From Echinicola arenosa (GTDB taxonomy: Bacteria; Bacteroidota; Bacteroidia; Cytophagales; Cyclobacteriaceae): a stretch of 64,000 nucleotides of DNA. The position numbers and the translations under genes are program-made. Positions 1 through 64,000 of the stretch are shown here, in pieces. Within the stretch, counting starts at the first letter, position 1. Every line of letters begins with the position of its first letter. The notes under the pieces were generated by a model. The model was given only the letters and a program-made list of their open reading frames with translations. It was not told the origin of the DNA and ran no database searches. The DNA lies in assembly GCF_014841125.1 (NCBI RefSeq), contig NZ_JACYTQ010000001.1, forward strand, positions 124,001-188,000, given 5' to 3'.

Positions 1-1447
1 TGTAAAAGGAGGCTTGGTCATTCTGATCACTATCCTATCGGCCAAATACCTGATCCCAAACCTACTATACCGCATTGCAAGGACAAGAAATGAAGAACTC
101 TTTTTACTAAGTATCATCGTGATTTGTTTTTCAGTGGCTTTCTTGACTTCATTGATGGGGCTCTCTTTGGGACTGGGAGCATTCTTGGCAGGTTTGATCA
201 TCAGTGAGTCGGAATACAGTCATCATGCTACGGGTAAAATCTTGCCCTTTCGGGAGATTTTCTTGAGCTTCTTCTTTGTCTCAGTGGGAATGCTGTTTGA
301 TGTGGGCTTTTTGTTCCAGCATATAGGAATCATTCTTTTACTGTTGTTAATGGTATTCAGTATCAAATTCATCATGACAGCCATAGCCGTCCGTTCTATT
401 GGAGTAGACTTCAAAGAGGCTTTTATTGTAGGCTTTTCAATATTTCAAATTGGTGAATTTTCGCTTTTACTCGCCAAAGAGGGTCTTAAATTTGAGTTAT
501 TGGATGAAAACAATTACCAATATTTTCTGGCTGTTTCCATTATTACCATGGCCATTACACCTTTTGTTATCAATAAAAGGGAAAACTTATCATTTAAGAT
601 CGTCAACCTTCCATTACCCAAACAGCTTAAAACCAAATTCATCAGTGCAGCAGGAAGTATTTCCATGGCCAACTTTGAAGGGGAAGAATTATCAGATCAC
701 TTGGTGATCATTGGCTACGGACTTAACGGAAGGAACCTATCCAAAGCAGCCAAAAGGGCGAAAATCCCTTATTCCATTATTGAAATGAATCCGGAAACTG
801 TCCGGGTGGAAGCAGAAAAAGGGGAGCCCATCATTTATGGTGATGCTTCCAATGAAATTGTGCTCAAGCACGTCAATGTCCATCGAGCTCGTGTGGTAGT
901 CATTGCAATTAGCAACAGTGATGCCACCAAAAGCATCATTGCGACCATCAGGCTTTTGACAAAAAACGCCTCGATTATCGTAAGAACAAGATATGTCAAC
1001 GAAATATCGGCAAATCTCTCCATGGGGGCTGACGAAGTTATCCCAGAGGAATTTGAAACATCCATTGAGATATTTACCAGAGTGCTTAACAAGTACCTTA
1101 TTGCCAAAGATGAAATTGAGGATTTCACAGAAGAAGTACGTTCCCACAATTATGAAATGTTCCGGTCCACCAAAACCAATGGCCGTGATCGCCTCAACCT
1201 TGACCTGCCAGAAATAAACTTTGTTAGCCTGAAAGTTGCTCGGGATAGCGGAAATTATATTAATAAGCCCTTGAAAAAAATCAACCTTCGTGAAGGGCTG
1301 GGAATTAACCTAGTCGCTTTAAAAAGAGATGGAAAAACTACCTCGAATATCAATGGGGAAACTAAACTAAAATTTGGGGATATTGTATATGTCGTGGGCA
1401 AACCTGAATCACTTGGAGTTTTTGAAAAGGAAATTGGAGAGTCTTAG
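1..1447 (+). CDS. Kef-type monovalent cation:proton antiporter (CPA2), 5' partial
   Basis: The reading frame is open from the first bases of the window, so the true start lies upstream; the first start-like codon inside (TTG at 14) is only internal. The visible part starts with hydrophobic membrane segments of a CPA2 Na+/H+ or K+/H+ exchanger domain. This is followed by a cytoplasmic TrkA-N (RCK) nucleotide-binding domain with the Rossmann motif GYGLNGRNL near visible residue 235, and a TrkA-C domain at the C-terminus (region ending in VGKPESLGVFEKE). The arrangement matches KefB/KefC/YbaL-like proteins of the inner membrane, in which the RCK part gates ion flux. The specific ion cannot be read from the sequence. 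The gene ends 21 bp from the convergent lipase gene. Confidence 0.9.
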   Translation, partial: VKGGLVILITILSAKYLIPNLLYRIARTRNEELFLLSIIVICFSVAFLTSLMGLSLGLGAFLAGLIISESEYSHHATGKILPFREIFLSFFFVSVGMLFDVGFLFQHIGIILLLLLMVFSIKFIMTAIAVRSIGVDFKEAFIVGFSIFQIGEFSLLLAKEGLKFELLDENNYQYFLAVSIITMAITPFVINKRENLSFKIVNLPLPKQLKTKFISAAGSISMANFEGEELSDHLVIIGYGLNGRNLSKAAKRAKIPYSIIEMNPETVRVEAEKGEPIIYGDASNEIVLKHVNVHRARVVVIAISNSDATKSIIATIRLLTKNASIIVRTRYVNEISANLSMGADEVIPEEFETSIEIFTRVLNKYLIAKDEIEDFTEEVRSHNYEMFRSTKTNGRDRLNLDLPEINFVSLKVARDSGNYINKPLKKINLREGLGINLVALKRDGKTTSNINGETKLKFGDIVYVVGKPESLGVFEKEIGES

Positions 1448-1468
1448 ATTTAACACTCTTCATTTCCC

Positions 1469-3751
1469 TTATTGTCGATTGAAAATCTCTGCTAACCTTT
1501 TCAAGGACTGCTGATTCTGATAGCTATTGATACAATTCAAAATATCACTTTTCTCTCTCGCAGTAAGCCTCCAGTTCAGAGAAGCCCGCTGGATTTCCAG
1601 TTCCTTGTTTTCCTCATCTTCACCAAGATCCATGTTTTTTTGCCTTTCCACAAAATCCTTTGCCGAATACTCAAACTCAACCCTGTCAAGTTCATAGGGA
1701 GACCTTTCTTTCATAAAATTAAAGAGCGTTTCATTATTTAAGGTTTGTACGTTGTCCCAGTTGATGTAAATATTCTTAAGAGGAGTAAACAGCTTCTGCA
1801 TAATGGTTGGAGGTGTCTTTTTCTCAATTTCGAGATTTTTCTCTGAATCTCTAATGGTCACCAAAACTACACCAGATGTATTTTCCGCAATCCAATCCTC
1901 AAATACATACAAAAACCTTAAAGCATCGTTGATACCAAAATTATCCGAAAGTCCAGAATCCATGAGTTCCATTTGAGGCTCAGAAGGAAGTTGGATATTT
2001 GGAGTGATAAAAGGAAAAGTGGCTCCCATTCTCAGTGCACTGATAAATCTTAAGCTTCCTGCATCCTGTTCGTTGAAGAACCTCAAAAAGTCTATTGACT
2101 GACTTTTTTCTTCCTCGCCAGTAAGTTGCTCAGTTGAAATCCCCATATAGCTCATGCTGTGTGGAGCAATAAACAGTTTACGGCCATCATTGACAATCAA
2201 TGGTGTCACAGGAAGCATAGGAATGTCAGCGTTTAACTCAGGCGCTGCATATGCTGACAAAGGTTTATCCAATATACCTTGTGTATTGATGTTCAACTGA
2301 TTTTCAAAGGCAAATCCCCGATCCTCCAAATACTTCCTTCCATTATAGGTCACATGCTGGTTTCTGATCAATAGGTCATTGATCATTAATGTAAAAATGA
2401 TAGGGTTAAGATTATCTGAAGAAATTTGTTCCAAATATTTATGGTCGGTGAGATCAATTGAATCATCATGGAGAGACCTGAGGTATAACTCCCTAAAAAA
2501 AGCAGCTCCAACAACCCCGCCAGAAGCACCTGTAAAGAGCCTGGTATGCTCCATAAACCGTTCTCCGGTTTTTTGGTGAATTTGCTGCAATACATGTAAG
2601 GTCCATAAAGCAGCCCTCTGCCCTCCTCCGCTAGAGGTAATCACCATCATCTTAGGTTTCTTATCCTCTAGAAATTTCGCCCGCCAATTGTTCAAAATCT
2701 CCACTGTTTTGCTCTTGTCCTTAGAAACGGTATCAGGATGTAATAAAGTTCTCAACCGAGCAAGGTTATATTCTGCCGGATCGCCATCATAATCCAGTCC
2801 CAAGGCAGAATGGGGACGGTTCATGATCGGTGTGCTAGAGGCCATATTAAAAATCACAAACAGGGCTATCGCTATAAATGTGGACCAACTCCTCAGCCAA
2901 AAGGTCAATGCTCCTACCAATAAAGTCAATATGGAAAAAATCAACATTACGCTCATGGCAGCTGGAAACTGTAAAAACTCATAATCCCTAAAAAAGCCCA
3001 AAAACAAAATAACACCTACAAGCACTGTTTCAATGATAAACAGGTTAAGGTGATTTTGGTCAAAGACTTTTAAGAGCTTATTCCCTTCAAATCTGGCCAA
3101 GTCCTCCCTAACAGGCTTTAGCTTAAAATCAATATCCAGATAAGTATCTACTTTTCTCTCAGCTCTTTTTCTATCCTTATAGCGTTTGATCACATTGGCC
3201 CTGGATACTTTTGTCTTTCTTAGCCTTTTGTCCAATGTATCTGTGAACATCACAAAGAAATCCTTATTTGTTAGCGCAAAGTAGGAGAACAGCAATAAGA
3301 AAGTGAGCACATTGCCCCCCATGAAGCCTAACACAAACTTCACTATCTCCCATTGATCATCCAACTCATTATCCAATTGAAAAAGAATGAAACTTAAAAA
3401 ATAAATAAGATAGGCTGCAAAAGGAATGATGCTATTGTTAATACAAAACCTAATGAATGGCCTTGAAAGAACAGCCAAAAACTGAAACTTGGCTGCATCC
3501 ATGATGTAAGTAGTCATATGGAAAGCCATGGTAAAAACAGCAAAGCCTATCCCCATCAAAAAAAATCCCAACCACGATACCCTGTTAAGGTATTCCGGAT
3601 CCAAAAATAAATAAGGAATTCCTAATACCTTGCCAAAATTTCCAGAAAAAATCAACACCAACAAGACCCAAATCCCCACCAAGGCTATATTTTTTTTAAG
3701 GTGAAGTTTAAGCAATTGTATTGGGAAGCTGTGCAAAACACTATTCCACAT
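1469..3751 (-). CDS. membrane-anchored patatin-like phospholipase
   Basis: 760 residues. The N-terminal half is strongly hydrophobic with several predicted transmembrane segments (about residues 20-165 and 235-320). The C-terminal half is a patatin-like serine hydrolase: a glycine-rich oxyanion stretch SSGGGQRA near 380, the nucleophile elbow GASGG with Ser410, and the dyad aspartate in MDSGLSDN (Asp598). The Ser/Asp pair is therefore intact and the protein is probably an active lipid acyl hydrolase working at the inner face of the membrane. The fusion to a multi-pass membrane region is unlike classic soluble patatins and suggests action on membrane lipids. The start is an ATG at 3751. No operon partner is seen; the gene is convergent with the antiporter. 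Confidence 0.85.
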   Translation of the reverse strand: MWNSVLHSFPIQLLKLHLKKNIALVGIWVLLVLIFSGNFGKVLGIPYLFLDPEYLNRVSWLGFFLMGIGFAVFTMAFHMTTYIMDAAKFQFLAVLSRPFIRFCINNSIIPFAAYLIYFLSFILFQLDNELDDQWEIVKFVLGFMGGNVLTFLLLFSYFALTNKDFFVMFTDTLDKRLRKTKVSRANVIKRYKDRKRAERKVDTYLDIDFKLKPVREDLARFEGNKLLKVFDQNHLNLFIIETVLVGVILFLGFFRDYEFLQFPAAMSVMLIFSILTLLVGALTFWLRSWSTFIAIALFVIFNMASSTPIMNRPHSALGLDYDGDPAEYNLARLRTLLHPDTVSKDKSKTVEILNNWRAKFLEDKKPKMMVITSSGGGQRAALWTLHVLQQIHQKTGERFMEHTRLFTGASGGVVGAAFFRELYLRSLHDDSIDLTDHKYLEQISSDNLNPIIFTLMINDLLIRNQHVTYNGRKYLEDRGFAFENQLNINTQGILDKPLSAYAAPELNADIPMLPVTPLIVNDGRKLFIAPHSMSYMGISTEQLTGEEEKSQSIDFLRFFNEQDAGSLRFISALRMGATFPFITPNIQLPSEPQMELMDSGLSDNFGINDALRFLYVFEDWIAENTSGVVLVTIRDSEKNLEIEKKTPPTIMQKLFTPLKNIYINWDNVQTLNNETLFNFMKERSPYELDRVEFEYSAKDFVERQKNMDLGEDEENKELEIQRASLNWRLTAREKSDILNCINSYQNQQSLKRLAEIFNRQ

Positions 3752-3932
3752 AAATTGTATTTTTAAAAGTTAATATACACTTTTTCATCAGTTATTTATA
3801 CTACTATCCCAAAAAGTCAAATCATTCAAATTCAAAAAGAATAGACGATTTGAGTAATTTTGAAAATTTCTATTTGGGCTTTCTTCATTAGATATTACCT
3901 TAGCCGACCAATAGTTTAAATAAAGGAAAATA

Positions 3933-4607
3933 ATGAGAACTTGGTTTTTGTGCAAAGTAAAATACGCGAAGGAAAATGAGCAAGGTTTGCTCAAAAATGT
4001 GTCAGAACAATACCTCATCGATGCGGTTTCTTTTACTGAAGCAGAGGCCCGGATATACGACATGTTAGGCAGTGTCATCCGAGGTGATTTTCAGGTAACC
4101 AATATCAGTAAAAGTAATATAGTGGATGTCTTTTTCTACGATGACATTGACGTATGGCACAAATGTAAAATCACTTATGTAGTGGCTGACGCAGATAGTG
4201 GAAAGGAAAAGAAGGTCACCCAATATATGTTGGTAACTGCTCATGATGTCAAAGAAGCTTACGAAAGAATTCACGAAAGTCTGAGCAATATGCTCGTTAC
4301 TTTCAGGGTTCCTGATATCAACGAAAGCCCGATCGTGGAGATTTTCCCTTATGAAAGCGAAGATGAGGAGTTGTTACCTCCCCCACCCTCTCACCTGAAG
4401 CCTGTCAGTGAAGTAAAAGCCGATCAGTCAAGAAGGGAAGAAGCAAGAGCTGCTAATGTGAAGCAAGCTGAACCGGAAGAAGAGGAGGACGATTTGGAAG
4501 ACCATTATGATGATGATGAAATTCCTTCCAATGAATCCTTGGACAAGGATGATGAAAAAGCTTATGCCGAAGAAGCTGACTCTGAAGAAGAGGAAGAAGA
4601 TATATAA
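3933..4607 (+). CDS. DUF4494 domain protein with acidic tail
   Basis: 224 residues. The first about 145 residues match the Bacteroidota-restricted DUF4494 family as I know it: start MRTWFLCKVKY, followed by a compact alpha/beta stretch with VTQYMLVTAHD. The last about 75 residues are very rich in Glu and Asp (EEEEDD, SEEEEED), low in complexity and probably disordered. There is no signal peptide, so it is likely cytoplasmic. The function is unknown. A TAATTTTG element at 3855-3862 could be its -7 promoter box, but no good TTG lies at the usual distance. A rho-independent terminator follows at 4631. Confidence 0.8.
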   Translation: MRTWFLCKVKYAKENEQGLLKNVSEQYLIDAVSFTEAEARIYDMLGSVIRGDFQVTNISKSNIVDVFFYDDIDVWHKCKITYVVADADSGKEKKVTQYMLVTAHDVKEAYERIHESLSNMLVTFRVPDINESPIVEIFPYESEDEELLPPPPSHLKPVSEVKADQSRREEARAANVKQAEPEEEEDDLEDHYDDDEIPSNESLDKDDEKAYAEEADSEEEEEDI

Positions 4608-4630
4608 TATTCCCACAAATAATCTTTTAC

Positions 4631-4659
4631 AAAGGTTGGTCTCAGAAGCCAACCTTTTT
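4631..4659 (+). terminator. rho-independent terminator after DUF4494 gene
   Basis: Nine-base perfect stem AAAGGTTGG/CCAACCTTT with a nine-base loop, followed by a short T run, 24 bp after the stop codon. Confidence 0.8.
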
Positions 4660-4793
4660 CTATTTACTGCCCTGATTTTATTTTTTCAAAAGCTCCCACA
4701 GTCCATCATTTTTAGCATATTTGTTATACTGACAAGTCAAAGCGCTAGAGCAAGATGGATCTTAAGTCTCCCGAAGTAACCTAAACCTAATTT

Positions 4794-7535
4794 ATGAAAG
4801 TCCAGACCTGGCTATATTTCATCGTATTGTTCGTTTTATTTTCTTGTGGGAATGGTGATGAAGCCCCACAATTCAAGATTGGTTTTTCCCAATGCGTCAG
4901 CAATGATGCCTGGAGAAGAACCATGCATGAGGAGATGTTCAGGGAACTCAGCTTCTATCCTGGACTCTCACTCGAAATCAAAGATGCTCAAGGCAATAAT
5001 AACACTCAAATTCAGCAGATAAGAGCATTTATGGAGGCAGGCATTGATCTGTTGATTGTATCACCCAATGAATCTGCTCCCATTACCCCTATTATTGAAG
5101 AAGTGTTCCATAGTGGAATTCCCGTAATCGTAGTAGATAGAAAAACCACCTCGAACTTATATTCTGCCTATGTTGGTGGAGATAATTACGAAGTAGGCTA
5201 TTCCGCAGGACAATATATTCGTAACTTACTTAAAGGGGAAGGAAAAATCATGGAAATGTGGGGATTGAGGGGAAGTTCTCCGGCCATCGAAAGGCATCGA
5301 GGACTAACCTCTGCTCTCTCAGGCACAAATATCGCAATTGCTGAAAGTATCAATGGTGAGTGGGAAAAGGACACAGCAAAGAATCGATTAAGAGCACATC
5401 TTCTTCAAGAACAATCCAGCGATTTTGACCTGATCTTTGGACACAATGATGTCATGGCGATTGGCTCCTACGAAGTCTTAAAGGATCTGGAAATCACTAA
5501 TAAAAAGTTTGTTGGTGTAGATGCCCTCCCTGGTCCATACGGAGGTATACAGGCAGTTTCCGATGGTATACTAGATGCCACTTTCTTCTATCCAACAGGA
5601 GGAGACAAGGCCATAGAGGTCGCATTTAAAATCCTCACAGGGGAGAAATTCGATAAGGAAAACATCCTCCAAACCGCTGCTGTTGATTCCTCTAATGTCC
5701 GTATCATGAAGCAGCAAACGGATAAAATCATTGACCAACAAGCCAACATCACCAAGCAAAATGAACGGATCAGCACCCAAATGGAAATTTACCGTAACCA
5801 AAGAACATTTCTATTTGGGTTTGGATTTACCTTATTTGTAGCCATTCTTTCACTGGCCTATGTTTTCAAATCCCTCCGAGAAAAGCAGGAAATCAATGAG
5901 GAATTAAAAAGTAAAAACAAAGAAATATCCGAGCAAAAGGACAAAGTGCTCAAACTGTCAAAAAAAGCTGAAGAGGCTACCCAGCAGAAATTTGAGTTTT
6001 TCACCAATATTTCGCACGAATTTAGAACACCACTCACACTTATCCAGGCACCTGTGGAAGATTTATTGCAAAATCATCAAACTGCTCCTTTTAAAAATGA
6101 CTTGACACTTATCCGCAATAACACCATGCGCTTGCTCAGGCTGGTCAATCAATTGATGGATTTGAGAAAGATTGATCACCATAAAATGAAAGTGAAAGCT
6201 GTAGAACAAGAGTTGATTCCTTTTATTGAAGACATCATGTCCTCATTCAGAAAAACAGCTGAAAACCATGAAATTACTTTCAAGCTAATCACAGAGGATC
6301 GTTCCATCAAAGCTTGGTTTGACCCCATGATGTTGGATAAAGTGATGTTTAACTTACTTTCAAATGCTTTTAAATTCACCTCCAATAAAGGAAGCATTTT
6401 GATTAAGGTCTTTACTATCTCCCTTGACAACACGGTAAATATCAAAGTAGAAGATTCTGGAAAAGGCATGTCCAATGCATCCATGGAACGTGTTTTTGAT
6501 CGTTTCTACCAAGGTGAAACATTTTCCAAAACAGGTACTGGGATAGGACTGGCATTAAGCAAGGAATTGATTGATTTGCATAAAGGAGAAATTTCAGTAG
6601 ATAGCAAAGAAGGAATTGGTACCACTTTCCAGGTAACACTTAAGCTTGGAAAAAATCACTTCAAGGCATCTGAAATTCTCGAAGGAACTACACAACAGTA
6701 CTTTTCGGAAGAAAATATTGGCTACTTTGAGGAGCCTGAAAGCTTGGAAGTACAAGTAAAAGAGGGGATAAAGGAACAAACAATTTTAATCATAGAAGAT
6801 GACGAACAAATTCGAAATTACCTATCCCATCAATTGAGCAAGTACTATCAAGTACTGGAAGCCAAAAGTGTGGAAATTGGGCTGGCCAAAGCAATGGATG
6901 AAATACCAGACCTTATCACATGTGACTTAATGCTCCAGCATAAAAACGGTTTTGACATAGTCCGCAAGCTAAAAAATGACCTTAGGACTTCTCACATACC
7001 AATCATTGTTATCTCAGCAAAAAGCGGAATAGAAGAACGTATTTTGGGTATTAGGTTGGGAGTAGATGATTACATTCCAAAACCTTTTAATTTCAACATG
7101 GTTCTAGAACGAATCAAAATGTTACTGGCCAGTAGACAAAAATTAAGAGAACATTATATTCATGAATTGCCCATTGAAAACCCAAAAACTAAAAAAACCT
7201 CTCCCGATAAACGGTTTGTTAGTGAATTCACATCAATCGTTGAAAAGAATTTTCATAACCCTCATTTCGGAGTAAATGAGATTTGCGAAGAAATAGGCCT
7301 ATCAAGAGGCCAACTGTACAGAAAAGTAAAAGCATTGTTAGGGTACAGTGTCAACGATTATATAAACAAAGTACGTCTCAAAAAAGCCAAGCACTTATTG
7401 GTCAATGAAAACAGCCCCATTGCGGACATCGCATTTCAGGTTGGTTTTACCACATCAGCTTATTTTTCTACTGCCTTTAGAAATCATTTTGGCATTACCC
7501 CTTCGGACTTTAGAGAACACGAAAAAGTAAATTGA
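4794..7535 (+). CDS. hybrid two-component regulator of fructan locus (BT1754-like)
   Basis: 913 residues combining sensor kinase, receiver and DNA-binding regulator in one chain. An N-terminal signal/anchor segment (1-18, ending VLFSC) precedes a periplasmic sugar-binding domain of the LacI/ribose-binding type (about 27-310). A transmembrane segment lies near 338-360 with a coiled stretch after it. The HisKA box FFTNISHEFRTPL has His408, followed by a HATPase domain. The receiver domain has Asp711 (TCDLML), and an AraC-type helix-turn-helix fills about 805-910. The best studied protein of this build is BT1754 of Bacteroides thetaiotaomicron, whose sensor binds fructose. Its place immediately upstream of SusC/SusD, GH32 and fructokinase genes makes it the locus regulator (inference from context). 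Confidence 0.93.
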   Translation: MKVQTWLYFIVLFVLFSCGNGDEAPQFKIGFSQCVSNDAWRRTMHEEMFRELSFYPGLSLEIKDAQGNNNTQIQQIRAFMEAGIDLLIVSPNESAPITPIIEEVFHSGIPVIVVDRKTTSNLYSAYVGGDNYEVGYSAGQYIRNLLKGEGKIMEMWGLRGSSPAIERHRGLTSALSGTNIAIAESINGEWEKDTAKNRLRAHLLQEQSSDFDLIFGHNDVMAIGSYEVLKDLEITNKKFVGVDALPGPYGGIQAVSDGILDATFFYPTGGDKAIEVAFKILTGEKFDKENILQTAAVDSSNVRIMKQQTDKIIDQQANITKQNERISTQMEIYRNQRTFLFGFGFTLFVAILSLAYVFKSLREKQEINEELKSKNKEISEQKDKVLKLSKKAEEATQQKFEFFTNISHEFRTPLTLIQAPVEDLLQNHQTAPFKNDLTLIRNNTMRLLRLVNQLMDLRKIDHHKMKVKAVEQELIPFIEDIMSSFRKTAENHEITFKLITEDRSIKAWFDPMMLDKVMFNLLSNAFKFTSNKGSILIKVFTISLDNTVNIKVEDSGKGMSNASMERVFDRFYQGETFSKTGTGIGLALSKELIDLHKGEISVDSKEGIGTTFQVTLKLGKNHFKASEILEGTTQQYFSEENIGYFEEPESLEVQVKEGIKEQTILIIEDDEQIRNYLSHQLSKYYQVLEAKSVEIGLAKAMDEIPDLITCDLMLQHKNGFDIVRKLKNDLRTSHIPIIVISAKSGIEERILGIRLGVDDYIPKPFNFNMVLERIKMLLASRQKLREHYIHELPIENPKTKKTSPDKRFVSEFTSIVEKNFHNPHFGVNEICEEIGLSRGQLYRKVKALLGYSVNDYINKVRLKKAKHLLVNENSPIADIAFQVGFTTSAYFSTAFRNHFGITPSDFREHEKVN

Positions 7536-7551
7536 TCGAAGAATGATACAA

Positions 7552-7620
7552 TTTTAAAATTATGAAACGATTTTGAAATTCCTATCTTACTTTTAAAATT
7601 ATCTAAACCGTTTGAAATTC
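7552..7620. repeat. 30-bp direct repeat, candidate regulator binding sites
   Basis: Two direct copies at 7552-7581 and 7591-7620 share TTTTAAAATTAT at the left and TTTGAAATTC at the right, 24 of 30 positions identical, with a start-to-start spacing of 39 bp. They lie in the only long intergenic space of the fructan locus, between the regulator and the first transporter gene (ATG at 7739). A shorter related stretch (ATTTTAAAAC) occurs near 7686. Inference: AraC-type operator for the hybrid two-component regulator. Confidence 0.55.
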
Positions 7621-7738
7621 ATTTAAAAAGCCATTATTGGCTTATTTTATCGAGTATTGGAATAAATTTATAAGTTTTTGACACAATTTTAAAACATTAC
7701 ACTATCACTTCTTCATAGCTTGGTATCAACAATAAGCC

Positions 7739-9079
7739 ATGAAGAAAATAACATCATATTATTCTATAATCGTATCTATATCCGGATTTTTATTCGGATT
7801 TGACACCGCTGTTATTTCAGGAGCCAACCTCCCATTAAAATTATTATGGGAGACTTCTGAGTGGTTTCATGGATTTTTCATCATGTCTGTAGCACTCTGG
7901 GGGACAGTCATGGGAGCTTTGTTTGGAGGAATTCCATGTAACAAAATTGGCCGGAAAAACACCCTTTTCTGGATTGGTGTGTTTTTCTTGGTTTCTTCAA
8001 TAGGGACAGCTTCTGCCACTGACCCATATATCTTTTCGTTTTATAGGTTTATAGGAGGCTTGGCCATTGGTGCCTCATCAATAGCTGCTCCCACTTACGT
8101 TTCTGAAATCAGCCAAGCGTACCATAGAGGTAGGCAAGTTGGCCTTTATCAAATTAATATTGTCACTGGTATTCTACTCGCATATATTTCCAACTACTTT
8201 TTGCAAGGAGTCGGAGGAAGCAATGACTGGAGATGGATGTTAGCAGCAGAAGTTATCCCGGCTTTGCTCTTCTTGGCATTCATTTTAGACATTCCTGAGA
8301 GCCCAAGGTGGTTAATATTGAAAAAACAAAATTTGACTGCCGCTAGAAAAGTGTTGGAAAAAACATCAAATCCACAACAAATCGACACCATACTTTCCAC
8401 CATCCAAAAAGACTCTATCCAGTCAAAAAAACTCAAGCTCTTTTCGAACAAAAATAAATTCATTTTATTTCTGGCGGCGGCCATTGCCTTTTTCAATCAG
8501 TTTAGTGGGATCAACTTTATCCTATACTATGCCCCTGAGATTATGGAAAAGGCCGGTTATGTCACCTCAACTTCCCTATTGGGAGCTGTTTATATAGGTT
8601 GCACCAACCTTGTTTTCACCTTGGTCGGCATGTACCTGATAGACCGAACAGGCAGGAAATCACTGATGCTGGTAGGCTCAATGGGATACATTCTTAGCTT
8701 GGCCATGATCAGTTATGGCTTTTACACCAACTCAAGTCCTAGTTTTATTCTCTCTTTTATCCTGTTGTTTATCGCTTCTCACGGGATCGGTCAAGGAGCG
8801 GTTATTTGGGTCTTCATTGCTGAAATTTTCCCCACCAAAATCCGTGCTATGGGGCAATCCTTCGGGGCTGGAATTCATTGGGCAGTTGCAGCGATCATCA
8901 CGCTGTTTGGAGCGGTTTTGATAGACAGCCTCTCTCCCTATCAAATTTTCATCATATTCTTTAGCATGATGTTACTTCAGGTAGGTTTTGTATGGTTTAT
9001 CATGCCAGAAACTAAAGGTATAGAATTAGAACAGTTACAAAAACAATTACATCATAAAACCCAATCTATCAACTCATGA
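7739..9079 (+). CDS. MFS sugar porter, probable fructose transporter
   Basis: 446 residues, twelve transmembrane segments, sugar-porter family of the major facilitator superfamily. Visible family motifs are GFDTAVISGA in TM1, GRKNTLFW after TM2, RFIGGLAIGAS in TM4, PESPRWL after TM6, DRTGRKSLM in the second half and PETKG at the end. It should move a monosaccharide across the inner membrane, probably by proton symport. Context suggests fructose, as for BT1758 in the Bacteroides thetaiotaomicron fructan locus. It is the first gene after the candidate operator repeats and lies 59 bp before susC. A clear paralogue sits at 19192-20535. Confidence 0.9.
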   Translation: MKKITSYYSIIVSISGFLFGFDTAVISGANLPLKLLWETSEWFHGFFIMSVALWGTVMGALFGGIPCNKIGRKNTLFWIGVFFLVSSIGTASATDPYIFSFYRFIGGLAIGASSIAAPTYVSEISQAYHRGRQVGLYQINIVTGILLAYISNYFLQGVGGSNDWRWMLAAEVIPALLFLAFILDIPESPRWLILKKQNLTAARKVLEKTSNPQQIDTILSTIQKDSIQSKKLKLFSNKNKFILFLAAAIAFFNQFSGINFILYYAPEIMEKAGYVTSTSLLGAVYIGCTNLVFTLVGMYLIDRTGRKSLMLVGSMGYILSLAMISYGFYTNSSPSFILSFILLFIASHGIGQGAVIWVFIAEIFPTKIRAMGQSFGAGIHWAVAAIITLFGAVLIDSLSPYQIFIIFFSMMLLQVGFVWFIMPETKGIELEQLQKQLHHKTQSINS

Positions 9080-9138
9080 AACAAAAAAATTATCATTCAC
9101 TAACCCTAATCAGTTAACATGACAAACCCATTTACCTT

Positions 9139-12100
9139 ATGAAAACAACAATTTTAAGTTTATTATTTGCCTTGTTACTTAGCTGGCCTGTATTGGGCCA
9201 AACCAGCGACATCACGGGCAAAATTACTGATGAGTCCACAGGAGACCCTCTCCCAGGTGTGACAGTCCAAGTGCAAGGCACTGCAAAAGGGGCCATTACT
9301 GACTTGGATGGAAATTACTCCATCTCTGCTACCGCAGAAGATATCCTTGTCTTTTCATTTATTGGATACAAAACCATTACAGAAACAGTTGGAAACCGAA
9401 GCATCATCAATATCACACTTGGCCAGGACTTCTCCAATCTTGATGAAGTAGTGGTTGTAGGATACAGTACCCAGAAAAAGTCCGACATGACAGGTGCCAT
9501 TGTAGCGGTTGACTTAACCCCCATAGAGGGACAAAGCATGAGTAGCGGTAATCCCATGCAGGCCTTGCAAGGTAGAGTACCGGGGCTTTATGTGGAAAAG
9601 TCCGGAGATCCTTCCGGCGCAAGTAGTCGTGTGCTGATCCGAGGCATCACCACCTTGGGAAACAATGATCCGTTATATGTAATTGATGGAGTTCCCACCA
9701 AGCGTCCTGAAGTATTTGCCAGCTTAAATCCAGAGGCAATTGAATCTATCCAGGTCTTAAAAGATGCCTCTGCTTCGTCTGTATACGGTTCTAGAGCTGC
9801 CAATGGAGTAATTGTGGTCACTACCAAGAACAAAACATTGGGTGGAGAAAAAATAGGTGTAAGTTTTAATTCCAGTTTTTCCATGCTTTCCGAAAAACAG
9901 CAACGTTATGACATGCTAAACGCTGAACAACGTGGTGAAGCTTTGTGGAGAGCCTCTGTCAATGACGGAGCTGATCCCGCTGGTGGATATGGAGAGATTT
10001 ACAATTTTGATTGGAATGGAGACTTTGACAATCCAGTCTTGAACAGTGTGACTGTTCAGCCTTATGTAGGGGGTGACCAAAGTGTTCCTGCAGGTGATAC
10101 AGATTGGCAAAATGCTACTTATGAAGCTGGCTATGCTTTCAATAATGAATTGACCGTAACCACTAACTCTGAGAAATCTTCCCTGATGTTAAACCTTAAC
10201 CATTATAAAAACACTGGTATTTTGAAATACACTGACTTTGAGCGTTACACTGCTCGGTTAAATGCCAACACGTGGCTATTTAATGATAAAGTCCGTTTTG
10301 GACTAAATACCCAGTTTTCATCTTCTAACGAAACATTGGCTTCTCCGGATGTCGGAAGCGCCCCTACTCCTGGCCTGGCCATCACCATGGCTCCAACTAT
10401 TCCGGTTTATGATGCCAATGGTGACTTTGCTGGACCTTTAGGCTCAGGATATTCAGACAGAAACAACCCTGTGCTGATGCAGTACATTAACCGCTGGGAC
10501 AATACACGTAAAAACAATTTCTACGGAAATGTCTTTGCGGAATGGTCTATCCTAGAAAACCTTACTTTCAAAACCAGTTTAGGCCTTGACTTCAGTGATT
10601 ACGCCAAAAAAGACATAGAACCCACTGTAAACAACGGCTTTATTACTAGAAGCAATAACCGATTGATCTGGGACACCAATAAATTCACCAGTCTTGTATT
10701 TTCCAACACTTTGAATTACCAGCTGGAAAAAGGAGACCACCGAATTGATGTCCTACTTGGTGTAGAATCCATTAAAGATGATTTTAACAGTATCGTATCC
10801 ATAGCAGATGGATTCGCGGTGGAAACTGAGTCCTACTTTGTTTTGGATGCGGCAACAGGTGCAAGAACTTCAAATGGTAGATCAACTGGAAGTCGCCTAC
10901 TTTCCCAATTTGGTAAAATAAATTATGCATTTTCCGACCGTTATTTGGCCTCATTTACCCTTAGAAGGGATGGATCTAGTCGTTTTGGTAAAAACAATCG
11001 TTACGGGGTCTTTCCTGCGGCAACTGTGGGCTGGAGAATCAGCAACGAAGAGTTCTTGAAAAACAATGAAACACTTTCCGATTTAAAACTTAGAGTGGGC
11101 TATGGTGAAGTAGGTAACCAAGAAATTGGTGACTTAGCAAGGTTTGGACTTTATGAATCCAGATATGGCCCCAACCAAGCCCAGTATATCGGTGGTTTCT
11201 TTGAGATTTACTACAATGTTGGGACTGCCTATGATATCAACGGAAATAATACTGGGAACCTTCCCTCAGGATTTGTCTCCATACAGGCAGAAAACCCAGA
11301 TTTAAAATGGGAAACCACTCAAGAATGGAATTTTGGTTTGGATTTCAGCTTATTCAATTATGCCATTAACGGATCCTTCGATTACTTCACCAGAGAAACC
11401 AGTGACATATTAACCACACCACCAATAGCCTCGGTTATAGGAGAAGGTCAGCAAAGGGTATTGAATGGTGCTTCCACTAAAACCAACGGTTGGGAACTGG
11501 CATTGAATTATGCTAAAGATTTCAATAGTGACCTCACTTTATCGATCAACACCAATTTTGGTGCCTTCAAAGATGAAATTACCTTTTTGCCAGAAGAAGT
11601 AAGGACAGCCTTCCCTGGTACTATTAACAATTCAATACTAGGTCATTCTCAATTTTCCATCTTTGGTTATCAATCTGACGGATTGTTCCAAAGCCAAGAA
11701 GATGTGGACAATAGTCCTGAGCAAGTTGGTGCTAGACCAGGAAGCTTAAAGTTCAAGGACATCAATAACGATGGTGTAATTGATTCGGATGACAGAGATT
11801 TTATCGGCACCACCTTACCTGCTCTGGAATATGGAATTGGATTTGACATAAAATACAAAAATTTTGATTTTTCCATTTTCGGATCAGGTGTTACTGGCAG
11901 GATTGGCCAAGACCCTTATATCTTCTGGAACAACTTTGTTCAGGGTAGAGAAAATGCAGGTCTGGGAGTAATGGATGCTTGGACTCCAGAAAACACAGAC
12001 TCGGATATCCCAGCACTTTCCCTTGCCTTTAACGATACCAGAACATCTGATTATCTCTTTAGAAACAATTCTTATTTCAAGGTAAGGAATCTTCAGTTGG

Positions 12101-12288
12101 GCTATTCTTTCTCTGAAGACTTGATCAACAACTGGGCAGGTATGTCAAGATTAAGACTTTATTTTCAGGGTGAAAACTTATTCTGGATCACACCTAAAGA
12201 CTATATCGGTTCCGACCCAGAAAGGACCGATGTCAACAGGATACCTGTTCCGACCACTTTTACATTGGGACTTAATGTAAATTTCTAA
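9139..12288 (+). CDS. SusC-like TonB-dependent outer-membrane transporter
   Basis: 1049 residues. A signal peptide ends near residue 20 (LLSWPVLGQ). A carboxypeptidase-regulatory-like beta-sandwich follows (about 22-110), then a plug domain with VLKDASASSVYGSRAANG near 207-224, then a large beta-barrel ending in a terminal aromatic residue (LNVNF). This is the standard SusC build for uptake of oligosaccharides energised by TonB. It is immediately followed by its SusD partner, whose ATG abuts the stop codon. The genomic setting points to fructo-oligosaccharides (levan or inulin type); which linkage is preferred cannot be told from sequence. Confidence 0.95.
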   Translation: MKTTILSLLFALLLSWPVLGQTSDITGKITDESTGDPLPGVTVQVQGTAKGAITDLDGNYSISATAEDILVFSFIGYKTITETVGNRSIINITLGQDFSNLDEVVVVGYSTQKKSDMTGAIVAVDLTPIEGQSMSSGNPMQALQGRVPGLYVEKSGDPSGASSRVLIRGITTLGNNDPLYVIDGVPTKRPEVFASLNPEAIESIQVLKDASASSVYGSRAANGVIVVTTKNKTLGGEKIGVSFNSSFSMLSEKQQRYDMLNAEQRGEALWRASVNDGADPAGGYGEIYNFDWNGDFDNPVLNSVTVQPYVGGDQSVPAGDTDWQNATYEAGYAFNNELTVTTNSEKSSLMLNLNHYKNTGILKYTDFERYTARLNANTWLFNDKVRFGLNTQFSSSNETLASPDVGSAPTPGLAITMAPTIPVYDANGDFAGPLGSGYSDRNNPVLMQYINRWDNTRKNNFYGNVFAEWSILENLTFKTSLGLDFSDYAKKDIEPTVNNGFITRSNNRLIWDTNKFTSLVFSNTLNYQLEKGDHRIDVLLGVESIKDDFNSIVSIADGFAVETESYFVLDAATGARTSNGRSTGSRLLSQFGKINYAFSDRYLASFTLRRDGSSRFGKNNRYGVFPAATVGWRISNEEFLKNNETLSDLKLRVGYGEVGNQEIGDLARFGLYESRYGPNQAQYIGGFFEIYYNVGTAYDINGNNTGNLPSGFVSIQAENPDLKWETTQEWNFGLDFSLFNYAINGSFDYFTRETSDILTTPPIASVIGEGQQRVLNGASTKTNGWELALNYAKDFNSDLTLSINTNFGAFKDEITFLPEEVRTAFPGTINNSILGHSQFSIFGYQSDGLFQSQEDVDNSPEQVGARPGSLKFKDINNDGVIDSDDRDFIGTTLPALEYGIGFDIKYKNFDFSIFGSGVTGRIGQDPYIFWNNFVQGRENAGLGVMDAWTPENTDSDIPALSLAFNDTRTSDYLFRNNSYFKVRNLQLGYSFSEDLINNWAGMSRLRLYFQGENLFWITPKDYIGSDPERTDVNRIPVPTTFTLGLNVNF

Positions 12289-14043
12289 ATGATGAATATT
12301 ATGAAAACTTATAAGATATATCTAGCGACATTGATATTGGGTTTGAGCCTAAATGCATGCTCAGAAGATTTTCTGGAATATGAACCGGAAGGGGTACTTT
12401 CTAGCGATAATGTGGCTACTCCAGATAATGCAGAGGGTTTGGTTATTGCGGCCTATGCGGGCATTGGTAATGATGAAATGGTGGGGCCACTGACCTCCAT
12501 GTGGGTCTATGGCAGTGTCCGATCTGATGATGCTTACAAAGGCGGTGGCGGCCGAGGAGATGTGGGCGAAATTGACCGATATGAACAATATAACCTGACC
12601 ATTCCTGATCAGGGTGATTTCATGGCTCCGCGTACTTGGACCAACTTTTATAAAGCCATCTCCAGGGCTAACTTTGCCCTTCAGGTCATCAATGATATTC
12701 CTGATGCTGATTATCCTGATAAGGCTAAGCGTCAAGCTGAACTTCGGTTTTTGCGAGCCCACTCACATTTTATTCTCAAAACGATTTTCAGTAAAATACC
12801 CTATATCACTGAGGATTTGAGCCAAGAAGAGATCGCCCAAGTTTCCAATGATGTCTCGGATGAAGAGCTTTGGAACAAGATTTCAGAGGACTTTCAATTT
12901 GCCTATAACAACCTACCCCAATCTCAGGAGGAAGTAGGTAGAGCAGATAAAAATGCTGCAGCGGCTTACTTAGCCAAAGTAAGATTATACCAAGCTTATG
13001 AACAAAACGACCAGCATCAAGTGGTCAATATTAATACTTCCAGATTGGAAGAAGTAATTCAATATGTAGACGAAGTAAATGGCAGTTTGGAAGGTGACTT
13101 TGGGAATAATTTCCTTGATGGTTTTGACAATGGGCCGGAATCTATCTGGGCAGTTCAATTCTCCATCAATGACGGAACCACTGTCGGCCGGGTAAGTTAT
13201 GTAACCGGATTGAATTCTCCACACGGTACTGGCCTTTACGGATGCTGTGGATTTCACTTAGCCAGCCAAAACATGGTAAATGCTTTCGAAACGGATGATA
13301 ATGGATTGCCTTTGCTAGACACATTCAATGACTCGGACATTTTTAATTCCGTACTTCCTGATGGCACTAGCCCGGTTGCTGCTGGCTTGACCGTCGACCC
13401 TCGGTTAGACCATACCGTTGGGATACCTGGCAGACCATTTAAGTATAGGAATACTGTAAACAGCGCAGGAGATATGGTGTACAATTTCAGCTGGGCAAGA
13501 GACCCAGGTGTATATGGCTATTTTGGAAACATGAAAGAACAACAGGCTCCTGACTGCTCTTGCTACAAAAAAGAAGGTCCTTTTATCGGCACTTCAAAAA
13601 ACATCGATTTTATTCGTTATGCTGATGTTTTGTTGTGGAAAGCAGAAGCTCTCATTCAATTGGACAGGTGGAATGAAGCCCTGCCTATCATCAACCAGGT
13701 AAGACAACGTGCAGCCAACAGTACACAAAGGCCTATGGATGCGGGTGCTACTGACATTTACAACATCAGTACCTACACTAGCTTCCCCAGCAAAGAATAT
13801 GCCTGGAAAGCATTGAAATTTGAAAGAAGATTGGAGTTTGCTATGGAAGGGCACCGTTTCTTTGATCTTGTCAGATGGGGAGAAGCGGAAGAAGTCTTGA
13901 ATGATTATTTGGCTGAAGAAAAAACCAAAAGAGACTTTCTTTCAAATGCTGAATTCACCTCTGGAAGGGATGAATATTATCCTATACCACAAAGGGAAAT
14001 TGACTTTACCGGCGGAGTCTACAAACAAAACCCGGGCTATTAA
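12289..14043 (+). CDS. SusD/RagB-like surface glycan-binding lipoprotein
   Basis: 584 residues with a lipoprotein signal peptide (lipobox LNAC, acylated Cys24) and the mostly helical SusD/RagB fold: N-terminal TPR-like region around ADKNAAAAYLAKVRLYQ and a C-terminal part with FERRLEFAMEGHRFFDLVRWGE typical of the family. It caps the SusC barrel at the cell surface and captures glycan. Three ATG codons lie within the first five codons; I take the first, which directly follows the SusC stop without a gap, implying translational coupling. Confidence 0.95.
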   Translation: MMNIMKTYKIYLATLILGLSLNACSEDFLEYEPEGVLSSDNVATPDNAEGLVIAAYAGIGNDEMVGPLTSMWVYGSVRSDDAYKGGGGRGDVGEIDRYEQYNLTIPDQGDFMAPRTWTNFYKAISRANFALQVINDIPDADYPDKAKRQAELRFLRAHSHFILKTIFSKIPYITEDLSQEEIAQVSNDVSDEELWNKISEDFQFAYNNLPQSQEEVGRADKNAAAAYLAKVRLYQAYEQNDQHQVVNINTSRLEEVIQYVDEVNGSLEGDFGNNFLDGFDNGPESIWAVQFSINDGTTVGRVSYVTGLNSPHGTGLYGCCGFHLASQNMVNAFETDDNGLPLLDTFNDSDIFNSVLPDGTSPVAAGLTVDPRLDHTVGIPGRPFKYRNTVNSAGDMVYNFSWARDPGVYGYFGNMKEQQAPDCSCYKKEGPFIGTSKNIDFIRYADVLLWKAEALIQLDRWNEALPIINQVRQRAANSTQRPMDAGATDIYNISTYTSFPSKEYAWKALKFERRLEFAMEGHRFFDLVRWGEAEEVLNDYLAEEKTKRDFLSNAEFTSGRDEYYPIPQREIDFTGGVYKQNPGY

Positions 14044-14050
14044 ACCTATT

Positions 14051-14085
14051 AACTTGGCGGGCCAGGTAATTCAGCCCGCCAAGTT
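14051..14085 (+). other. intra-operon hairpin after susD
   Basis: Perfect 12-bp stem AACTTGGCGGGC/GCCCGCCAAGTT with an 11-base loop, directly after the SusD stop. There is no T run, so it is more likely an RNA-stabilising or partly attenuating element separating highly expressed susCD from the downstream genes than a full terminator. An all-AT 9-bp hairpin follows at 14138-14158. Confidence 0.6.
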
Positions 14086-14195
14086 CAAGAAAACTTTGAA
14101 GGTTTAAAGCTATGCAAGAGAATAATTTATAGGTCAATATTTTATTTTTAATAAAATATAACAAAGTTTATAAATTCAACTAAATCGATTAACCA

Positions 14196-15878
14196 ATGAA
14201 CCTTAGACCTATTACCTTACTCTTAATTTTTCTTTGCTACAGCTTCATTCTTTCATGTAAAAATGATTCCAAAGAGAATATAGTTACGGAAAACCGGAAC
14301 AAACCGAAAATCGTCAACATTGTGAACTTCATTCGTGAGCTTGAGCCAAGAGATGAGAATATTACCAAAGACGTGCTCTACCAAACTGTTGTCAATCAAA
14401 TTGATATCATGAAAAAACATGATCTAGGCGGGACCTTTCTATTACAGTATGATGCATTGGTGGATGAGCGCTACCAGAAACTTCTTAAAGGCCTTCCCAA
14501 AGGTACTTTTGAAATTGGCGCGTGGTGGGAAATCCCACAACCTTTGGTTGAAAAAGCCGGTTTGGAATGGAGAGGAAGGTTCCCTTGGGACTGGCACCCT
14601 GATGTTGGTTTTTCCACAGGTTATACCCCAGAAGAAAGAGAAAAACTGGTAGATGTTTATATGGAAGATTTTAAAGCGGCTTTTGGTTATTACCCCAAGT
14701 CGGTAGCCTCTTGGTTTATCGACACCCATACTTTGAATTATCTCTATGAAAATTACAAGATTGTTGCTTCTGCCAATTGTAAAGATCAGTTTGGTACGGA
14801 TGGATACACTTTATGGGGCGGCTATTGGAACCAAGCTTATTACCCAAGCAAAATCAACTCTTATATGCCTGCACAAAATGAAGAGAATCAAATCCCAGTA
14901 CCTATTTTCCGGATGTTAGGAAGTGACCCTATCCGTCAGTATGATACCGGCCTTGAAAGAGAGCGTCAAGGGGTAATTACCTTAGAACCTGTATATCAAG
15001 ATGGAGGAGGAAATGAAACTTGGGTAAACTGGTATTTACAGGAATTTATTAACGGTGAATCAATGGAATTTGCCTATACCCAAGCTGGCCAAGAAAACTC
15101 ATTTACTTGGGAGGGAATGAAAAAAGGATTTGAGATCCAAATGCCGGTACTTGCAAAATTACGCGACCAAGGTAAAATTAAAATCGAAACCCTGGAAGCA
15201 TCTGGCAAGTGGTTCTCAGAAACCTACAAAACCACTCCAGCAACTTCTGTAACTGTGGAAAATGACCTTCCTGGAAGTGATCTCAAAACCGTTTGGTTCA
15301 ATAGCCGTTTTTATCGTGCCAATATCTTGTGGGAAGATGGCACACTTAGGTTTAGGGACATTCATTTATTCGATGAAAACATTCCCTCTCCCTACCTTCA
15401 TAATAAGCTGGAAAGCAATCAAGCACTCTTTTTCACACAACCCATTGTGGATGGCTATCTATGGAGCACATCGAAAGAATTGGCTGGACTAAAAATCAAC
15501 TATACTTTGGATGGCAAAACTATGTCCTTAAAAGGAGGCATTCCAAAGATTAGCAACCCTGAAGCGGGAAAACTTCAGATCAGGTGGCCACTTGAATCTA
15601 AGGAAGGCACTCTTGTCCTTAACATGGATGAAAAGGAGATGCAAATAACAATTGATGGGGCAGATCAACTAGACTGGTTCCTTGACCTTACCACTCCTAA
15701 GGATAGTAAAGAACTACCATTTGAGACTATCCAGAAGAAAAGCATCAGCAGTATTTTCCAAGAAAACAGCTATATCATAAACGCATTGGAAGGCCAATTC
15801 TCTGTACCATCAGAAGATGTTGTATTCAGAATATCACCAGAAAACAATGTGATCAAATTGGATTTCTCAGAAAGATAA
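14196..15878 (+). CDS. lipoprotein of unknown function in fructan locus
   Basis: 560 residues with a lipoprotein signal (ILSC, Cys21), so probably anchored at the outer membrane or surface. I do not recognise the family firmly. The first about 300 residues look like an alpha/beta catalytic-type domain rich in aromatic and acidic positions: LQYDALVDE (Asp86), EIGAWWEIP (Glu107, Glu112), FPWDWHPD (Trp131, His134), SWFIDTHT (Asp176, His178). This recalls deacetylase-like or GH57/GH38-like barrels but without their exact motifs. The last about 200 residues look like beta-sandwich. It takes the position after SusD that a surface glycan-binding protein holds in Bacteroides fructan loci, but its make-up looks enzymatic rather than Ig-like. 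Function is left open. Confidence 0.8.
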   Translation: MNLRPITLLLIFLCYSFILSCKNDSKENIVTENRNKPKIVNIVNFIRELEPRDENITKDVLYQTVVNQIDIMKKHDLGGTFLLQYDALVDERYQKLLKGLPKGTFEIGAWWEIPQPLVEKAGLEWRGRFPWDWHPDVGFSTGYTPEEREKLVDVYMEDFKAAFGYYPKSVASWFIDTHTLNYLYENYKIVASANCKDQFGTDGYTLWGGYWNQAYYPSKINSYMPAQNEENQIPVPIFRMLGSDPIRQYDTGLERERQGVITLEPVYQDGGGNETWVNWYLQEFINGESMEFAYTQAGQENSFTWEGMKKGFEIQMPVLAKLRDQGKIKIETLEASGKWFSETYKTTPATSVTVENDLPGSDLKTVWFNSRFYRANILWEDGTLRFRDIHLFDENIPSPYLHNKLESNQALFFTQPIVDGYLWSTSKELAGLKINYTLDGKTMSLKGGIPKISNPEAGKLQIRWPLESKEGTLVLNMDEKEMQITIDGADQLDWFLDLTTPKDSKELPFETIQKKSISSIFQENSYIINALEGQFSVPSEDVVFRISPENNVIKLDFSER

Positions 15879-15912
15879 AATATTTAAAAACACTCAACCT
15901 ATTAAACCTAAA

Positions 15913-17559
15913 ATGAACCTAAATTTAAAAAAAGCATTTACAGGCACCATTTTATTTCTCTTCGCTTGCCTTTCTGTATTTGCAGGTGAAATCAAACTGA
16001 AGATCAATAAAAAGTACCTGAACATTCCAATCTCTCACAAAGAGGAGCGGCAAAAAATGACCTTTCAGACTGATGGTAAAGATGATCTATCGGTAGTTGT
16101 CCGCCTGGCTTCCGATGAGCCGGATTATTGGATTTTCAAAGAGGTGTCAAACCTAAAAGGAAAAACCTTAAAAATCAGTTATGAGGGGAATGAGGCTGGC
16201 TTATCCAAAATCTACCAAGATGATCATTTTGTAGGTCAAGATAAGGTATATAAAGAAAGTAATCGACCTCAATTCCACTTCACAACGCAAAGAGGTTGGA
16301 TCAATGATCCAAATGGCCTGATTTTCTATGAAGGAGAGTACCATCTATTCTATCAGCATAACCCCTATGAAAAGGAATGGGAAAACATGCATTGGGGACA
16401 CGCTGTAAGTAAGGATTTAATTCATTGGGAAGAACTGCCAGATGCGCTTTATCCTGATCAACTTGGGGGAATGTTCTCAGGATCTGCTGTCATCGATTAT
16501 CAAAACACAGCTGGTTTTAACGAAAACGGAACGCCCGCCATGATTGCAGCCTACACTGCCGCCGGGCCAGAAAAACAGATGCAATGCATTGCTTATAGTT
16601 TGGATAATGGAAGGACTTTCACTAAATATCAAGGCAACCCTGTAATAGATTCAAAAGCTAAATGGAACAGTCAAGACACCAGGGACCCAAAAGTCTTTTG
16701 GTATGAAAAGGAAAATCACTGGGTGATGGTACTCAACGAGCGCGATGGACACTCCATTTATAATTCTACTGACCTCAAAGACTGGGAATATCAAAGTCAT
16801 ACTACGGGCTTTTGGGAGTGCCCTGAGCTATTTGAACTGCCTATTGATGGAAACAAGGACAATACTTTATGGGTCATGTACGGAGCCTCTGGCACTTATA
16901 TGTTAGGTAACTTTGATGGAAAGATCTTCACCCCTAAAAGCGGTAAATATCAATACACTTCTGGTTCCATTTATGCAGCACAGACCTATACCAACATGGA
17001 TAATGGCCGTCGAGTACAAATTGGCTGGGGAAGAATAAGTCATCCCGAGATGCCTTTCAATGGAATGATGCTCCTTCCAACAGAATTATCCCTTAGAAAC
17101 ACCAAATCCGGACCGCGTTTGTTTAGTGAACCTGTATCAGAGGTAGAACAACTTTTCAGTCCTATAAACCAATGGACAAATTTAACATCGGAAAAAGCGA
17201 ATGAGCTGTTGAATGAATTTTCAAATGCAGGAAGCTTAAGGATCAAAACAACCATTAAATTATCACATGCTACAAGTGCAGGGCTTAACCTTTTTGGACA
17301 GCATCTAATCGATTATGACCTCAATTTCAACAAGCTCAATGGTGAGTTCTACTCTCCCAATGACCCTACCAGCATGGAAATTTCAGCTGACATTTTCATC
17401 GATAAAACAAGTATAGAAATATTTGTTGATAATGGTGCACTATATTTCTCCATGTCAAGGTCTGCAGACAAAAAAAACCAAGAAGGTTTTCACTTCTGGG
17501 GAAACAATATCACCATTAAAAACCTTGAAGTATTTGATGTAAAGTCAATCTGGGAATAA
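15913..17559 (+). CDS. GH32 fructan hydrolase (exo-levanase/inulinase type)
   Basis: 548 residues. A signal peptide (about 1-25; LFAC at 17-19/20 could serve as a poor lipobox) is followed by a roughly 90-residue N-terminal domain like that called DUF4980 in Bacteroidota GH32 enzymes. The five-bladed propeller carries WINDPNG with nucleophile Asp132, RDPK at 257-260 and ECPEL with acid/base Glu302, so all three catalytic acids are present. A C-terminal beta-sandwich ends the chain. It cleaves beta-fructofuranosidic bonds in levan, inulin or sucrose; endo or exo action cannot be decided here. It lies 34 bp after the unknown lipoprotein and 57 bp before a second GH32 gene, in one apparent operon. 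Confidence 0.95.
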   Translation: MNLNLKKAFTGTILFLFACLSVFAGEIKLKINKKYLNIPISHKEERQKMTFQTDGKDDLSVVVRLASDEPDYWIFKEVSNLKGKTLKISYEGNEAGLSKIYQDDHFVGQDKVYKESNRPQFHFTTQRGWINDPNGLIFYEGEYHLFYQHNPYEKEWENMHWGHAVSKDLIHWEELPDALYPDQLGGMFSGSAVIDYQNTAGFNENGTPAMIAAYTAAGPEKQMQCIAYSLDNGRTFTKYQGNPVIDSKAKWNSQDTRDPKVFWYEKENHWVMVLNERDGHSIYNSTDLKDWEYQSHTTGFWECPELFELPIDGNKDNTLWVMYGASGTYMLGNFDGKIFTPKSGKYQYTSGSIYAAQTYTNMDNGRRVQIGWGRISHPEMPFNGMMLLPTELSLRNTKSGPRLFSEPVSEVEQLFSPINQWTNLTSEKANELLNEFSNAGSLRIKTTIKLSHATSAGLNLFGQHLIDYDLNFNKLNGEFYSPNDPTSMEISADIFIDKTSIEIFVDNGALYFSMSRSADKKNQEGFHFWGNNITIKNLEVFDVKSIWE

Positions 17560-17616
17560 TCTTGATTATATTTCTTTATTATTTATTCAAAATATCATTC
17601 AAACCCAAATAGCCGT

Positions 17617-19116
17617 ATGAAATCTACTATCAAACCTATGACCTTTCTTCTGCTTGCGTTTTTCCTGTATGCTTGTTCAGAAAAACCTAAAGAAAAAACA
17701 GCGGAAAACATCCAGCTATTTGATGAGAAATATCGTCCCCAATATCATTTTTCTCCGCCTCAACAATGGATGAATGATCCAAATGGGATGGTTTACCTTG
17801 ATGGTGAGTACCATTTATTCTACCAGCACTATCCAGACAGTAATGTCTGGGGACCAATGCACTGGGGTCATGCAGTGAGTAAAGACATGCTTAACTGGGA
17901 GCATTTACCCATCGCACTATACCCTGATAGTCTGGGGTATATCTTTTCCGGAAGTGCAGTAATAGATCATGGAAACACCTCGGGGTTGGGAAAAGATGGA
18001 AATGATCCTATGGTAGCTATTTTCACCTACCACCAAAATCAAAAAGGCCAAACCCAGGGCATCGCTTTTAGCAATGACAAAGGTCGGACATGGACAAAGT
18101 ATAAAGGAAATCCAGTGCTAAAAAGCCCAGGCATTCCAGATTTTAGAGACCCAAAAGTAAGTTGGTACGAACAAACCAATGGAATAGGGAAATGGATCAT
18201 GACCCTTGCCGTAAAAGACAAGATCAGCTTTTACTCCTCTCCTAACCTGATTGATTGGAAGCATGAAAGTGATTTCAATCCTGATTGGGCAGCATATGGA
18301 GGTGTCTGGGAGTGCCCGGACCTCTTTCCTCTTACCACTCCCGAAGGAAATAAAAAATGGGTTCTTTTGGTCAGTATCAACCCTGGAGGTCCTAACGGCG
18401 GGTCTGCCACCCAGTATTTCATTGGACAATTTGATGGGCAAACGTTTACTGCTGAAGGTTCAGACGTAAAATGGATTGATCATGGAGCAGATAATTATGC
18501 GGGAGTAACCTGGTCCAATATACCTCGAGAGGATAGCAGAAGGTTGTTTTTAGGCTGGATGAGCAACTGGCAATACGCAAATATTGTCCCTACCCAAGCC
18601 TGGAGGTCTGCCATGACCATTCCCCGTGAGCTACAATTGGTGAGGGATAATTCAGGCAACATCCTATTATCCTCTGCCCCCATAAAAGAAATCCAAAATC
18701 TAGTAGAATCTACAAATGTTATTGAGGGGGCTTCCTTTATGCTAGATCATAACCTCTTTCAATTGGACTTAGAAAAAACTCCAGAGCAATCAGGATCGGT
18801 GATTTTCAGTAATGACTTAGGAGAAAATATTACCCTTCAAATTACCCATGATGAAATCACCTTTGACCGAAGTAATGCGGGTAAAACTGACTTTCAAGAC
18901 GAATTTGGAAACATTCACCATGCTCCTATAAAGAATATAAAAATTAAAAATGTAAGCATCTTCTCCGACCGTTCTTCTCTGGAGTTTTTCTTTAACGATG
19001 GCGAAATGGTAATGACCGAAATCATTTTCCCTAATGCTCCACTACTTAAGGTAGAACTTAAAGGCTTTAAGGGTGAGAATAAGGTTCATTACTTTAAATC
19101 AATTTGGAACAACTAG
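17617..19116 (+). CDS. GH32 fructan hydrolase, lipoprotein
   Basis: 499 residues. The lipoprotein signal peptide has a lipobox LYAC (Cys20), suggesting membrane anchoring. The GH32 domain begins soon after, with no extra N-terminal domain: WMNDPNG with nucleophile Asp54, RDPK at 177-180, and WECPD with Glu232 as acid/base. It also has the C-terminal beta-sandwich. It differs from the neighbouring GH32 in anchoring and N-terminal make-up, so the two probably divide work between cell surface and periplasm (inference). The next gene, an MFS porter, starts 75 bp downstream. Confidence 0.95.
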   Translation: MKSTIKPMTFLLLAFFLYACSEKPKEKTAENIQLFDEKYRPQYHFSPPQQWMNDPNGMVYLDGEYHLFYQHYPDSNVWGPMHWGHAVSKDMLNWEHLPIALYPDSLGYIFSGSAVIDHGNTSGLGKDGNDPMVAIFTYHQNQKGQTQGIAFSNDKGRTWTKYKGNPVLKSPGIPDFRDPKVSWYEQTNGIGKWIMTLAVKDKISFYSSPNLIDWKHESDFNPDWAAYGGVWECPDLFPLTTPEGNKKWVLLVSINPGGPNGGSATQYFIGQFDGQTFTAEGSDVKWIDHGADNYAGVTWSNIPREDSRRLFLGWMSNWQYANIVPTQAWRSAMTIPRELQLVRDNSGNILLSSAPIKEIQNLVESTNVIEGASFMLDHNLFQLDLEKTPEQSGSVIFSNDLGENITLQITHDEITFDRSNAGKTDFQDEFGNIHHAPIKNIKIKNVSIFSDRSSLEFFFNDGEMVMTEIIFPNAPLLKVELKGFKGENKVHYFKSIWNN

Positions 19117-19191
19117 TAGATTGAATAAACAATTAGTTTCAATTCAAACTACTTCTGGCTAGCTTTGGTATTAGCCTTTAAATAACCTGAC

Positions 19192-20535
19192 ATGAACAGT
19201 AAAAAGTACGTTATTTTCCTTTCTATAGTGGCCGCATTGGGAGGATTCTTATTTGGCTTCGATACAGCAGTAATTTCCGGTGCAGAAAGATTTATCCAAG
19301 AAAAATGGCAACTCAGTGATTGGAGCCATGGCATGGCAGTAGCAATTGCCTTGTACGGGACTGTACTTGGGGCTCTATTTGGAGGAATCCCAGCTGATAA
19401 ATATGGGAGAAAATCCTCTTTACTCTGGATTGGCTTATTATACTTTGTCTCCGCCGTGGGGTCAGCATTGGCTCCAGATGTCATCACTTTCATGATATTT
19501 AGATTTATCGGAGGGCTTGGTGTGGGAGCATCTTCCGTCGTTGCTCCAATGTACATCAGTGAAATTGCCCCCGCAAAAAACAGAGGGGTGCTGGTTGCAC
19601 TTTTTCAGTTCAACATCGTCTTTGGGATCCTAATGGCCTACTTCTCCAATTATCTTATAGAAATGGCCAACTTCAATGAAAGCTGGCGTTGGATGTTGGG
19701 TATGGAGGCCATTCCGGCATTGATCTATACCCTTTTGACCATTAAGGTACCTAAAAGCCCAAGGTGGCTCATAGCTCATCAGAACAATATTGAAGAAGCA
19801 ACAGAAATACTTTCTAAAACAGATCCTGATGGCGCAGAAGAGGCGATTAGATTGGCTATCGAAGAAAGAAAGCGTGAGAAAGTGAAAGTAGGCTTTTCGG
19901 CATTATTTAAAAAGAGCCATTTTAAAACCACCCTTTTGGCCATTATGATTGCCCTGTTCAACCAGCTTTCCGGCATCAATGCCATTATTTATTTTGCCCC
20001 TAGGGTCTTTGAAATGGCGGGAATAGATCAAGAAAGTGCTTTGCTCTCCACCATTGGTATCGGTGCCGTAAATATGGTAGCCACCATGTTGGGACTTTAT
20101 TTGATTGACAGAATTGGTAGAAAAAAACTGATGCTAATAGGCTCAATTGGCTATATTGTCTCCCTTATACTGATTGCCTATTCTTTTTCCGGAGGTGCCA
20201 TCAGCCCTTCTTATCTACCGATATTTGTTTTTGTCTTTATTGCCTCTCATGCTGTGGGTCAAGGAAGTGTTATTTGGGTGTTTATCTCAGAGGTATTCCC
20301 CAATGAAACCAGGGCATATGGACAGTCAATTGGCTGTTTTACACACTGGATTTTAGCAGCAGTGATTGCCAATGTTTTTCCTTTCTTTGCCAACGTATTT
20401 GGCCCAGTAAGCATCTTTGGCTTCTTTGCCTTGATGATGGTTTGGCAATTGATTTGGGTATTGACAAAAATGCCAGAAACCAAAGGCCGTTCTCTGGAAG
20501 AAATTCAACAAGATATGATCAAGACCAATGCATAA
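19192..20535 (+). CDS. second MFS sugar porter of the fructan locus
   Basis: 447 residues, twelve transmembrane segments, sugar-porter family: GFDTAVISGA in TM1, YGRKSSLLW, RFIGGLGVGASS, PKSPRWL, DRIGRKKLM and PETKGRSLEEI. It is a clear paralogue of the porter at 7739-9079. Its last 8 bases overlap the start of the fructokinase gene (ATGCATAA), so transport and phosphorylation are translationally coupled; fructose is therefore the most likely substrate. The two porters may differ in affinity or take different products such as fructose and sucrose (inference). Confidence 0.92.
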   Translation: MNSKKYVIFLSIVAALGGFLFGFDTAVISGAERFIQEKWQLSDWSHGMAVAIALYGTVLGALFGGIPADKYGRKSSLLWIGLLYFVSAVGSALAPDVITFMIFRFIGGLGVGASSVVAPMYISEIAPAKNRGVLVALFQFNIVFGILMAYFSNYLIEMANFNESWRWMLGMEAIPALIYTLLTIKVPKSPRWLIAHQNNIEEATEILSKTDPDGAEEAIRLAIEERKREKVKVGFSALFKKSHFKTTLLAIMIALFNQLSGINAIIYFAPRVFEMAGIDQESALLSTIGIGAVNMVATMLGLYLIDRIGRKKLMLIGSIGYIVSLILIAYSFSGGAISPSYLPIFVFVFIASHAVGQGSVIWVFISEVFPNETRAYGQSIGCFTHWILAAVIANVFPFFANVFGPVSIFGFFALMMVWQLIWVLTKMPETKGRSLEEIQQDMIKTNA

Positions 20536-21418
20536 AAAAGTAGTAATATTTGGCGAAATGCTTTGGGATTGTTTCTCTGATAAAAACATTCCTGGGGGAG
20601 CTCCTATGAACGTAGCCTTGCATATCCAATATCTTGGATATGACACCACTTTTATTTCAAAGGTTGGCAAAGACCAGCTTGGTATAGATTTATTGGATTT
20701 TGTACAATCAAAATCTCTGGACATTGGGATGATCCAGAAAGATGAAAGTCATGAAACAAGCCGGGTGGTAGTAGATGATTCCGATAAGGAAAATATCAAA
20801 TATGAAATCGTCAAACCTGTTGCTTGGGACTTTATTTCTTGGAATCAGGAAGTTCAAAAAAGGGTAAATGAAGCTGATGCATTTGTCTTTGGCAGTTTGG
20901 CTGCAAGAAGCAAGGAAAGCAGTGAAACTCTTTTGAAGTTATTGGAAACGCATACTTTAAAAATCCTTGACATCAATATTCGAGCGCCGCACTATTCTTT
21001 TGATTTGATTGAATCATTATTAATGAAAGCTGATATTCTCAAAATCAATGACGATGAGTTAATGATTTTAAAAGAGGAATTGGAACTTTCCAATGATATA
21101 GAAAAAGCCATAACCACTTTAGCCCAAAACTATAAACTAAAATTGGTATGCGTCACTTTGGGATCAAAAGGAGCTATGATTTATGATGGGAAACAATTAC
21201 ATCGACATCCTGGCTATAAAGTCATCGTGGAAGATACTGTGGGCTCGGGAGATGCTTTCCTAAGTGGATTTATCCATCAATTTCTCCAAAACAAACCAGC
21301 CAATGAAATTCTCGATTTTGCCTGTGCCCTAGGGGCTTTAGTCGCAACTAACAAAGGAGGCACACCTCAGTATGACCTCAAATCAATTGACAATATTAGA
21401 AAAAGCTATTCCTCCTAG
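20528..21418 (+). CDS. PfkB-family fructokinase
   Basis: 296 residues. PfkB/ribokinase-family sugar kinase: the N-terminal substrate motif GGAPMNVALHIQ lies near residues 19-30 and the C-terminal signature is EDTVGSGDAFLSGF with catalytic Asp242. It phosphorylates fructose (probably to fructose 6-phosphate) as the final step of the locus. It overlaps the upstream transporter by 8 bp, and its TAG stop lies inside the stem of a terminator shared with the convergent oxidoreductase gene. Fructose specificity is inferred from the neighbours. Confidence 0.92.
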   Translation: MHKKVVIFGEMLWDCFSDKNIPGGAPMNVALHIQYLGYDTTFISKVGKDQLGIDLLDFVQSKSLDIGMIQKDESHETSRVVVDDSDKENIKYEIVKPVAWDFISWNQEVQKRVNEADAFVFGSLAARSKESSETLLKLLETHTLKILDINIRAPHYSFDLIESLLMKADILKINDDELMILKEELELSNDIEKAITTLAQNYKLKLVCVTLGSKGAMIYDGKQLHRHPGYKVIVEDTVGSGDAFLSGFIHQFLQNKPANEILDFACALGALVATNKGGTPQYDLKSIDNIRKSYSS

Positions 21419-21442
21419 TAGGCTGTTTTTTCAGCCTACTAG
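21415..21442. terminator. bidirectional terminator holding both stop codons
   Basis: Perfect 11-bp inverted repeat CTAGTAGGCTG/CAGCCTACTAG with a six-T loop. The fructokinase stop TAG (21416-21418) and the stop of the opposing oxidoreductase (complement of CTA at 21439-21441) are exact mirror partners in the stem. T-rich sequence follows on the + side (CCTATTTTTA). Confidence 0.85.
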
Positions 21443-22512
21443 CCTATTTTTACTCGAATGCCCTCCTTGGCAGATTTAAAAGCTGCTTCAACCACCATAA
21501 CATCTCTTAAACCTTCCTCACCTGGAACCATCACTTCCTTGTTTTCAAGAATAGCCAATGCATCATCATCCATTTGTACCGCTTGCTGACTTTTGACCTG
21601 GTCGGAGAATTGAATACCATCACTTGTACCGCCTTGAATTCCACGATAAGACTGAAAAGGCTCCAGCCAGAATTTTCCACTGGCACATGTAGCAGTTAAT
21701 CTTCCCATGTTCATTCCAAAACTGGTAGCACAATTGGCCATCAGTCCGTTGGGAAATTCCAAAACATAATTCATCGTTTCGTCTACCTCGTCAAACATTT
21801 CTGGACGCCGGACACTCTCATATGCCATTACAGAAATAGGTTCCATACCACTCAGAAACCTTACACCATTGATAGGATACACTCCCATATCGTACATGGC
21901 TCCACCACCCATTTCCTTATCCAATCTCCAAATCCCAGTACTTCGCATTGTAAACCCAGCTACTGCTTCCAGCATTCTTAATTCACCATATTTTTGGTTT
22001 TTCACAAACTCTCTCAATTGTCTTGTATTGGGTTCGTGTTGCATCCGATAACCTATGCTCAGCTTAACTTTATTCTTTTTACATGCCTCAATGATCTGCT
22101 CGCATTCCTTAACCGTTTTGGCCATTGGTTTCTCACACCAAACATGCTTTCCAGCTTCTGCGGCTTTCATAGCAAATTCGGTATGCATGCTATTCGGAAG
22201 CACCACATAAACTACATCAATATCAGGATTATCGGCAATGGACTCAAAGTTCTCGTAATTATAAATATTGCCATCGGGGATTTTATATTTATTTTTCCAA
22301 TCTTCAGCTTTGGCAGGCGTTCCTGTCACTATCCCCGCCAAATAACAATTTGAGGTCATCTGCAACGCTGGAGCCAATTGCCCAGTGCTGTATCCTCCCA
22401 GGCCTACCAAAGCAACTCCAAGTCGTTCTTTTTTGGAACCCAGAATAACATTAGGAAAACTCATTGCTGCTGATGCCAATATTGTATTTTGGATAAATTG
22501 CCTTCTTATCAT
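21439..22512 (-). CDS. Gfo/Idh/MocA-family oxidoreductase, exported
   Basis: 357 residues. The N-terminus MIRRQFIQNTILASAAMSFP looks like a Tat-type signal with a short twin-arginine start. The NAD(P)-binding Rossmann motif GVALVGLGGY lies at 32-41, the family signature CEKPMAKT at 126-133, and the C-terminal Gfo/Idh domain follows (MGGGAMYDMGVYPI). Periplasmic members such as glucose-fructose oxidoreductase keep their cofactor tightly bound. It is convergent with the fructokinase, so it is probably a separate transcript, though a sugar-related role would fit. The exact substrate cannot be given. Confidence 0.88.
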   Translation of the reverse strand: MIRRQFIQNTILASAAMSFPNVILGSKKERLGVALVGLGGYSTGQLAPALQMTSNCYLAGIVTGTPAKAEDWKNKYKIPDGNIYNYENFESIADNPDIDVVYVVLPNSMHTEFAMKAAEAGKHVWCEKPMAKTVKECEQIIEACKKNKVKLSIGYRMQHEPNTRQLREFVKNQKYGELRMLEAVAGFTMRSTGIWRLDKEMGGGAMYDMGVYPINGVRFLSGMEPISVMAYESVRRPEMFDEVDETMNYVLEFPNGLMANCATSFGMNMGRLTATCASGKFWLEPFQSYRGIQGGTSDGIQFSDQVKSQQAVQMDDDALAILENKEVMVPGEEGLRDVMVVEAAFKSAKEGIRVKIG

Positions 22513-22553
22513 AGTTCATTGGTTTTAGTGGTTTAATTAATAAGTTACAAAAG

Positions 22554-22585
22554 AAAAGCCCATCCAAAAAATAGGACAGGCTTTT
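22554..22585 (-). terminator. terminator after beta-barrel gene
   Basis: Stem AAAAGCC/GGCTTTT extended inward by TCC/GGA across a 2x2 mismatch. It lies 22 bp beyond the stop of the minus-strand gene at 22608. Confidence 0.6.
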
Positions 22586-22607
22586 CAAACCAAAAGAAAG
22601 AAAATTC

Positions 22608-23159
22608 TTAGAAGTTTTTGCCAATGGAAACTTTATACACACTGTTCTTAGTATCTACATCACTGTAGTTCAAGTCTGAAAATCCGAAATCATAACTCCC
22701 TTGCACGTTGAACCCAAGTGGCAGATTAATTCCAACTCCAACGACTCCCCCGATATCAAACTTTGTCAATTCATCTAAAGAACTTACATCCGTAGATCCC
22801 TCATAATTTCTGGCTACTAGTACAGACGCTTGAGGTCCCGCAAAAACATTTAACAAGGGAATAAAGCCCAAACGAGCCAAAATTGGAATATCTATATAAT
22901 GTAACCTTTCGGTAGCCGTCATGCCATTATCATCCAGCTTACATCCTTTTTGAGAATATTGTATCCCAGGTTCCACTGCTATCAGCCCCAACAAGCTGAT
23001 TTTATGATAGATGCCCGCATGAAATCCTGAGTTTCCATCCGAACTGATGCCTTTTATTTCGGGATAGTTCCACCCTGCCCTAATACCTGTTTGGCCATAA
23101 ACTTGCTGGATGCCAGCCAATAAAATAAATGCTAAAATGAGAATCTGAATTCTTTTCAT
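22608..23159 (-). CDS. outer-membrane beta-barrel protein (porin-like)
   Basis: 183 residues. A signal peptide ends near residue 22 (LLAGIQQVYGQ). The rest alternates hydrophobic and polar residues like an eight-stranded barrel and ends with an aromatic residue (SIGKNF), typical for insertion by the Bam machinery. Family-type stretches include GFHAGIYHKI, EPGIQYSQKG, IPILARLG and NVFAGPQAS. It resembles the small PorT-like/outer membrane beta-barrel group common in Bacteroidota. It is a tandem paralogue of the next gene upstream (23379-23984), sharing FHAGIY, YSQKG, FAGPQ and NVQGSYD. The substrate or role is unknown. Confidence 0.85.
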   Translation of the reverse strand: MKRIQILILAFILLAGIQQVYGQTGIRAGWNYPEIKGISSDGNSGFHAGIYHKISLLGLIAVEPGIQYSQKGCKLDDNGMTATERLHYIDIPILARLGFIPLLNVFAGPQASVLVARNYEGSTDVSSLDELTKFDIGGVVGVGINLPLGFNVQGSYDFGFSDLNYSDVDTKNSVYKVSIGKNF

Positions 23160-23340
23160 GGTGAGTGTCGGTTAAATATGAAGTGAATCTAAAACATTAA
23201 AAAGCTAATTATCAAGCGTTAAACTTTTTAAATAAACGAAAAAAACCACTTTGAAGTGATATATATTGAAATATTTTCTTCAAAAAATAGGTGTTAAATC
23301 TAGCTTCTTGAGTGAAGCCAAGAAAGTAAAAGCAAAAAAA

Positions 23341-23364
23341 GGGCTTCGACAAATATCGAAGCCC
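23341..23364 (-). terminator. bidirectional terminator between tandem barrel genes
   Basis: Perfect 9-bp stem GGGCTTCGA/TCGAAGCCC with a six-base loop, flanked by an A run on the left and TTTTT on the right, so it is readable as a terminator on either strand. It lies 15 bp after the stop of the 23379 gene. Confidence 0.85.
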
Positions 23365-23378
23365 TTTTTGGATCCAGT

Positions 23379-23984
23379 TTAGAAACTATATCCAAGAGAT
23401 ATTTTAAAACCTCTGTTATATACTTCAGCGTCTGAATCTTTAAATACTGGCGTCAAACCCAAGTCATAACTACCCTGAACATTCAGTCCCACAGGCAAAT
23501 TATATCCTACACCGAAAACCAATCCGGCATCCAGATCATTTACATCATCTCTTTCCCATTCGAAGGTTGACCCAAAAGCATCTCCTTCAAATTCAGCTTT
23601 GGTCAAAATAGATCCTTGCGGACCAGCAAAGATGTTAAAGCCGTCACTTGCATAAAAACGTAGTAAAATCGGCACATCTACGTAACTCAAGATTGTTCTT
23701 GACTCCGTTACATTATCTGCCTCGGTTCCTTTCTGCGAGTAATACACACCTGGCTCAATGGCAAAATTGTCTGTCACAAACATATTTCCATAAATACCTG
23801 CATGGAAACCTGCTCGATTGGTATAGTCATTATTGGAGCCATCATCACCTCCCCAATTGAAGAAGTTGACCCCACCTCGGATACCAAAGTTACTGGCTTG
23901 ATCACTGGCAGGAGTTCTTCTCTGCGCATTGGCATCCCAAACAAATAATGATACTGCGATAAATGCAAAAATTACCTTTTTCAT
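23379..23984 (-). CDS. outer-membrane beta-barrel protein (porin-like)
   Basis: About 201 residues counting from the ATG of MKKVIFAFIAVS; a further in-frame ATG lies three codons upstream (23993). A signal peptide ends near WDANAQ. The mature part has barrel-like alternation and a C-terminal aromatic residue (SLGYSF). It is the longer tandem paralogue of 22608-23159, with shared blocks GFHAGIY, EPGVYYSQKG, NIFAGPQGS and LNVQGSYDLG. It has an extra acidic loop near the middle (EWERDDVNDLD). The function is unknown; these small barrels are often surface or envelope-integrity proteins. Confidence 0.85.
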   Translation of the reverse strand: MKKVIFAFIAVSLFVWDANAQRRTPASDQASNFGIRGGVNFFNWGGDDGSNNDYTNRAGFHAGIYGNMFVTDNFAIEPGVYYSQKGTEADNVTESRTILSYVDVPILLRFYASDGFNIFAGPQGSILTKAEFEGDAFGSTFEWERDDVNDLDAGLVFGVGYNLPVGLNVQGSYDLGLTPVFKDSDAEVYNRGFKISLGYSF

Positions 23985-24049
23985 GTTAATCATATAGTTG
24001 GTTCATCCTTTCGTACACCAAATCCATGCCAAAAGAAGCAAAAAAATAA

Positions 24050-24072
24050 GGGAGTGCTTTATGCAACTCCCC
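24050..24072 (-). terminator. terminator after racemase operon
   Basis: Stem GGGAGT/ACTCCC plus GC/GC with one bulged base and a small loop. It is followed on the minus strand by a T-rich run and lies 29 bp beyond the racemase stop. Confidence 0.7.
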
Positions 24073-24100
24073 TTTTTGTTCACAATTCATTGTAAACCAA

Positions 24101-25171
24101 CTATTTTACTCTCTTCTCTATGTAATAAGAATTTAAAATCGCCAAAGCGCCCATGTATTTAAGTTTGAAGCGAATAAGGTCTCCTACTTTATAGTTCTTT
24201 GGATTTTTACCCAAATCCAAGATCAGCATGTCTGAACTTCCCCCAAGTACTTCAAATTCGTTTTTGTCATAAATCAAATACTTTGGATCCACATCCAACA
24301 ACCCAAGATCCAAAATACCCCGGTAAGAAGATTGTCCGTAAAGCGACACATCAATCTCTGTAATTTCACCTTGTGGGTTGGCGGCAAGGTTTCCAATAGG
24401 CAGGAGAGGCTTTTCCTGCAACTCAATTATCTCTGCACACAATTCAAAAACTCCATCATTCATTCCCTCGATTGTACTTCCATCAAACAAATTAGCACCG
24501 AAATATAAGGTCTCTCCAACCCTAAAATGATTGATCCCTTTAGGTAATTGATGATTAAGCATCAAAGGAATTGTCACTGAGGTCCCAGCGGATACCCATG
24601 GAATTTCCTTATTAAACTTTAATTCTATGATTTGTTTATAAAGGGATAGCTGTACCAATTTATCGGTGGATGGCATGACTCCATTGAGACAGTTTAAATT
24701 AGTTCCCAGGCCAATCACTTCCACATTGGGAAGCTGAAATATTTTTGAATAAAACTCTACCAAGTCATCTCCCATCACTCCTTCTCGCAAGTCTCCCGTT
24801 TCCACCATGATGATAATCTGATGTTTCTTTTCTTGTTTCACCGCCTCCTCACTGATCCATTTTATGGTATTGAGTTCACTGTTCAGACTGACATCAGCGT
24901 ACATCACCACATCTTTCAAGTTACGTTTGGAAGGAGGTTTGATATATACCGTCTGAATAGCTGAATTAATATTTTTTACTTTGGCAAGGTTGCTGATCCT
25001 GGAGTCATGTACTTCGTCCACACCCAGGTCAATCAATTCCTGAATGTAAATTTCATTGCCACAAAGCAATTTGGACACGACTCCCCAGGCCACATCATAT
25101 TCATTAAATTTCTCTCGGAGAAACTCGTAATTCTTTCGAAGATTATCTTTGTATAGATTTAAAAATGCCAT
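24101..25171 (-). CDS. alanine/ornithine racemase-like PLP enzyme
   Basis: 356 residues with the fold-type III (alanine racemase N-terminal barrel) pattern. The pyridoxal-phosphate lysine is expected at Lys34 in WGVVSKLLCG. Further family stretches are MVETGDLREGV, GLGTNLNCLNG, VSAGTSVTIP and FRVGETLYFG. This matches the group annotated as alanine/ornithine racemase or YhfX-like rather than canonical Alr, whose C-terminal Tyr domain is not seen. It should interconvert L- and D-forms of an amino acid (substrate unknown). It starts one base after the stop of the upstream acetyltransferase, third in an operon with a sodium:solute symporter. Confidence 0.85.
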   Translation of the reverse strand: MAFLNLYKDNLRKNYEFLREKFNEYDVAWGVVSKLLCGNEIYIQELIDLGVDEVHDSRISNLAKVKNINSAIQTVYIKPPSKRNLKDVVMYADVSLNSELNTIKWISEEAVKQEKKHQIIIMVETGDLREGVMGDDLVEFYSKIFQLPNVEVIGLGTNLNCLNGVMPSTDKLVQLSLYKQIIELKFNKEIPWVSAGTSVTIPLMLNHQLPKGINHFRVGETLYFGANLFDGSTIEGMNDGVFELCAEIIELQEKPLLPIGNLAANPQGEITEIDVSLYGQSSYRGILDLGLLDVDPKYLIYDKNEFEVLGGSSDMLILDLGKNPKNYKVGDLIRFKLKYMGALAILNSYYIEKRVK

Positions 25172-25172
25172 T

Positions 25173-25613
25173 CTATTTTTTCAACCTCATTTCAAGATAT
25201 TTATTGGTGAACCCAAGCTTTTCATAAAGGATTTTTGCCGGATTGTCAGCCTCTACGTGTAACGCAATATCGCCACTGGCCATTTTAATCGCCGTCTTCA
25301 TCAGCTTTTTTCCGACTCCTTTACCTCGTTGGTTGGCATTGACAGCGATATAAACTAATATATTTTCAGGAATATATCCAGACATGCCCGTCTTATTTAC
25401 CACTACCGCACCAATAATTTCCCCATTTTCACGCCCCATCACCACAAAACCTCCTTTATCCACAGCCTGATCTAAGGCATAATCCAAGCATTTCATAATG
25501 TCCTCATGTGGATCACCATATTGATCTAGGTGTTCAAACAAAAAATCTGCAATTTCTTTTTTCTGGAGATATGTCGCATTGTCAATGGTGGATAGTGTCT
25601 CTATCTTATTCAT
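25173..25613 (-). CDS. GNAT-family N-acetyltransferase
   Basis: 146 residues, single GNAT domain. The acetyl-CoA pyrophosphate-binding motif is NQRGKGVGKKLM near residues 92-103, preceded by the beta-bulge strand ILVYIAVN and followed by ADNPAKILYEKLGF, all typical. It probably acetylates a small amine or amino acid. It is placed between the symporter and the racemase-like enzyme with a 1-bp gap to the latter, so a shared pathway is likely. The N-terminal about 25 residues are helical and not part of the core. Confidence 0.85.
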   Translation of the reverse strand: MNKIETLSTIDNATYLQKKEIADFLFEHLDQYGDPHEDIMKCLDYALDQAVDKGGFVVMGRENGEIIGAVVVNKTGMSGYIPENILVYIAVNANQRGKGVGKKLMKTAIKMASGDIALHVEADNPAKILYEKLGFTNKYLEMRLKK

Positions 25614-25640
25614 TTTAATAGGGTTAAAGTATATTCAATT

Positions 25641-27050
25641 TTATTTATCCAGTTTATTTACAAGCAAAAACGCTGCTAAAGAGGCCGCAAGCCCAAATAA
25701 ATTAGCATCAAGTCCCGAAGGCAAAGCGATACCGCTAAAGGCCAGGCCTGCAGTAACACTTCCTCCAATGATCATAGAAAGCAATGCGGCATTAGGGTTT
25801 CGCTTATTCCAAAACAAACCAGCAAGGATGGGAACTAACAGTCCCGATACCATAAAAGCGTAAGAATAAAGCATAAGTTCCAGTACATTGGTCATTTGCA
25901 TGGCTATCAACAATGCCAAAGCCCCAATGACTAAAGTAAACAACTGACTGAACCTCATTGACTTTTCTTCTGGCTGCTTATCAAACCATTTCCCAAAAAG
26001 ATCTGTAGTGAGATTCCCTGAAGCGGCCATCAAACAGGAATCAGCAGTAGATAATACTGCCGAAAAATAAGCGGACATCATCAGTCCCATTATTCCTGCT
26101 GGCAAAACTGTGCTTAAGAGTATTGGCAACCCCATCTCTGGGTCCAGATCATCAATTGCACCTGCAATCATGCCTTGTTCAAAAGCCACTCTAGACAATA
26201 AACCTAAAGACACACCCATAAAAGCCATGATGGGCCATTCAAACAAACCCGCAATATACCAGGCTTTCTTAGCTGATTTGACATCCCTGCTCGCAAATAT
26301 TCTTTGGTACAAAGTCATACCTACAAACCATATGGGCAAAATAGTGATCCCCCAATTGGCCAAATCCTGCCAGGTCAAATTAGACAGACTGAAAAATTCA
26401 GCCGGTAATGTATCTTGTATCACCTTCCATCCTCCGACGTGATAATAGGAAATGGGCAAACCAATAAAGGTAAAACCCAATAATAGGATGATCCACTGAA
26501 TGGTATCTGTGTATATTACCGCCTTAAGCCCCCCTAAAACAGTATATACAACCGCTATTATGCCCATTATCAGCAAGGCTAAATTGATATCCAAATCCTT
26601 AAAAGTGCCTGCGGCCAATTTTGCCCCCGCCAATAATTGAGATGAAGTAAAACCTAGATACCCCACAAAACAAATTACTCCTGCTGCTATGCCTACTTGT
26701 CGGTTAAAGAGATATTGAAAGATTTGCGGAAAAGTATAAAATTTAGCGAAGGCCGGATTGGACTTCACTTTAGGAATCAAAAAAACAGCTGCTAACCATG
26801 CACCTATAAGCCCTGTAAACAGCATCCAGCTTCCAGATAGCCCCATCGCAAAACCTAAGCCCCCTAAACCAATAGAGAACCCCCCTCCCACATCTGTAGC
26901 CACCACAGATAGTCCAATATGCCAATGGCCTATACTTCTACCTCCAACATAATAATCCTCTTGTCCTTGATTGTTTCGCATGAAGTAAAAGCCAACTCCA
27001 AGCATAATGATCATATACACGATAAAAATGACAATATCGATCCATTCCAT
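25641..27050 (-). CDS. sodium:solute symporter (SSS family)
   Basis: 469 residues, about thirteen transmembrane segments, SSS/LeuT-fold symporter. Typical stretches are YYVGGRSIGHWHIGLS at the start, GGFSIGLGGLGFAMG, YLGFTSSQLLAGAK, VYTVLGGLKAVIYTDTIQW and AYFSAVLSTADSCLMAASGN (the latter containing the sodium-site serines). It imports a small solute, perhaps an amino acid given the downstream racemase-like and acetyltransferase genes; proline, pantothenate or sugar cannot be excluded. It is the first gene of the operon, with 27 bp to the acetyltransferase. Confidence 0.9.
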   Translation of the reverse strand: MEWIDIVIFIVYMIIMLGVGFYFMRNNQGQEDYYVGGRSIGHWHIGLSVVATDVGGGFSIGLGGLGFAMGLSGSWMLFTGLIGAWLAAVFLIPKVKSNPAFAKFYTFPQIFQYLFNRQVGIAAGVICFVGYLGFTSSQLLAGAKLAAGTFKDLDINLALLIMGIIAVVYTVLGGLKAVIYTDTIQWIILLLGFTFIGLPISYYHVGGWKVIQDTLPAEFFSLSNLTWQDLANWGITILPIWFVGMTLYQRIFASRDVKSAKKAWYIAGLFEWPIMAFMGVSLGLLSRVAFEQGMIAGAIDDLDPEMGLPILLSTVLPAGIMGLMMSAYFSAVLSTADSCLMAASGNLTTDLFGKWFDKQPEEKSMRFSQLFTLVIGALALLIAMQMTNVLELMLYSYAFMVSGLLVPILAGLFWNKRNPNAALLSMIIGGSVTAGLAFSGIALPSGLDANLFGLAASLAAFLLVNKLDK

Positions 27051-27207
27051 TCAGTTGTCTTCTTTCTAATTATTCCCTTTCTAACAAAATTTCTAAGTTA
27101 TTGTTTTATTCGTTTTTTCCTATTTTAAGTAATTTTATTTAGGAAATACACTATTTAAACAAAAATAAATCATGAAATAATCAAAGAAGTAAAAAAACAG
27201 ACAATAA

Positions 27208-27231
27208 AAAAGGCCGGAGAACCGGCCTTTC
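27208..27231 (-). terminator. terminator of sdhCAB
   Basis: Perfect stem AAAGGCCGG/CCGGCCTTT with a four-base loop; a T run follows on the minus strand. It lies 23 bp after the sdhB stop. Confidence 0.88.
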
Positions 27232-27253
27232 ATTAAATAATCTAAGATCTCAA

Positions 27254-28003
27254 TTATACATTCTCACTGCTCACAATAGCAGAGAAATACTCCCTGTTCA
27301 TTCTAGCGATATTGGTCAAGCTGATGCCTTTAGGACATTCGATAGAACATGCACCTGTGTTGGTACAGGCTCCAAATCCTTCCTCATCCATCTGGGCAAT
27401 CATCTTCTCAGCTCTCTCTTTTCTTTCCACCTTACCCTGAGGCAACATGGCCAACTGAGAGATTTTGGCAGAAGTAAACAACATAGCAGAAGCATTCTTA
27501 CAAGCGGCTACACAAGCACCACAACCAATACAAGTTGCTGCATCAAAAGCTTCGTCAGCAATTTTCTTTGGAATAGGAATCTCATTGGCATCAGGTACAC
27601 CACCCGTATTAACCGATACATACCCCCCTGCTTGGATGATACGGTCAAATGCACCTCTATCCACTACCAAATCTTTCACTACTGGGAAAGCAGCTGCTCT
27701 CCAAGGTTCGATGGTGATGGTGTCTCCATCTTTGAAAGACCTCATGTGCAACTGACAGGTTGTCGTTTGCTGAGGGCCGTGAGGCTTGCCATTGATATGC
27801 AAAGAACACATCCCACAGATACCTTCCCTACAATCATGGTCAAAGTGAACAGGGTCTTCTCCCTTTTCAGAAAGCTCTTCGTTCAAAACGTCCAACATTT
27901 CCAAGAATGACATATCTTCAGAAATATCAGCAATATTATAATTAACAAAACCGCCCTTATCAGAACTGTTTTTTTGTCTCCAAACTTTAAGTGTTAAGTT
28001 CAT
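27254..28003 (-). CDS. sdhB: succinate dehydrogenase/fumarate reductase iron-sulfur subunit
   Basis: 249 residues. The N-terminal [2Fe-2S] ferredoxin domain has CREGICGMC and a fourth cysteine in TTTCQLH. The C-terminal domain has [13 protein letters not shown] and, further on, a second cysteine set ([14 protein letters not shown]) for the [4Fe-4S] and [3Fe-4S] centres. It carries electrons between the flavoprotein and the membrane cytochrome b subunit in the TCA cycle and respiratory chain. It is last gene of sdhCAB, 30 bp after sdhA, and followed by a strong terminator. Confidence 0.97.
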
Positions 28004-28033
28004 AATAATTATGAATTTTTGGTTGTCAAATGA

Positions 28034-29968
28034 TTACTTGTAACTTCTCTGGGTCAACTTCACGTTTTCGAACACAAGCGGTTCTTTGTTCAGCTCTTCC
28101 TCCACATCGTCTCCCATGTGTTTCCAAGCACCCACATAAGCAAAATTCTCATCATCACGAAGAGCTTCACCTTCTTCGGTTTGATACTCTTCGCGGAAGT
28201 GACCACCACAAGACTCATTCCTGTGCAGTGCATCCCTTACCATAAGCTCTCCCAACTCAATGAAGTCCGCCACTCTGTGTGCCTTCTCCAAAGATAAGTT
28301 CAGCTCATCTTCAGTTCCCAAAACTTTGACATCAGCCCAAAATTCCTTTTTCAGATCCTGAATCATACCAATGGCCTTCTGAAGACCTTCAGCAGTTCTG
28401 GCCATACCACAGTACTCCCACATGATTTTACCTAATCGCTTATGGAAATCATCGATGGTCTTCTTACCGTTGATGGAAAGTAGTTTCTTGATTTTATCTT
28501 TGATTTCTTTTTCTGACTGCTTGAAAGCCTCATGGTCCGTGCCGACTTTCTCATATGGCATGCCTGCCAAATAATCTCCAATAGTATAAGGAATCACAAA
28601 GTAACCATCCGCCAAACCTTGCATCAAAGCCGAAGCTCCCAATCTGTTGGCACCATGGTCAGAGAAGTTGGCTTCTCCTAGGGCATAAAGACCAGGTACA
28701 GTAGTCATCAAATGGTAATCTACCCAAAGTCCTCCCATAGTGTAGTGAACAGCCGGATAAATCTTCATTGGCGTCTTATAAGGGTTCTCGCCAGTGATCT
28801 GCTGATACATATCAAACAGGTTACCATATTTCGCACTGATCGTATCCTCTCCATCCCTAATGATTGCATCACGGAAATCCAAGAATACCGCTTCACCGGT
28901 TTCGTTTACTCCTCTACCTTCATCACAAACATATTTGGCATTTCTAGAAGCCACATCACGAGGAACCAAGTTACCGAAAGAAGGATACCTTCTTTCCAAA
29001 TAGTAATCTCTGTCCTCGTCCTTAATATCTTTAGGCATGATCTCCCTCTTACGAAGTTTCTCAGCCAACTCTTTCGTTTTAGGCACCCATACCCTACCAT
29101 CGTTCCTTAATGATTCTGACATCAAAGTCAACTTAGACTGGTGATCTCCTGAAACAGGGATACAGGTTGGGTGAATCTGGGTGTAACATGGGTTAGCAAA
29201 ATAAGCTCCCTTTTTGTGTGCTCTCCAAGCCGCAGTCACATTTGATCCCATAGCGTTGGTAGAAAGGAAGAATACGTTACCATATCCACCAGTACAAAGC
29301 AACACGGCATGTGCACTGTGAGATTCAATAGCTCCTGTGATTAGGTTTCTGGTAACAATACCTCTTGCTTTTCCATCGATGGTTACCACATCCATCATTT
29401 CTGTTCTAGGATAAAGCTTTACTTTACCATTTGCTACCTGACGGCTCAAGGCTGAATAAGCACCCAAAAGCAACTGCTGTCCAGTTTGGCCCCTAGCGTA
29501 GAAGGTTCGGGATACCTGAGCACCACCAAATGAACGGTTGGCAAGTAACCCACCATACTCACGGGCAAAAGGAACACCTTGTGCCACACATTGGTCGATA
29601 ATATTAACAGAAACTTCTGCTAGTCTATGAACATTGGCTTCTCTGGAACGGTAATCACCACCTTTGATGGTATCATAAAATAACCTGTAAACAGAGTCAC
29701 CATCATTTTGATAGTTTTTGGCAGCATTGATACCTCCTTGTGCTGCAATAGAGTGGGCTCTTCTTGGACTATCTTGGAAGCAAAAAGCCTTCACATTATA
29801 ACCTAGCTCTGCCAATGATGCAGCTGCTGAAGCACCAGCCAAGCCAGTCCCTACCACAATCACGTCGTACTTTCTCTTGTTGGCCGGATTGACCAACTTC
29901 ATGTTGAATTTATGTTTTGTCCACTTTTCAGCTAATGAACCTGCTGGTATTTTGGAATCAAGTATCAT
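28034..29968 (-). CDS. sdhA: succinate dehydrogenase/fumarate reductase flavoprotein subunit
   Basis: 644 residues. FAD-binding Rossmann motif [15 protein letters not shown] near 36-50, the covalent-flavin region [14 protein letters not shown], and catalytic stretches with HPTCIP and the substrate-binding RLGASALM. It oxidises succinate to fumarate (or the reverse) on the cytoplasmic side of the inner membrane. The length and the 3-gene C-A-B layout with a single five-helix cytochrome subunit match the type B enzyme of Bacteroidota. It is separated by 12 bp from sdhC. Confidence 0.97.
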
Positions 29969-29980
29969 ATCGGCTTGGTA

Positions 29981-30667
29981 TTAATTCAAGGATGAGAAAT
30001 AAATGAAGATGGGCATGGAAGCAAACATCGCCGGAACAATGATAGAAAATGCACTTCCGATAAACTGGATCGCTGGGGTGTACTTCTTGTGATTAAGTCC
30101 CAAAGTCTGGAATGCACTGGCAAAACCGTGGTTCAAGTGAAATGCTAAGAAAGCCATAGCCACTACATAGAGCGCTACCAAACCAATGTTAGAAAAGGCC
30201 AAGTTGACCACTGCATAAAGGTCTTTATACTCACCACTTTCATAGGTTACTGTTGGAATTGCTCCCCAATGCATTTGTGCCCAAAAGTTTTGAAGGTGAA
30301 CCACAATAAAGATTAGCACAATAGTACCCAGAATACCCATATTTCTTGAATTCCAACTGCTATTAGTGCCTGATTTCGCCTCAGCATAATTTACTGGTCT
30401 TGCTTTTTTGTTTCTTACTGATAACATGATCGCAAAAATCACGTGTCCAATAATGGAAATGTAAGTTAGATAAGAAAGGATTTTTACTGCTGGATTGGTG
30501 GTCATAAACTTGGCATATTCATTAAATGCCTGTCCACCATCATCTTTGAATAAAAGCATATTTCCCGAGACGTGTCCTATCAAAAACAGGATCAGGAATA
30601 ACCCTGTCAGGGCCATTAGCAACTTTCGTCCCAAAGTGCTACTAAAGGTTTTGGTTACCCAACTCAT
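29981..30667 (-). CDS. sdhC: succinate dehydrogenase cytochrome b subunit
   Basis: 228 residues with five predicted transmembrane helices, as in the single-subunit cytochrome b558 anchor of type B succinate:quinone oxidoreductases. Conserved histidines for the haems are seen in FLIGHVSG, SIIGHVIFA, IVVHLQNF and AFHLNHGF. It anchors SdhA and SdhB to the inner membrane and passes electrons to menaquinone. It is the first gene of the operon; the Bacteroidota promoter at 30723-30753 lies about 55 bp upstream of the ATG. Confidence 0.95.
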   Translation of the reverse strand: MSWVTKTFSSTLGRKLLMALTGLFLILFLIGHVSGNMLLFKDDGGQAFNEYAKFMTTNPAVKILSYLTYISIIGHVIFAIMLSVRNKKARPVNYAEAKSGTNSSWNSRNMGILGTIVLIFIVVHLQNFWAQMHWGAIPTVTYESGEYKDLYAVVNLAFSNIGLVALYVVAMAFLAFHLNHGFASAFQTLGLNHKKYTPAIQFIGSAFSIIVPAMFASMPIFIYFSSLN

Positions 30668-31029
30668 AAATTTTTCTCTTTATTTTGTGTAGATCGTTTT
30701 TTTAAATTATCGATTTGGTCAACAAATTTACATGCCGAAAATTTATCAAACAATCTATCCCTACGTATTGGTCTTATTTTAAAGCGTTCTAAATAATACC
30801 AGAAAAGGGCTTTTTGGCTATTTTTAAAACTTTTTGATCGCATATCACTTAAATTTTCAGTTGTATTTCAATAATATGGTACACTTCCTTAACTTTAATT
30901 CGTATATATTTAATAATTGAGTAAAAACCTAGCTAACTTACTTAGCTAAATATTAAGTATAAATACTGAAAATTTTTAAGTAATTCATCCAGAAAGTTTG
31001 GTTGATCTGGATGAAAGTGGTAAAAACTT
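30668..31029. other. intergenic region between divergent sdhC and T9SS protein gene
   Basis: 362 bp without a gene. Its left part holds the sdhC promoter on the minus strand. The right part is AT-rich, and I find no full TTG/TAnnTTTG pair for the plus-strand gene and no stable hairpin. Confidence 0.6.
30723..30753 (-). promoter_or_regulatory. consensus Bacteroidota promoter of sdhCAB
   Basis: On the minus strand TTG, a 20-base spacer, then TAAATTTG: an exact match to the Bacteroidota -33/-7 consensus TTG-N19-21-TAnnTTTG. It would give a leader of about 50 bases before the sdhC ATG. Confidence 0.8.
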
Positions 31030-33825
31030 ATGAGATATATGAAATGTAAAGCTTTTCTCTTGTTATCCCTGTGCCTTTTCTTTCTAGGACTTCAAGAGAC
31101 ATTGGCCACACACATCCGAGCAGGCGAAATCATCGCAGAAAGAATATCGGTACAGTCACTAACTTACCGAATTACTGTAGTAGGCTATACTGACACACGC
31201 TCGTCAGTAGTTTTTGGGCCAGGACAAATCGAGTTTGGCGACGGTAGGGTGGTAGAAAACCTGAATACAGAAAGTGATTTTAGCACAGTAGAGTCTTTGG
31301 GGAACCAAATTGAAAAGAACGTTTTTGTCATTACCCATACTTACCAAGGACCGGGACAATACACCATTCGCTTTTTAGAATACAACAGGAACGACTTAAC
31401 CCTAAACATGGACAACTCTGTGGAAACCCCTTTCTACATCGAAACTATGATAACCATAGACCCATTTATTGGCGTCAACAATTCACCAGTACTGACCATC
31501 CCGCCCGTTGACAATGGCCAGATCAACACACGGTATATTCACAATCCAGGGGCATACGACCCTGATGGAGACAGCATCGCCTACCGGTTTGATGATGTAG
31601 TTCCTCTTCAAGACTACCAAAGGCCTGTTAACAACTATAGAAGCCCTGCTTCAAGTGAATTCAGCTTTAATAGAGAAGATGGTTCTCCGAATCCATTTAT
31701 TTCTATGGATCCCGTAACTGGAGATTTAGTCTGGGACGCTCCAGGCATCGCGGGTCAGTATAATGTTGCCTTTCATATTGAAGAATGGCGAAAAATCAAT
31801 GGGGAATATCAGAAAATAGGCTATGTGGTCAGGGACATGCAGATCATTATCGAAAACTCCGACAATCAAAGGCCTGTGCTTCTGGTGCCGCCAGACATAT
31901 GCGTAGTTGCAGGAACTAACATTGAAGAGATCATCCAAGGTAGTGACCCAGATGGAGATGATATTAAGATTGAAGTTTTCGGAGACCCAATCGAAATTTC
32001 TTCCTCACCAGCCAGCTATGACCCAGTTGCTACTTACCAATCATCCCCAGGCATTGTTAATTTCGACTGGCAAACCGTATGTAACCACGTAAGAGCAAGA
32101 GAATACCAAGTAAGGTTACGAATTACGGATGACCCTGAATCTGGTCCGGCTTTGGTGGATATCAAGACCTGGAACATTAAGGTAGTAGGACCTCCTCCAG
32201 TCATACAAACAGTAGAACAAATGCCCGGCAGAACTGCGGATATCACCTGGGATCCTTACTCTTGTGGGAACAGTGCAGAGAGCATCCAAATTTGGAGAAG
32301 TGTCAACAGCAATCCTTACGAACCTGATTCTTGTGAAACGGGTATCAGGGATGGCTACGAGCTCATAGGAACCACGGACATGAACACCTTCAACTTCCTT
32401 GATAATAATGGAGGAGAAGGTCTTTCCCCTGGCAACACCTACTGTTATAGATTGGTTGCCTCTTATCCTCAACCAAGAGGTGGGGAAAGTATTGTTTCAG
32501 AAGAGTTCTGTATCACCATTGATGTTGATGTGCCTATCATTACCAATGTAAGTGTGGAAGAAACAGACCCTAGCAATGGTGAAATGTTCATCAAGTGGAC
32601 ACCTCCATATGACATCGATACCCAACAGTTCCCTGGCCCATATCAATATCAGTTAATCCGCTCAGAGGGCTTTACAGGAAATGAAAATGCCACCACTGTC
32701 ACCACAACCAGTGATACTTTGTTTACCGATACGGGATTGAATACAGAGAGTCTTGTATACAATTATGAAGTAGTCCTTTTGGATGGCGGAATCAGGATTG
32801 ACACATCCAGCATGGCCTCATCTGTATGGTTACAGCCAACTATTATCAATGAAGCTATTGAGCTTAATTGGGAGTTTAACGTGCCATGGAACAACCGTAT
32901 CGCACAATATATCCATGAGGTTTACCGAAATAGGACAGATCCAGATGCAAGCGATGCAGATACATTCGAGTTGATAGCAGAAGTTGATGTCACCACAAGT
33001 GGTTTTACCTTCTTGGATGATGGCAGCCACAATGGACTCCCACTGAGTAGAGATACAGAATATTGCTACTATGTTATTACCAAAGGAGCTTATAATGTGG
33101 ATTTATTGACTTATCCTTTAGAAAACAAATCTCAAATTATCTGTGCAAGGCCCGACGACAATAGGCTTCCTTGCCCTCCTGTGCTGACTTATGATGGGCC
33201 AAACTGCGAAGAGTTTCTTGCTGATAAACCTTGTAATTTCGACAACTTCTACCATGACTTAAGCTGGGAGCCGAACTTTACAGGTGATTGCGACGATGAG
33301 CTAGGTAGCTATAGGATTTATTTCTCAGAAACTGGTGCTGAGGGCAGTTTCGAACAAGTGGCAACGGTAAGTGCTTTAGAAACTGACACAAGAATTACTG
33401 GCTTACTTGAGCTAAAAGGGTGCTACTACATTACAGCGGTGGATCGATCCGGAAATGAAAGTGAACCCAGTAATATTGTATGTATCGATAACTGTCCAAA
33501 CTACGAATTACCGAATGCATTTACTCCTAATGGAGATGGAGTTAACGATACCTTCCAGGCATTTGACAATCCATTCCCTAGATGTCCTCGATTTGTAGAA
33601 GCCGTGGAAATCAAAATCTATAATCGCTGGGGCGCTTTGGTATTTGAATATAATAGTGCCACTTCAAACGAAAACGACTTCTATATTCGTTGGGATGGTA
33701 AGGACCAAAATGGAAATGACTTACCAGCGGGAACGTATTTCTATTCCGGTTCTGTATTATACAACACCAATAATGAAAGCATCAGCAGTGAAGAGCTCAA
33801 AGGTCACATTCAAATCATAAAATGA
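31030..33825 (+). CDS. large T9SS type B cargo protein (gliding-motility-associated C-terminal domain)
   Basis: 931 residues. A signal peptide ends near LQETLATH. The body is beta-rich with cadherin/PKD-like repeats (DPDGDSIAYRF, GSDPDGDDIKI) and later fibronectin-III-like segments (about 395-730). The last about 90 residues are a type B sorting domain: AFTPNGDGVNDTF, IYNRWGALVFE, WDGKDQNGNDLPAGTYFY. This domain directs export by the type IX (Por) secretion system to the cell surface, where type B cargo often acts as an adhesin or in gliding. It overlaps the next gene by 4 bp (ATGA), unusual for two such unrelated products. Confidence 0.9.
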   Translation: MRYMKCKAFLLLSLCLFFLGLQETLATHIRAGEIIAERISVQSLTYRITVVGYTDTRSSVVFGPGQIEFGDGRVVENLNTESDFSTVESLGNQIEKNVFVITHTYQGPGQYTIRFLEYNRNDLTLNMDNSVETPFYIETMITIDPFIGVNNSPVLTIPPVDNGQINTRYIHNPGAYDPDGDSIAYRFDDVVPLQDYQRPVNNYRSPASSEFSFNREDGSPNPFISMDPVTGDLVWDAPGIAGQYNVAFHIEEWRKINGEYQKIGYVVRDMQIIIENSDNQRPVLLVPPDICVVAGTNIEEIIQGSDPDGDDIKIEVFGDPIEISSSPASYDPVATYQSSPGIVNFDWQTVCNHVRAREYQVRLRITDDPESGPALVDIKTWNIKVVGPPPVIQTVEQMPGRTADITWDPYSCGNSAESIQIWRSVNSNPYEPDSCETGIRDGYELIGTTDMNTFNFLDNNGGEGLSPGNTYCYRLVASYPQPRGGESIVSEEFCITIDVDVPIITNVSVEETDPSNGEMFIKWTPPYDIDTQQFPGPYQYQLIRSEGFTGNENATTVTTTSDTLFTDTGLNTESLVYNYEVVLLDGGIRIDTSSMASSVWLQPTIINEAIELNWEFNVPWNNRIAQYIHEVYRNRTDPDASDADTFELIAEVDVTTSGFTFLDDGSHNGLPLSRDTEYCYYVITKGAYNVDLLTYPLENKSQIICARPDDNRLPCPPVLTYDGPNCEEFLADKPCNFDNFYHDLSWEPNFTGDCDDELGSYRIYFSETGAEGSFEQVATVSALETDTRITGLLELKGCYYITAVDRSGNESEPSNIVCIDNCPNYELPNAFTPNGDGVNDTFQAFDNPFPRCPRFVEAVEIKIYNRWGALVFEYNSATSNENDFYIRWDGKDQNGNDLPAGTYFYSGSVLYNTNNESISSEELKGHIQIIK

Positions 33826-34250
33826 GTAAGCTAAAGCACGATTTTGATATTGTATTGTTTGATGGAGTCTGCAACTTGTGTAACCAAGCGGTAGACTTCA
33901 TCATCCAGCGCGATAGAAAAAACAGCTTCAAGTTAGCTTCACTTCAAGACGACCTTAGCAAAGAATTATTAAAGGGTAAAGAAATAAATGAAGATTACCT
34001 CGATTCGTTAGTTTTGCTTCGAGATGAAAAGGTTTTCTATAAAAGCCGGGCTGCTTTGGAAATCGCAAAAAAATTAGAGGGGCTATGGCCCCTTTTTTAT
34101 GCTTTTATCATCCTCCCTCCTTTTCTTAGAGACCCCATTTATAATTGGGTTGCCCGTAACCGCTACAAATGGTTTGGCAAAAGAGAAACCTGTCGCTTTC
34201 CTACTGAAGAGGATAAAATAAAATTCCTTTCCAAAGAAGACTTTAAATAG
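33822..34250 (+). CDS. thiol-disulfide oxidoreductase, DCC family (DUF393)
   Basis: 142 residues. The N-terminal signature FDGVCNLCN gives a redox CxxC at Cys17/Cys20, the mark of the DCC family. The rest follows the family: KLASLQDDLSKELL, DSLVLLRDEKVFYKSRAAL and a C-terminal YNWVARNRYKWFGKR. There is no signal peptide. It is presumed to be a thioredoxin-like thiol oxidoreductase; the physiological partner is unknown. The ATG overlaps the stop of the preceding T9SS cargo gene. Confidence 0.9.
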   Translation: MSKLKHDFDIVLFDGVCNLCNQAVDFIIQRDRKNSFKLASLQDDLSKELLKGKEINEDYLDSLVLLRDEKVFYKSRAALEIAKKLEGLWPLFYAFIILPPFLRDPIYNWVARNRYKWFGKRETCRFPTEEDKIKFLSKEDFK

Positions 34251-34334
34251 AATTAAACAAAAAAGTAAATTCTTTTGGTATCATCTGTCAAAATTTCAAT
34301 TTTACTTCATTATCCTTATTGCTTTATTTTTTGG

Positions 34335-34342
34335 TATATTTG
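34335..34342 (+). promoter_or_regulatory. candidate -7 box upstream of fabD
   Basis: TATATTTG matches TAnnTTTG exactly. No good TTG is found 19-21 bases upstream, and the leader to the fabD ATG would be about 150 bases, so support is partial. Confidence 0.4.
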
Positions 34343-34498
34343 TGCCCACAATTAACGAATTGAAATTTTGAGTTTCCATATTTCACTAGAAAGTGGGCTT
34401 TAAGAAAGAAATTACATCAAAGCTTCTTTTTACTAGTTTCCATAATAAATGGATAAAAAGAATGCTGATTGATGAGACTTTAACAAAAAAATATTCAA

Positions 34499-35374
34499 AT
34501 GAAAGCTTATGTTTTCCCCGGTCAAGGGGCCCAATTTCCGGGAATGGGCAAAGAATTGTATGAAACCAATGATGAAGCCAAAAGGCTATTTGATCAGGCT
34601 GATGAGATTTTAGGTTTCAAAATCAGCGAAATCATGTTCAATGGTACTGCGGAAGAGCTAAAACAAACCAAAGTAACCCAGCCTGCTGTATTCCTTCACT
34701 CTGTTATTCTGGCTAAAACCACTGCAGATTTTAATCCAGACATGGCTGCGGGTCACTCTTTGGGAGAACTTTCTGCCTTGGTTGCTACTGGCGCTTTATC
34801 ATTTGAAGATGGACTAAAACTGGTTTATCAAAGAGCTTTGGCCATGCAGGAAGCTTGTGAAATCAACCCTTCCACCATGGCTGCCATTCTTGGTCTAGAA
34901 GATGAGAAAGTCGAAGAGATTTGTGCCAGTATTGGCGAGGAAGTAGTTGTAGCGGCCAACTATAACTGCCCAGGCCAATTGGTGATCTCCGGTTCCAATA
35001 AAGGGATCGAGATTGCTTGTGAAAAAGCAAAAGAAGCGGGTGCCAAAAGAGCTCTGCCTTTACCTGTAGGAGGTGCTTTTCATTCTCCTCTAATGGAACC
35101 TGCAAGGGAAAAGTTAGAAAAAGCGATTGCTTCCACCAACTTCAACAAACCTGTTTGTCCTGTTTACCAAAACGTAAGCACCAAAGGTGAAACAGATATT
35201 GAAACCATCAAAAACAACCTTATTGCACAGCTGACAGCTCCTGTAAAATGGACCCAATCTGTACAAAACATGGTGGCCGATGGTGCCTTAGACTTTGTGG
35301 AATGTGGACCGGGAAAAGTACTTCAAGGTTTGGTTAAGAAAATCCACCGAGAAGCAGAGGTCTCTGGACTATAG
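34499..35374 (+). CDS. fabD: malonyl-CoA:ACP transacylase
   Basis: 291 residues. The N-terminal VFPGQGAQFPGMG and the nucleophile elbow GHSLGE with Ser87 are diagnostic; the catalytic His lies in GGAFHSPLM near 200, and the conserved NYNCPGQLVISG is present. It moves malonyl from CoA to acyl carrier protein at the start of fatty acid synthesis in the cytoplasm. It stands alone rather than in a fab cluster. A short hairpin downstream (35454) probably ends the transcript. Confidence 0.96.
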   Translation: MKAYVFPGQGAQFPGMGKELYETNDEAKRLFDQADEILGFKISEIMFNGTAEELKQTKVTQPAVFLHSVILAKTTADFNPDMAAGHSLGELSALVATGALSFEDGLKLVYQRALAMQEACEINPSTMAAILGLEDEKVEEICASIGEEVVVAANYNCPGQLVISGSNKGIEIACEKAKEAGAKRALPLPVGGAFHSPLMEPAREKLEKAIASTNFNKPVCPVYQNVSTKGETDIETIKNNLIAQLTAPVKWTQSVQNMVADGALDFVECGPGKVLQGLVKKIHREAEVSGL

Positions 35375-35453
35375 TTTAAGACTAAAGATATCAGACAAAA
35401 TACTTTAGACTGAAATCAGCCGCTCTTGATTTGTAATTAAGAATTTATTTTAT

Positions 35454-35472
35454 GGGGGATTTTTAATCCCCC
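35454..35472 (+). terminator. terminator after fabD
   Basis: Perfect 7-bp stem GGGGGAT/ATCCCCC with a five-base loop, followed by a T/C-rich stretch, 79 bp after the stop. Confidence 0.6.
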
Positions 35473-35522
35473 TTCTACTTTCACTTTATTACAATAGGAA
35501 AGTATATGCCATTAAAGTAACC

Positions 35523-35696
35523 ATGATTCACTTTTCTACTTTTTTCCTGATTCATTTACTATCAATAACAGATTACAAAGGCCTCGGTTTCATCCTTTTT
35601 CTCGCTACCTTGATCCTGGTAATTGGCTTTGATAAATTGGTCAAACTGATTATATGGATCACAGAAAAAGTTGAGGAAAAACGCAATAATAAGTAA
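35523..35696 (+). CDS. small membrane protein candidate upstream of bioA
   Basis: An ATG-started frame of 57 codons ending in TAA, eight bases before the bioA ATG. The peptide has a hydrophobic segment of about 18 residues ([15 protein letters not shown]) and a charged C-terminus ([11 protein letters not shown]), like a single-pass small membrane protein with a short cytoplasmic tail. I do not know a family. Support is the clean membrane-protein make-up and tight spacing to bioA; it could still be a chance frame in the leader. Confidence 0.5.
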
Positions 35697-35704
35697 CACA
35701 CTAT

Positions 35705-36994
35705 ATGACCCAGCAAGAGATCCTATCTATCGACAATAAACATATCTGGCACCCCTATACTTCTGCCTCAAGAGAAACAGACAATCTTGTGGTCAAAAGC
35801 GCCAGAGGCGTTTTTCTGGAATTGGAAGATGGCTCCAAAGTCATAGATGGTATGTCAAGCTGGTGGTCAACCATTCATGGCTATAACGTACCTGAATTGA
35901 ACAAAGCCATTCAAAACCAGCTGGATAAAATGGCTCATGTGATGTTTGGTGGCATTACTCACCAGCCTGCGGCTGAATTGACAAAGTTACTTTTACAAAT
36001 TGTACCAAAAGGACTAGAGCATGTTTTTTACAGTGATTCAGGTTCTGTTGCTGTGGAAGTTTCCATGAAGATGGCCTTGCAATACTGGTATTCTAAAGGA
36101 CAAAACAGTAAAAACCGTTTTATTACTGTGCGAAACGGTTATCACGGAGACACTTGGCATGACATGTCCGTCTGTGATCCTGTCACCGGAATGCACAGTA
36201 TTTTTAATAACCGACTTTCTCCACAAATCTTCCTTCCCGCACCCCAATCCAAATTTGACGGACCACTTTTAAGGGGGGAAATAGATGAAGTAGAAAAATC
36301 CCTCAAGGTCCATCAAGACGAAATTGCTGCCTTTATTCTTGAGCCCATTGTTCAGGGGGCAGGAGGAATGCGCTTTTACCATCCAGAATATTTAAAAGCA
36401 ATCAAGCACCTTTGTAAAAAGTATAACATCCTTTTGATTGCCGATGAAATAGCAACGGGATTTGGCCGGACAGGAAAGCTATTTGCCTGTGAGTATGCCC
36501 AAATCACGCCTGATATCATGTGCGTCGGAAAAGCTTTGACAGGAGGGTATTTATCCTTTGCCGCCACATTTTGTTCTGCCGATGTAGCCATGACCATTTC
36601 CTCAGGCTCACCAGGAGTTTTTATGCATGGCCCGACTTTCATGGGCAATCCACTGGCCTGCGCTACGGCCATTGCCAGTATCAAATTATTGCTGGGGAAA
36701 CAGTGGCAAGACGATATTAAAAGAATCGAAAAGCACCTTAAAGAAACTTTACCACAACTGGAAGAATTAGACGCTGTGAAAGAAGTAAGGGTGCTTGGTG
36801 CAATCGGGGTGGTAGAAATGAAGAATAATGTAGATATGGCTTTGATTCAAAAAGAATTATTGGATAGAGGTATTTGGCTTAGGCCTTTTGGTAAATTGAT
36901 CTATACCATGCCTCCTTTCGTGATTTCACAAGAAGAGTTAAATCAACTTACCAATGCCATGTGTGATGGAATTCGCGCCTATATTTCCTCATAA
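35705..36994 (+). CDS. bioA: adenosylmethionine-8-amino-7-oxononanoate aminotransferase
   Basis: 429 residues, class III PLP aminotransferase. Recognised by HIWHPYTS at 13-20, [11 protein letters not shown] at 50-60, [15 protein letters not shown] at 246-260 with Asp247, and the PLP lysine Lys276 in [10 protein letters not shown]. The paired tryptophans and WHPYTS are marks of BioA rather than other class III members. It makes 7,8-diaminopelargonate for biotin synthesis using S-adenosylmethionine as amino donor. No other bio gene is adjacent in this window. Confidence 0.94.
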
Positions 36995-37130
36995 AACCAA
37001 CTATGACTTTGACTGTCAAAGATCGATAGAGAAAATAAATTGATTTTTTTTCAATACTCCACTCAGGGTATCCTTCCAACTTGGTGTCAATATTTTACAG
37101 CAACGTAAAATTTATTAAAATCAAGAAAGT

Positions 37131-37799
37131 ATGAAATTCAATATCGTTTTCTCAATTATAGTTTCAGTTTTTCTATTCTCTTGTCATGAGAATCGTTTAT
37201 GCATCAAAGGTGATGGAGTCATCCGTGAGTATGAACTAACCAATTTAGAAGAATTCGACAAGGTAGAATTGACCGGACCAATTGATTTAAAAATCATCCA
37301 ATCTACTACCCCTTCGGTTACAATCCTGGCCGAACAAGCATTAATGGATGTGATGGAATACCGAGTGAAGAATGATGAATTGCAAGTAGGTTTTGAAAGA
37401 AAAATCAATTGTCTTAATAATACTAAACCAGTAACAGTGGTTGTTGCTGCGCCTGACTTGGTAGAAATCCAAATTGATGGCAATAGCGAAATCACTTGTG
37501 AAGGCACCATTGATTTCAATGAGCTTACCATTATCTCGTATGGTAAGTCAGAGGTTGAACTGGAAGGTTCGGTAGATCATCAAACATTCATTGTCGAAGG
37601 AAAAATGGAAGTATCCAATTTCAACCTCCTGAGCAAAACCACCTATATTGATGTAAATGGATCTGGAGAGTTTGATATAGCTTGTAGTGAGGTTTTGGAT
37701 ATCGATGTAAATGGAAAAGCAGAAGTGAACTATATCGGCCAACCTTCCATCTCTCAAGATGTAAATGGGTCTTTAGAGCTTAAGTCAGTCAATCGCTAA
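37131..37799 (+). CDS. DUF2807 head-GIN domain lipoprotein
   Basis: 222 residues. A lipoprotein signal with lipobox LFSC (Cys18) is followed by the family start GDGVIREYELTNLEEFDKVELTGPIDL-type region and a right-handed beta-helix-like series of short repeats (VDVNGSGEFD, IDVNGKAEVN, QDVNGSLELK), typical of DUF2807 (putative auto-transporter adhesin, head GIN). It is presumably attached in the cell envelope. Its function is not established. It appears monocistronic. Confidence 0.85.
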   Translation: MKFNIVFSIIVSVFLFSCHENRLCIKGDGVIREYELTNLEEFDKVELTGPIDLKIIQSTTPSVTILAEQALMDVMEYRVKNDELQVGFERKINCLNNTKPVTVVVAAPDLVEIQIDGNSEITCEGTIDFNELTIISYGKSEVELEGSVDHQTFIVEGKMEVSNFNLLSKTTYIDVNGSGEFDIACSEVLDIDVNGKAEVNYIGQPSISQDVNGSLELKSVNR

Positions 37800-37916
37800 A
37801 ATTTGCACTCAAAAACACCCATATGGTGATTTCACCCTCATCAATAACGGATTGATGAAATTCTTGTAAATCACCTAGGGTCAAGTCAAACAAAGCCCTT
37901 TCTGAATTCGTTAATA

Positions 37917-38783
37917 ATGGCAAACCAATCTTTGAACATAAATCAAATTGCAATGCCATTTTTAACGAATGAAGAAGGAAATCAACCTATTGATATATAT
38001 TATCAAGATTATGGAAAGGGCCAACCAGTCATTTTGATTCATGGATGGCCGCTTAGCCATCAGGCATGGGAAGGCCAAGTACAAACACTATTGGAAGCTG
38101 GTTATCGCGTGATCAGCTATGACAGAAGAGGCTTTGGGTTATCTTCCCATCCTCTTGATGGTTACGACTATTCATCCTTGGCCAGTGATTTAAATGCAAT
38201 CATCCAACAGCTAGATCTCCATAAGGTAACCATTGTTGGCTTCAGCATGGGCGGAGGAGAAGTTGTTCGTTACCTAACAGATTATGGTACTGAGCGAATT
38301 TCCAAAGCGGCACTTATTGCTTCAATCATCCCTTTGGTGGCTCAAAAAGAGGATAATCCTGATGGAGTGCCATCAGAGGTTCTAAATAGTATTATGGAAG
38401 CATTGAAAAACAATCGAGTTGGTTTCTTGAAAGACTTTCATAAGAACTTCTATAATTATCAAGAAAACAAGGGACGGATGTCTGAGGCCAATTTAGAATA
38501 TGATTTTTCTATTGCTTCACATGCTTCTCCTATTGCCACCATTAAAGCTGCAGAAGCTTGGGCTGGAACAGATTTTAGAGCAGAGCTCAAAAATGTCACT
38601 GTACCTACGTTGATTGTTCATGGCGACGCTGATAACATCGTACCCATCAAGACTTCTGCCGATCAGGCCGCTAAAGGCATTGCAGATAATGAGTATCATG
38701 TCATTCCAAATGCCCCACATGGTCTGAACCTTACCCATCGTAAGGAGTTGGATAAGCTCTTGTTAGAATTCTTGAAAAAATAG
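37917..38783 (+). CDS. alpha/beta hydrolase (haloperoxidase-like)
   Basis: 288 residues. Alpha/beta-hydrolase fold with oxyanion motif HGWPLS at 42-47, nucleophile elbow GFSMGG with Ser110, an acidic residue in VHGDADNIVP and catalytic His in NAPHGLN. The order and the cap region resemble non-haem chloroperoxidase/arylesterase proteins. There is no signal peptide. An N-terminal extension of about 20 residues precedes the core. The real substrate is unknown; a perfect palindromic terminator follows. Confidence 0.88.
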   Translation: MANQSLNINQIAMPFLTNEEGNQPIDIYYQDYGKGQPVILIHGWPLSHQAWEGQVQTLLEAGYRVISYDRRGFGLSSHPLDGYDYSSLASDLNAIIQQLDLHKVTIVGFSMGGGEVVRYLTDYGTERISKAALIASIIPLVAQKEDNPDGVPSEVLNSIMEALKNNRVGFLKDFHKNFYNYQENKGRMSEANLEYDFSIASHASPIATIKAAEAWAGTDFRAELKNVTVPTLIVHGDADNIVPIKTSADQAAKGIADNEYHVIPNAPHGLNLTHRKELDKLLLEFLKK

Positions 38784-38805
38784 TCTGATAACAATCACTG
38801 TTCTT

Positions 38806-38839
38806 AAAGTCCTTTGCCAGTGCACTGGCAAAGGACTTT
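38806..38839 (+). terminator. 34-bp perfect palindrome terminator
   Basis: The sequence from 38806 to 38839 is its own reverse complement, with outer arms AAAGTCCTTTGCCAG. It is followed by TTCTG and lies 22 bp after the hydrolase stop. Confidence 0.8.
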
Positions 38840-38885
38840 TCTGTTTCAACCTAAATAGAATCAGGCTAAATCTTCTTAAAATGAG

Positions 38886-38916
38886 CTGTGCAGAAAAAAC
38901 ATTATTCCTATTTTTG
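38886..38916 (+). promoter_or_regulatory. candidate promoter of HopJ-like gene
   Basis: TATTTTTG (38909-38916) matches TAnnTTTG; CTG at 38886, 20 bases upstream, differs by one base from TTG. The implied leader is only about 15-20 bases. Confidence 0.45.
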
Positions 38917-38936
38917 CCTCAAAATTTATAGACAAC

Positions 38937-39272
38937 ATGACGCTGATTGAAAAAATCCAGAAATCACCTGAAGCAGTTACTTTTCAGGAAACCATTGCCC
39001 ACATTGATGAGCATTACCTTTTTTCTCCTACACGGTTTACCAATGGTGATACCGTAAATGAAGCTGGACAAAACAATGGTTCGTGCAAAATCTTCAGCTT
39101 CGCTAAAATCCAGAACTTAAACAAAGAGCAAACCCTTCATCTTTTTGGAGATTTTTATAGAATTGATGTCCTTCAAGACCCAAATGGATCAGGACATCAA
39201 AATATTCGCAATTTCATGCAAACGGATTGGAAAGGAATTCACTTTGATCAACAAGCATTAAAATTGAAATAA
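38937..39272 (+). CDS. HopJ-type family protein
   Basis: 111 residues, the usual length of the HopJ (type III effector HopJ) family. Recognised stretches are FQETIAHIDEHYLFSPTRFTNGD at the start, CKIFSFAKIQ, LFGDFYRIDVLQDPNGSGHQNIRNFM near the middle. The family is widespread in non-pathogens and has no known effector role here; no type III secretion genes are seen. It is cytoplasmic by absence of a signal. A loose 8-bp inverted repeat (39282-39325) follows. Confidence 0.88.
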   Translation: MTLIEKIQKSPEAVTFQETIAHIDEHYLFSPTRFTNGDTVNEAGQNNGSCKIFSFAKIQNLNKEQTLHLFGDFYRIDVLQDPNGSGHQNIRNFMQTDWKGIHFDQQALKLK

Positions 39273-39594
39273 TTCACTGAACTGTCTCGGAAGTTCCGAA
39301 TTTCTACTAAATCCTTTCGAGACAGCTCACCAACTTTTAGCCAATTCAGTGCTATTAGTAAAACTTGAAATGAATCTTATTTTTTAGACAACAAGCTCAT
39401 TTTCACACCAGATATTTGTCAGTTATTCTAAAATAGAACAACTGTAGGTGAACTAAAAATCAACATATTAACCTCAATTTGAAGAGATTTTTTACCAAGC
39501 ACCTATTTTTATTGCTATTTTCAAGAAGCATTCCCATAACTATAAGTTAGATTGATTTTATTTAAGCTTATTGAATTGTTTAATTGATTGAATT
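39273..39594. other. intergenic region without gene
   Basis: 322 bp, AT-rich. A loose inverted repeat CTGTCTCG/CGAGACAG with a 28-base loop lies at 39282-39325. No promoter pair or short gene is convincing. Confidence 0.5.
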
Positions 39595-40830
39595 ATGCGC
39601 ATCGTCTTATGGATTTTTATTATTTGCTTGTTAGGCACAAATGCCGTACTTGCGCAAGATGAACAAGTCGCTGTCAATCTGCAAAATATTAGCCCTGCCG
39701 ATACCCTTCGAAAAGACACTACTTCAAAAGTGGAAGATGCACCTTTGGACATTGCCCAAAACCGTGGGATTTTCATTCTTTCACCTGACAAACAAATGGA
39801 AATGCGCATCATAGGATCTATTAGAATGCTGATCGTCTTTGATGAAATGAACTTCTCTAACAAAAACTTCTTTAGGACATATGATATTCCCACAGGAGTC
39901 AATAATGACCCACTTCCAAACTACTACAATGGGCTAGATCAAACTAGGATGGGTTTTGAAGTCACACGAAAAACCAGTGCCGGCAACCTTTTCGCTAGAA
40001 TTGAAACAGATTTTGCCGGAGTCAATGGCTTTAGGATTCGTCATGCTTATGGGCAATACAAAAACTTTTTGGTTGGACAAACTTGGAGCTTGTTTTCCCA
40101 AGTGGCAGCATTGCCTGCAACGGCCGACTTCTCTGGCCCTAGTGGTTCAGTTCGGTCCCGAACCCCACAATTACGATACAGTTTGCCCAAACCTATACAT
40201 GGCATGAATATTTCTCTTGGATTGGAGTATTTGATCCCTGACTTATCGATACCTGATTCCTTGACCATTCAAACCTTCCAGTTAATCCCCAACATCACTG
40301 GAAAAGCAGATAAAAACTTTCAATGGGGCTATCTACAAGTCTCTGGGATCATCCCTATGCTTTCTGCTAGGACTGACTCCAACAAGCTTATAGTTCGGCC
40401 GGGCTGGGGGTTAGCTTCCTCTTCTTATGGAAATATTACTTCCAACAGTAAATGGCACATCCAAATTGCAGGGGGGCAAGCCATCTCCAGCTTTTTAAAA
40501 GACCTCAACGATAACGGTCTTGACGTCATTCTTGATCAGGACGAAAACCCTCATGTTCCTTTCTCATGGGGCGGTTACCTAGGGTATGAATACTTATGGT
40601 ATGAAGGCCTTTCTTCTAATGTTATATATTCTATTGTTCAAACGGAAGAATTTGAATTCAACCCGGACAATGCATTTAGAAGAGGAACGACATGGAGGGC
40701 AAATACTTTCTGGGATTTTATTGAAGGTGCCAAACTGGGCGCCGAAATCATTTACGGCAGGCGCGTAGACCATAATCATGTCAAAGGCAATGCCGTGAGG
40801 TTCAACCTGCTTTTTTATTATGATTTTTAA
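39595..40830 (+). CDS. DcaP-family outer-membrane porin
   Basis: 411 residues. A signal peptide ends at NAVLAQ (residue 20). The mature protein has barrel-type alternation with family stretches MRIIGSIRML, NLFARIETDFAG, RIRHAYGQYKNFLVGQTWSLF and a C-terminal aromatic end (NLLFYYDF). These match the DcaP-like group of trimeric porins, known to admit dicarboxylates or other small anions in Gram-negatives. The solute here is unknown. It stands alone between spacers on both sides. Confidence 0.85.
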   Translation: MRIVLWIFIICLLGTNAVLAQDEQVAVNLQNISPADTLRKDTTSKVEDAPLDIAQNRGIFILSPDKQMEMRIIGSIRMLIVFDEMNFSNKNFFRTYDIPTGVNNDPLPNYYNGLDQTRMGFEVTRKTSAGNLFARIETDFAGVNGFRIRHAYGQYKNFLVGQTWSLFSQVAALPATADFSGPSGSVRSRTPQLRYSLPKPIHGMNISLGLEYLIPDLSIPDSLTIQTFQLIPNITGKADKNFQWGYLQVSGIIPMLSARTDSNKLIVRPGWGLASSSYGNITSNSKWHIQIAGGQAISSFLKDLNDNGLDVILDQDENPHVPFSWGGYLGYEYLWYEGLSSNVIYSIVQTEEFEFNPDNAFRRGTTWRANTFWDFIEGAKLGAEIIYGRRVDHNHVKGNAVRFNLLFYYDF

Positions 40831-40954
40831 TCGCTATTTCCTCAATGATAAAATCAAAATAATAACTTAAAACGGTAATTTTTGAAATGCCACTTAAAGT
40901 CACCGACTTTATTTATAATTTTAATTAAATAGTGTCAGTTAAGAGCATTCTACA

Positions 40955-41671
40955 ATGAGTAAAAAAAACTACAGGATATCTATAAATCAGCCATGCGAGC
41001 AAGAGTGGGCATCCATGAAAAATCACAGTCAAGGAAAATTTTGTCAAGAATGTTCAAAAGCAGTAATCGATTTTTCAAATTTAAAGGATGATGAAATCAC
41101 CAAAATCTTAAAAAATAACTCTGCTGAATTATGTGGCCGTTTTAAAAAGCAACAACTTAATCGGTCAATTGAGCCTCAAAAGGACACAAGATCTTCTAGC
41201 TTTAGTAAATTATTTATTAGCATAATCAATTCAGAAAACTTGCTAGCCGAAGACATCACTATTGCTCATAAAGAGAACATTTCATCCTTCAGTGATTTTT
41301 TCGAATTGAAAAAACCCGTTAAAAACAATTACAGCAAAGATAGTCTTGACAACATCATAAAAGGACGAGTAATCGATATTGAAACAAATGAAGTCCTCCC
41401 TTTGGTAACAATTTCTATCAGAGAAACAGATATCCAAACTTCCACTGATCTAGAAGGTGAATTTTTTATTAAAATCCCTGAAGAATTTATACAGGAGAAA
41501 TTTATCCTAGATGTAATGTTTATTGGTTATGAAAAGAAGGTTGTAGAAGTCGATAGAAATAAACTTTCATCAAAATGGAATATAGGTATTTTCCCTTTGG
41601 AAGAAGCTTTACTGGGGGAAATATGCATCATTTCAAAAAGGAAATGGTGGCAATTTTGGAAAAAATGGTAA
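40955..41671 (+). CDS. carboxypeptidase-regulatory-like protein with cysteine N-domain
   Basis: 238 residues. The N-terminal about 70 residues carry a cysteine pattern common in Bacteroidota proteins of this type: INQPCEQEW, FCQECSKAVIDFS, LCGRFKK, perhaps metal-binding. A linker follows, then a carboxypeptidase-D-regulatory-like beta-sandwich from about 130 (IIKGRVIDIETNEVLPLVTISI, STDLEGEFFIKIP). There is no evident signal peptide, which is odd for the second domain type. The tail is basic and tryptophan-rich (KRKWWQFWKKW). Function unknown. Confidence 0.75.
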   Translation: MSKKNYRISINQPCEQEWASMKNHSQGKFCQECSKAVIDFSNLKDDEITKILKNNSAELCGRFKKQQLNRSIEPQKDTRSSSFSKLFISIINSENLLAEDITIAHKENISSFSDFFELKKPVKNNYSKDSLDNIIKGRVIDIETNEVLPLVTISIRETDIQTSTDLEGEFFIKIPEEFIQEKFILDVMFIGYEKKVVEVDRNKLSSKWNIGIFPLEEALLGEICIISKRKWWQFWKKW

Positions 41672-41853
41672 AATAAATACAATAACTATTTTCCCAAAAT
41701 AGAATTCAAGTAGAAAAGAATAGAAGCTACATATGAATATAATTTCACTTTAGTCATCTGACTTCCAGCTTCAAACCAGTTAAGCAAATGGTATTGGAGT
41801 CTAAAGACACTTCAAGTAATCGGCTTATAAAACTATCTTTACTATTAATACCT

Positions 41854-43245
41854 TTAAACCTGCACCGATTTCCATTTACCCTTATTGAATATCCATCCAC
41901 TGACCAAGGCATGCACGGAGTGGCCAACTGCAATAGCTATAAAAACACCATTCGCTCCTAAGCCAAAATATGTTGACAGCACATAGGCCAGTGGTAACTG
42001 AAACAACCACAAAACACAAATATTAATAATAGTTGGTGTTTTCGTATCTCCCGCTCCATTTAAGGATTGGCTCATCACCATGCCGTAGGCAAAGAAAACG
42101 TAACCTAAACAGATAATCCCCAAACCATTTCCTCCTACAGCCACTACCTCAGGATTATCATTGAACCAACCGATAACGGTTTCTCCTCCCAAAAAGAAAA
42201 CGGCTCCACACACTCCTAAGAAAACAGCGGTATAATGGGCCGCTTTCCAAGCTGAATGTTCTGCACGATCTGGCTGACCAGCTCCTAAGTTTTGTCCCAC
42301 CAAGGTGGCTGCTGCATTGGAAAAACCCATTGCAGGTAGCAAAGCAAAAATAATCAGCCTAATAGCAATGGTAAATCCAGCTAAAGCTATACTCCCACTT
42401 ACTGAGACAATTCTCATCAATATGATCCAGCTGGCCGATTCAATCAGAAACTGCCCCATTCCCCCTATTGCTATCTTTAAAATATTTTTGACAGTTTTCC
42501 ACTTAAATCGCAAAACTTCCCAGTGAAAACTGATAATAGACTTCCCCCTCAAAAGCACTGAAAACTGATAGAGTACTCCTATTGACCTTCCAATGGTCGT
42601 GGCCCATGCAGCACCTTCCAATCCCAATTCTGGCATAAAGCCTATCCCAAAGATCAATAATGGATCCAATACAATATTAATCCCATTGGCCAGCCAAAGT
42701 GTTCTCATAGCAATTACTGCATTCCCCGCACCCCGAAAAACACCATTGATCAGGAATAAAAGCATCACGCTGATATTCCCTGCAAAAATCACTTGGGTGT
42801 ACCTGTAACCAGAATTGACCAAATCTGGCTCCCCTCCCATGATGGTCAATAAATCCTTGGCAAAAATTAGTCCCAATAATCCTACGGAAATTGCCAAGAC
42901 AGCACAGATGCAAATTGCCTGAAAGGCTGCTTCCGATGCCGCTTTTTTCTTTTTTTCTCCTATTCTTCTAGCTACTACGGCTGTGGCGGCCATACTTAAA
43001 CCAATGGCCACAGAATATACTATGGTCAATACGGATTCCGTCAATCCCACAGTAGCCACTGCCTGCACTCCAAGCTTCCCTACAAAGAAGATATCAACCA
43101 CCGCAAAGAGAGACTCCATCAGCATTTCCAAAATCATTGGAATGGATAGATAAAAGATAGCTTTGCGAATACTCCCTACCGTATAGTCCTCTTCTGTCCC
43201 ACTAACGGCTTTTCTGAAATGTTTGATGATTTTTACTAAAGTCAT
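41854..43245 (-). CDS. MATE-family efflux transporter
   Basis: About 463 residues counting from the ATG of MTLVKIIKHF; a GTG ten codons upstream is a less likely start. Twelve transmembrane segments in two halves; family stretches are LSIPMILEMLMESLFAVVD near the start, GLSMAATAVVARRIGE, and FSNAAATLVGQNLGAGQPDRA in the second half. MATE proteins export drugs or metabolites with Na+ or H+. The 5' side opens into a 155-bp spacer. Confidence 0.9.
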   Translation of the reverse strand: MTLVKIIKHFRKAVSGTEEDYTVGSIRKAIFYLSIPMILEMLMESLFAVVDIFFVGKLGVQAVATVGLTESVLTIVYSVAIGLSMAATAVVARRIGEKKKKAASEAAFQAICICAVLAISVGLLGLIFAKDLLTIMGGEPDLVNSGYRYTQVIFAGNISVMLLFLINGVFRGAGNAVIAMRTLWLANGINIVLDPLLIFGIGFMPELGLEGAAWATTIGRSIGVLYQFSVLLRGKSIISFHWEVLRFKWKTVKNILKIAIGGMGQFLIESASWIILMRIVSVSGSIALAGFTIAIRLIIFALLPAMGFSNAAATLVGQNLGAGQPDRAEHSAWKAAHYTAVFLGVCGAVFFLGGETVIGWFNDNPEVVAVGGNGLGIICLGYVFFAYGMVMSQSLNGAGDTKTPTIINICVLWLFQLPLAYVLSTYFGLGANGVFIAIAVGHSVHALVSGWIFNKGKWKSVQV

Positions 43246-43430
43246 ATAAATTCGGTAAATAACTAAAAATACCACTCTTGAAAGAGCAGACTTAAAGTCC
43301 TCTATGAGGCGCTAAAATATCCGATTATAAAAACTACGACTTCATAATGCTCCAAATTTGGAAAATATGGAGATAAATCACAAAAAAATCAGCTAATTAA
43401 TCTAATATTAATAAAATGAATTACTTTCAA

Positions 43431-43904
43431 TTACCATGTGATTACACCATCCATAACCAGTACTTCACTGGTTTCAGCATTGACCACAATAGTATTATCG
43501 AGCACTGCCTTTTTACCTGACACATCAAAATCAATTTCACCACATGCATCCATGGCGCAGGTATAGTCATATTTAGTACCGTTTTTGATAATACTCATTG
43601 AAATGGCAATATCGCTGACCACCATCACAAAAGTATTCATCGGATCTTTGGGATGAACGGTATCGGTAATCGTACTTCCCTTATCAACGACGATGATGGA
43701 TTCTTCCAACCCTGTCAAATCATCCCTACCATAGGCAACATTCCCAACCACCAAACTAGTGCCTACCTTATCGGTATCGCCACCTTGCAAACTTATAGTC
43801 CCACTCCCGGTAATGGCAGGCTCATCATCTTCATCATCACCATTATTACAAGAGAATATTAGCAAAAAACTAAGCAAACTTAAATAAAGAAGAGACTTTT
43901 TCAT
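43431..43904 (-). CDS. small lipoprotein of unknown function
   Basis: 157 residues from the ATG of MKKSLLYLS; another ATG five codons upstream is possible. A lipoprotein signal with lipobox IFSC is followed by an acidic linker (NNGDDEDDEP) and a beta-rich domain with two cysteines (CAMDACGEIDF) that may form a disulfide. I do not recognise a family. The upstream TATTTTTG (minus, 43937-43944) could be a -7 box but lacks a spaced TTG. Confidence 0.7.
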   Translation of the reverse strand: MKKSLLYLSLLSFLLIFSCNNGDDEDDEPAITGSGTISLQGGDTDKVGTSLVVGNVAYGRDDLTGLEESIIVVDKGSTITDTVHPKDPMNTFVMVVSDIAISMSIIKNGTKYDYTCAMDACGEIDFDVSGKKAVLDNTIVVNAETSEVLVMDGVITW

Positions 43905-44044
43905 AGAAATAAAAATCAATTAATTATACATAAAATCAAAAATATAGAAAAAGAGATTAAAAATAGATCTGTTTATATACGTTTAATTAATTATGTAAAC
44001 CAATAACCTAATTTTGTATTTCAAAATATTATCAACTTACCATA

Positions 44045-44527
44045 TTATGGTTTCAGCTTCTCCACTTTGCTTTCATCTTTGCAAAGCCTCAAAAGCTCAA
44101 TATTGTTTTTTCCAAAAATTGGATGAATGAAGTCAGGAAGAACTTCAGCCAGTGGTTCAAGAACAAATCTCCTTTCTGCTAAAAATGGATGAGGCACTTT
44201 CAGTCGATCTGTATCGACAATTTTCTCTCCGAAATAAATAATATCTATGTCCATTGTCCGATCTCCCCACTTCTTCACTCGTGTACGCCCAAGCCTATCC
44301 TCAATGCCCTGAGTGATATCCAGAAGTTCCTCTGCCTCTCTATTCACTTCCAAAACCAAAGCCCTGTTCAAATAATTACCCTCAGAGCTTCCACCCCAAG
44401 CTTCTGTTTCATAGATGGATGATTTGCCCGTAACCTTGAACTCCTCGCCCAACAAAGCTTCCGCTTGGGCTATCAACTCTAATCGGTTGCCTATATTCCC
44501 TCCTATCAATAATACTACTTGCTCCAT
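44045..44527 (-). CDS. folK: 2-amino-4-hydroxy-6-hydroxymethyldihydropteridine pyrophosphokinase
   Basis: 160 residues, the usual length for HPPK. The start VVLLIGGNIGNR, the signature RTMDIDIIYFG (near 90-100) and VPHPFLAERRFVLEPLAEV are diagnostic. It transfers pyrophosphate from ATP in folate synthesis in the cytoplasm. It is divergent from sppA with an 85-bp spacer. Confidence 0.95.
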   Translation of the reverse strand: MEQVVLLIGGNIGNRLELIAQAEALLGEEFKVTGKSSIYETEAWGGSSEGNYLNRALVLEVNREAEELLDITQGIEDRLGRTRVKKWGDRTMDIDIIYFGEKIVDTDRLKVPHPFLAERRFVLEPLAEVLPDFIHPIFGKNNIELLRLCKDESKVEKLKP

Positions 44528-44612
44528 TATTAACTATGGTAATTTCAACCGTAAAACTAACAGAAAGTAAGAAAAAAGAATTATTTTCGGACTTTACAAA
44601 ATATAATTGAGC

Positions 44613-46370
44613 ATGAAATTTTTAAGTAACGTTTTGGCAGTAATCGTGGGCTTGATGATCTTTTCCATCATCAGCTTCTTTTTCTTTGCCGGACTGATCA
44701 CCCTTTCTACTGCGGAAGAAAAAGTCACTATCAAAGACAATACTGTTCTACACATCAATCTGGAAAACATCATGTTGGTGGAAAGAACTTCCGAAGACAA
44801 TTTGAACCTTTCTTCTTTCGGCCCCATCCCTTCTGCTTATAAAATTGGTTTGACCAATTTGAAAAAAGCTATCAGGACAGCCAAAGACAACGATAATATC
44901 AAAGGTATTTATCTTCAGGCAGGAACCGTAATGGCAAACCCTGCGGCTTTGACTGAGCTAAGAAACGAACTTGAAGATTTCAAAAGTTCGGGAAAATTCG
45001 TGGTGGCCTACTCTGAATTATTCAGTGAAGGAGGTTATTTCCTTTCTTCTGCAGCCAGTGAAATTTACCTCAACCCAATGGGCGGACTGGAGTTCAATGG
45101 ACTTTCTTCAGAGGCCTTGTTCTTCAAAGGAATGTTGGAAAAACTGGAAATTGAACCAGTAATATTCAGGGTGGGGGAATACAAAAGTGCTGTAGAACCT
45201 TTCATTCTGGACAAAATGAGTGAAGCCAACCGTCTACAAACAGAGGCTTTTCTTGGAGATCTTAACAACTATGCCGTTCAGTCCATTGCCAAAAGTAGAT
45301 CTTTAGACCTCACAAAACTCAAGCAAATCAACGATCAAATGTTGGTACGGAAACCTCAGGATGCGGTTGATTTAGGCTTGGTCGACGGAATTTGGTATGA
45401 TGATCAAGTGAAGGACTTACTAAGAGAAAAATTAGGTTTGGAAGAGAATTCAGAGATTTCTACGGTCAATGTCACCAACATCAACAAGACCGCAAAAACA
45501 AAAAACCTAACAGCCGGCGACCGCATTGCGGTCATCATTGCCGAAGGTGAAATTGTTAGTGGGGAAGCAGATGGAGTCATCAGTTCAGAAATTTTCGCCA
45601 AAGAAATCAAACAAGCAAGAATGGATGATGACATTAAGGCCATTGTGCTTCGAGTAAATTCCCCTGGAGGTTCTGTATTGGCCTCTGAAGTTATTTGGAG
45701 GGAAATGAATGAAGCAAGAAAAGTAAAGCCTGTAATCGCTTCCATGTCGGCAGTAGCAGCTTCTGGAGGCTACTATATCTCAGCTCCCGCTGACACCATC
45801 GTAGCACAGCCTAATACCATTACCGGGTCAATCGGTATTTTTGGCATGTGGTTCAATGCAAAAGGGCTACTTAACAATAAACTCGGTATCACCACCGACG
45901 TAGCCAAAACAGGTGAACTTTCCGACTTCATGAATCCTACAAGGGAATTGACCGAAGTGGAGAAAAACATTATCCAAACTCAAATTGAAGATGGTTATGA
46001 CACTTTTATTCAAAGAGTCGCAGATGGAAGGGACATGAGCAAGGAAGCAGTATTAGAAGTAGCTTCTGGAAGAGTTTGGAGTGGAATGCAAGCAAAAAAC
46101 CATGGCTTGGTAGATGTGCTTGGTGGCCTTGATGATGCCATTGCTATCGCCGCTGAAAAAGCCAATTTGGAAGACAATTACCGTGTTCTGTACTTCCCTA
46201 AGCAAAAAAATATTCTTGAACAACTTATGACTGAGTTTGGGAGTGATATTGAAGCCAAGTATATGAATTACCGCTTCGGAGAAACTTATCAATTATATCA
46301 GCAAATTGAAAAGGTGAAAAAGCTAAAAGGGAATATGGCCAGAATGCCATATGATATCATTATCAAATAA
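44613..46370 (+). CDS. sppA: signal peptide peptidase SppA, 67K type
   Basis: 585 residues from the ATG of MKFLSNVLAV; a TTG two codons earlier is a poorer start. One N-terminal transmembrane segment (about 5-30) anchors it in the inner membrane. Two S49 protease domains follow, as in the E. coli 67-kDa enzyme: the first holds the expected catalytic lysine in FRVGEYKSAVEPF, the second the serine in SAVAASGGYYISAPAD. It degrades cleaved signal peptides. The chain is the standard double-domain length. Two hairpins lie downstream. Confidence 0.94.
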   Translation: MKFLSNVLAVIVGLMIFSIISFFFFAGLITLSTAEEKVTIKDNTVLHINLENIMLVERTSEDNLNLSSFGPIPSAYKIGLTNLKKAIRTAKDNDNIKGIYLQAGTVMANPAALTELRNELEDFKSSGKFVVAYSELFSEGGYFLSSAASEIYLNPMGGLEFNGLSSEALFFKGMLEKLEIEPVIFRVGEYKSAVEPFILDKMSEANRLQTEAFLGDLNNYAVQSIAKSRSLDLTKLKQINDQMLVRKPQDAVDLGLVDGIWYDDQVKDLLREKLGLEENSEISTVNVTNINKTAKTKNLTAGDRIAVIIAEGEIVSGEADGVISSEIFAKEIKQARMDDDIKAIVLRVNSPGGSVLASEVIWREMNEARKVKPVIASMSAVAASGGYYISAPADTIVAQPNTITGSIGIFGMWFNAKGLLNNKLGITTDVAKTGELSDFMNPTRELTEVEKNIIQTQIEDGYDTFIQRVADGRDMSKEAVLEVASGRVWSGMQAKNHGLVDVLGGLDDAIAIAAEKANLEDNYRVLYFPKQKNILEQLMTEFGSDIEAKYMNYRFGETYQLYQQIEKVKKLKGNMARMPYDIIIK

Positions 46371-46391
46371 CTCCCTTTAATAAGTTAAGTC

Positions 46392-46430
46392 ATAACAAAG
46401 GCTGTCCGTATTATGGACAGCCTTTGTTAT
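46392..46430 (+). terminator. hairpin after sppA
   Basis: Perfect 16-bp stem ATAACAAAGGCTGTCC/GGACAGCCTTTGTTAT with a seven-base loop, 22 bp after the sppA stop. Confidence 0.75.
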
Positions 46431-46515
46431 TGATGGCAGAAAATAAATACCATATCATTAATTAAACATCTATCAAGAGCTTCAAACCAAATGCTTCTCT
46501 TATTTATCATTATAC

Positions 46516-46547
46516 CCTAAAAAAGCTACTTAGGTAGCTTTTTTAGG
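46516..46547. terminator. bidirectional terminator between sppA and RND operon
   Basis: Perfect 14-bp stem CCTAAAAAAGCTAC/GTAGCTTTTTTAGG with a four-base loop; the A/T runs inside the arms let it work in both directions. It lies 23 bp after the outer-membrane factor stop. Confidence 0.85.
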
Positions 46548-46569
46548 AGTTATTAATATCATTATCTGA

Positions 46570-48036
46570 TCATGAAGTCTCGTCTTGTTGCTCAGGTTGG
46601 CTCATAGAACCTCCCAAAGCACGATATAGATCAACAATACTTTGTAATTTTTGGGTCTTTAAAGCCACATAATCCAATTCTGCCTCCAAGGCTCTATTTT
46701 GTGAATTGATCACATCCAAGTAGTTGGCATACCCCACAGAAAACATAGTGTTTGCATTGGAGATAGATCTTCGCTGTACCAATACCTCATCAGTTTTGAG
46801 GTCCAATTGCTCATCCAATGTGGAATAAACATTTACCATATCAAGTACCTCTAAATAGGCATTTAAAACCGTTTGCTCATAATCCAAAAAGGCGATTTTC
46901 TGAGATGATTTGGCCTGGTTATAGGTTGCTTTAATCTGACTACGGTTAAAGATGGGGGCCACCAAACCTGCTCCTGCCTCATAAAAGGTGGAAGCAGGAC
47001 TTAGAAATAGTTTGCTAAATTCAAATGCATTGAAGCCAGCTGTACCGAAGAGCCTCAAAGAAGGGAAAAAAGCAGCTTTAGCCACTTTTACATCTGCTTT
47101 ACTGGCCTCCAAGGCCATCTCTGCTTGACGAATATCCGGCCTTCTTTGAAGCAAATCAGCTGGTACGCCAATCTGTATGATTTCCGGGACAAAATCCACT
47201 TGGGAAAGTGTAGTACGGTTTAGGCCATCTTCATAACTTCCCAACAATCCCATCAAGGAAATCTCTACGGACCTCAATTCTCTCTCCTTTTGAATCAAAA
47301 GTGATTTGGAGTTGAGCAGTTGGGCTTCAAATTGGTCCACAGCCAGTTGCGTTTCCTTTCCAGATTCCTTTAAGTCTTTGGAAAGATTAAAGGCTATTTC
47401 CTGATAGGAAATATTCTTTTTTAGAATTAGTATTTCCTCATCCAATCCCACCATGTTGTAGTAGAATTTAGCCACATTGGCTATGAGCTGGGTCTTGGCC
47501 ATGTTCGCCGCTTGCTGACTGGCCAACCAACGTGCCACACTCGCCTTTTTGCGGTTATTAAATTTACCCCAAATATCTAGTTCCCAAGAAAACTCTCCCC
47601 CCAATATAAAATTCTTGTAGGGTGAAGGAATTTTTTGGTCTTCGGTTAAATTATCGGAGAAATTGGTATCATAATTACCCACACCGTCCATGGTGTAATC
47701 ACCAAATTTCCGCTGACTGGCACCAGCTATGAGATTAAGCTCAGGAAGCATTCCTTGTTTGCCCTTGATCATTTGAGCATTGGCAATTTGGATTCTTTCC
47801 ATTGTTTTCAGAATATCCTGATTGTTCTCAAGAGCGGTGCTTATTAATCCTTTTAATTTTTCATCTTCGAAAAACATGCTCCAGTTTTCTGCCGCCATCG
47901 TTTCGACAGAATCCTTTTCCACACCATAGTCAGTTGGAATTTTTAAATTTTGATCTTGGGTGATTTCTCCCGTCTTACAGGACCAAGCCATAAGAACGAT
48001 CAGAGCTCCACCTACTATATTTCTTCTGTTCATCAT
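46570..48036 (-). CDS. RND efflux outer-membrane factor (TolC/NodT family)
   Basis: 488 residues. Lipoprotein signal (AWSC, Cys20). Two outer-membrane-efflux repeats form a trimeric channel: helical heptad stretches around NQDILKTMERIQIANAQM and later VPADLLQRRPDIRQAEMALEASKADV, a typical NodT-family signature. It completes the tripartite pump with the permease and adaptor genes just upstream. Its ATG overlaps the permease stop by 4 bp. Confidence 0.94.
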   Translation of the reverse strand: MMNRRNIVGGALIVLMAWSCKTGEITQDQNLKIPTDYGVEKDSVETMAAENWSMFFEDEKLKGLISTALENNQDILKTMERIQIANAQMIKGKQGMLPELNLIAGASQRKFGDYTMDGVGNYDTNFSDNLTEDQKIPSPYKNFILGGEFSWELDIWGKFNNRKKASVARWLASQQAANMAKTQLIANVAKFYYNMVGLDEEILILKKNISYQEIAFNLSKDLKESGKETQLAVDQFEAQLLNSKSLLIQKERELRSVEISLMGLLGSYEDGLNRTTLSQVDFVPEIIQIGVPADLLQRRPDIRQAEMALEASKADVKVAKAAFFPSLRLFGTAGFNAFEFSKLFLSPASTFYEAGAGLVAPIFNRSQIKATYNQAKSSQKIAFLDYEQTVLNAYLEVLDMVNVYSTLDEQLDLKTDEVLVQRRSISNANTMFSVGYANYLDVINSQNRALEAELDYVALKTQKLQSIVDLYRALGGSMSQPEQQDETS

Positions 48037-51000
48037 ACTTCTGCTGCTACTTTTGATTTGTTCTTAAAATGTGTCGCCAATGATTCAAAAACCACATACA
48101 AGCCAGGAATCAGGAATATCCCCACTATCGTACCAATCAACATCCCTCCAGCTGCTGCTGTACCAATGGTTCTATTACCAATAGCACCCGCTCCAGAAGC
48201 AATGGTCAATGGAATCAATCCGCACACAAAAGCAAATGAGGTCATCAAAATCGGCCTTAGCCTTTCCACTCCCCCATTGATGGCAGATTGAATCACACCA
48301 AAACCTTTTGCCCGGTTTTGGATCGCAATTTCAATGATCAAAATGGCATTTTTACCCAATAGACCAATCAACATTACCAGAGAAACCTGTGCATAAATAT
48401 TGTTCTCCAAACCAGTTAGCTTCAAAAGCAAAAAGGCTCCAAACACCCCTGCTGGCAAGGAAAGGATCACCGGCAATGGTAAAAGGTAACTTTCATACTG
48501 AGCAGCCAAAAGCAAATAGACAAACACCAAACAAATGGCAAAAATGTATAAAGCCTGGTTCCCCGAGGCAATTTGCTCTCTGGTGATACCCGACCAATCA
48601 ATGTCATACCCTCTAGGTAAAAACTCCAAAGCAGCTGCTTCTACAGCCTGAATGGCATCACCACTACTGTAGCCTTCTGCTGCTTCACCATTGATCATCG
48701 CAGAAGTGTACATGTTGTAACGCGTAAGCTGCTCCGGTCCATACACCCTTTCCAGTGAAACAAAGTTGGAATAAGGAACCATATCTCCCCGACTGCTTTT
48801 CGCGTACATTTTTAGTAATGATTCGGGGTTTGTTCGATATTGTGGAGCTGCTTGAATCATCACCTTGTACATCTGGCCATATCGGATAAAATTGGAAGCA
48901 TAAAAACTTCCAATGAAGCTCTGCAAAGTTTGCATGGCATCATCTACCGACACTCCCAATTGAGAAGCCTTATCATGATCTACATGTAGAATATATTGCG
49001 GGAAGTTTGGATCAAAATTGGTAAACACCCCATTCAACTCTGGTTTTTCATTCAATGCCTCCACAAAGTTCTGAGTGGTGCTGGCCGTTATGTCCAAAGG
49101 CCCACCGGTTTTATCCAAGAGTCTCATTTCAAAACCACTTGCATTACCAAAACCAGGCACACTTGGAGGAGGGAAAAATTGAATTTCTGCCCCTGTGATA
49201 TGACTCACACGGCTTTGGTAATCCTCAATGAGTTGCGCAACACTCTTATCCCTGTTTTCCCAAGAAACCAGGTTAATCATCCCCATTCCATAAGATGCAC
49301 CAGCAGTCTCAGTCAGCAAACTGTACCCCGCCAAAGTAGAGACTGTTTCCACTTCATCCAAAGGCAATAAGGCTGCTTGAACATCATCCAAAATCACCTT
49401 GGTCCGCTCAACTGTAGCACCAGGAGGAGTAGTCACATTGACATAGATCATCCCTTGATCCTCAGTAGGGATGAAACCAGTAGGAAGGATACTGCTGACT
49501 CCGAAAGTTGCAATGATAAACAATCCTAAGGCACCAAAAGTAACCGCCTTACGGCCCACTATTCCCTTTAATACCCAAGCATATTTACCTGAAAGTTGCT
49601 CATACTTTCTGTTAAAACCATCGAAGAATTTCTGTATTAGATTTTTCGGTTTACCTTCTTCATGATGATTCGGCTTTAACAAAATACTACACAAAGCAGG
49701 AGAAAGGGTGAGGGCATTTACACCTGAAATCACAATGGCAATTGCCAAAGTCAAAGAGAACTGTCGATAGAAAATCCCTACAGGCCCTGACATAAAACCG
49801 ACAGGAATAAACACTGCTGACATAACCATTGTGATGGCGATAATAGCTCCACCTATTTCTCTCATCGCAGCTATGGTGGCATCTTTGGCATTCATCTTTT
49901 CGTCATGCATTTTCACATGGACAGCTTCAACCACTACAATCGCATTATCCACCACAATACCAATTGCCAGTACCAATGCAAATAGGGTAAGTAGATTAAT
50001 AGAGAACCCAAATAAATCCATGAAGAAGAAAGTCCCCACCAATGAAACTGGCACCGCAATGGCTGGAATTAAAGTAGACCTAAAGTCTTGAAGGAAAATA
50101 AACACCACTATGGACACCAACAAGAATGCCTCAACCAAGGTTTTTATTACCCCTGCAATGGATGCATCCAGAAACCTTGAAACATCATAAGAAACATTAA
50201 AACTCATTCCCGGAGGAAAAGAGGTTTCTTGCAATTCTGTCATCTTTGCTTTGATGGCATTGATCACGTCCCTTGCATTAGAACCTGGGCGTTGCTTGAT
50301 CATAATAGAAGCAGAAGGACTTCCATCAGTGATGGAAACCATGTTATAATCTTCAGAATCAAACTCTACCTCTGCTACATCTTTGATTTTTAGTAAGGAA
50401 CCGTCGGGCAAAGCCTTAATGGTAATATTCTCATAATCCTCTTCCTGACTGAACTTACCTGTATAGCGGAGCACATATTGCAGCATTTGCGGATCCTTAT
50501 CCGAGCTGATCCCTGACTTACCTGGAGCAGCTTCTACGTTTTGGTTACGAATGGCCTCTGTAATATCCTGTGGCGAAATATCATATGCAACCATTCGGTC
50601 AGGATTGAGCCAAATTCGCATGGCATAATCCCGTGCTCCCATGATTTCCGCAAAACCAACCCCATCAATACGTTTCAATTCCCGAAGAACATTGATATCT
50701 GCAAAGTTGTAAACAAACTTTTCATCTTGGGTGGTATCAGAACTCATCAGGTTCAAGTAAAGCAACATGCTGTTTACTTCCTTTTCTGTCATCACCCCTG
50801 CACGGATTACCTCCTCAGGCAACTCATCAATTACTGTAGACACCCTGTTTTGCACGTTTACTGCAGCTTGGTCAGGGTCGGTACCTACTTTGAAAACCAC
50901 GGTAATCACCGTAACCCCATCATTGGTGTTTACGGAGTTCATATAGGTCATTCCCGGAACGCCATTGATGGCTCTTTCCAAGGGGGTAGCTACGGCTTTT

Positions 51001-51173
51001 GCCAATACCTCAGCATTGGCACCTGTATATTGGGCTGTAACGGTTACTGAGGGTGGTACAATCTCAGGAAACTGTGTTACAGGCAATGAAGTCAATGATA
51101 ATAACCCGACCAAAGTAATAATCACCGAAATAACGGTAGATAGAATTGGCCGTTTGATAAATATTTCAAACAT
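48033..51173 (-). CDS. RND multidrug efflux permease (HAE1, AcrB-like)
   Basis: 1046 residues, the normal AcrB length, twelve transmembrane segments with two large periplasmic loops. Signature stretches include FIKRPILSTVISVIITLVG at the start, GVGFAEIMGARDYAMRIWL, and the TM4 proton-relay VLAIGIVVDNAIVVVEAV with two aspartate/asparagine-type positions. It pumps hydrophobic compounds out by proton antiport. Substrates are unknown. It lies 32 bp after the adaptor gene and overlaps the outer-membrane factor. Confidence 0.96.
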   Translation of the reverse strand: MFEIFIKRPILSTVISVIITLVGLLSLTSLPVTQFPEIVPPSVTVTAQYTGANAEVLAKAVATPLERAINGVPGMTYMNSVNTNDGVTVITVVFKVGTDPDQAAVNVQNRVSTVIDELPEEVIRAGVMTEKEVNSMLLYLNLMSSDTTQDEKFVYNFADINVLRELKRIDGVGFAEIMGARDYAMRIWLNPDRMVAYDISPQDITEAIRNQNVEAAPGKSGISSDKDPQMLQYVLRYTGKFSQEEDYENITIKALPDGSLLKIKDVAEVEFDSEDYNMVSITDGSPSASIMIKQRPGSNARDVINAIKAKMTELQETSFPPGMSFNVSYDVSRFLDASIAGVIKTLVEAFLLVSIVVFIFLQDFRSTLIPAIAVPVSLVGTFFFMDLFGFSINLLTLFALVLAIGIVVDNAIVVVEAVHVKMHDEKMNAKDATIAAMREIGGAIIAITMVMSAVFIPVGFMSGPVGIFYRQFSLTLAIAIVISGVNALTLSPALCSILLKPNHHEEGKPKNLIQKFFDGFNRKYEQLSGKYAWVLKGIVGRKAVTFGALGLFIIATFGVSSILPTGFIPTEDQGMIYVNVTTPPGATVERTKVILDDVQAALLPLDEVETVSTLAGYSLLTETAGASYGMGMINLVSWENRDKSVAQLIEDYQSRVSHITGAEIQFFPPPSVPGFGNASGFEMRLLDKTGGPLDITASTTQNFVEALNEKPELNGVFTNFDPNFPQYILHVDHDKASQLGVSVDDAMQTLQSFIGSFYASNFIRYGQMYKVMIQAAPQYRTNPESLLKMYAKSSRGDMVPYSNFVSLERVYGPEQLTRYNMYTSAMINGEAAEGYSSGDAIQAVEAAALEFLPRGYDIDWSGITREQIASGNQALYIFAICLVFVYLLLAAQYESYLLPLPVILSLPAGVFGAFLLLKLTGLENNIYAQVSLVMLIGLLGKNAILIIEIAIQNRAKGFGVIQSAINGGVERLRPILMTSFAFVCGLIPLTIASGAGAIGNRTIGTAAAGGMLIGTIVGIFLIPGLYVVFESLATHFKNKSKVAAEV

Positions 51174-51205
51174 ACTGTACTATAATAAATTGGTCAATCA
51201 AGCTC

Positions 51206-52387
51206 TTATAAAGATTGGAAAAGCGTATCGTAGGCTTCTTCATCAGAAATGGCTACAGGGTCAATGACACTACCGTCCTTCACCTGCTGGATGCCTTCAT
51301 AGATGATGCTTTCTCCATCTTTAAATCCATCTGCTACATAAAACAACCCAAACCTCCTCAAAGGCCTGAAACTTCTCACCTGAACTTGATTGTCCTTAGT
51401 CAGTACATATACATAGTTAAAATCCTGAATTTCAAAACTTGACTTTTGTGGAATCAAAAATACATTATCCAGTTCATTCGTCATCTTGATTTTCCCACTT
51501 GCGCCATGCTTGATCAAACCATCTGGATTTGGAAACCTTACCCTAAATGCAATAGATCCCGTTCCCTGCTCAAAGTCCGCTTCCATGGTCTCTAATTTCC
51601 CTTTATAGGGATACTCTTGTCCATCAGATAAAACCAAGGTCAACTCTTTCTCCAACACTTCTTCTTCACCCGATTCCAATTTTTCCCTCATAAACCTGAG
51701 GTATTCATTTTCATTGACTTTGTAGTAAGCAAAAATCTCAGAAATATCCGTAATGTGCGTCATCAAATCACCAGTAGTCACCAAACTACCTGATTTAAAA
51801 GGGATTCTATCTACAATTCCATCAAAAGGAGCCTTGATAGTGGTGTAAGAAAGTCCTGTCTGGGCATTTTTAAGCATGGATTCTGCTTCCATAATCCCAG
51901 ATTGCGCCATCTCATATTTTGCTTGGGCGAGCTCTAATTCTGAAGAAGTGATGATCTTTTTATCTACCAATGTCTGTAGACGCTCCATCTCCAATTTAGC
52001 TGCTTGAGCCTCTGCTTTGGCTTGCATCAATCTCGCGCGATTACTATTTACCATTTCTGCCAACTCCGCAGAACTCAACTTGAACAAAGGTTGTCCTTTT
52101 TTTACATACTCTCCTTCGTCTACAAAAATCTCATCTACAAACCCCTCCACTTTCGCCCTCACTTCCACAAATTGCACAGCCTGTATATCACAAACATAAG
52201 TTTGGGGCACCTCAATCTTTTTTGGTGACAACTTCATAATAGGAATACTCAAAGGCTTGTTTCTTTTATACTCTCTGGTGTTTCCTTCATTACAGGAAAA
52301 AACAAGAGGCATGCAAACCATCAAGAGCAGTAGAGCATTCCAGCAAAAGTAATTAGTGGAATCTCTGTTGTAAAACGTCAGTTTCAT
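51206..52387 (-). CDS. RND efflux periplasmic adaptor (membrane fusion protein)
   Basis: 393 residues. Lipoprotein signal with VFSC. The adaptor build is visible: a lipoyl half-motif (VEGFVDEIFVDEGEYVKKGQPLFKL), a long alpha-hairpin (ARLMQAKAEAQAAKLEMERL), the second lipoyl half (IKAPFDGIVDRIPFKSGSLV) and beta-barrel/membrane-proximal domains. It links the permease to the outer-membrane factor. It is the first gene of the operon; a 675-bp spacer lies upstream with no regulator in sight. Confidence 0.94.
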   Translation of the reverse strand: MKLTFYNRDSTNYFCWNALLLLMVCMPLVFSCNEGNTREYKRNKPLSIPIMKLSPKKIEVPQTYVCDIQAVQFVEVRAKVEGFVDEIFVDEGEYVKKGQPLFKLSSAELAEMVNSNRARLMQAKAEAQAAKLEMERLQTLVDKKIITSSELELAQAKYEMAQSGIMEAESMLKNAQTGLSYTTIKAPFDGIVDRIPFKSGSLVTTGDLMTHITDISEIFAYYKVNENEYLRFMREKLESGEEEVLEKELTLVLSDGQEYPYKGKLETMEADFEQGTGSIAFRVRFPNPDGLIKHGASGKIKMTNELDNVFLIPQKSSFEIQDFNYVYVLTKDNQVQVRSFRPLRRFGLFYVADGFKDGESIIYEGIQQVKDGSVIDPVAISDEEAYDTLFQSL

Positions 52388-53062
52388 AAATGGTATATAG
52401 TTTAAGTAGTAGTAGTTTATTCAATCCTCACTCTCCTACAAGCCAGACAATAATTTCCCATAGAGACCTTTTCAGACCACTTCGGCAACCCCTGGCTATT
52501 TTGGAGATTTAATATTTTAGAAAATACCCTTTCAATTAACAAAACCAATTACAAGACTGAAGACCTTTGGAAAGAAAGTTAGAAGTGCCACAATCAAGGC
52601 TAATACTTTCAAGAAATCCAAAAACTGAATCTATCAGCTTCACAAAATGTAACCACGGGTCTCCCTGTGGAATGTGGATAAATTAAGATGTAGGCAATAC
52701 CAAAGGCGCTAACCTCTTTCTTTAGAAAGCATCTTAAAATGGTTAGTTATTGAACTTGGGTGAAGAGGCTTTTCAGACTTAGCATCTATGGTCATTTACC
52801 ATAAGTTTAATTAAAGTCTGCACCTATCTCATTAAATGCAAAAATATATTTTCTTTAACGCAATGGCTCTATTTTTATATGATCGGCAATAATTCTCCAT
52901 AAACTTCCTATAATCATCAAAAAATCAGCCAAAACCAACATGCTATTTATTCAAAACCAGCAGATTACAGTTGTTCCACCTAAAAATAGTACTTTTTAAT
53001 ATTGCTAAATCCTTTTTTTAACGGTCTAGAAAAACAATAAACAGGAATGTGGCTCCTTAAGA
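52388..53062. other. 675-bp region without recognised gene
   Basis: No open frame of more than about 60 codons looks real, and no strong hairpin is seen. CAAAAATA at 52839-52846 gives a minus-strand TATTTTTG that could be a distant -7 box for the efflux operon, but no TTG is correctly spaced. It may be a long leader, an undescribed small RNA or decayed sequence. Confidence 0.4.
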
Positions 53063-53266
53063 TTAACGTAACTCATCCAAGTCGTAATCTTTGCCAATCC
53101 CCCATTGGAGCAACTCTTCCATTTCATATATTTCCAATGTATCCAAATCTTTTACTTGGAAATTATCCCTTCCGAGTTTAGCTAAAACTTCCAACTGTCG
53201 TTTTTCACCATAGTTTACAAGGTAATATAACCTACCCACTCTCAAATTATCCAATGCTATTGCCAT
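53063..53266 (-). CDS. small protein of unknown function
   Basis: 67 residues, no signal or membrane segment. Charged and compact, with YYLVNYGEKRQLEVLAKLGRDNFQVKD reading like a small beta-barrel/SH3-type domain and an acidic C-terminus. I do not recognise a family. It lies eight bases after the DUF4920 gene stop, so it is probably cotranscribed with it. Support is the spacing and protein-like composition. Confidence 0.65.
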   Translation of the reverse strand: MAIALDNLRVGRLYYLVNYGEKRQLEVLAKLGRDNFQVKDLDTLEIYEMEELLQWGIGKDYDLDELR

Positions 53267-53274
53267 ATAATCAT

Positions 53275-53799
53275 CTATTTTTCTGCGATCACTACCCCTA
53301 TTGCTTCAAAAGTATATTCCTCTTTGGGTGATTTGATAGCTTCTATTTCTTCCTTGGAAGCTCCTCCATCTTCAGCATAATGCCTTAATGTTTTGACATC
53401 TGTAACTGTTCTAATGGCCTCACCTTCTAAAACCACAGGATATCCTTTGGAATTTGTTGGTACAAAGAACGCATAATCTTTGAATGTAACCCGCATCTTT
53501 TCACCATTTGGTAAAGCCATGGTCAACCAGCATCCTTTTTTGACACAAACTTCTTCTATTGTTCCTTCAACTTTCCCATTGAAAGTATCATTTTGTTCCA
53601 AGGAATTTATCATAGTGCTTAAAGGTGTGACCTCTCCTTCTCCCAATTCTGAACCATAATCTCCTGCTACGTTTTCACCAGACTTGGTTTCTTTTTGATC
53701 CGTTTCCGAAACTTTTTCGTGGGCATTTTCTTTAGTGCTGCAGGCCAAAACATTTAAGCATATTAATAGTACCCAAAAGAGCTTAGTGACAATTTTCAT
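53275..53799 (-). CDS. DUF4920 lipoprotein
   Basis: 174 residues. Lipoprotein signal with lipobox VLAC (Cys20) and a charged linker, then the DUF4920 domain: KVEGTIEEVCVKKGCWLTM with a Cys pair, RVTFKDYAFFVPTNSKGYPVVLEGEA. The domain is common in Bacteroidota and of unknown function; the fold resembles small OB-type or metal-related domains, but this is not established. A promoter-like element at 53828-53858 is close upstream. A 67-residue gene follows after 8 bp. Confidence 0.85.
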   Translation of the reverse strand: MKIVTKLFWVLLICLNVLACSTKENAHEKVSETDQKETKSGENVAGDYGSELGEGEVTPLSTMINSLEQNDTFNGKVEGTIEEVCVKKGCWLTMALPNGEKMRVTFKDYAFFVPTNSKGYPVVLEGEAIRTVTDVKTLRHYAEDGGASKEEIEAIKSPKEEYTFEAIGVVIAEK

Positions 53800-53827
53800 G
53801 GCTATTTCGTCTAATTATAAGATTTCA

Positions 53828-53858
53828 CAAAAATACATATGCTTTTTCTGAAAAACAC
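53828..53858 (-). promoter_or_regulatory. candidate promoter of DUF4920 gene
   Basis: On the minus strand GTG, 20 bases, TATTTTTG. The -7 box matches fully; the -33 differs by one base from TTG. The leader would be about 25 bases. Confidence 0.45.
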
Positions 53859-53952
53859 CTTTAAAATTTTAAAAGTATTTTTCGTAACAAATAATAATAT
53901 AAATTAATAATATACTAAATTTACGGCCAAATCATTAAAAGTTCACCACAAA

Positions 53953-55845
53953 ATGACCATGATTAAAAAGTTTATCATCGATTTTGACAGCACATTTACT
54001 CAAGTAGAAGCCTTAGATATTTTGGGTGAGATAAGTTTGAGAAATGACCCAAAAAGAGATGAAAAATTAAAGGCAATCAAAGACATCACTGACCTTGGTA
54101 TGGAGGGAAAAGTAACGCTTCGTGAAAGTCTTGAAAAGCGAATCGAAATACTGAATGCCAACAAAGCGCAAATCAGTGAACTTGTAGCTGAATTAAAGAA
54201 AAAAATTTCCAAGTCCTTCCAAAGAAACCGGGAGTTTTTTCAGGAAAATGCCAACAATATATATATCATCTCCAATGGCTTCAAGGATTTTATCACTCCT
54301 GTTGTGGGCGTTTATGGCATTAGTGAAGAAAATGTCTTTGCCAACGAATTTATCTATGATGAAGAGGACAACATTATAGACTTTAACAGGGACAACTTAC
54401 TATCCAAAAACAATGGCAAACCAGAAACCATCAAGACACTTAACCTTGAAGGCGATGTTTATGTGGTGGGAGATGGCTATACTGATTATGAAATCAAAGC
54501 TTCTGGGCTTGCCAATAAATTTTACGCATTTACTGAAAACATCAATCGTCCAAAAGTTTCTTCAAAAGCGGATCATATTGCCCCAAGCTTGGATGAAATT
54601 TTGTATGTTAATAAAATGAATAAGAAATTTTCCTATCCAAAGAGCCGTATCAATGTACTGCTCTTGGAAAACGTTCACCCTATTGGGGTTGAAATCATGA
54701 AGCATGAAGGTTACAATGTAGAAGTTGTAAGCTCTGCCATGTCTGAAGAGGAGCTATGTGAGAAAATCAAAACGGTTTCCATCATTGGGATTCGCTCCAA
54801 AACCCAGATCACCAAAAAAGTATTGGAAAATGCCAATAGATTGATCGCTATCGGCGCATTCTGTATCGGAACCAATCAAATCGATTTAGAAACCTGTCAA
54901 GAAAAGGGAATTGCAGTTTTCAATGCACCTTTTAGCAATACTCGCTCTGTGGTAGAGCTTGCCATTTCAGAAATTATATTCTTGATGAGAAACCTTCATG
55001 ACAAAACCCTAAAAATGCACCAGGGTATTTGGGACAAATCTGCATCAGGAAGCTTTGAAGTAAGAGGAAAGAAACTAGGAATTATTGGCTATGGAAACAT
55101 CGGAGCTCAACTTTCTGTTTTGGCTGAAAGCATGGGCATGCACGTTCTCTACTATGACATTGTAGAAAGGCTGGCACTTGGCAATGCTACCAAAATAGAT
55201 TCATTAGACGAGCTACTGGAAACCTGTGATATTATTTCCCTTCATGTGGATGGGAGAAAGGACAATAAAAATGTCCTAAACAGGGAAAAGATCTTCAAAA
55301 TGAAAAAAGGCTCCATCTTGGTCAACCTAAGTAGAGGACATGTAGTAGAAGTTCCTGCCTTGAAAGAAGCTCTGGAATCAGGCCACTTAGCTGGAGCGGC
55401 AGTAGACGTATTCCCTTCTGAACCAAAAAACAATGATGAGCCATTTGAATCTGAATTGAAAGGCTGTCCAAATACCATTTTGACTCCTCATATTGGGGGA
55501 AGCACTTTAGAGGCACAGGAAAATATTGCCCAGTTTGTACCTGGCAAAATTATCGAGTACATCAACACTGGCAATACCTTCAACAGTGTCAACTTCCCTA
55601 ATATTCAGTTACCTTTCTTGCGTGATGCACACCGGTTGATCCACATTCACCATAACGCTCCTGGTGTACTGGCCAAAATCAACCAAGTGTTGGCAAACTA
55701 CAAAATCAACATTGTGGGCCAATACCTGAAAACCAATGAAAAAATCGGTTATGTGATTACGGATATAGACAAAGCTTATTCGCCAGATGTAATCGATGCC
55801 ATGAAAGAAATAGAAGGCACGATCAGGTTCAGGATTCTTTATTAA
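53953..55845 (+). CDS. serA: fused SerB-like phosphatase and phosphoglycerate dehydrogenase
   Basis: 630 residues, far longer than a normal SerA (about 410). Residues 1 to about 215 form a HAD phosphatase of the SerB kind: IIDFDSTFT with Asp10/Asp12, SNGFKDFI, and GDGYTD near 175. From about 228 a complete D-3-phosphoglycerate dehydrogenase follows: NAD motif GIIGYGNIGAQL, the GRGHVVEVPAL stretch, catalytic-His motif HIGGSTLEAQ and a C-terminal ACT domain. The protein thus joins the first and last steps of serine synthesis; the middle step (SerC) is not in the window. The fused form is known from other Bacteroidota annotations as plain phosphoglycerate dehydrogenase. Either ATG at 53953 or 53959 may be used. 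Confidence 0.9.
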   Translation: MTMIKKFIIDFDSTFTQVEALDILGEISLRNDPKRDEKLKAIKDITDLGMEGKVTLRESLEKRIEILNANKAQISELVAELKKKISKSFQRNREFFQENANNIYIISNGFKDFITPVVGVYGISEENVFANEFIYDEEDNIIDFNRDNLLSKNNGKPETIKTLNLEGDVYVVGDGYTDYEIKASGLANKFYAFTENINRPKVSSKADHIAPSLDEILYVNKMNKKFSYPKSRINVLLLENVHPIGVEIMKHEGYNVEVVSSAMSEEELCEKIKTVSIIGIRSKTQITKKVLENANRLIAIGAFCIGTNQIDLETCQEKGIAVFNAPFSNTRSVVELAISEIIFLMRNLHDKTLKMHQGIWDKSASGSFEVRGKKLGIIGYGNIGAQLSVLAESMGMHVLYYDIVERLALGNATKIDSLDELLETCDIISLHVDGRKDNKNVLNREKIFKMKKGSILVNLSRGHVVEVPALKEALESGHLAGAAVDVFPSEPKNNDEPFESELKGCPNTILTPHIGGSTLEAQENIAQFVPGKIIEYINTGNTFNSVNFPNIQLPFLRDAHRLIHIHHNAPGVLAKINQVLANYKINIVGQYLKTNEKIGYVITDIDKAYSPDVIDAMKEIEGTIRFRILY

Positions 55846-55871
55846 AAACAACACAACTAACCATAACAATC

Positions 55872-55915
55872 AAAAGAGGGAAAATGATTTTTCATTTCTC
55901 TCTTTTCGTTTTTTT
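55872..55915 (+). terminator. terminator after serA
   Basis: Imperfect stem AAAAGAG/CTCTTTT with inner GAAA/TTTC pairs, followed by CGTTTTTTT, 27 bp after the stop. It sits between serA and the convergent RNA gene. Confidence 0.65.
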
Positions 55916-55944
55916 GGTAGGCCAAATGAATTAAGAAATAAAAA

Positions 55945-56150
55945 AGCAAAAAGCCCGGACCTTAGAGTGTTGCAAACCTCTTTATAGACAAGATTTGAGC
56001 TGCCCGAATTTCGCAACCTTCCACTGTTATCCTGCTTCCGAAGAAACGAGGTCCTGAAATAAATCAGGATGAGGCCTGGTTTTGAAAAAAGGCTTCACTC
56101 GGTATTTTTGTTAATTGTGAAGTTTGAACATGTCGGCGATCCGAGCCTTT
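55945..56150 (-). ncRNA. structured RNA gene, 6S RNA-like candidate
   Basis: About 205 bases. The 5' end GCAAAAGGCUCGGAUC (56153-56138) pairs along all 16 positions with the 3' end GGUCCGGGCUUUUUGC (55961-55946). Three pairs are G-U that would become A-C mismatches on the other strand, so only the minus transcript folds. Inside follow UGUU/AACA plus an 8-bp stem, an AU-rich bubble (18 versus 16 bases), GAGU/GCUC, GCC/GGC, UUUC/GAAA, AACC/GGUU and AUCCUG/CAGGAU, giving one long rod. The exact -7 box TATATTTG sits right at its 5' end and a T-rich run follows the 3' end. A closing stem, central bubble and apical stem are the hallmarks of 6S RNA (RNA polymerase regulator). An SRP-type RNA is the alternative, since CAGG and GGAAGCAG occur near the tip. 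Confidence 0.65.
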
Positions 56151-56152
56151 TG

Positions 56153-56160
56153 CAAATATA
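56153..56160 (-). promoter_or_regulatory. -7 promoter box of the RNA gene
   Basis: Minus-strand TATATTTG, an exact TAnnTTTG, placed so that transcription would begin at the AAAGGCUCGG end of the closing stem. The -33 position holds only TTTA at about 20 bases. Confidence 0.6.
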
Positions 56161-56603
56161 CAAATAAGATTGAGGAATGATAAAGATATCCATTTTGATA
56201 TAGAAACCACCCCTAACTACTCCTAATCAATAATTTGAATATTACCAAAAACACAAAACAATAAAATCAAAAAGCACTCATTTAATAAAATTATTTATAA
56301 CCATATTTTTCAGCAACCAAATTGGTCTATTTTAAATTCTTATTCAACAATTTTTGAAGAGACATAAATTTTATTCGTAAAATCAACAATTAACCTATAA
56401 CATGGATTTATTAAAAAAATGGATGTTTACCAATCTCTTTAGCTAAAAACCTGTTTTTTTGGTAAATTTTAAACATTAAGTTTATATTCGATCAAGACTT
56501 CTGCTTCATGGCAGTACTTGGAAGATTGCTACAATAATTAATTTTTAATTGCTTTCACTCCACATTAAATCATAATTTTGCACCAAACTTAGCTGCTTAG
56601 GAA
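56161..56603. other. intergenic region with two divergent promoters
   Basis: 443 bp, very AT-rich, no gene. The left edge holds the promoter of the minus-strand RNA gene, the right edge that of the universal stress protein gene. The middle shows nothing definite. Confidence 0.5.
56549..56580 (+). promoter_or_regulatory. promoter of universal stress protein gene
   Basis: TTG at 56549, a 21-base spacer, then TAATTTTG at 56573-56580, matching the Bacteroidota consensus. The leader would be about 20 bases. Confidence 0.65.
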
Positions 56604-57530
56604 ATGTATCAAATTAAAAAACTAATCGTTTGCCTCGACCACACCGAAATGGATGAAATTTTGGTAAAATACGCCTCTTTTATTGCTAAGATCAACAACA
56701 CTAAGAAAGTCTATTTTACTAATGTTATCCGAAACCTTCAGATACCAAAAGACATCCTTAAGGAGTTTCCAAACCTAGTGGAAAACATGGTAGAAGAAAG
56801 GAAGGGACAAATGAAGGCAATCGTTGAAAAACGTTTCAACAAAAGCGATGATATTGCCATTTCCTACGTAGTGAAAGAAGGGCAGCTATCCAAGAAAATC
56901 CTTAAACTTGCTCACGAGAAATCTGCAGACATGATCTTGGTGGGCAGAAAAACAACCCTACCGGGAAGTGGTGTAGTCTCACAAAGACTGGCCAGAAGGG
57001 CTTCTTGTTCACTAATGATCGTTCCTGAAAATTGCAAAGAAATCAAAGTTGACAAACTGTTGGTTCCTAGTGATTTTTCTGATTATTCCAAAGATGCCTT
57101 GGAGGAAGCTATCATGATAGCAGAAAGAAATGGAAAACATGTAGAAATAGTTTGTCAAAACGTATTCTCAGTTCCATCAGGTTATCATCTTACTGGGAAA
57201 AGCTATGAGGAATTTGCAGAAATCATGAAGGTCAATGCCCAAGTGAATTTCAAAAAATTCATTCGTAAGATTGATACAAAGAATGTAAAAATTGATCCAA
57301 TGTACACCATTGACAACAATGATGACCCTGTTGAGGATATCATGAACAAGGCCAAAGAACTTGATGTGGATGGAATTATTATTGGGGCTAAAGGAAGAAC
57401 AGCAGCAACAGCCCTATTCATTGGAAGCATTGCCGAAAGATTGATCCAGCTTAACGAGGATTTCCCGCTGGTGGTAACAAGACCAAAAGGGAAAAATGCA
57501 GGAATCTTAGATTATATTCTTGAAATTTAA
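56604..57530 (+). CDS. universal stress protein, tandem Usp domains
   Basis: 308 residues with two Usp domains (about 1-150 and 150-300). Each ends in an ATP-site-like glycine pattern: VGRKTTLPGSGVVSQRLAR and IGAKGRTAATALFIGSIAERL. Cytoplasmic. Such tandem proteins are induced in stress or stationary phase. It is followed after 41 bp by an XRE-cupin regulator on the same strand, possibly one transcript. A consensus promoter lies just upstream. Confidence 0.9.
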   Translation: MYQIKKLIVCLDHTEMDEILVKYASFIAKINNTKKVYFTNVIRNLQIPKDILKEFPNLVENMVEERKGQMKAIVEKRFNKSDDIAISYVVKEGQLSKKILKLAHEKSADMILVGRKTTLPGSGVVSQRLARRASCSLMIVPENCKEIKVDKLLVPSDFSDYSKDALEEAIMIAERNGKHVEIVCQNVFSVPSGYHLTGKSYEEFAEIMKVNAQVNFKKFIRKIDTKNVKIDPMYTIDNNDDPVEDIMNKAKELDVDGIIIGAKGRTAATALFIGSIAERLIQLNEDFPLVVTRPKGKNAGILDYILEI

Positions 57531-57571
57531 GCTGCTCCAACAAAATTTTTAAGATTGCTCAAAAATAAGGA

Positions 57572-58150
57572 ATGGAAGATTATTTAGTAGGTATTGGGAA
57601 ACGAATCAAGGAAATCAGAAAAAGTAATGGGCAAACCATTCACACCCTTGCCTCCAAAGCAGATGTTAGTAATGGGCTTATTTCGAGAATAGAAAATGGC
57701 CGAACCATACCTTCTTTACCTGTTTTATTGAACATCATTAAGTCGCTAAAAATAGATGTCCCAGAGTTTTTCAGCGGATTGCCACAATATGGGGAAAACA
57801 ACTTTTTTGTTTGTCGATCAGCCGATTTCTCAGTCATTGAAAAAGAAGAGGATGCTGAAGGCTTTGTTTACAAGTTGATTTTTGGCAAACAGCTTGCCTC
57901 TTTGGGTTTTGAAGCGGTTATGCTTGAGGTTCAACCAGGATCCAAAAGAGACAAGGTCAAGACCGATGCCTTTGAATTCAAATATATGATCTCCGGAGAA
58001 TGCAGTTATATCATCGGTGAAGAGGAAATTCTTTTGAAAGAGGGGGACGCCTTATTCTTTGATGGCCGAATTCCCCATGTCCCTGTAAACAATGTAAGTA
58101 AACCAGCCAAAATGTTGGTATTTTATTTCTTCATTAACAATGAAAAGTAA
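57572..58150 (+). CDS. XRE-family regulator with cupin sensor domain
   Basis: 192 residues. An N-terminal XRE helix-turn-helix (GKRIKEIRKSNGQTIHTLAS, then SRIENGRTIPSLPVL) about 8-65 is followed by a C-terminal cupin-2 barrel (about 115-185: LEVQPGSKRD, YMISGECSYIIGEE, GDALFFDGRIPHVPVN). Such regulators usually sense a small ligand and control nearby catabolic genes. The phosphonatase-like operon on the opposite strand ends 48 bp away, so it is a possible target (inference). Confidence 0.9.
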   Translation: MEDYLVGIGKRIKEIRKSNGQTIHTLASKADVSNGLISRIENGRTIPSLPVLLNIIKSLKIDVPEFFSGLPQYGENNFFVCRSADFSVIEKEEDAEGFVYKLIFGKQLASLGFEAVMLEVQPGSKRDKVKTDAFEFKYMISGECSYIIGEEEILLKEGDALFFDGRIPHVPVNNVSKPAKMLVFYFFINNEK

Positions 58151-58198
58151 AGCCTACCTAATGGGCAGGCCTTGCGATACAAACAATAAACAAACTAA

Positions 58199-58879
58199 TT
58201 ATAATAAAATACTTTCCAATTCCGCGACACTATTCAGGATATAATCAGGTGAGGCTGTCATAAGTTGATCCTTAGTTTGTGCACCGCTCAAGACCCCAAT
58301 GGTCAATCCGCAATTGGCATTTTTACCTTCTTCAATATCAATAGTTGAATCTCCAGCCTTAAGTACCTTTTGGGGATCTTTCACTCCTACAATTTCCATT
58401 GCTTTTAGGATCATATCTGGCTGAGGTCTGCCATTGACCACATCGTCAGCTGTGACAAGTCCATCCATATCTTTTCCAATTTCCCAGCCTAGCTTTGCTA
58501 ATAATCCCAAGGCTGTTTTTCTATCATAGCCTGTGTTTAGCACGACAGAAACCTGATTTGACCGTAAGGACTCCATCAGTTCTTTCACACCAGTAAAGGT
58601 CTTTACATCCAATTCTTCATAGGCCTTAATAAGGCTTGGTTTAAAATTAGCGAAAGCCTTATCTGCAGTTGCTTGTACATTTTTTTCATCAGTGCAAGCT
58701 GTCAAAACATCTATTATAGCTTGATGCTTTTCTTTACCTGCACCAAACTCCAACACCTCTTCAAGGCTTACATTGTACCCTTGATCGTTGATTACTTGCC
58801 TAACTGTTTTGTAGACTACATTATCTTCATCGACAGTAGTACCTGCCATATCAAACACCACCAATTCTATTTTTTCCAT
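58199..58879 (-). CDS. phosphonatase-like HAD hydrolase
   Basis: 226 residues. HAD superfamily with nucleophile motif VVFDMAGTTVDEDNVVY (Asp9, Asp-to-Ala position typical of the phosphonatase side), motif II VVLNTGYDR and motif III/IV KAGDSTIDIEEGKNA. It resembles PhnX-like proteins described as phosphonatase-like hydrolase (TIGR03351 group, from memory). It may cleave a C-P or phosphate ester substrate. It starts 6 bp after the FAD oxidoreductase gene stop, so the two form an operon. Confidence 0.85.
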   Translation of the reverse strand: MEKIELVVFDMAGTTVDEDNVVYKTVRQVINDQGYNVSLEEVLEFGAGKEKHQAIIDVLTACTDEKNVQATADKAFANFKPSLIKAYEELDVKTFTGVKELMESLRSNQVSVVLNTGYDRKTALGLLAKLGWEIGKDMDGLVTADDVVNGRPQPDMILKAMEIVGVKDPQKVLKAGDSTIDIEEGKNANCGLTIGVLSGAQTKDQLMTASPDYILNSVAELESILL

Positions 58880-58885
58880 AACTCC

Positions 58886-60043
58886 TTATTTGTTAAATAT
58901 TTGCTTTACATTTTCATGAGCAAAACCAGCACTACCGGTCATGCCTTTGCCTCCAATTCCCGTTACTATATGGATGTTTTCATCTATGGTCTTTTGAAAA
59001 ATATCCTGATTTTTACACTGAGCGTACATTCCATACCATCGGTGGGCGATTTCATAAGTCGGTAAATCAATGATTTTCTTAGCTTCCTGGATCATAAAAT
59101 CATCAATATCCATATCTAATCCATAGCCCAGATCGTCAATATCGCTGGCGTCCGCATACTGATGGGAATCTCCAAGAATAACCGACCCATCCATAGCCTG
59201 TTTGAAAAGAATGTGTACTCCCCATTTCTTTTCTAAACTATCTGCAGCCTCTTTCTTTTTAATTTCAGCAAATGATGGACATTCATAAAACGCTTCATAA
59301 CGCCTGATGGATAAACCTGTCAATACAGACCCTGGTAACTGATAATTCTCCTGTGGCTTGGTCTGCAACATCTGGAGCTTTGAAACTTCAAGATCACTTT
59401 GGGCAAAAATCTCAGGATACAACATCTTAAAGTCCTTGCCATTACATATTACCACCTTTGAAGCCTCTAACATGCTCCCTAAAGCCATATGAACCAGAAC
59501 CTTTTCTCCTGACTTTTCACAATTTATCACAGTCTGGTTTCTAAAAATCTCCAAACCCTTTTCCCTTTCCAAAAACTCCAAAAGTCGATGAATCATAACT
59601 CTTGGCTCAACAGTCACTTCATCAGGAAAGAACAATCCAGCCTGCACATAATCACTTCTTAGGCCTGGATATTTCTCCAAACATTCCTTCTTGCTCAACA
59701 TAGAGGATGAGTAGTCATTCCCCTTGTTTATCTCATGGAGTTCTTCAATTAACTGCACTTCCTCCTCATTTGAAGCCAAGTAAACAGAGCCATTATTACG
59801 AATGGAAATATCAAATTTAGCCTGGATTTCTTTGTAGATCTTCAAACTTTCCCGACCATATGCCTGCCATTTGGTATTCATCCCAGAAGGAACTACTTGT
59901 CCAAAATTTCTGGTAGTGGCACTCTGCGGTGCCTTATCTTTTTCGACCAAAGCCACCTTAAATCCAAGGTTTAAAGCATGAAAAGCATGAAAGGCTCCCA
60001 AAATGCCCCCTCCTATTACGACGAGATCAAAGTTATTTTTCAT
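58886..60043 (-). CDS. FAD-dependent oxidoreductase linked to phosphonatase-like hydrolase
   Basis: 385 residues, DadA/glycine-oxidase-like fold. N-terminal FAD motif LVVIGGGILGAFHAFHALN (6-24) with downstream VALVEKD, and a C-terminal GIGGKGMTGSAGFAHE for flavin closure. It belongs to the class that is regularly paired with phosphonatase-like hydrolases (TIGR03364 group, from memory) and probably oxidises an amine such as an N-substituted aminophosphonate; this is inference. First gene of the operon; upstream lies a 268-bp spacer. Confidence 0.85.
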   Translation of the reverse strand: MKNNFDLVVIGGGILGAFHAFHALNLGFKVALVEKDKAPQSATTRNFGQVVPSGMNTKWQAYGRESLKIYKEIQAKFDISIRNNGSVYLASNEEEVQLIEELHEINKGNDYSSSMLSKKECLEKYPGLRSDYVQAGLFFPDEVTVEPRVMIHRLLEFLEREKGLEIFRNQTVINCEKSGEKVLVHMALGSMLEASKVVICNGKDFKMLYPEIFAQSDLEVSKLQMLQTKPQENYQLPGSVLTGLSIRRYEAFYECPSFAEIKKKEAADSLEKKWGVHILFKQAMDGSVILGDSHQYADASDIDDLGYGLDMDIDDFMIQEAKKIIDLPTYEIAHRWYGMYAQCKNQDIFQKTIDENIHIVTGIGGKGMTGSAGFAHENVKQIFNK

Positions 60044-60311
60044 GGTTAGTAATGTTTCAAATACACTTTTTGTTGACCCTTATTTTTACTTTTTGTGACA
60101 TCAATATTTGAAAAGCTAAACTCCTGACTATTTAAATTATTCACATTTGTAAATATTGATTCAACAAATATGAATATAATTTTACTATTAGTAAACTTTT
60201 TTCGTATTAAGAAAACTTTATATTTATTGAAATTAAACTAATAATGTATTTCGATCATGAATTTTTACCACCTCATTAAACTTATCGTTAGATTAACGGT
60301 CTAAGCTAACC

Positions 60312-60860
60312 ATGAACCTTTTGGATGACTGCACCATTTTATCATTAGTTAAAGTACCTGAAACGAGAGAGAGGGGGTTCCGCTTGCTGGTTGAGCAATA
60401 CCAGAAGCGAATTTATGGGGTCATCAGAAAAATGGTCATTATCCATGAAGACGCCAATGATATTACACAAAACACCTTTGTGAAAGCATTTCGGAACATC
60501 GATAAATTTAAGGCCGAATCAAGCTTGTTTACTTGGCTATACCGCATAGCTACCAACGAAAGTCTTAATTTTCTGGAGAAAAAAAAGAAACGATTTTTCT
60601 TACAGATTGATGATCATGAAAAGAAAATGGCCAACTATCTCGACACATCACCGCACATAGATGGTGATGCCATTCAGGTATTATTACAAAAAATATTGCT
60701 AAAACTTCCTGAAAAACAACGATTGGTCTTTAACTTAAAGTATTATGAGGAACTTAGCTATGAAGAAATCAGTCGAATTACAGAAACTTCAGTTGGTGCC
60801 TTAAAGGCAAGCTATCACCATGCAGTAAAAAAAATAGAAAAGGAAATCAAAGGGGAGTAA
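60312..60860 (+). CDS. ECF-type RNA polymerase sigma factor
   Basis: 182 residues. Sigma-70 region 2 (RLLVEQYQKRIYGVIRKMV, then DANDITQNTFVKAFRNIDKF) and region 4 (KLPEKQRLVFNLKYYEELSYEEISRITETSVGALKASYHHAVKKI) joined by a short linker, no region 3 or 1.1. It directs transcription of a stress regulon. The two genes downstream, a single-pass membrane protein and an exported Spy/CpxP-like protein, look like its anti-sigma factor and sensor. Confidence 0.92.
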   Translation: MNLLDDCTILSLVKVPETRERGFRLLVEQYQKRIYGVIRKMVIIHEDANDITQNTFVKAFRNIDKFKAESSLFTWLYRIATNESLNFLEKKKKRFFLQIDDHEKKMANYLDTSPHIDGDAIQVLLQKILLKLPEKQRLVFNLKYYEELSYEEISRITETSVGALKASYHHAVKKIEKEIKGE

Positions 60861-60896
60861 ACCTTTTGCGAAATCAACTGTCTAAGAATTAGCATT

Positions 60897-61274
60897 ATGA
60901 AAAACATTCCTAAGAGAGACATATTTAAAGTTCCTGAAGGGTACTTCGAAAGCCTTCCAGAAGAAATACTGGATAGAAGTAAAAATAACATTCGAAAGAT
61001 AAACTACAGCAGATGGGCAGCTGCCGCAGTTTTGATATTCTCTGCAGCCCTGTTTATTTATAAGTTTGAATCTTCCAATTCCCTTATAGAAGCCAATAGT
61101 ATAGCCGTCGATGATCAAGTAGAACTATTGATCGACCAAGGAGAATGGAATGTAGAAGATGTACTTTCGCTCTCGGAAGACCCTAATGCTGTATTGGATC
61201 AGGTGATGGCTGAAGAATGGGGATCATACGATGTGAGTGATAGTGAATTGGAAGAAGAACTCTGGAGTTATTAA
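60897..61274 (+). CDS. single-pass membrane protein, probable anti-sigma factor
   Basis: 125 residues. A short N-terminal part with basic residues (NNIRKINYSR) precedes one transmembrane segment at about 40-57, so by the positive-inside rule the first 39 residues face the cytoplasm. The remainder is acidic and would be periplasmic. There is no recognisable ASD/zinc motif (no HxxxCxxC). Size, topology and place right after the sigma gene (36 bp) are like CnrY-type anti-sigma factors. The ascription is by context, not by similarity. Confidence 0.75.
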   Translation: MKNIPKRDIFKVPEGYFESLPEEILDRSKNNIRKINYSRWAAAAVLIFSAALFIYKFESSNSLIEANSIAVDDQVELLIDQGEWNVEDVLSLSEDPNAVLDQVMAEEWGSYDVSDSELEEELWSY

Positions 61275-61284
61275 CCTAAATAAA

Positions 61285-61746
61285 ATGAAAAAATTAAGCC
61301 TTATTTTGCTTCTAGGAATGCTCTCTTTAAGCGTTTACGCCCAAAGGAGAAATGAACCTGCTTATGACCAAGAAAAACTGGAAGCAGCCAAAATAGCCTT
61401 TATTACCCAAAGGTTGGACATCAAGCCAGACCAAGCCACTAAATTCTGGCCCCTTTATAACCAGTTTGAAGAAAAAAGAAGAAACATCTTTAAGAAGATG
61501 AGAAGTCAATCCAGAGTGGACAAGGAAGACCTTACCGATGAAAAAGCTCAAGAATTGATTGCTTCAAAATTAGCCACCCAACAAGAACTTCTTGATTTAG
61601 AAAAAGAATATATAGCCAAGTTTGCCAAGGCCTTAAGTCCCAAACAGGCTTACTTGCTTCAGGAAGCTGACCGAGATTTTGTCCGGCACCTCTATAGAAT
61701 GAACCGGGACATGAGAAGGGAAGAGCCCAGAGAAGAAACCAATTAA
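61285..61746 (+). CDS. Spy/CpxP-like periplasmic protein, probable sigma sensor
   Basis: 153 residues from the ATG of MKKLSLILL (a GTG 16 codons upstream is out-competed). Signal peptide ends at SVYAQ (20). The mature part is all helical with an ITQRLDIKPDQATKFWPLYNQFEEKR stretch typical of LTxxQ/Spy-like proteins, two such repeats and a basic C-terminus. Members are often called sensor of ECF-type sigma factor in Bacteroidota. It follows the membrane gene by 10 bp and would sense periplasmic stress or metal. A strong terminator closes the operon. Confidence 0.85.
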   Translation: MKKLSLILLLGMLSLSVYAQRRNEPAYDQEKLEAAKIAFITQRLDIKPDQATKFWPLYNQFEEKRRNIFKKMRSQSRVDKEDLTDEKAQELIASKLATQQELLDLEKEYIAKFAKALSPKQAYLLQEADRDFVRHLYRMNRDMRREEPREETN

Positions 61747-61776
61747 TTACAACGGACAGTATCAAGAAAATTTCAT

Positions 61777-61817
61777 AGCTCCATTACATTGACAGGTAAT
61801 GGAGCTTTTATTTTGTC
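61777..61817 (+). terminator. terminator of sigma factor operon
   Basis: Perfect 11-bp stem AGCTCCATTAC/GTAATGGAGCT with an eight-base loop, followed by TTTATTTTG, 31 bp after the stop. Confidence 0.9.
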
Positions 61818-61960
61818 TAACCTTTCATGGATTTTCATTGGCTTTTTTAAACGTATTTTGTTAGCATTAACTGTCATAATCCGATATTCCCAGATAACTT
61901 CAGTCAATTAGTTTGACGCTCATATTTCAATTTTTCATCCAATTACAATCCCTACGCAAC

Positions 61961-64000
61961 ATGAACAACGTTTTGAGTAAGCTATTAAAAGTGCTTCCAC
62001 TTCTAATATTGATGGCCCAACTCTCACCATTTGACGCCTTTTCGCAACAGAAATCCAGACCATCCATAAATGATTTTACAGCTGAAATGGAAAAACAGGA
62101 TGGTTTCTACCCACTTTACTGGGATGAGAATACCGGAAAAATATGGTTAGAAATCACCGCATTGGACCAAGAAATTCTTTACTACCCTTCCCTTGCTGCT
62201 GGTCTTGGTTCAAATGACATTGGCCTAGATAGAGGCAAGCTTTCTGGAGCTCATGTGGTGAGTTTTAGAAAGTCTGGAAAGAAACTCTTGATGACAGAAA
62301 GCAACTATGACTACCGGGCCATCACCGATAACAAAATGGAAAAGAGGGCTGTCCAAGAATCATTCGCAGAATCAATACTATGGGGATTTGAAATCAGTGC
62401 GGAATCCGGGAACCATTACCTAGTTGATGCTACAGAATTTGCTTTACAGGATGCTGTTGGAGCAATCCAATCCATCAGCAGGTCAAACCAAGGGAACTAC
62501 AAAGTGGACCCTAAAAGATCTGCGATTTATACTCCTCGAACAAAGGCATTTCCAAAAAACACTGAAATTGAAGCCACCATCACGCTTGAGGGATCCAAGG
62601 CAGGAAGCTATCTGAGAAGCGTAACTCCCACTCCTGACGCGGTTACTTTGAGGATGCACCATTCTTTTGTGGAGCTTCCTGATGATGGTTATACCCCCCG
62701 TCTATTTGACCCCAGAGCTGGGGTAAATGCGGTAAGCTTTTATGATTTTGCGACACCTATCAATGAATCTATTGTCAAAAGGTATATTCGTAGACATCGC
62801 CTAATCAAGAAAAATCCAGGCCCTGCGCCCAGTGAAGTAGTGGAACCGATTATTTATTATATCGATCCCGGCACGCCTGAACCCATCCGTTCTGCCCTGA
62901 TGGAAGGCACCAGCTGGTGGGCTGAAGCATTTGAATCGGCAGGGTTTATCAATGCTTTTCAAGTCAAACTTCTTCCAGATGAAGCTGACCCAATGGATAT
63001 AAGGTACAATTTGGTCCAATGGGTTCATCGATCCACAAGAGGTTGGTCTTATGGAGGCGGGATTACTGACCCAAGGACTGGAGAAATTATTAAAGGGAAA
63101 GTGACTCTTGGTTCTCTAAGGGTAAGGCAAGACTTTTTGATTGCCCAAGGTCTTATTGCCCGCTATCTTGAAACAGGAGAAATAGAAGATGAAGCCATGC
63201 TGGAAATGGCCTTAGCCAGAATGAGACAACTAGCGGCACATGAAGTGGGACATACATTGGGATTGCCCCATAACTATATTGCCAGTGCTCACAATCGCGC
63301 ATCAGTAATGGATTATCCTCATCCCTCCGTCAAATTTAAAGATGATAATTCCCTTGACCTATCAGATGCCTATGCGGTAGGAATCGGTGAATGGGACAAA
63401 GTGGCCATTCAAATGGCATACGCTGAATTTCCTAGTGGAGCTGATGAGCAAACTGAAATCAGCAAAATGGTTGAAAGTTATCGTAAAAAAGGATTAGATT
63501 TTCTCTCAGATCAAGATGCTAGGCCTACCGGAAGTGCTCATCCCAAGACCCATTTGTGGGACAATGGAGAAAGTGCTGTAGATGAGCTTGATCATGTAAT
63601 GGAAGTTAGAAAGTATGTACTGGACCGCTTCAATGAAAAGAAAATAAAAATGGGACAACCCTTGGCTACTTTGGAAGAAGTATTTGTTCCCATTTATCTT
63701 TTTCACCGCTATCAAGTGGAAGCCGCGGCGAAGCTCATTGCAGGGGTAAATTATCAGTATACTCTAAGAGGAGATGGCGGAGAGGCTGTTAAGCCTGTAT
63801 CAGCCGAAGAACAAGTTAGAGCTACAGAATCCCTCATGGCTACTTTGAATCCAAAAGCCTTGGCTGTTCCTCATCGTGTGTACGAGAATATACCTCCCAG
63901 ACCTTACGGATTTTCGGCCAACGCTAGGGAAACTTTCCAGGGAAAAACAGGACTCACTTTTGATCCATTGGCACCAGCCCATGTAGCAGCTGACCTTACG
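61961..64000 (+). CDS. zinc-dependent metalloprotease (DUF5117/DUF5118 type), 3' partial
   Basis: The frame runs from the ATG at 61961 to the window end without a stop, giving 680 visible residues. A signal peptide ends near FDAFSQ (about residue 29). N-terminal beta-rich domains of the DUF5118/DUF5117 kind (MEKQDGFYPLYWDENTGKIWLEI and on) are followed by the catalytic zinc motif HEVGHTLGLPHN, first His at 427, with metzincin-type downstream SVMDYPHP. Such proteins are large (about 800-850 residues) exported metallopeptidases of Bacteroidota. The rest of the C-terminal domain lies beyond the window. Confidence 0.9.
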   Translation, partial: MNNVLSKLLKVLPLLILMAQLSPFDAFSQQKSRPSINDFTAEMEKQDGFYPLYWDENTGKIWLEITALDQEILYYPSLAAGLGSNDIGLDRGKLSGAHVVSFRKSGKKLLMTESNYDYRAITDNKMEKRAVQESFAESILWGFEISAESGNHYLVDATEFALQDAVGAIQSISRSNQGNYKVDPKRSAIYTPRTKAFPKNTEIEATITLEGSKAGSYLRSVTPTPDAVTLRMHHSFVELPDDGYTPRLFDPRAGVNAVSFYDFATPINESIVKRYIRRHRLIKKNPGPAPSEVVEPIIYYIDPGTPEPIRSALMEGTSWWAEAFESAGFINAFQVKLLPDEADPMDIRYNLVQWVHRSTRGWSYGGGITDPRTGEIIKGKVTLGSLRVRQDFLIAQGLIARYLETGEIEDEAMLEMALARMRQLAAHEVGHTLGLPHNYIASAHNRASVMDYPHPSVKFKDDNSLDLSDAYAVGIGEWDKVAIQMAYAEFPSGADEQTEISKMVESYRKKGLDFLSDQDARPTGSAHPKTHLWDNGESAVDELDHVMEVRKYVLDRFNEKKIKMGQPLATLEEVFVPIYLFHRYQVEAAAKLIAGVNYQYTLRGDGGEAVKPVSAEEQVRATESLMATLNPKALAVPHRVYENIPPRPYGFSANARETFQGKTGLTFDPLAPAHVAADLT

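Follow-up and report, generated by a model that had tools for sequence, protein, structure and literature searches.

What is encoded on the minus strand at positions 55,945 to 56,160 of a 64,000-nt stretch of the Echinicola arenosa genome (the whole stretch is called the window below)? The preliminary description had proposed an RNA gene with its own promoter, closed by a 16-bp stem and 6S-like in form. We hold with high confidence that this interval is the 6S (SsrS-class) RNA gene of the Echinicola strain, with a product about 200 nt in length and a sigma-A-type promoter of its own. The features of the locus are listed in Table 1.

The minus strand of the interval folded at -70.1 kcal/mol, compared with -47.8 ± 4.1 kcal/mol for shuffled sequences (z -5.46; none of 200 shuffles was as good). 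The plus strand folded more weakly, with a z of -2.02 and 4 of 200 shuffles as good. Together with the box TATATTTG and a U run that ends the 3' arm, the minus-strand fold bore out the proposal of an RNA gene with its own promoter. The terminal helix comprised 16 base pairs, all of them standard and three of them G-U, as had been described. Its first G is, however, the last G of the -7 box, and Bacteroidetes -7 boxes occupy positions -12 to -5 according to excerpts of PMC9723704. Because of this overlap and this spacing, the outer ~5 bp of the stem probably lie in the promoter and are untranscribed, which would leave ~10 bp in the likely transcript. When that transcript (56148-55948) was refolded, a closing stem of ~10 bp was kept and the fold was better than 200 of 200 shuffles (z -3.97). 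In an alignment of the genus inspected by eye, the inner ~10 bp of the stem were kept and the outer pairs were not; the RNA and the promoter box were kept, and the sequence farther upstream drifted. The 6S RNAs are described in excerpts of PMC8876501 as rods of ~200 nt with a closing stem, a central bubble and an apical arm, and the modelled fold has this shape.

Table 1. Positions of the predicted RNA, its elements and the convergent gene in the window.
Feature	Position	Strand	Basis
Convergent serA with SerB-like N-terminal domain; outside the RNA	53953..55845	+	NF008759 PGDH, 658.7 bits
Predicted 6S RNA transcript, 201 nt	55948..56148	-	Ends inferred from -7 box and U run
-7 promoter box TATATTTG (consensus TAnnTTTG)	56153..56160	-	Sequence
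Closing stem, 5' arm, transcribed part	56138..56147	-	Fold of 201-mer; flank-pairing test
Closing stem, 3' arm, followed by U run 55948-55951	55952..55961	-	Fold; downstream T-run counts
Inner closing helix (P2-like), 5' strand AAACUU, pairs with 55974-55979	56120..56125	-	Covariation
Inner closing helix, 3' strand AGGUUU	55974..55979	-	Covariation
Central bubble, 5' strand CACAAUUAACAAAAAUACC; proposed pRNA template	56101..56119	-	Column conservation
Central bubble, 3' strand AAAUCUUGUCUAUAAAG; inferred -10/-7-like element AAAUCUUG	55980..55996	-	Column conservation
Helix above bubble, GAGU with GCUC 55997-56000	56097..56100	-	Paired cells
Apical motif AGGCCUCA, 5' side of apical junction	56070..56077	-	(Nearly) invariant A2 columns
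Apical motif CAGUGGAAG, 3' side of apical junction	56018..56026	-	Invariant A2 columns
Apical stem-loop 1	56052..56069	-	Double changes in 6/6 pairs
Apical stem-loop 2	56031..56051	-	Double changes in 6/7 pairs (52 family rows)

The RNA was found to be conserved in relatives. A blastn search with the stretch matched every one of the 11 Echinicola genomes, once in each. Across the family, matches were obtained in 111 of 148 genomes, representing 67 of 84 genera; one genome (G020) carried two neighbouring pieces. A pattern derived from the RNA was matched by 110 stretches in named genomes, and the matches listed (80 of the 110) included Algoriphagus, Belliella, Cecembia, Aquiflexum, Mongoliibacter, Rhodonellum, Lunatimonas, and Litoribacter. 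In 63 of 98 loci, an exact TAnnTTTG was present in the 40 nt that precede the RNA core, compared with 9 of 588 control windows, and at least seven T in 8 nt occurred downstream in 66 of 98 loci, compared with 26 of 480 control windows; the set of 98 was left unthinned, so that near relatives are counted several times in these figures. Three further loci (L097, L099, and L116) lacked the anchor pattern and stand outside the 98-row counts; all three were matched by the covariance model R1 described below. The promoter box and U run, set against their controls, and the position on the strand opposite to the neighbouring genes suggest a free-standing gene.

Pairing was likewise conserved. The flanks that form the closing stem reached a mean of -24.1 kcal/mol with their own partner, compared with -14.5 kcal/mol with partners swapped between loci. 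In each of the 98 loci the native value lay below the mean for that locus's swapped partners, but only in 24 did it beat every one of the 97 alternatives, since such stems are common to relatives. Covariation was evaluated on alignment A2, which consisted of 52 core rows chosen among the 68 of 98 rows with <88% identity, and on which the pairing measures used a structure defined by us. A2 replaced a MAFFT alignment of 48 rows (A1), in which distant rows were shifted and for which RNAalifold predicted 21 pairs, with the closing and inner helices missing. On A2, 92.8% of cells were paired and double changes occurred in 23 of 32 pairs; there were 196 double-change cells, compared with 48.2 in shuffles, and none of 500 shuffles equalled the alignment on any of five measures. 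Slid versions of the structure dropped to 23-57% paired. Absence of pairing conservation in relatives had been named beforehand as a finding that would speak against an RNA gene; the conservation was present. A third alignment (A3) was fitted to a model and contained 85 rows, namely 55 from the family, 10 from the order and 20 of 22 outside hits (without L145 and L149). With other classes included in this way, double changes were seen in 31 of 31 pairs, with 456 double-change cells compared with 101, although these pair counts lean towards the structure, the rows having been fitted to the model.

Among the individual helices, the inner closing helix was paired in 90.1% of cells on A2 and showed double changes in 6 of 6 pairs on A3. 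The GAGU/GCUC helix above the bubble was paired in 100% of cells in the 52 family rows and in 99.4% in the 85 rows. Apical stem-loop 1 had double changes in 6 of 6 pairs on both A2 and A3, and apical stem-loop 2 was the weakest helix on A2, with 85.1% of cells paired. No conserved reading frame was identified: at most 7 of 98 cores were open throughout in any of the six frames, and core lengths occupied all three classes modulo 3, which rules out coding as an explanation, as had been claimed earlier.

The position of the RNA next to serA raises a different reading, namely that the conserved structure is a cis-acting element, either the 3' end or untranslated region of serA or a leader of usp. 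The serA gene was convergent with the RNA in all 62 loci in which it was found, out of 233 RNA-anchor loci counted with duplicates (39 family loci without duplicates), and usp-like matches, some of them weak, were present in 50 family loci. Against this, the RNA lies on the strand opposite to both serA and usp in the window and has its own promoter-like box, and neither gene was detected by tblastn beside any of the loci L126 to L179, in stretches of ~0.3-1.5 kb on each side. We therefore regard a cis-acting element as highly improbable. In E. coli MG1655 (NC_000913.3, 3055983-3058410), ssrS is also convergent with serA, at a distance of 1.0 kb and with fau, sibC, and ibsC in between; the convergence shared by ssrS and the Echinicola RNA is probably a coincidence. 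A free-standing RNA gene is the preferred reading, and its identity was sought through covariance models.

The serA gene itself encodes 630 amino acids, and its N-terminal region matched TIGR00338 (SerB) with 45.3 bits, below the cut-off; no HAD match was found for this region in Pfam at E 0.001. The product perhaps joins a SerB-type HAD phosphatase-like region to phosphoglycerate dehydrogenase, which would place two steps of the serine pathway in one chain. Just 3' of serA, an A/T-rich hairpin followed by a T run was noticed by eye on the plus strand (55870-55915). It looks like the terminator of serA, pointing towards the place where the 6S RNA ends.

A covariance search against Rfam had been suggested in the preliminary description. 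No family reached gathering level in the window, whereas a search in E-value mode gave 11 matches, of which the two highest in bit score were both entries of interest, on the same strand and over the full model: RF01693 (Bacteroidales-1; 25.3 bits, E 0.024, against a gathering threshold of 60) and RF01685 (6S-Flavo; 23.6 bits, E 0.44, against 85). By E-value, RF01685 ranked third, after a plus-strand microRNA model (0.39), and alone was not significant. RF01693 carries the label '6S-Bacteroidales RNA suggested' in Rfam. Among relatives, RF01693 exceeded its cut-off in 0 of 39 genomes, the window locus being the best RF01693 match in its own genome; RF01685 did so in 0 of 118 genomes of the order, and control genomes also gave no match; RF00013 (6S/SsrS) did so in 0 of 19. 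At Rfam cut-offs, no 6S family was flagged in the lineage by these searches. The RF00013 search of the 19 relatives yielded one weak match elsewhere in the genome of the window (C3; 19.8 bits, E 0.16), and since this was all it gave, a second, canonical 6S gene was not evident.

A covariance model (R1) was built from family copies alone, without Rfam. When run against 247 Bacteroidota genomes, R1 matched 29 at E ≤0.01, with one match each, and 22 of these lay outside the family. Twenty of the 22 fitted RF01685 (18 loci) or RF01693 (two loci). Of 20 R1 loci searched first, seven were above gathering at the same place and on the same strand, two with RF01693 (184 and 167 bits) and five with RF01685, and 13 further loci fitted RF01685 at E ≤1.6e-10, below gathering. 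In addition, one R1 locus (L156) gave a weak match to RF00013 (E 0.071), and for another (L141) no 6S model matched at E up to 0.1. These results bear on a further alternative, that of a new RNA class unrelated to 6S whose similar shape was reached independently. Such a class would accord with the failure of every Rfam family to pass gathering, and likeness in shape is by itself no proof of homology; yet a model that owed nothing to Rfam landed on 6S-Flavo or Bacteroidales-1 loci in nearly all of its out-of-family matches, some of them above gathering, and we consider an independent origin exceedingly improbable.

Descent from 6S RNA was followed further with a second covariance model (R2), whose training rows include rows of 6S-Flavo type. 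R2 matched 51 of the 247 phylum genomes at E ≤0.001. It also matched positions 55968-56136 of the window with 153.9 bits, a score to be read with the same sequence in its training set. Among 22 new loci, 19 were run against Rfam (L158-L160 were left out): eight fitted RF01685, for nine, no match to a 6S family was seen at E 0.1, and two fitted RF00013 (39.3 bits, E 8.5e-5; 35.8 bits, E 5.7e-4). Neither of the two RF00013-matching loci (L165 and L166) was in the R2 training set, and by eye their inner closing helix, above-bubble helix, bubble strands, and apical GCC/GGAAG were placed as in R2. Compared by eye through L165, the inner closing helix of the window RNA sits where RF00013 has GAgCC/GGuUC. 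E. coli ssrS was not found by R2 at E up to 10, and the link to SsrS rests for this reason on intermediate loci below RF00013 gathering. Within the order, R1 and R2 each matched 18 of 118 genomes, eight of them in the same family as the window, strict filters losing weak matches.

A chain would thus run from the window RNA through the family-wide RNA and the 6S-Flavo and Bacteroidales-1 loci to loci of deep Bacteroidota lineages and RF00013. The coincidence of R1 loci with RF01685 and RF01693, and that of R2 loci with RF00013, support common ancestry with accepted 6S RNAs, so that the 6S-like form noted earlier reflects homology beyond likeness in shape. Since its scores fall below the gathering thresholds of RF01693, RF01685, and RF00013, the RNA is placed in the 6S class and under no Rfam entry. 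It is a strongly diverged Cytophagales member of the 6S class that present Rfam models overlook. The earlier label of an undescribed RNA holds insofar as no Rfam family was reached at gathering, but the class is described, and members have published transcript evidence: excerpts of PMC7366714 report detection of a 6S homologue in Bacteroides thetaiotaomicron with evidence for two pRNA classes, and excerpts of PMC9723704 name 6S RNA among the RNAs detected in Flavobacterium psychrophilum. A description of a Cytophagales 6S RNA was not found in literature titles and abstract openings; Wehner et al. (2014) may list candidates.

The RNA differs from each of the three Rfam entries in its own way. 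It shares with Bacteroidales-1 a full-length alignment and two apical stem-loops flanked by GGCC and GUGGA, and R1 found two loci of that entry (L146 and L157); the closing-stem sequence and the loops are different. With 6S-Flavo it has in common the helices and the bubble strands AAACUCAACA and CAAANCUUGU, whereas the rows of 6S-Flavo type lacked the two apical stem-loops in the alignment. For 6S/SsrS, the order and place of the closing stem, inner helix, bubble, above-bubble helix, and apical GCC/GGAAG are alike when compared by eye via L165 and L166, whereas direct reach is lacking in both the RF00013 and the R2 searches.

Conservation in the bubble was examined in the 85 rows of A3. On the 5' strand, the trinucleotide ACA was retained in 84, 82, and 76 rows for the first A, the C and the second A, respectively. 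A U stood two bases past it in 65 rows, so that a pRNA would begin with A. On the 3' strand, the motif C-N-UGU was retained in 84 rows for C and in 85, 81, and 79 rows for U, G, and U; it resembles TAnnTTTG in part only. The three pairs between ACA and UGU were possible in 78, 82, and 84 of the 85 rows, and the bubble may for this reason be partly closed at rest. In a narrow test for a release hairpin in the 3' strand, 93 of 98 loci fell below their own shuffle mean; swapped partners were beaten in only 50 of 98 (values below the locus's own swapped mean), and the hairpin is therefore without covariation support. No signal came from folding the 3' bubble region as a whole 44-mer, for which the mean z was -0.22 and 51 of 98 loci fell below the shuffle mean.

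According to excerpts of PMC8876501, 6S RNA imitates an open promoter and holds the housekeeping holoenzyme until freed by pRNA synthesis, with a -10-like element in the 3' bubble strand, a -35-like element in the apical arm, and a release hairpin that forms in the 3' bubble strand following pRNA synthesis. By analogy, the Echinicola RNA most likely mimics an open promoter, thereby binding sigma-A RNA polymerase, and is freed by pRNA synthesis. Transcribed from its own sigma-A-type promoter, TATATTTG, as an RNA of ~200 nt, it would fold into the likeness of a melted promoter: the apical arm would correspond to the upstream (-35-side) DNA, the A/U-rich bubble at the centre to the transcription bubble, and the closing stem to the duplex DNA downstream. 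In this form it would bind the housekeeping sigma-A holoenzyme and keep polymerase off promoters as nutrients run out. Upon return of NTPs, polymerase would use the 5' bubble strand as the template for a short pRNA, with the predicted start 5'-AAUUGUGAAGUUUG templated by positions 56113-56126 and initiation opposite the U at 56113/56114. Its synthesis would open the inner closing helix and release the polymerase. We infer the transcription ends, binding, pRNA, release, and physiology from the 6S class.

A 6S-derived RNA might also have ceased to serve as a pRNA template and holoenzyme mimic and taken another role, for example core-polymerase storage in the manner of Ms1. The actinobacterial Ms1 RNA, described as structurally related to 6S and unlike 6S in binding core polymerase, shows in excerpts of PMC9130861 that a 6S-related RNA can do so. 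Moreover, the apical junction of the Echinicola RNA had more invariant columns on A2 than the bubble, and it is not obvious that mimicry of a promoter would by itself demand this. The bubble strands are conserved, however, as far as 6S-Flavo and Bacteroidales-1 loci, and the Bacteroides homologue comes with pRNA evidence (excerpts of PMC7366714); a changed role is accordingly considered very unlikely, and a working 6S RNA remains the preferred reading.

The apical arm was not a plain duplex. Between AGGCCUCA and UAACAGUGGAAG it held two stem-loops that covary, and long stretches of the arm were invariant on A2. The exact sequence GGCCTCA was present in 52 of 55 family rows, in 6 of 10 other rows of the order and in 12 of 15 rows from outside the order that were not of 6S-Flavo type; unlike the window RNA, both Bacteroidales-1 loci (L146 and L157) were among the three rows lacking it, and none of the 24 rows of 6S-Flavo type had it. 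The exact sequence GTGGAAG was present in 11 of the same 15 rows. The apical part with AGGCCUCA and CAGUGGAAG is unusually conserved, and a role in contacting polymerase is only putative. Our proposal, which is tentative and about which we are more doubtful than hopeful, is that the three Rfam entries and the Echinicola RNA form one 6S lineage, in which the Bacteroidota apical junction domain (AGGCCUCA - stem-loop - stem-loop - UAACAGUGGAAG), absent in Flavobacteria and under tighter constraint than a mere duplex requires, would serve as a dedicated site of contact with the divergent sigma-A/RNA polymerase of Bacteroidota or with a partner protein. If this were true, the 6S RNA of Bacteroidota would be more than a plain promoter decoy, as it would carry an extra module for regulation or binding.

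The nine R2 loci that matched no 6S model (L161-L164 and L167-L171, from other classes of the phylum) contained GGCCTCA in 9 of 9 cases and GTGGAAG in 8 of 9. We regard them as candidate 6S genes from deep lineages of the Bacteroidota.

6S RNA acts as a brake on transcription globally, and the Bacteroidota promoter is unusual, with TAnnTTTG at -7; comparison of the bubble strands can therefore show which promoter features a 6S RNA must copy. R1 and R2 reveal a 6S RNA that is present and widespread in the family, and join 6S-Flavo, Bacteroidales-1 and canonical 6S via intermediate loci. The gene, its likely start, the predicted pRNA, and the conserved apical domain are now defined precisely enough for testing.

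Elsewhere in the window, a gene for a PhnX-like phosphonatase hydrolase (TIGR03351, 243 bits, over cut-off) was observed on the minus strand within 58199-60043, adjoined there by a gene for a TIGR03364 FAD-dependent oxidoreductase (424 bits, over cut-off). The two are likely a phosphonate-degradation pair.
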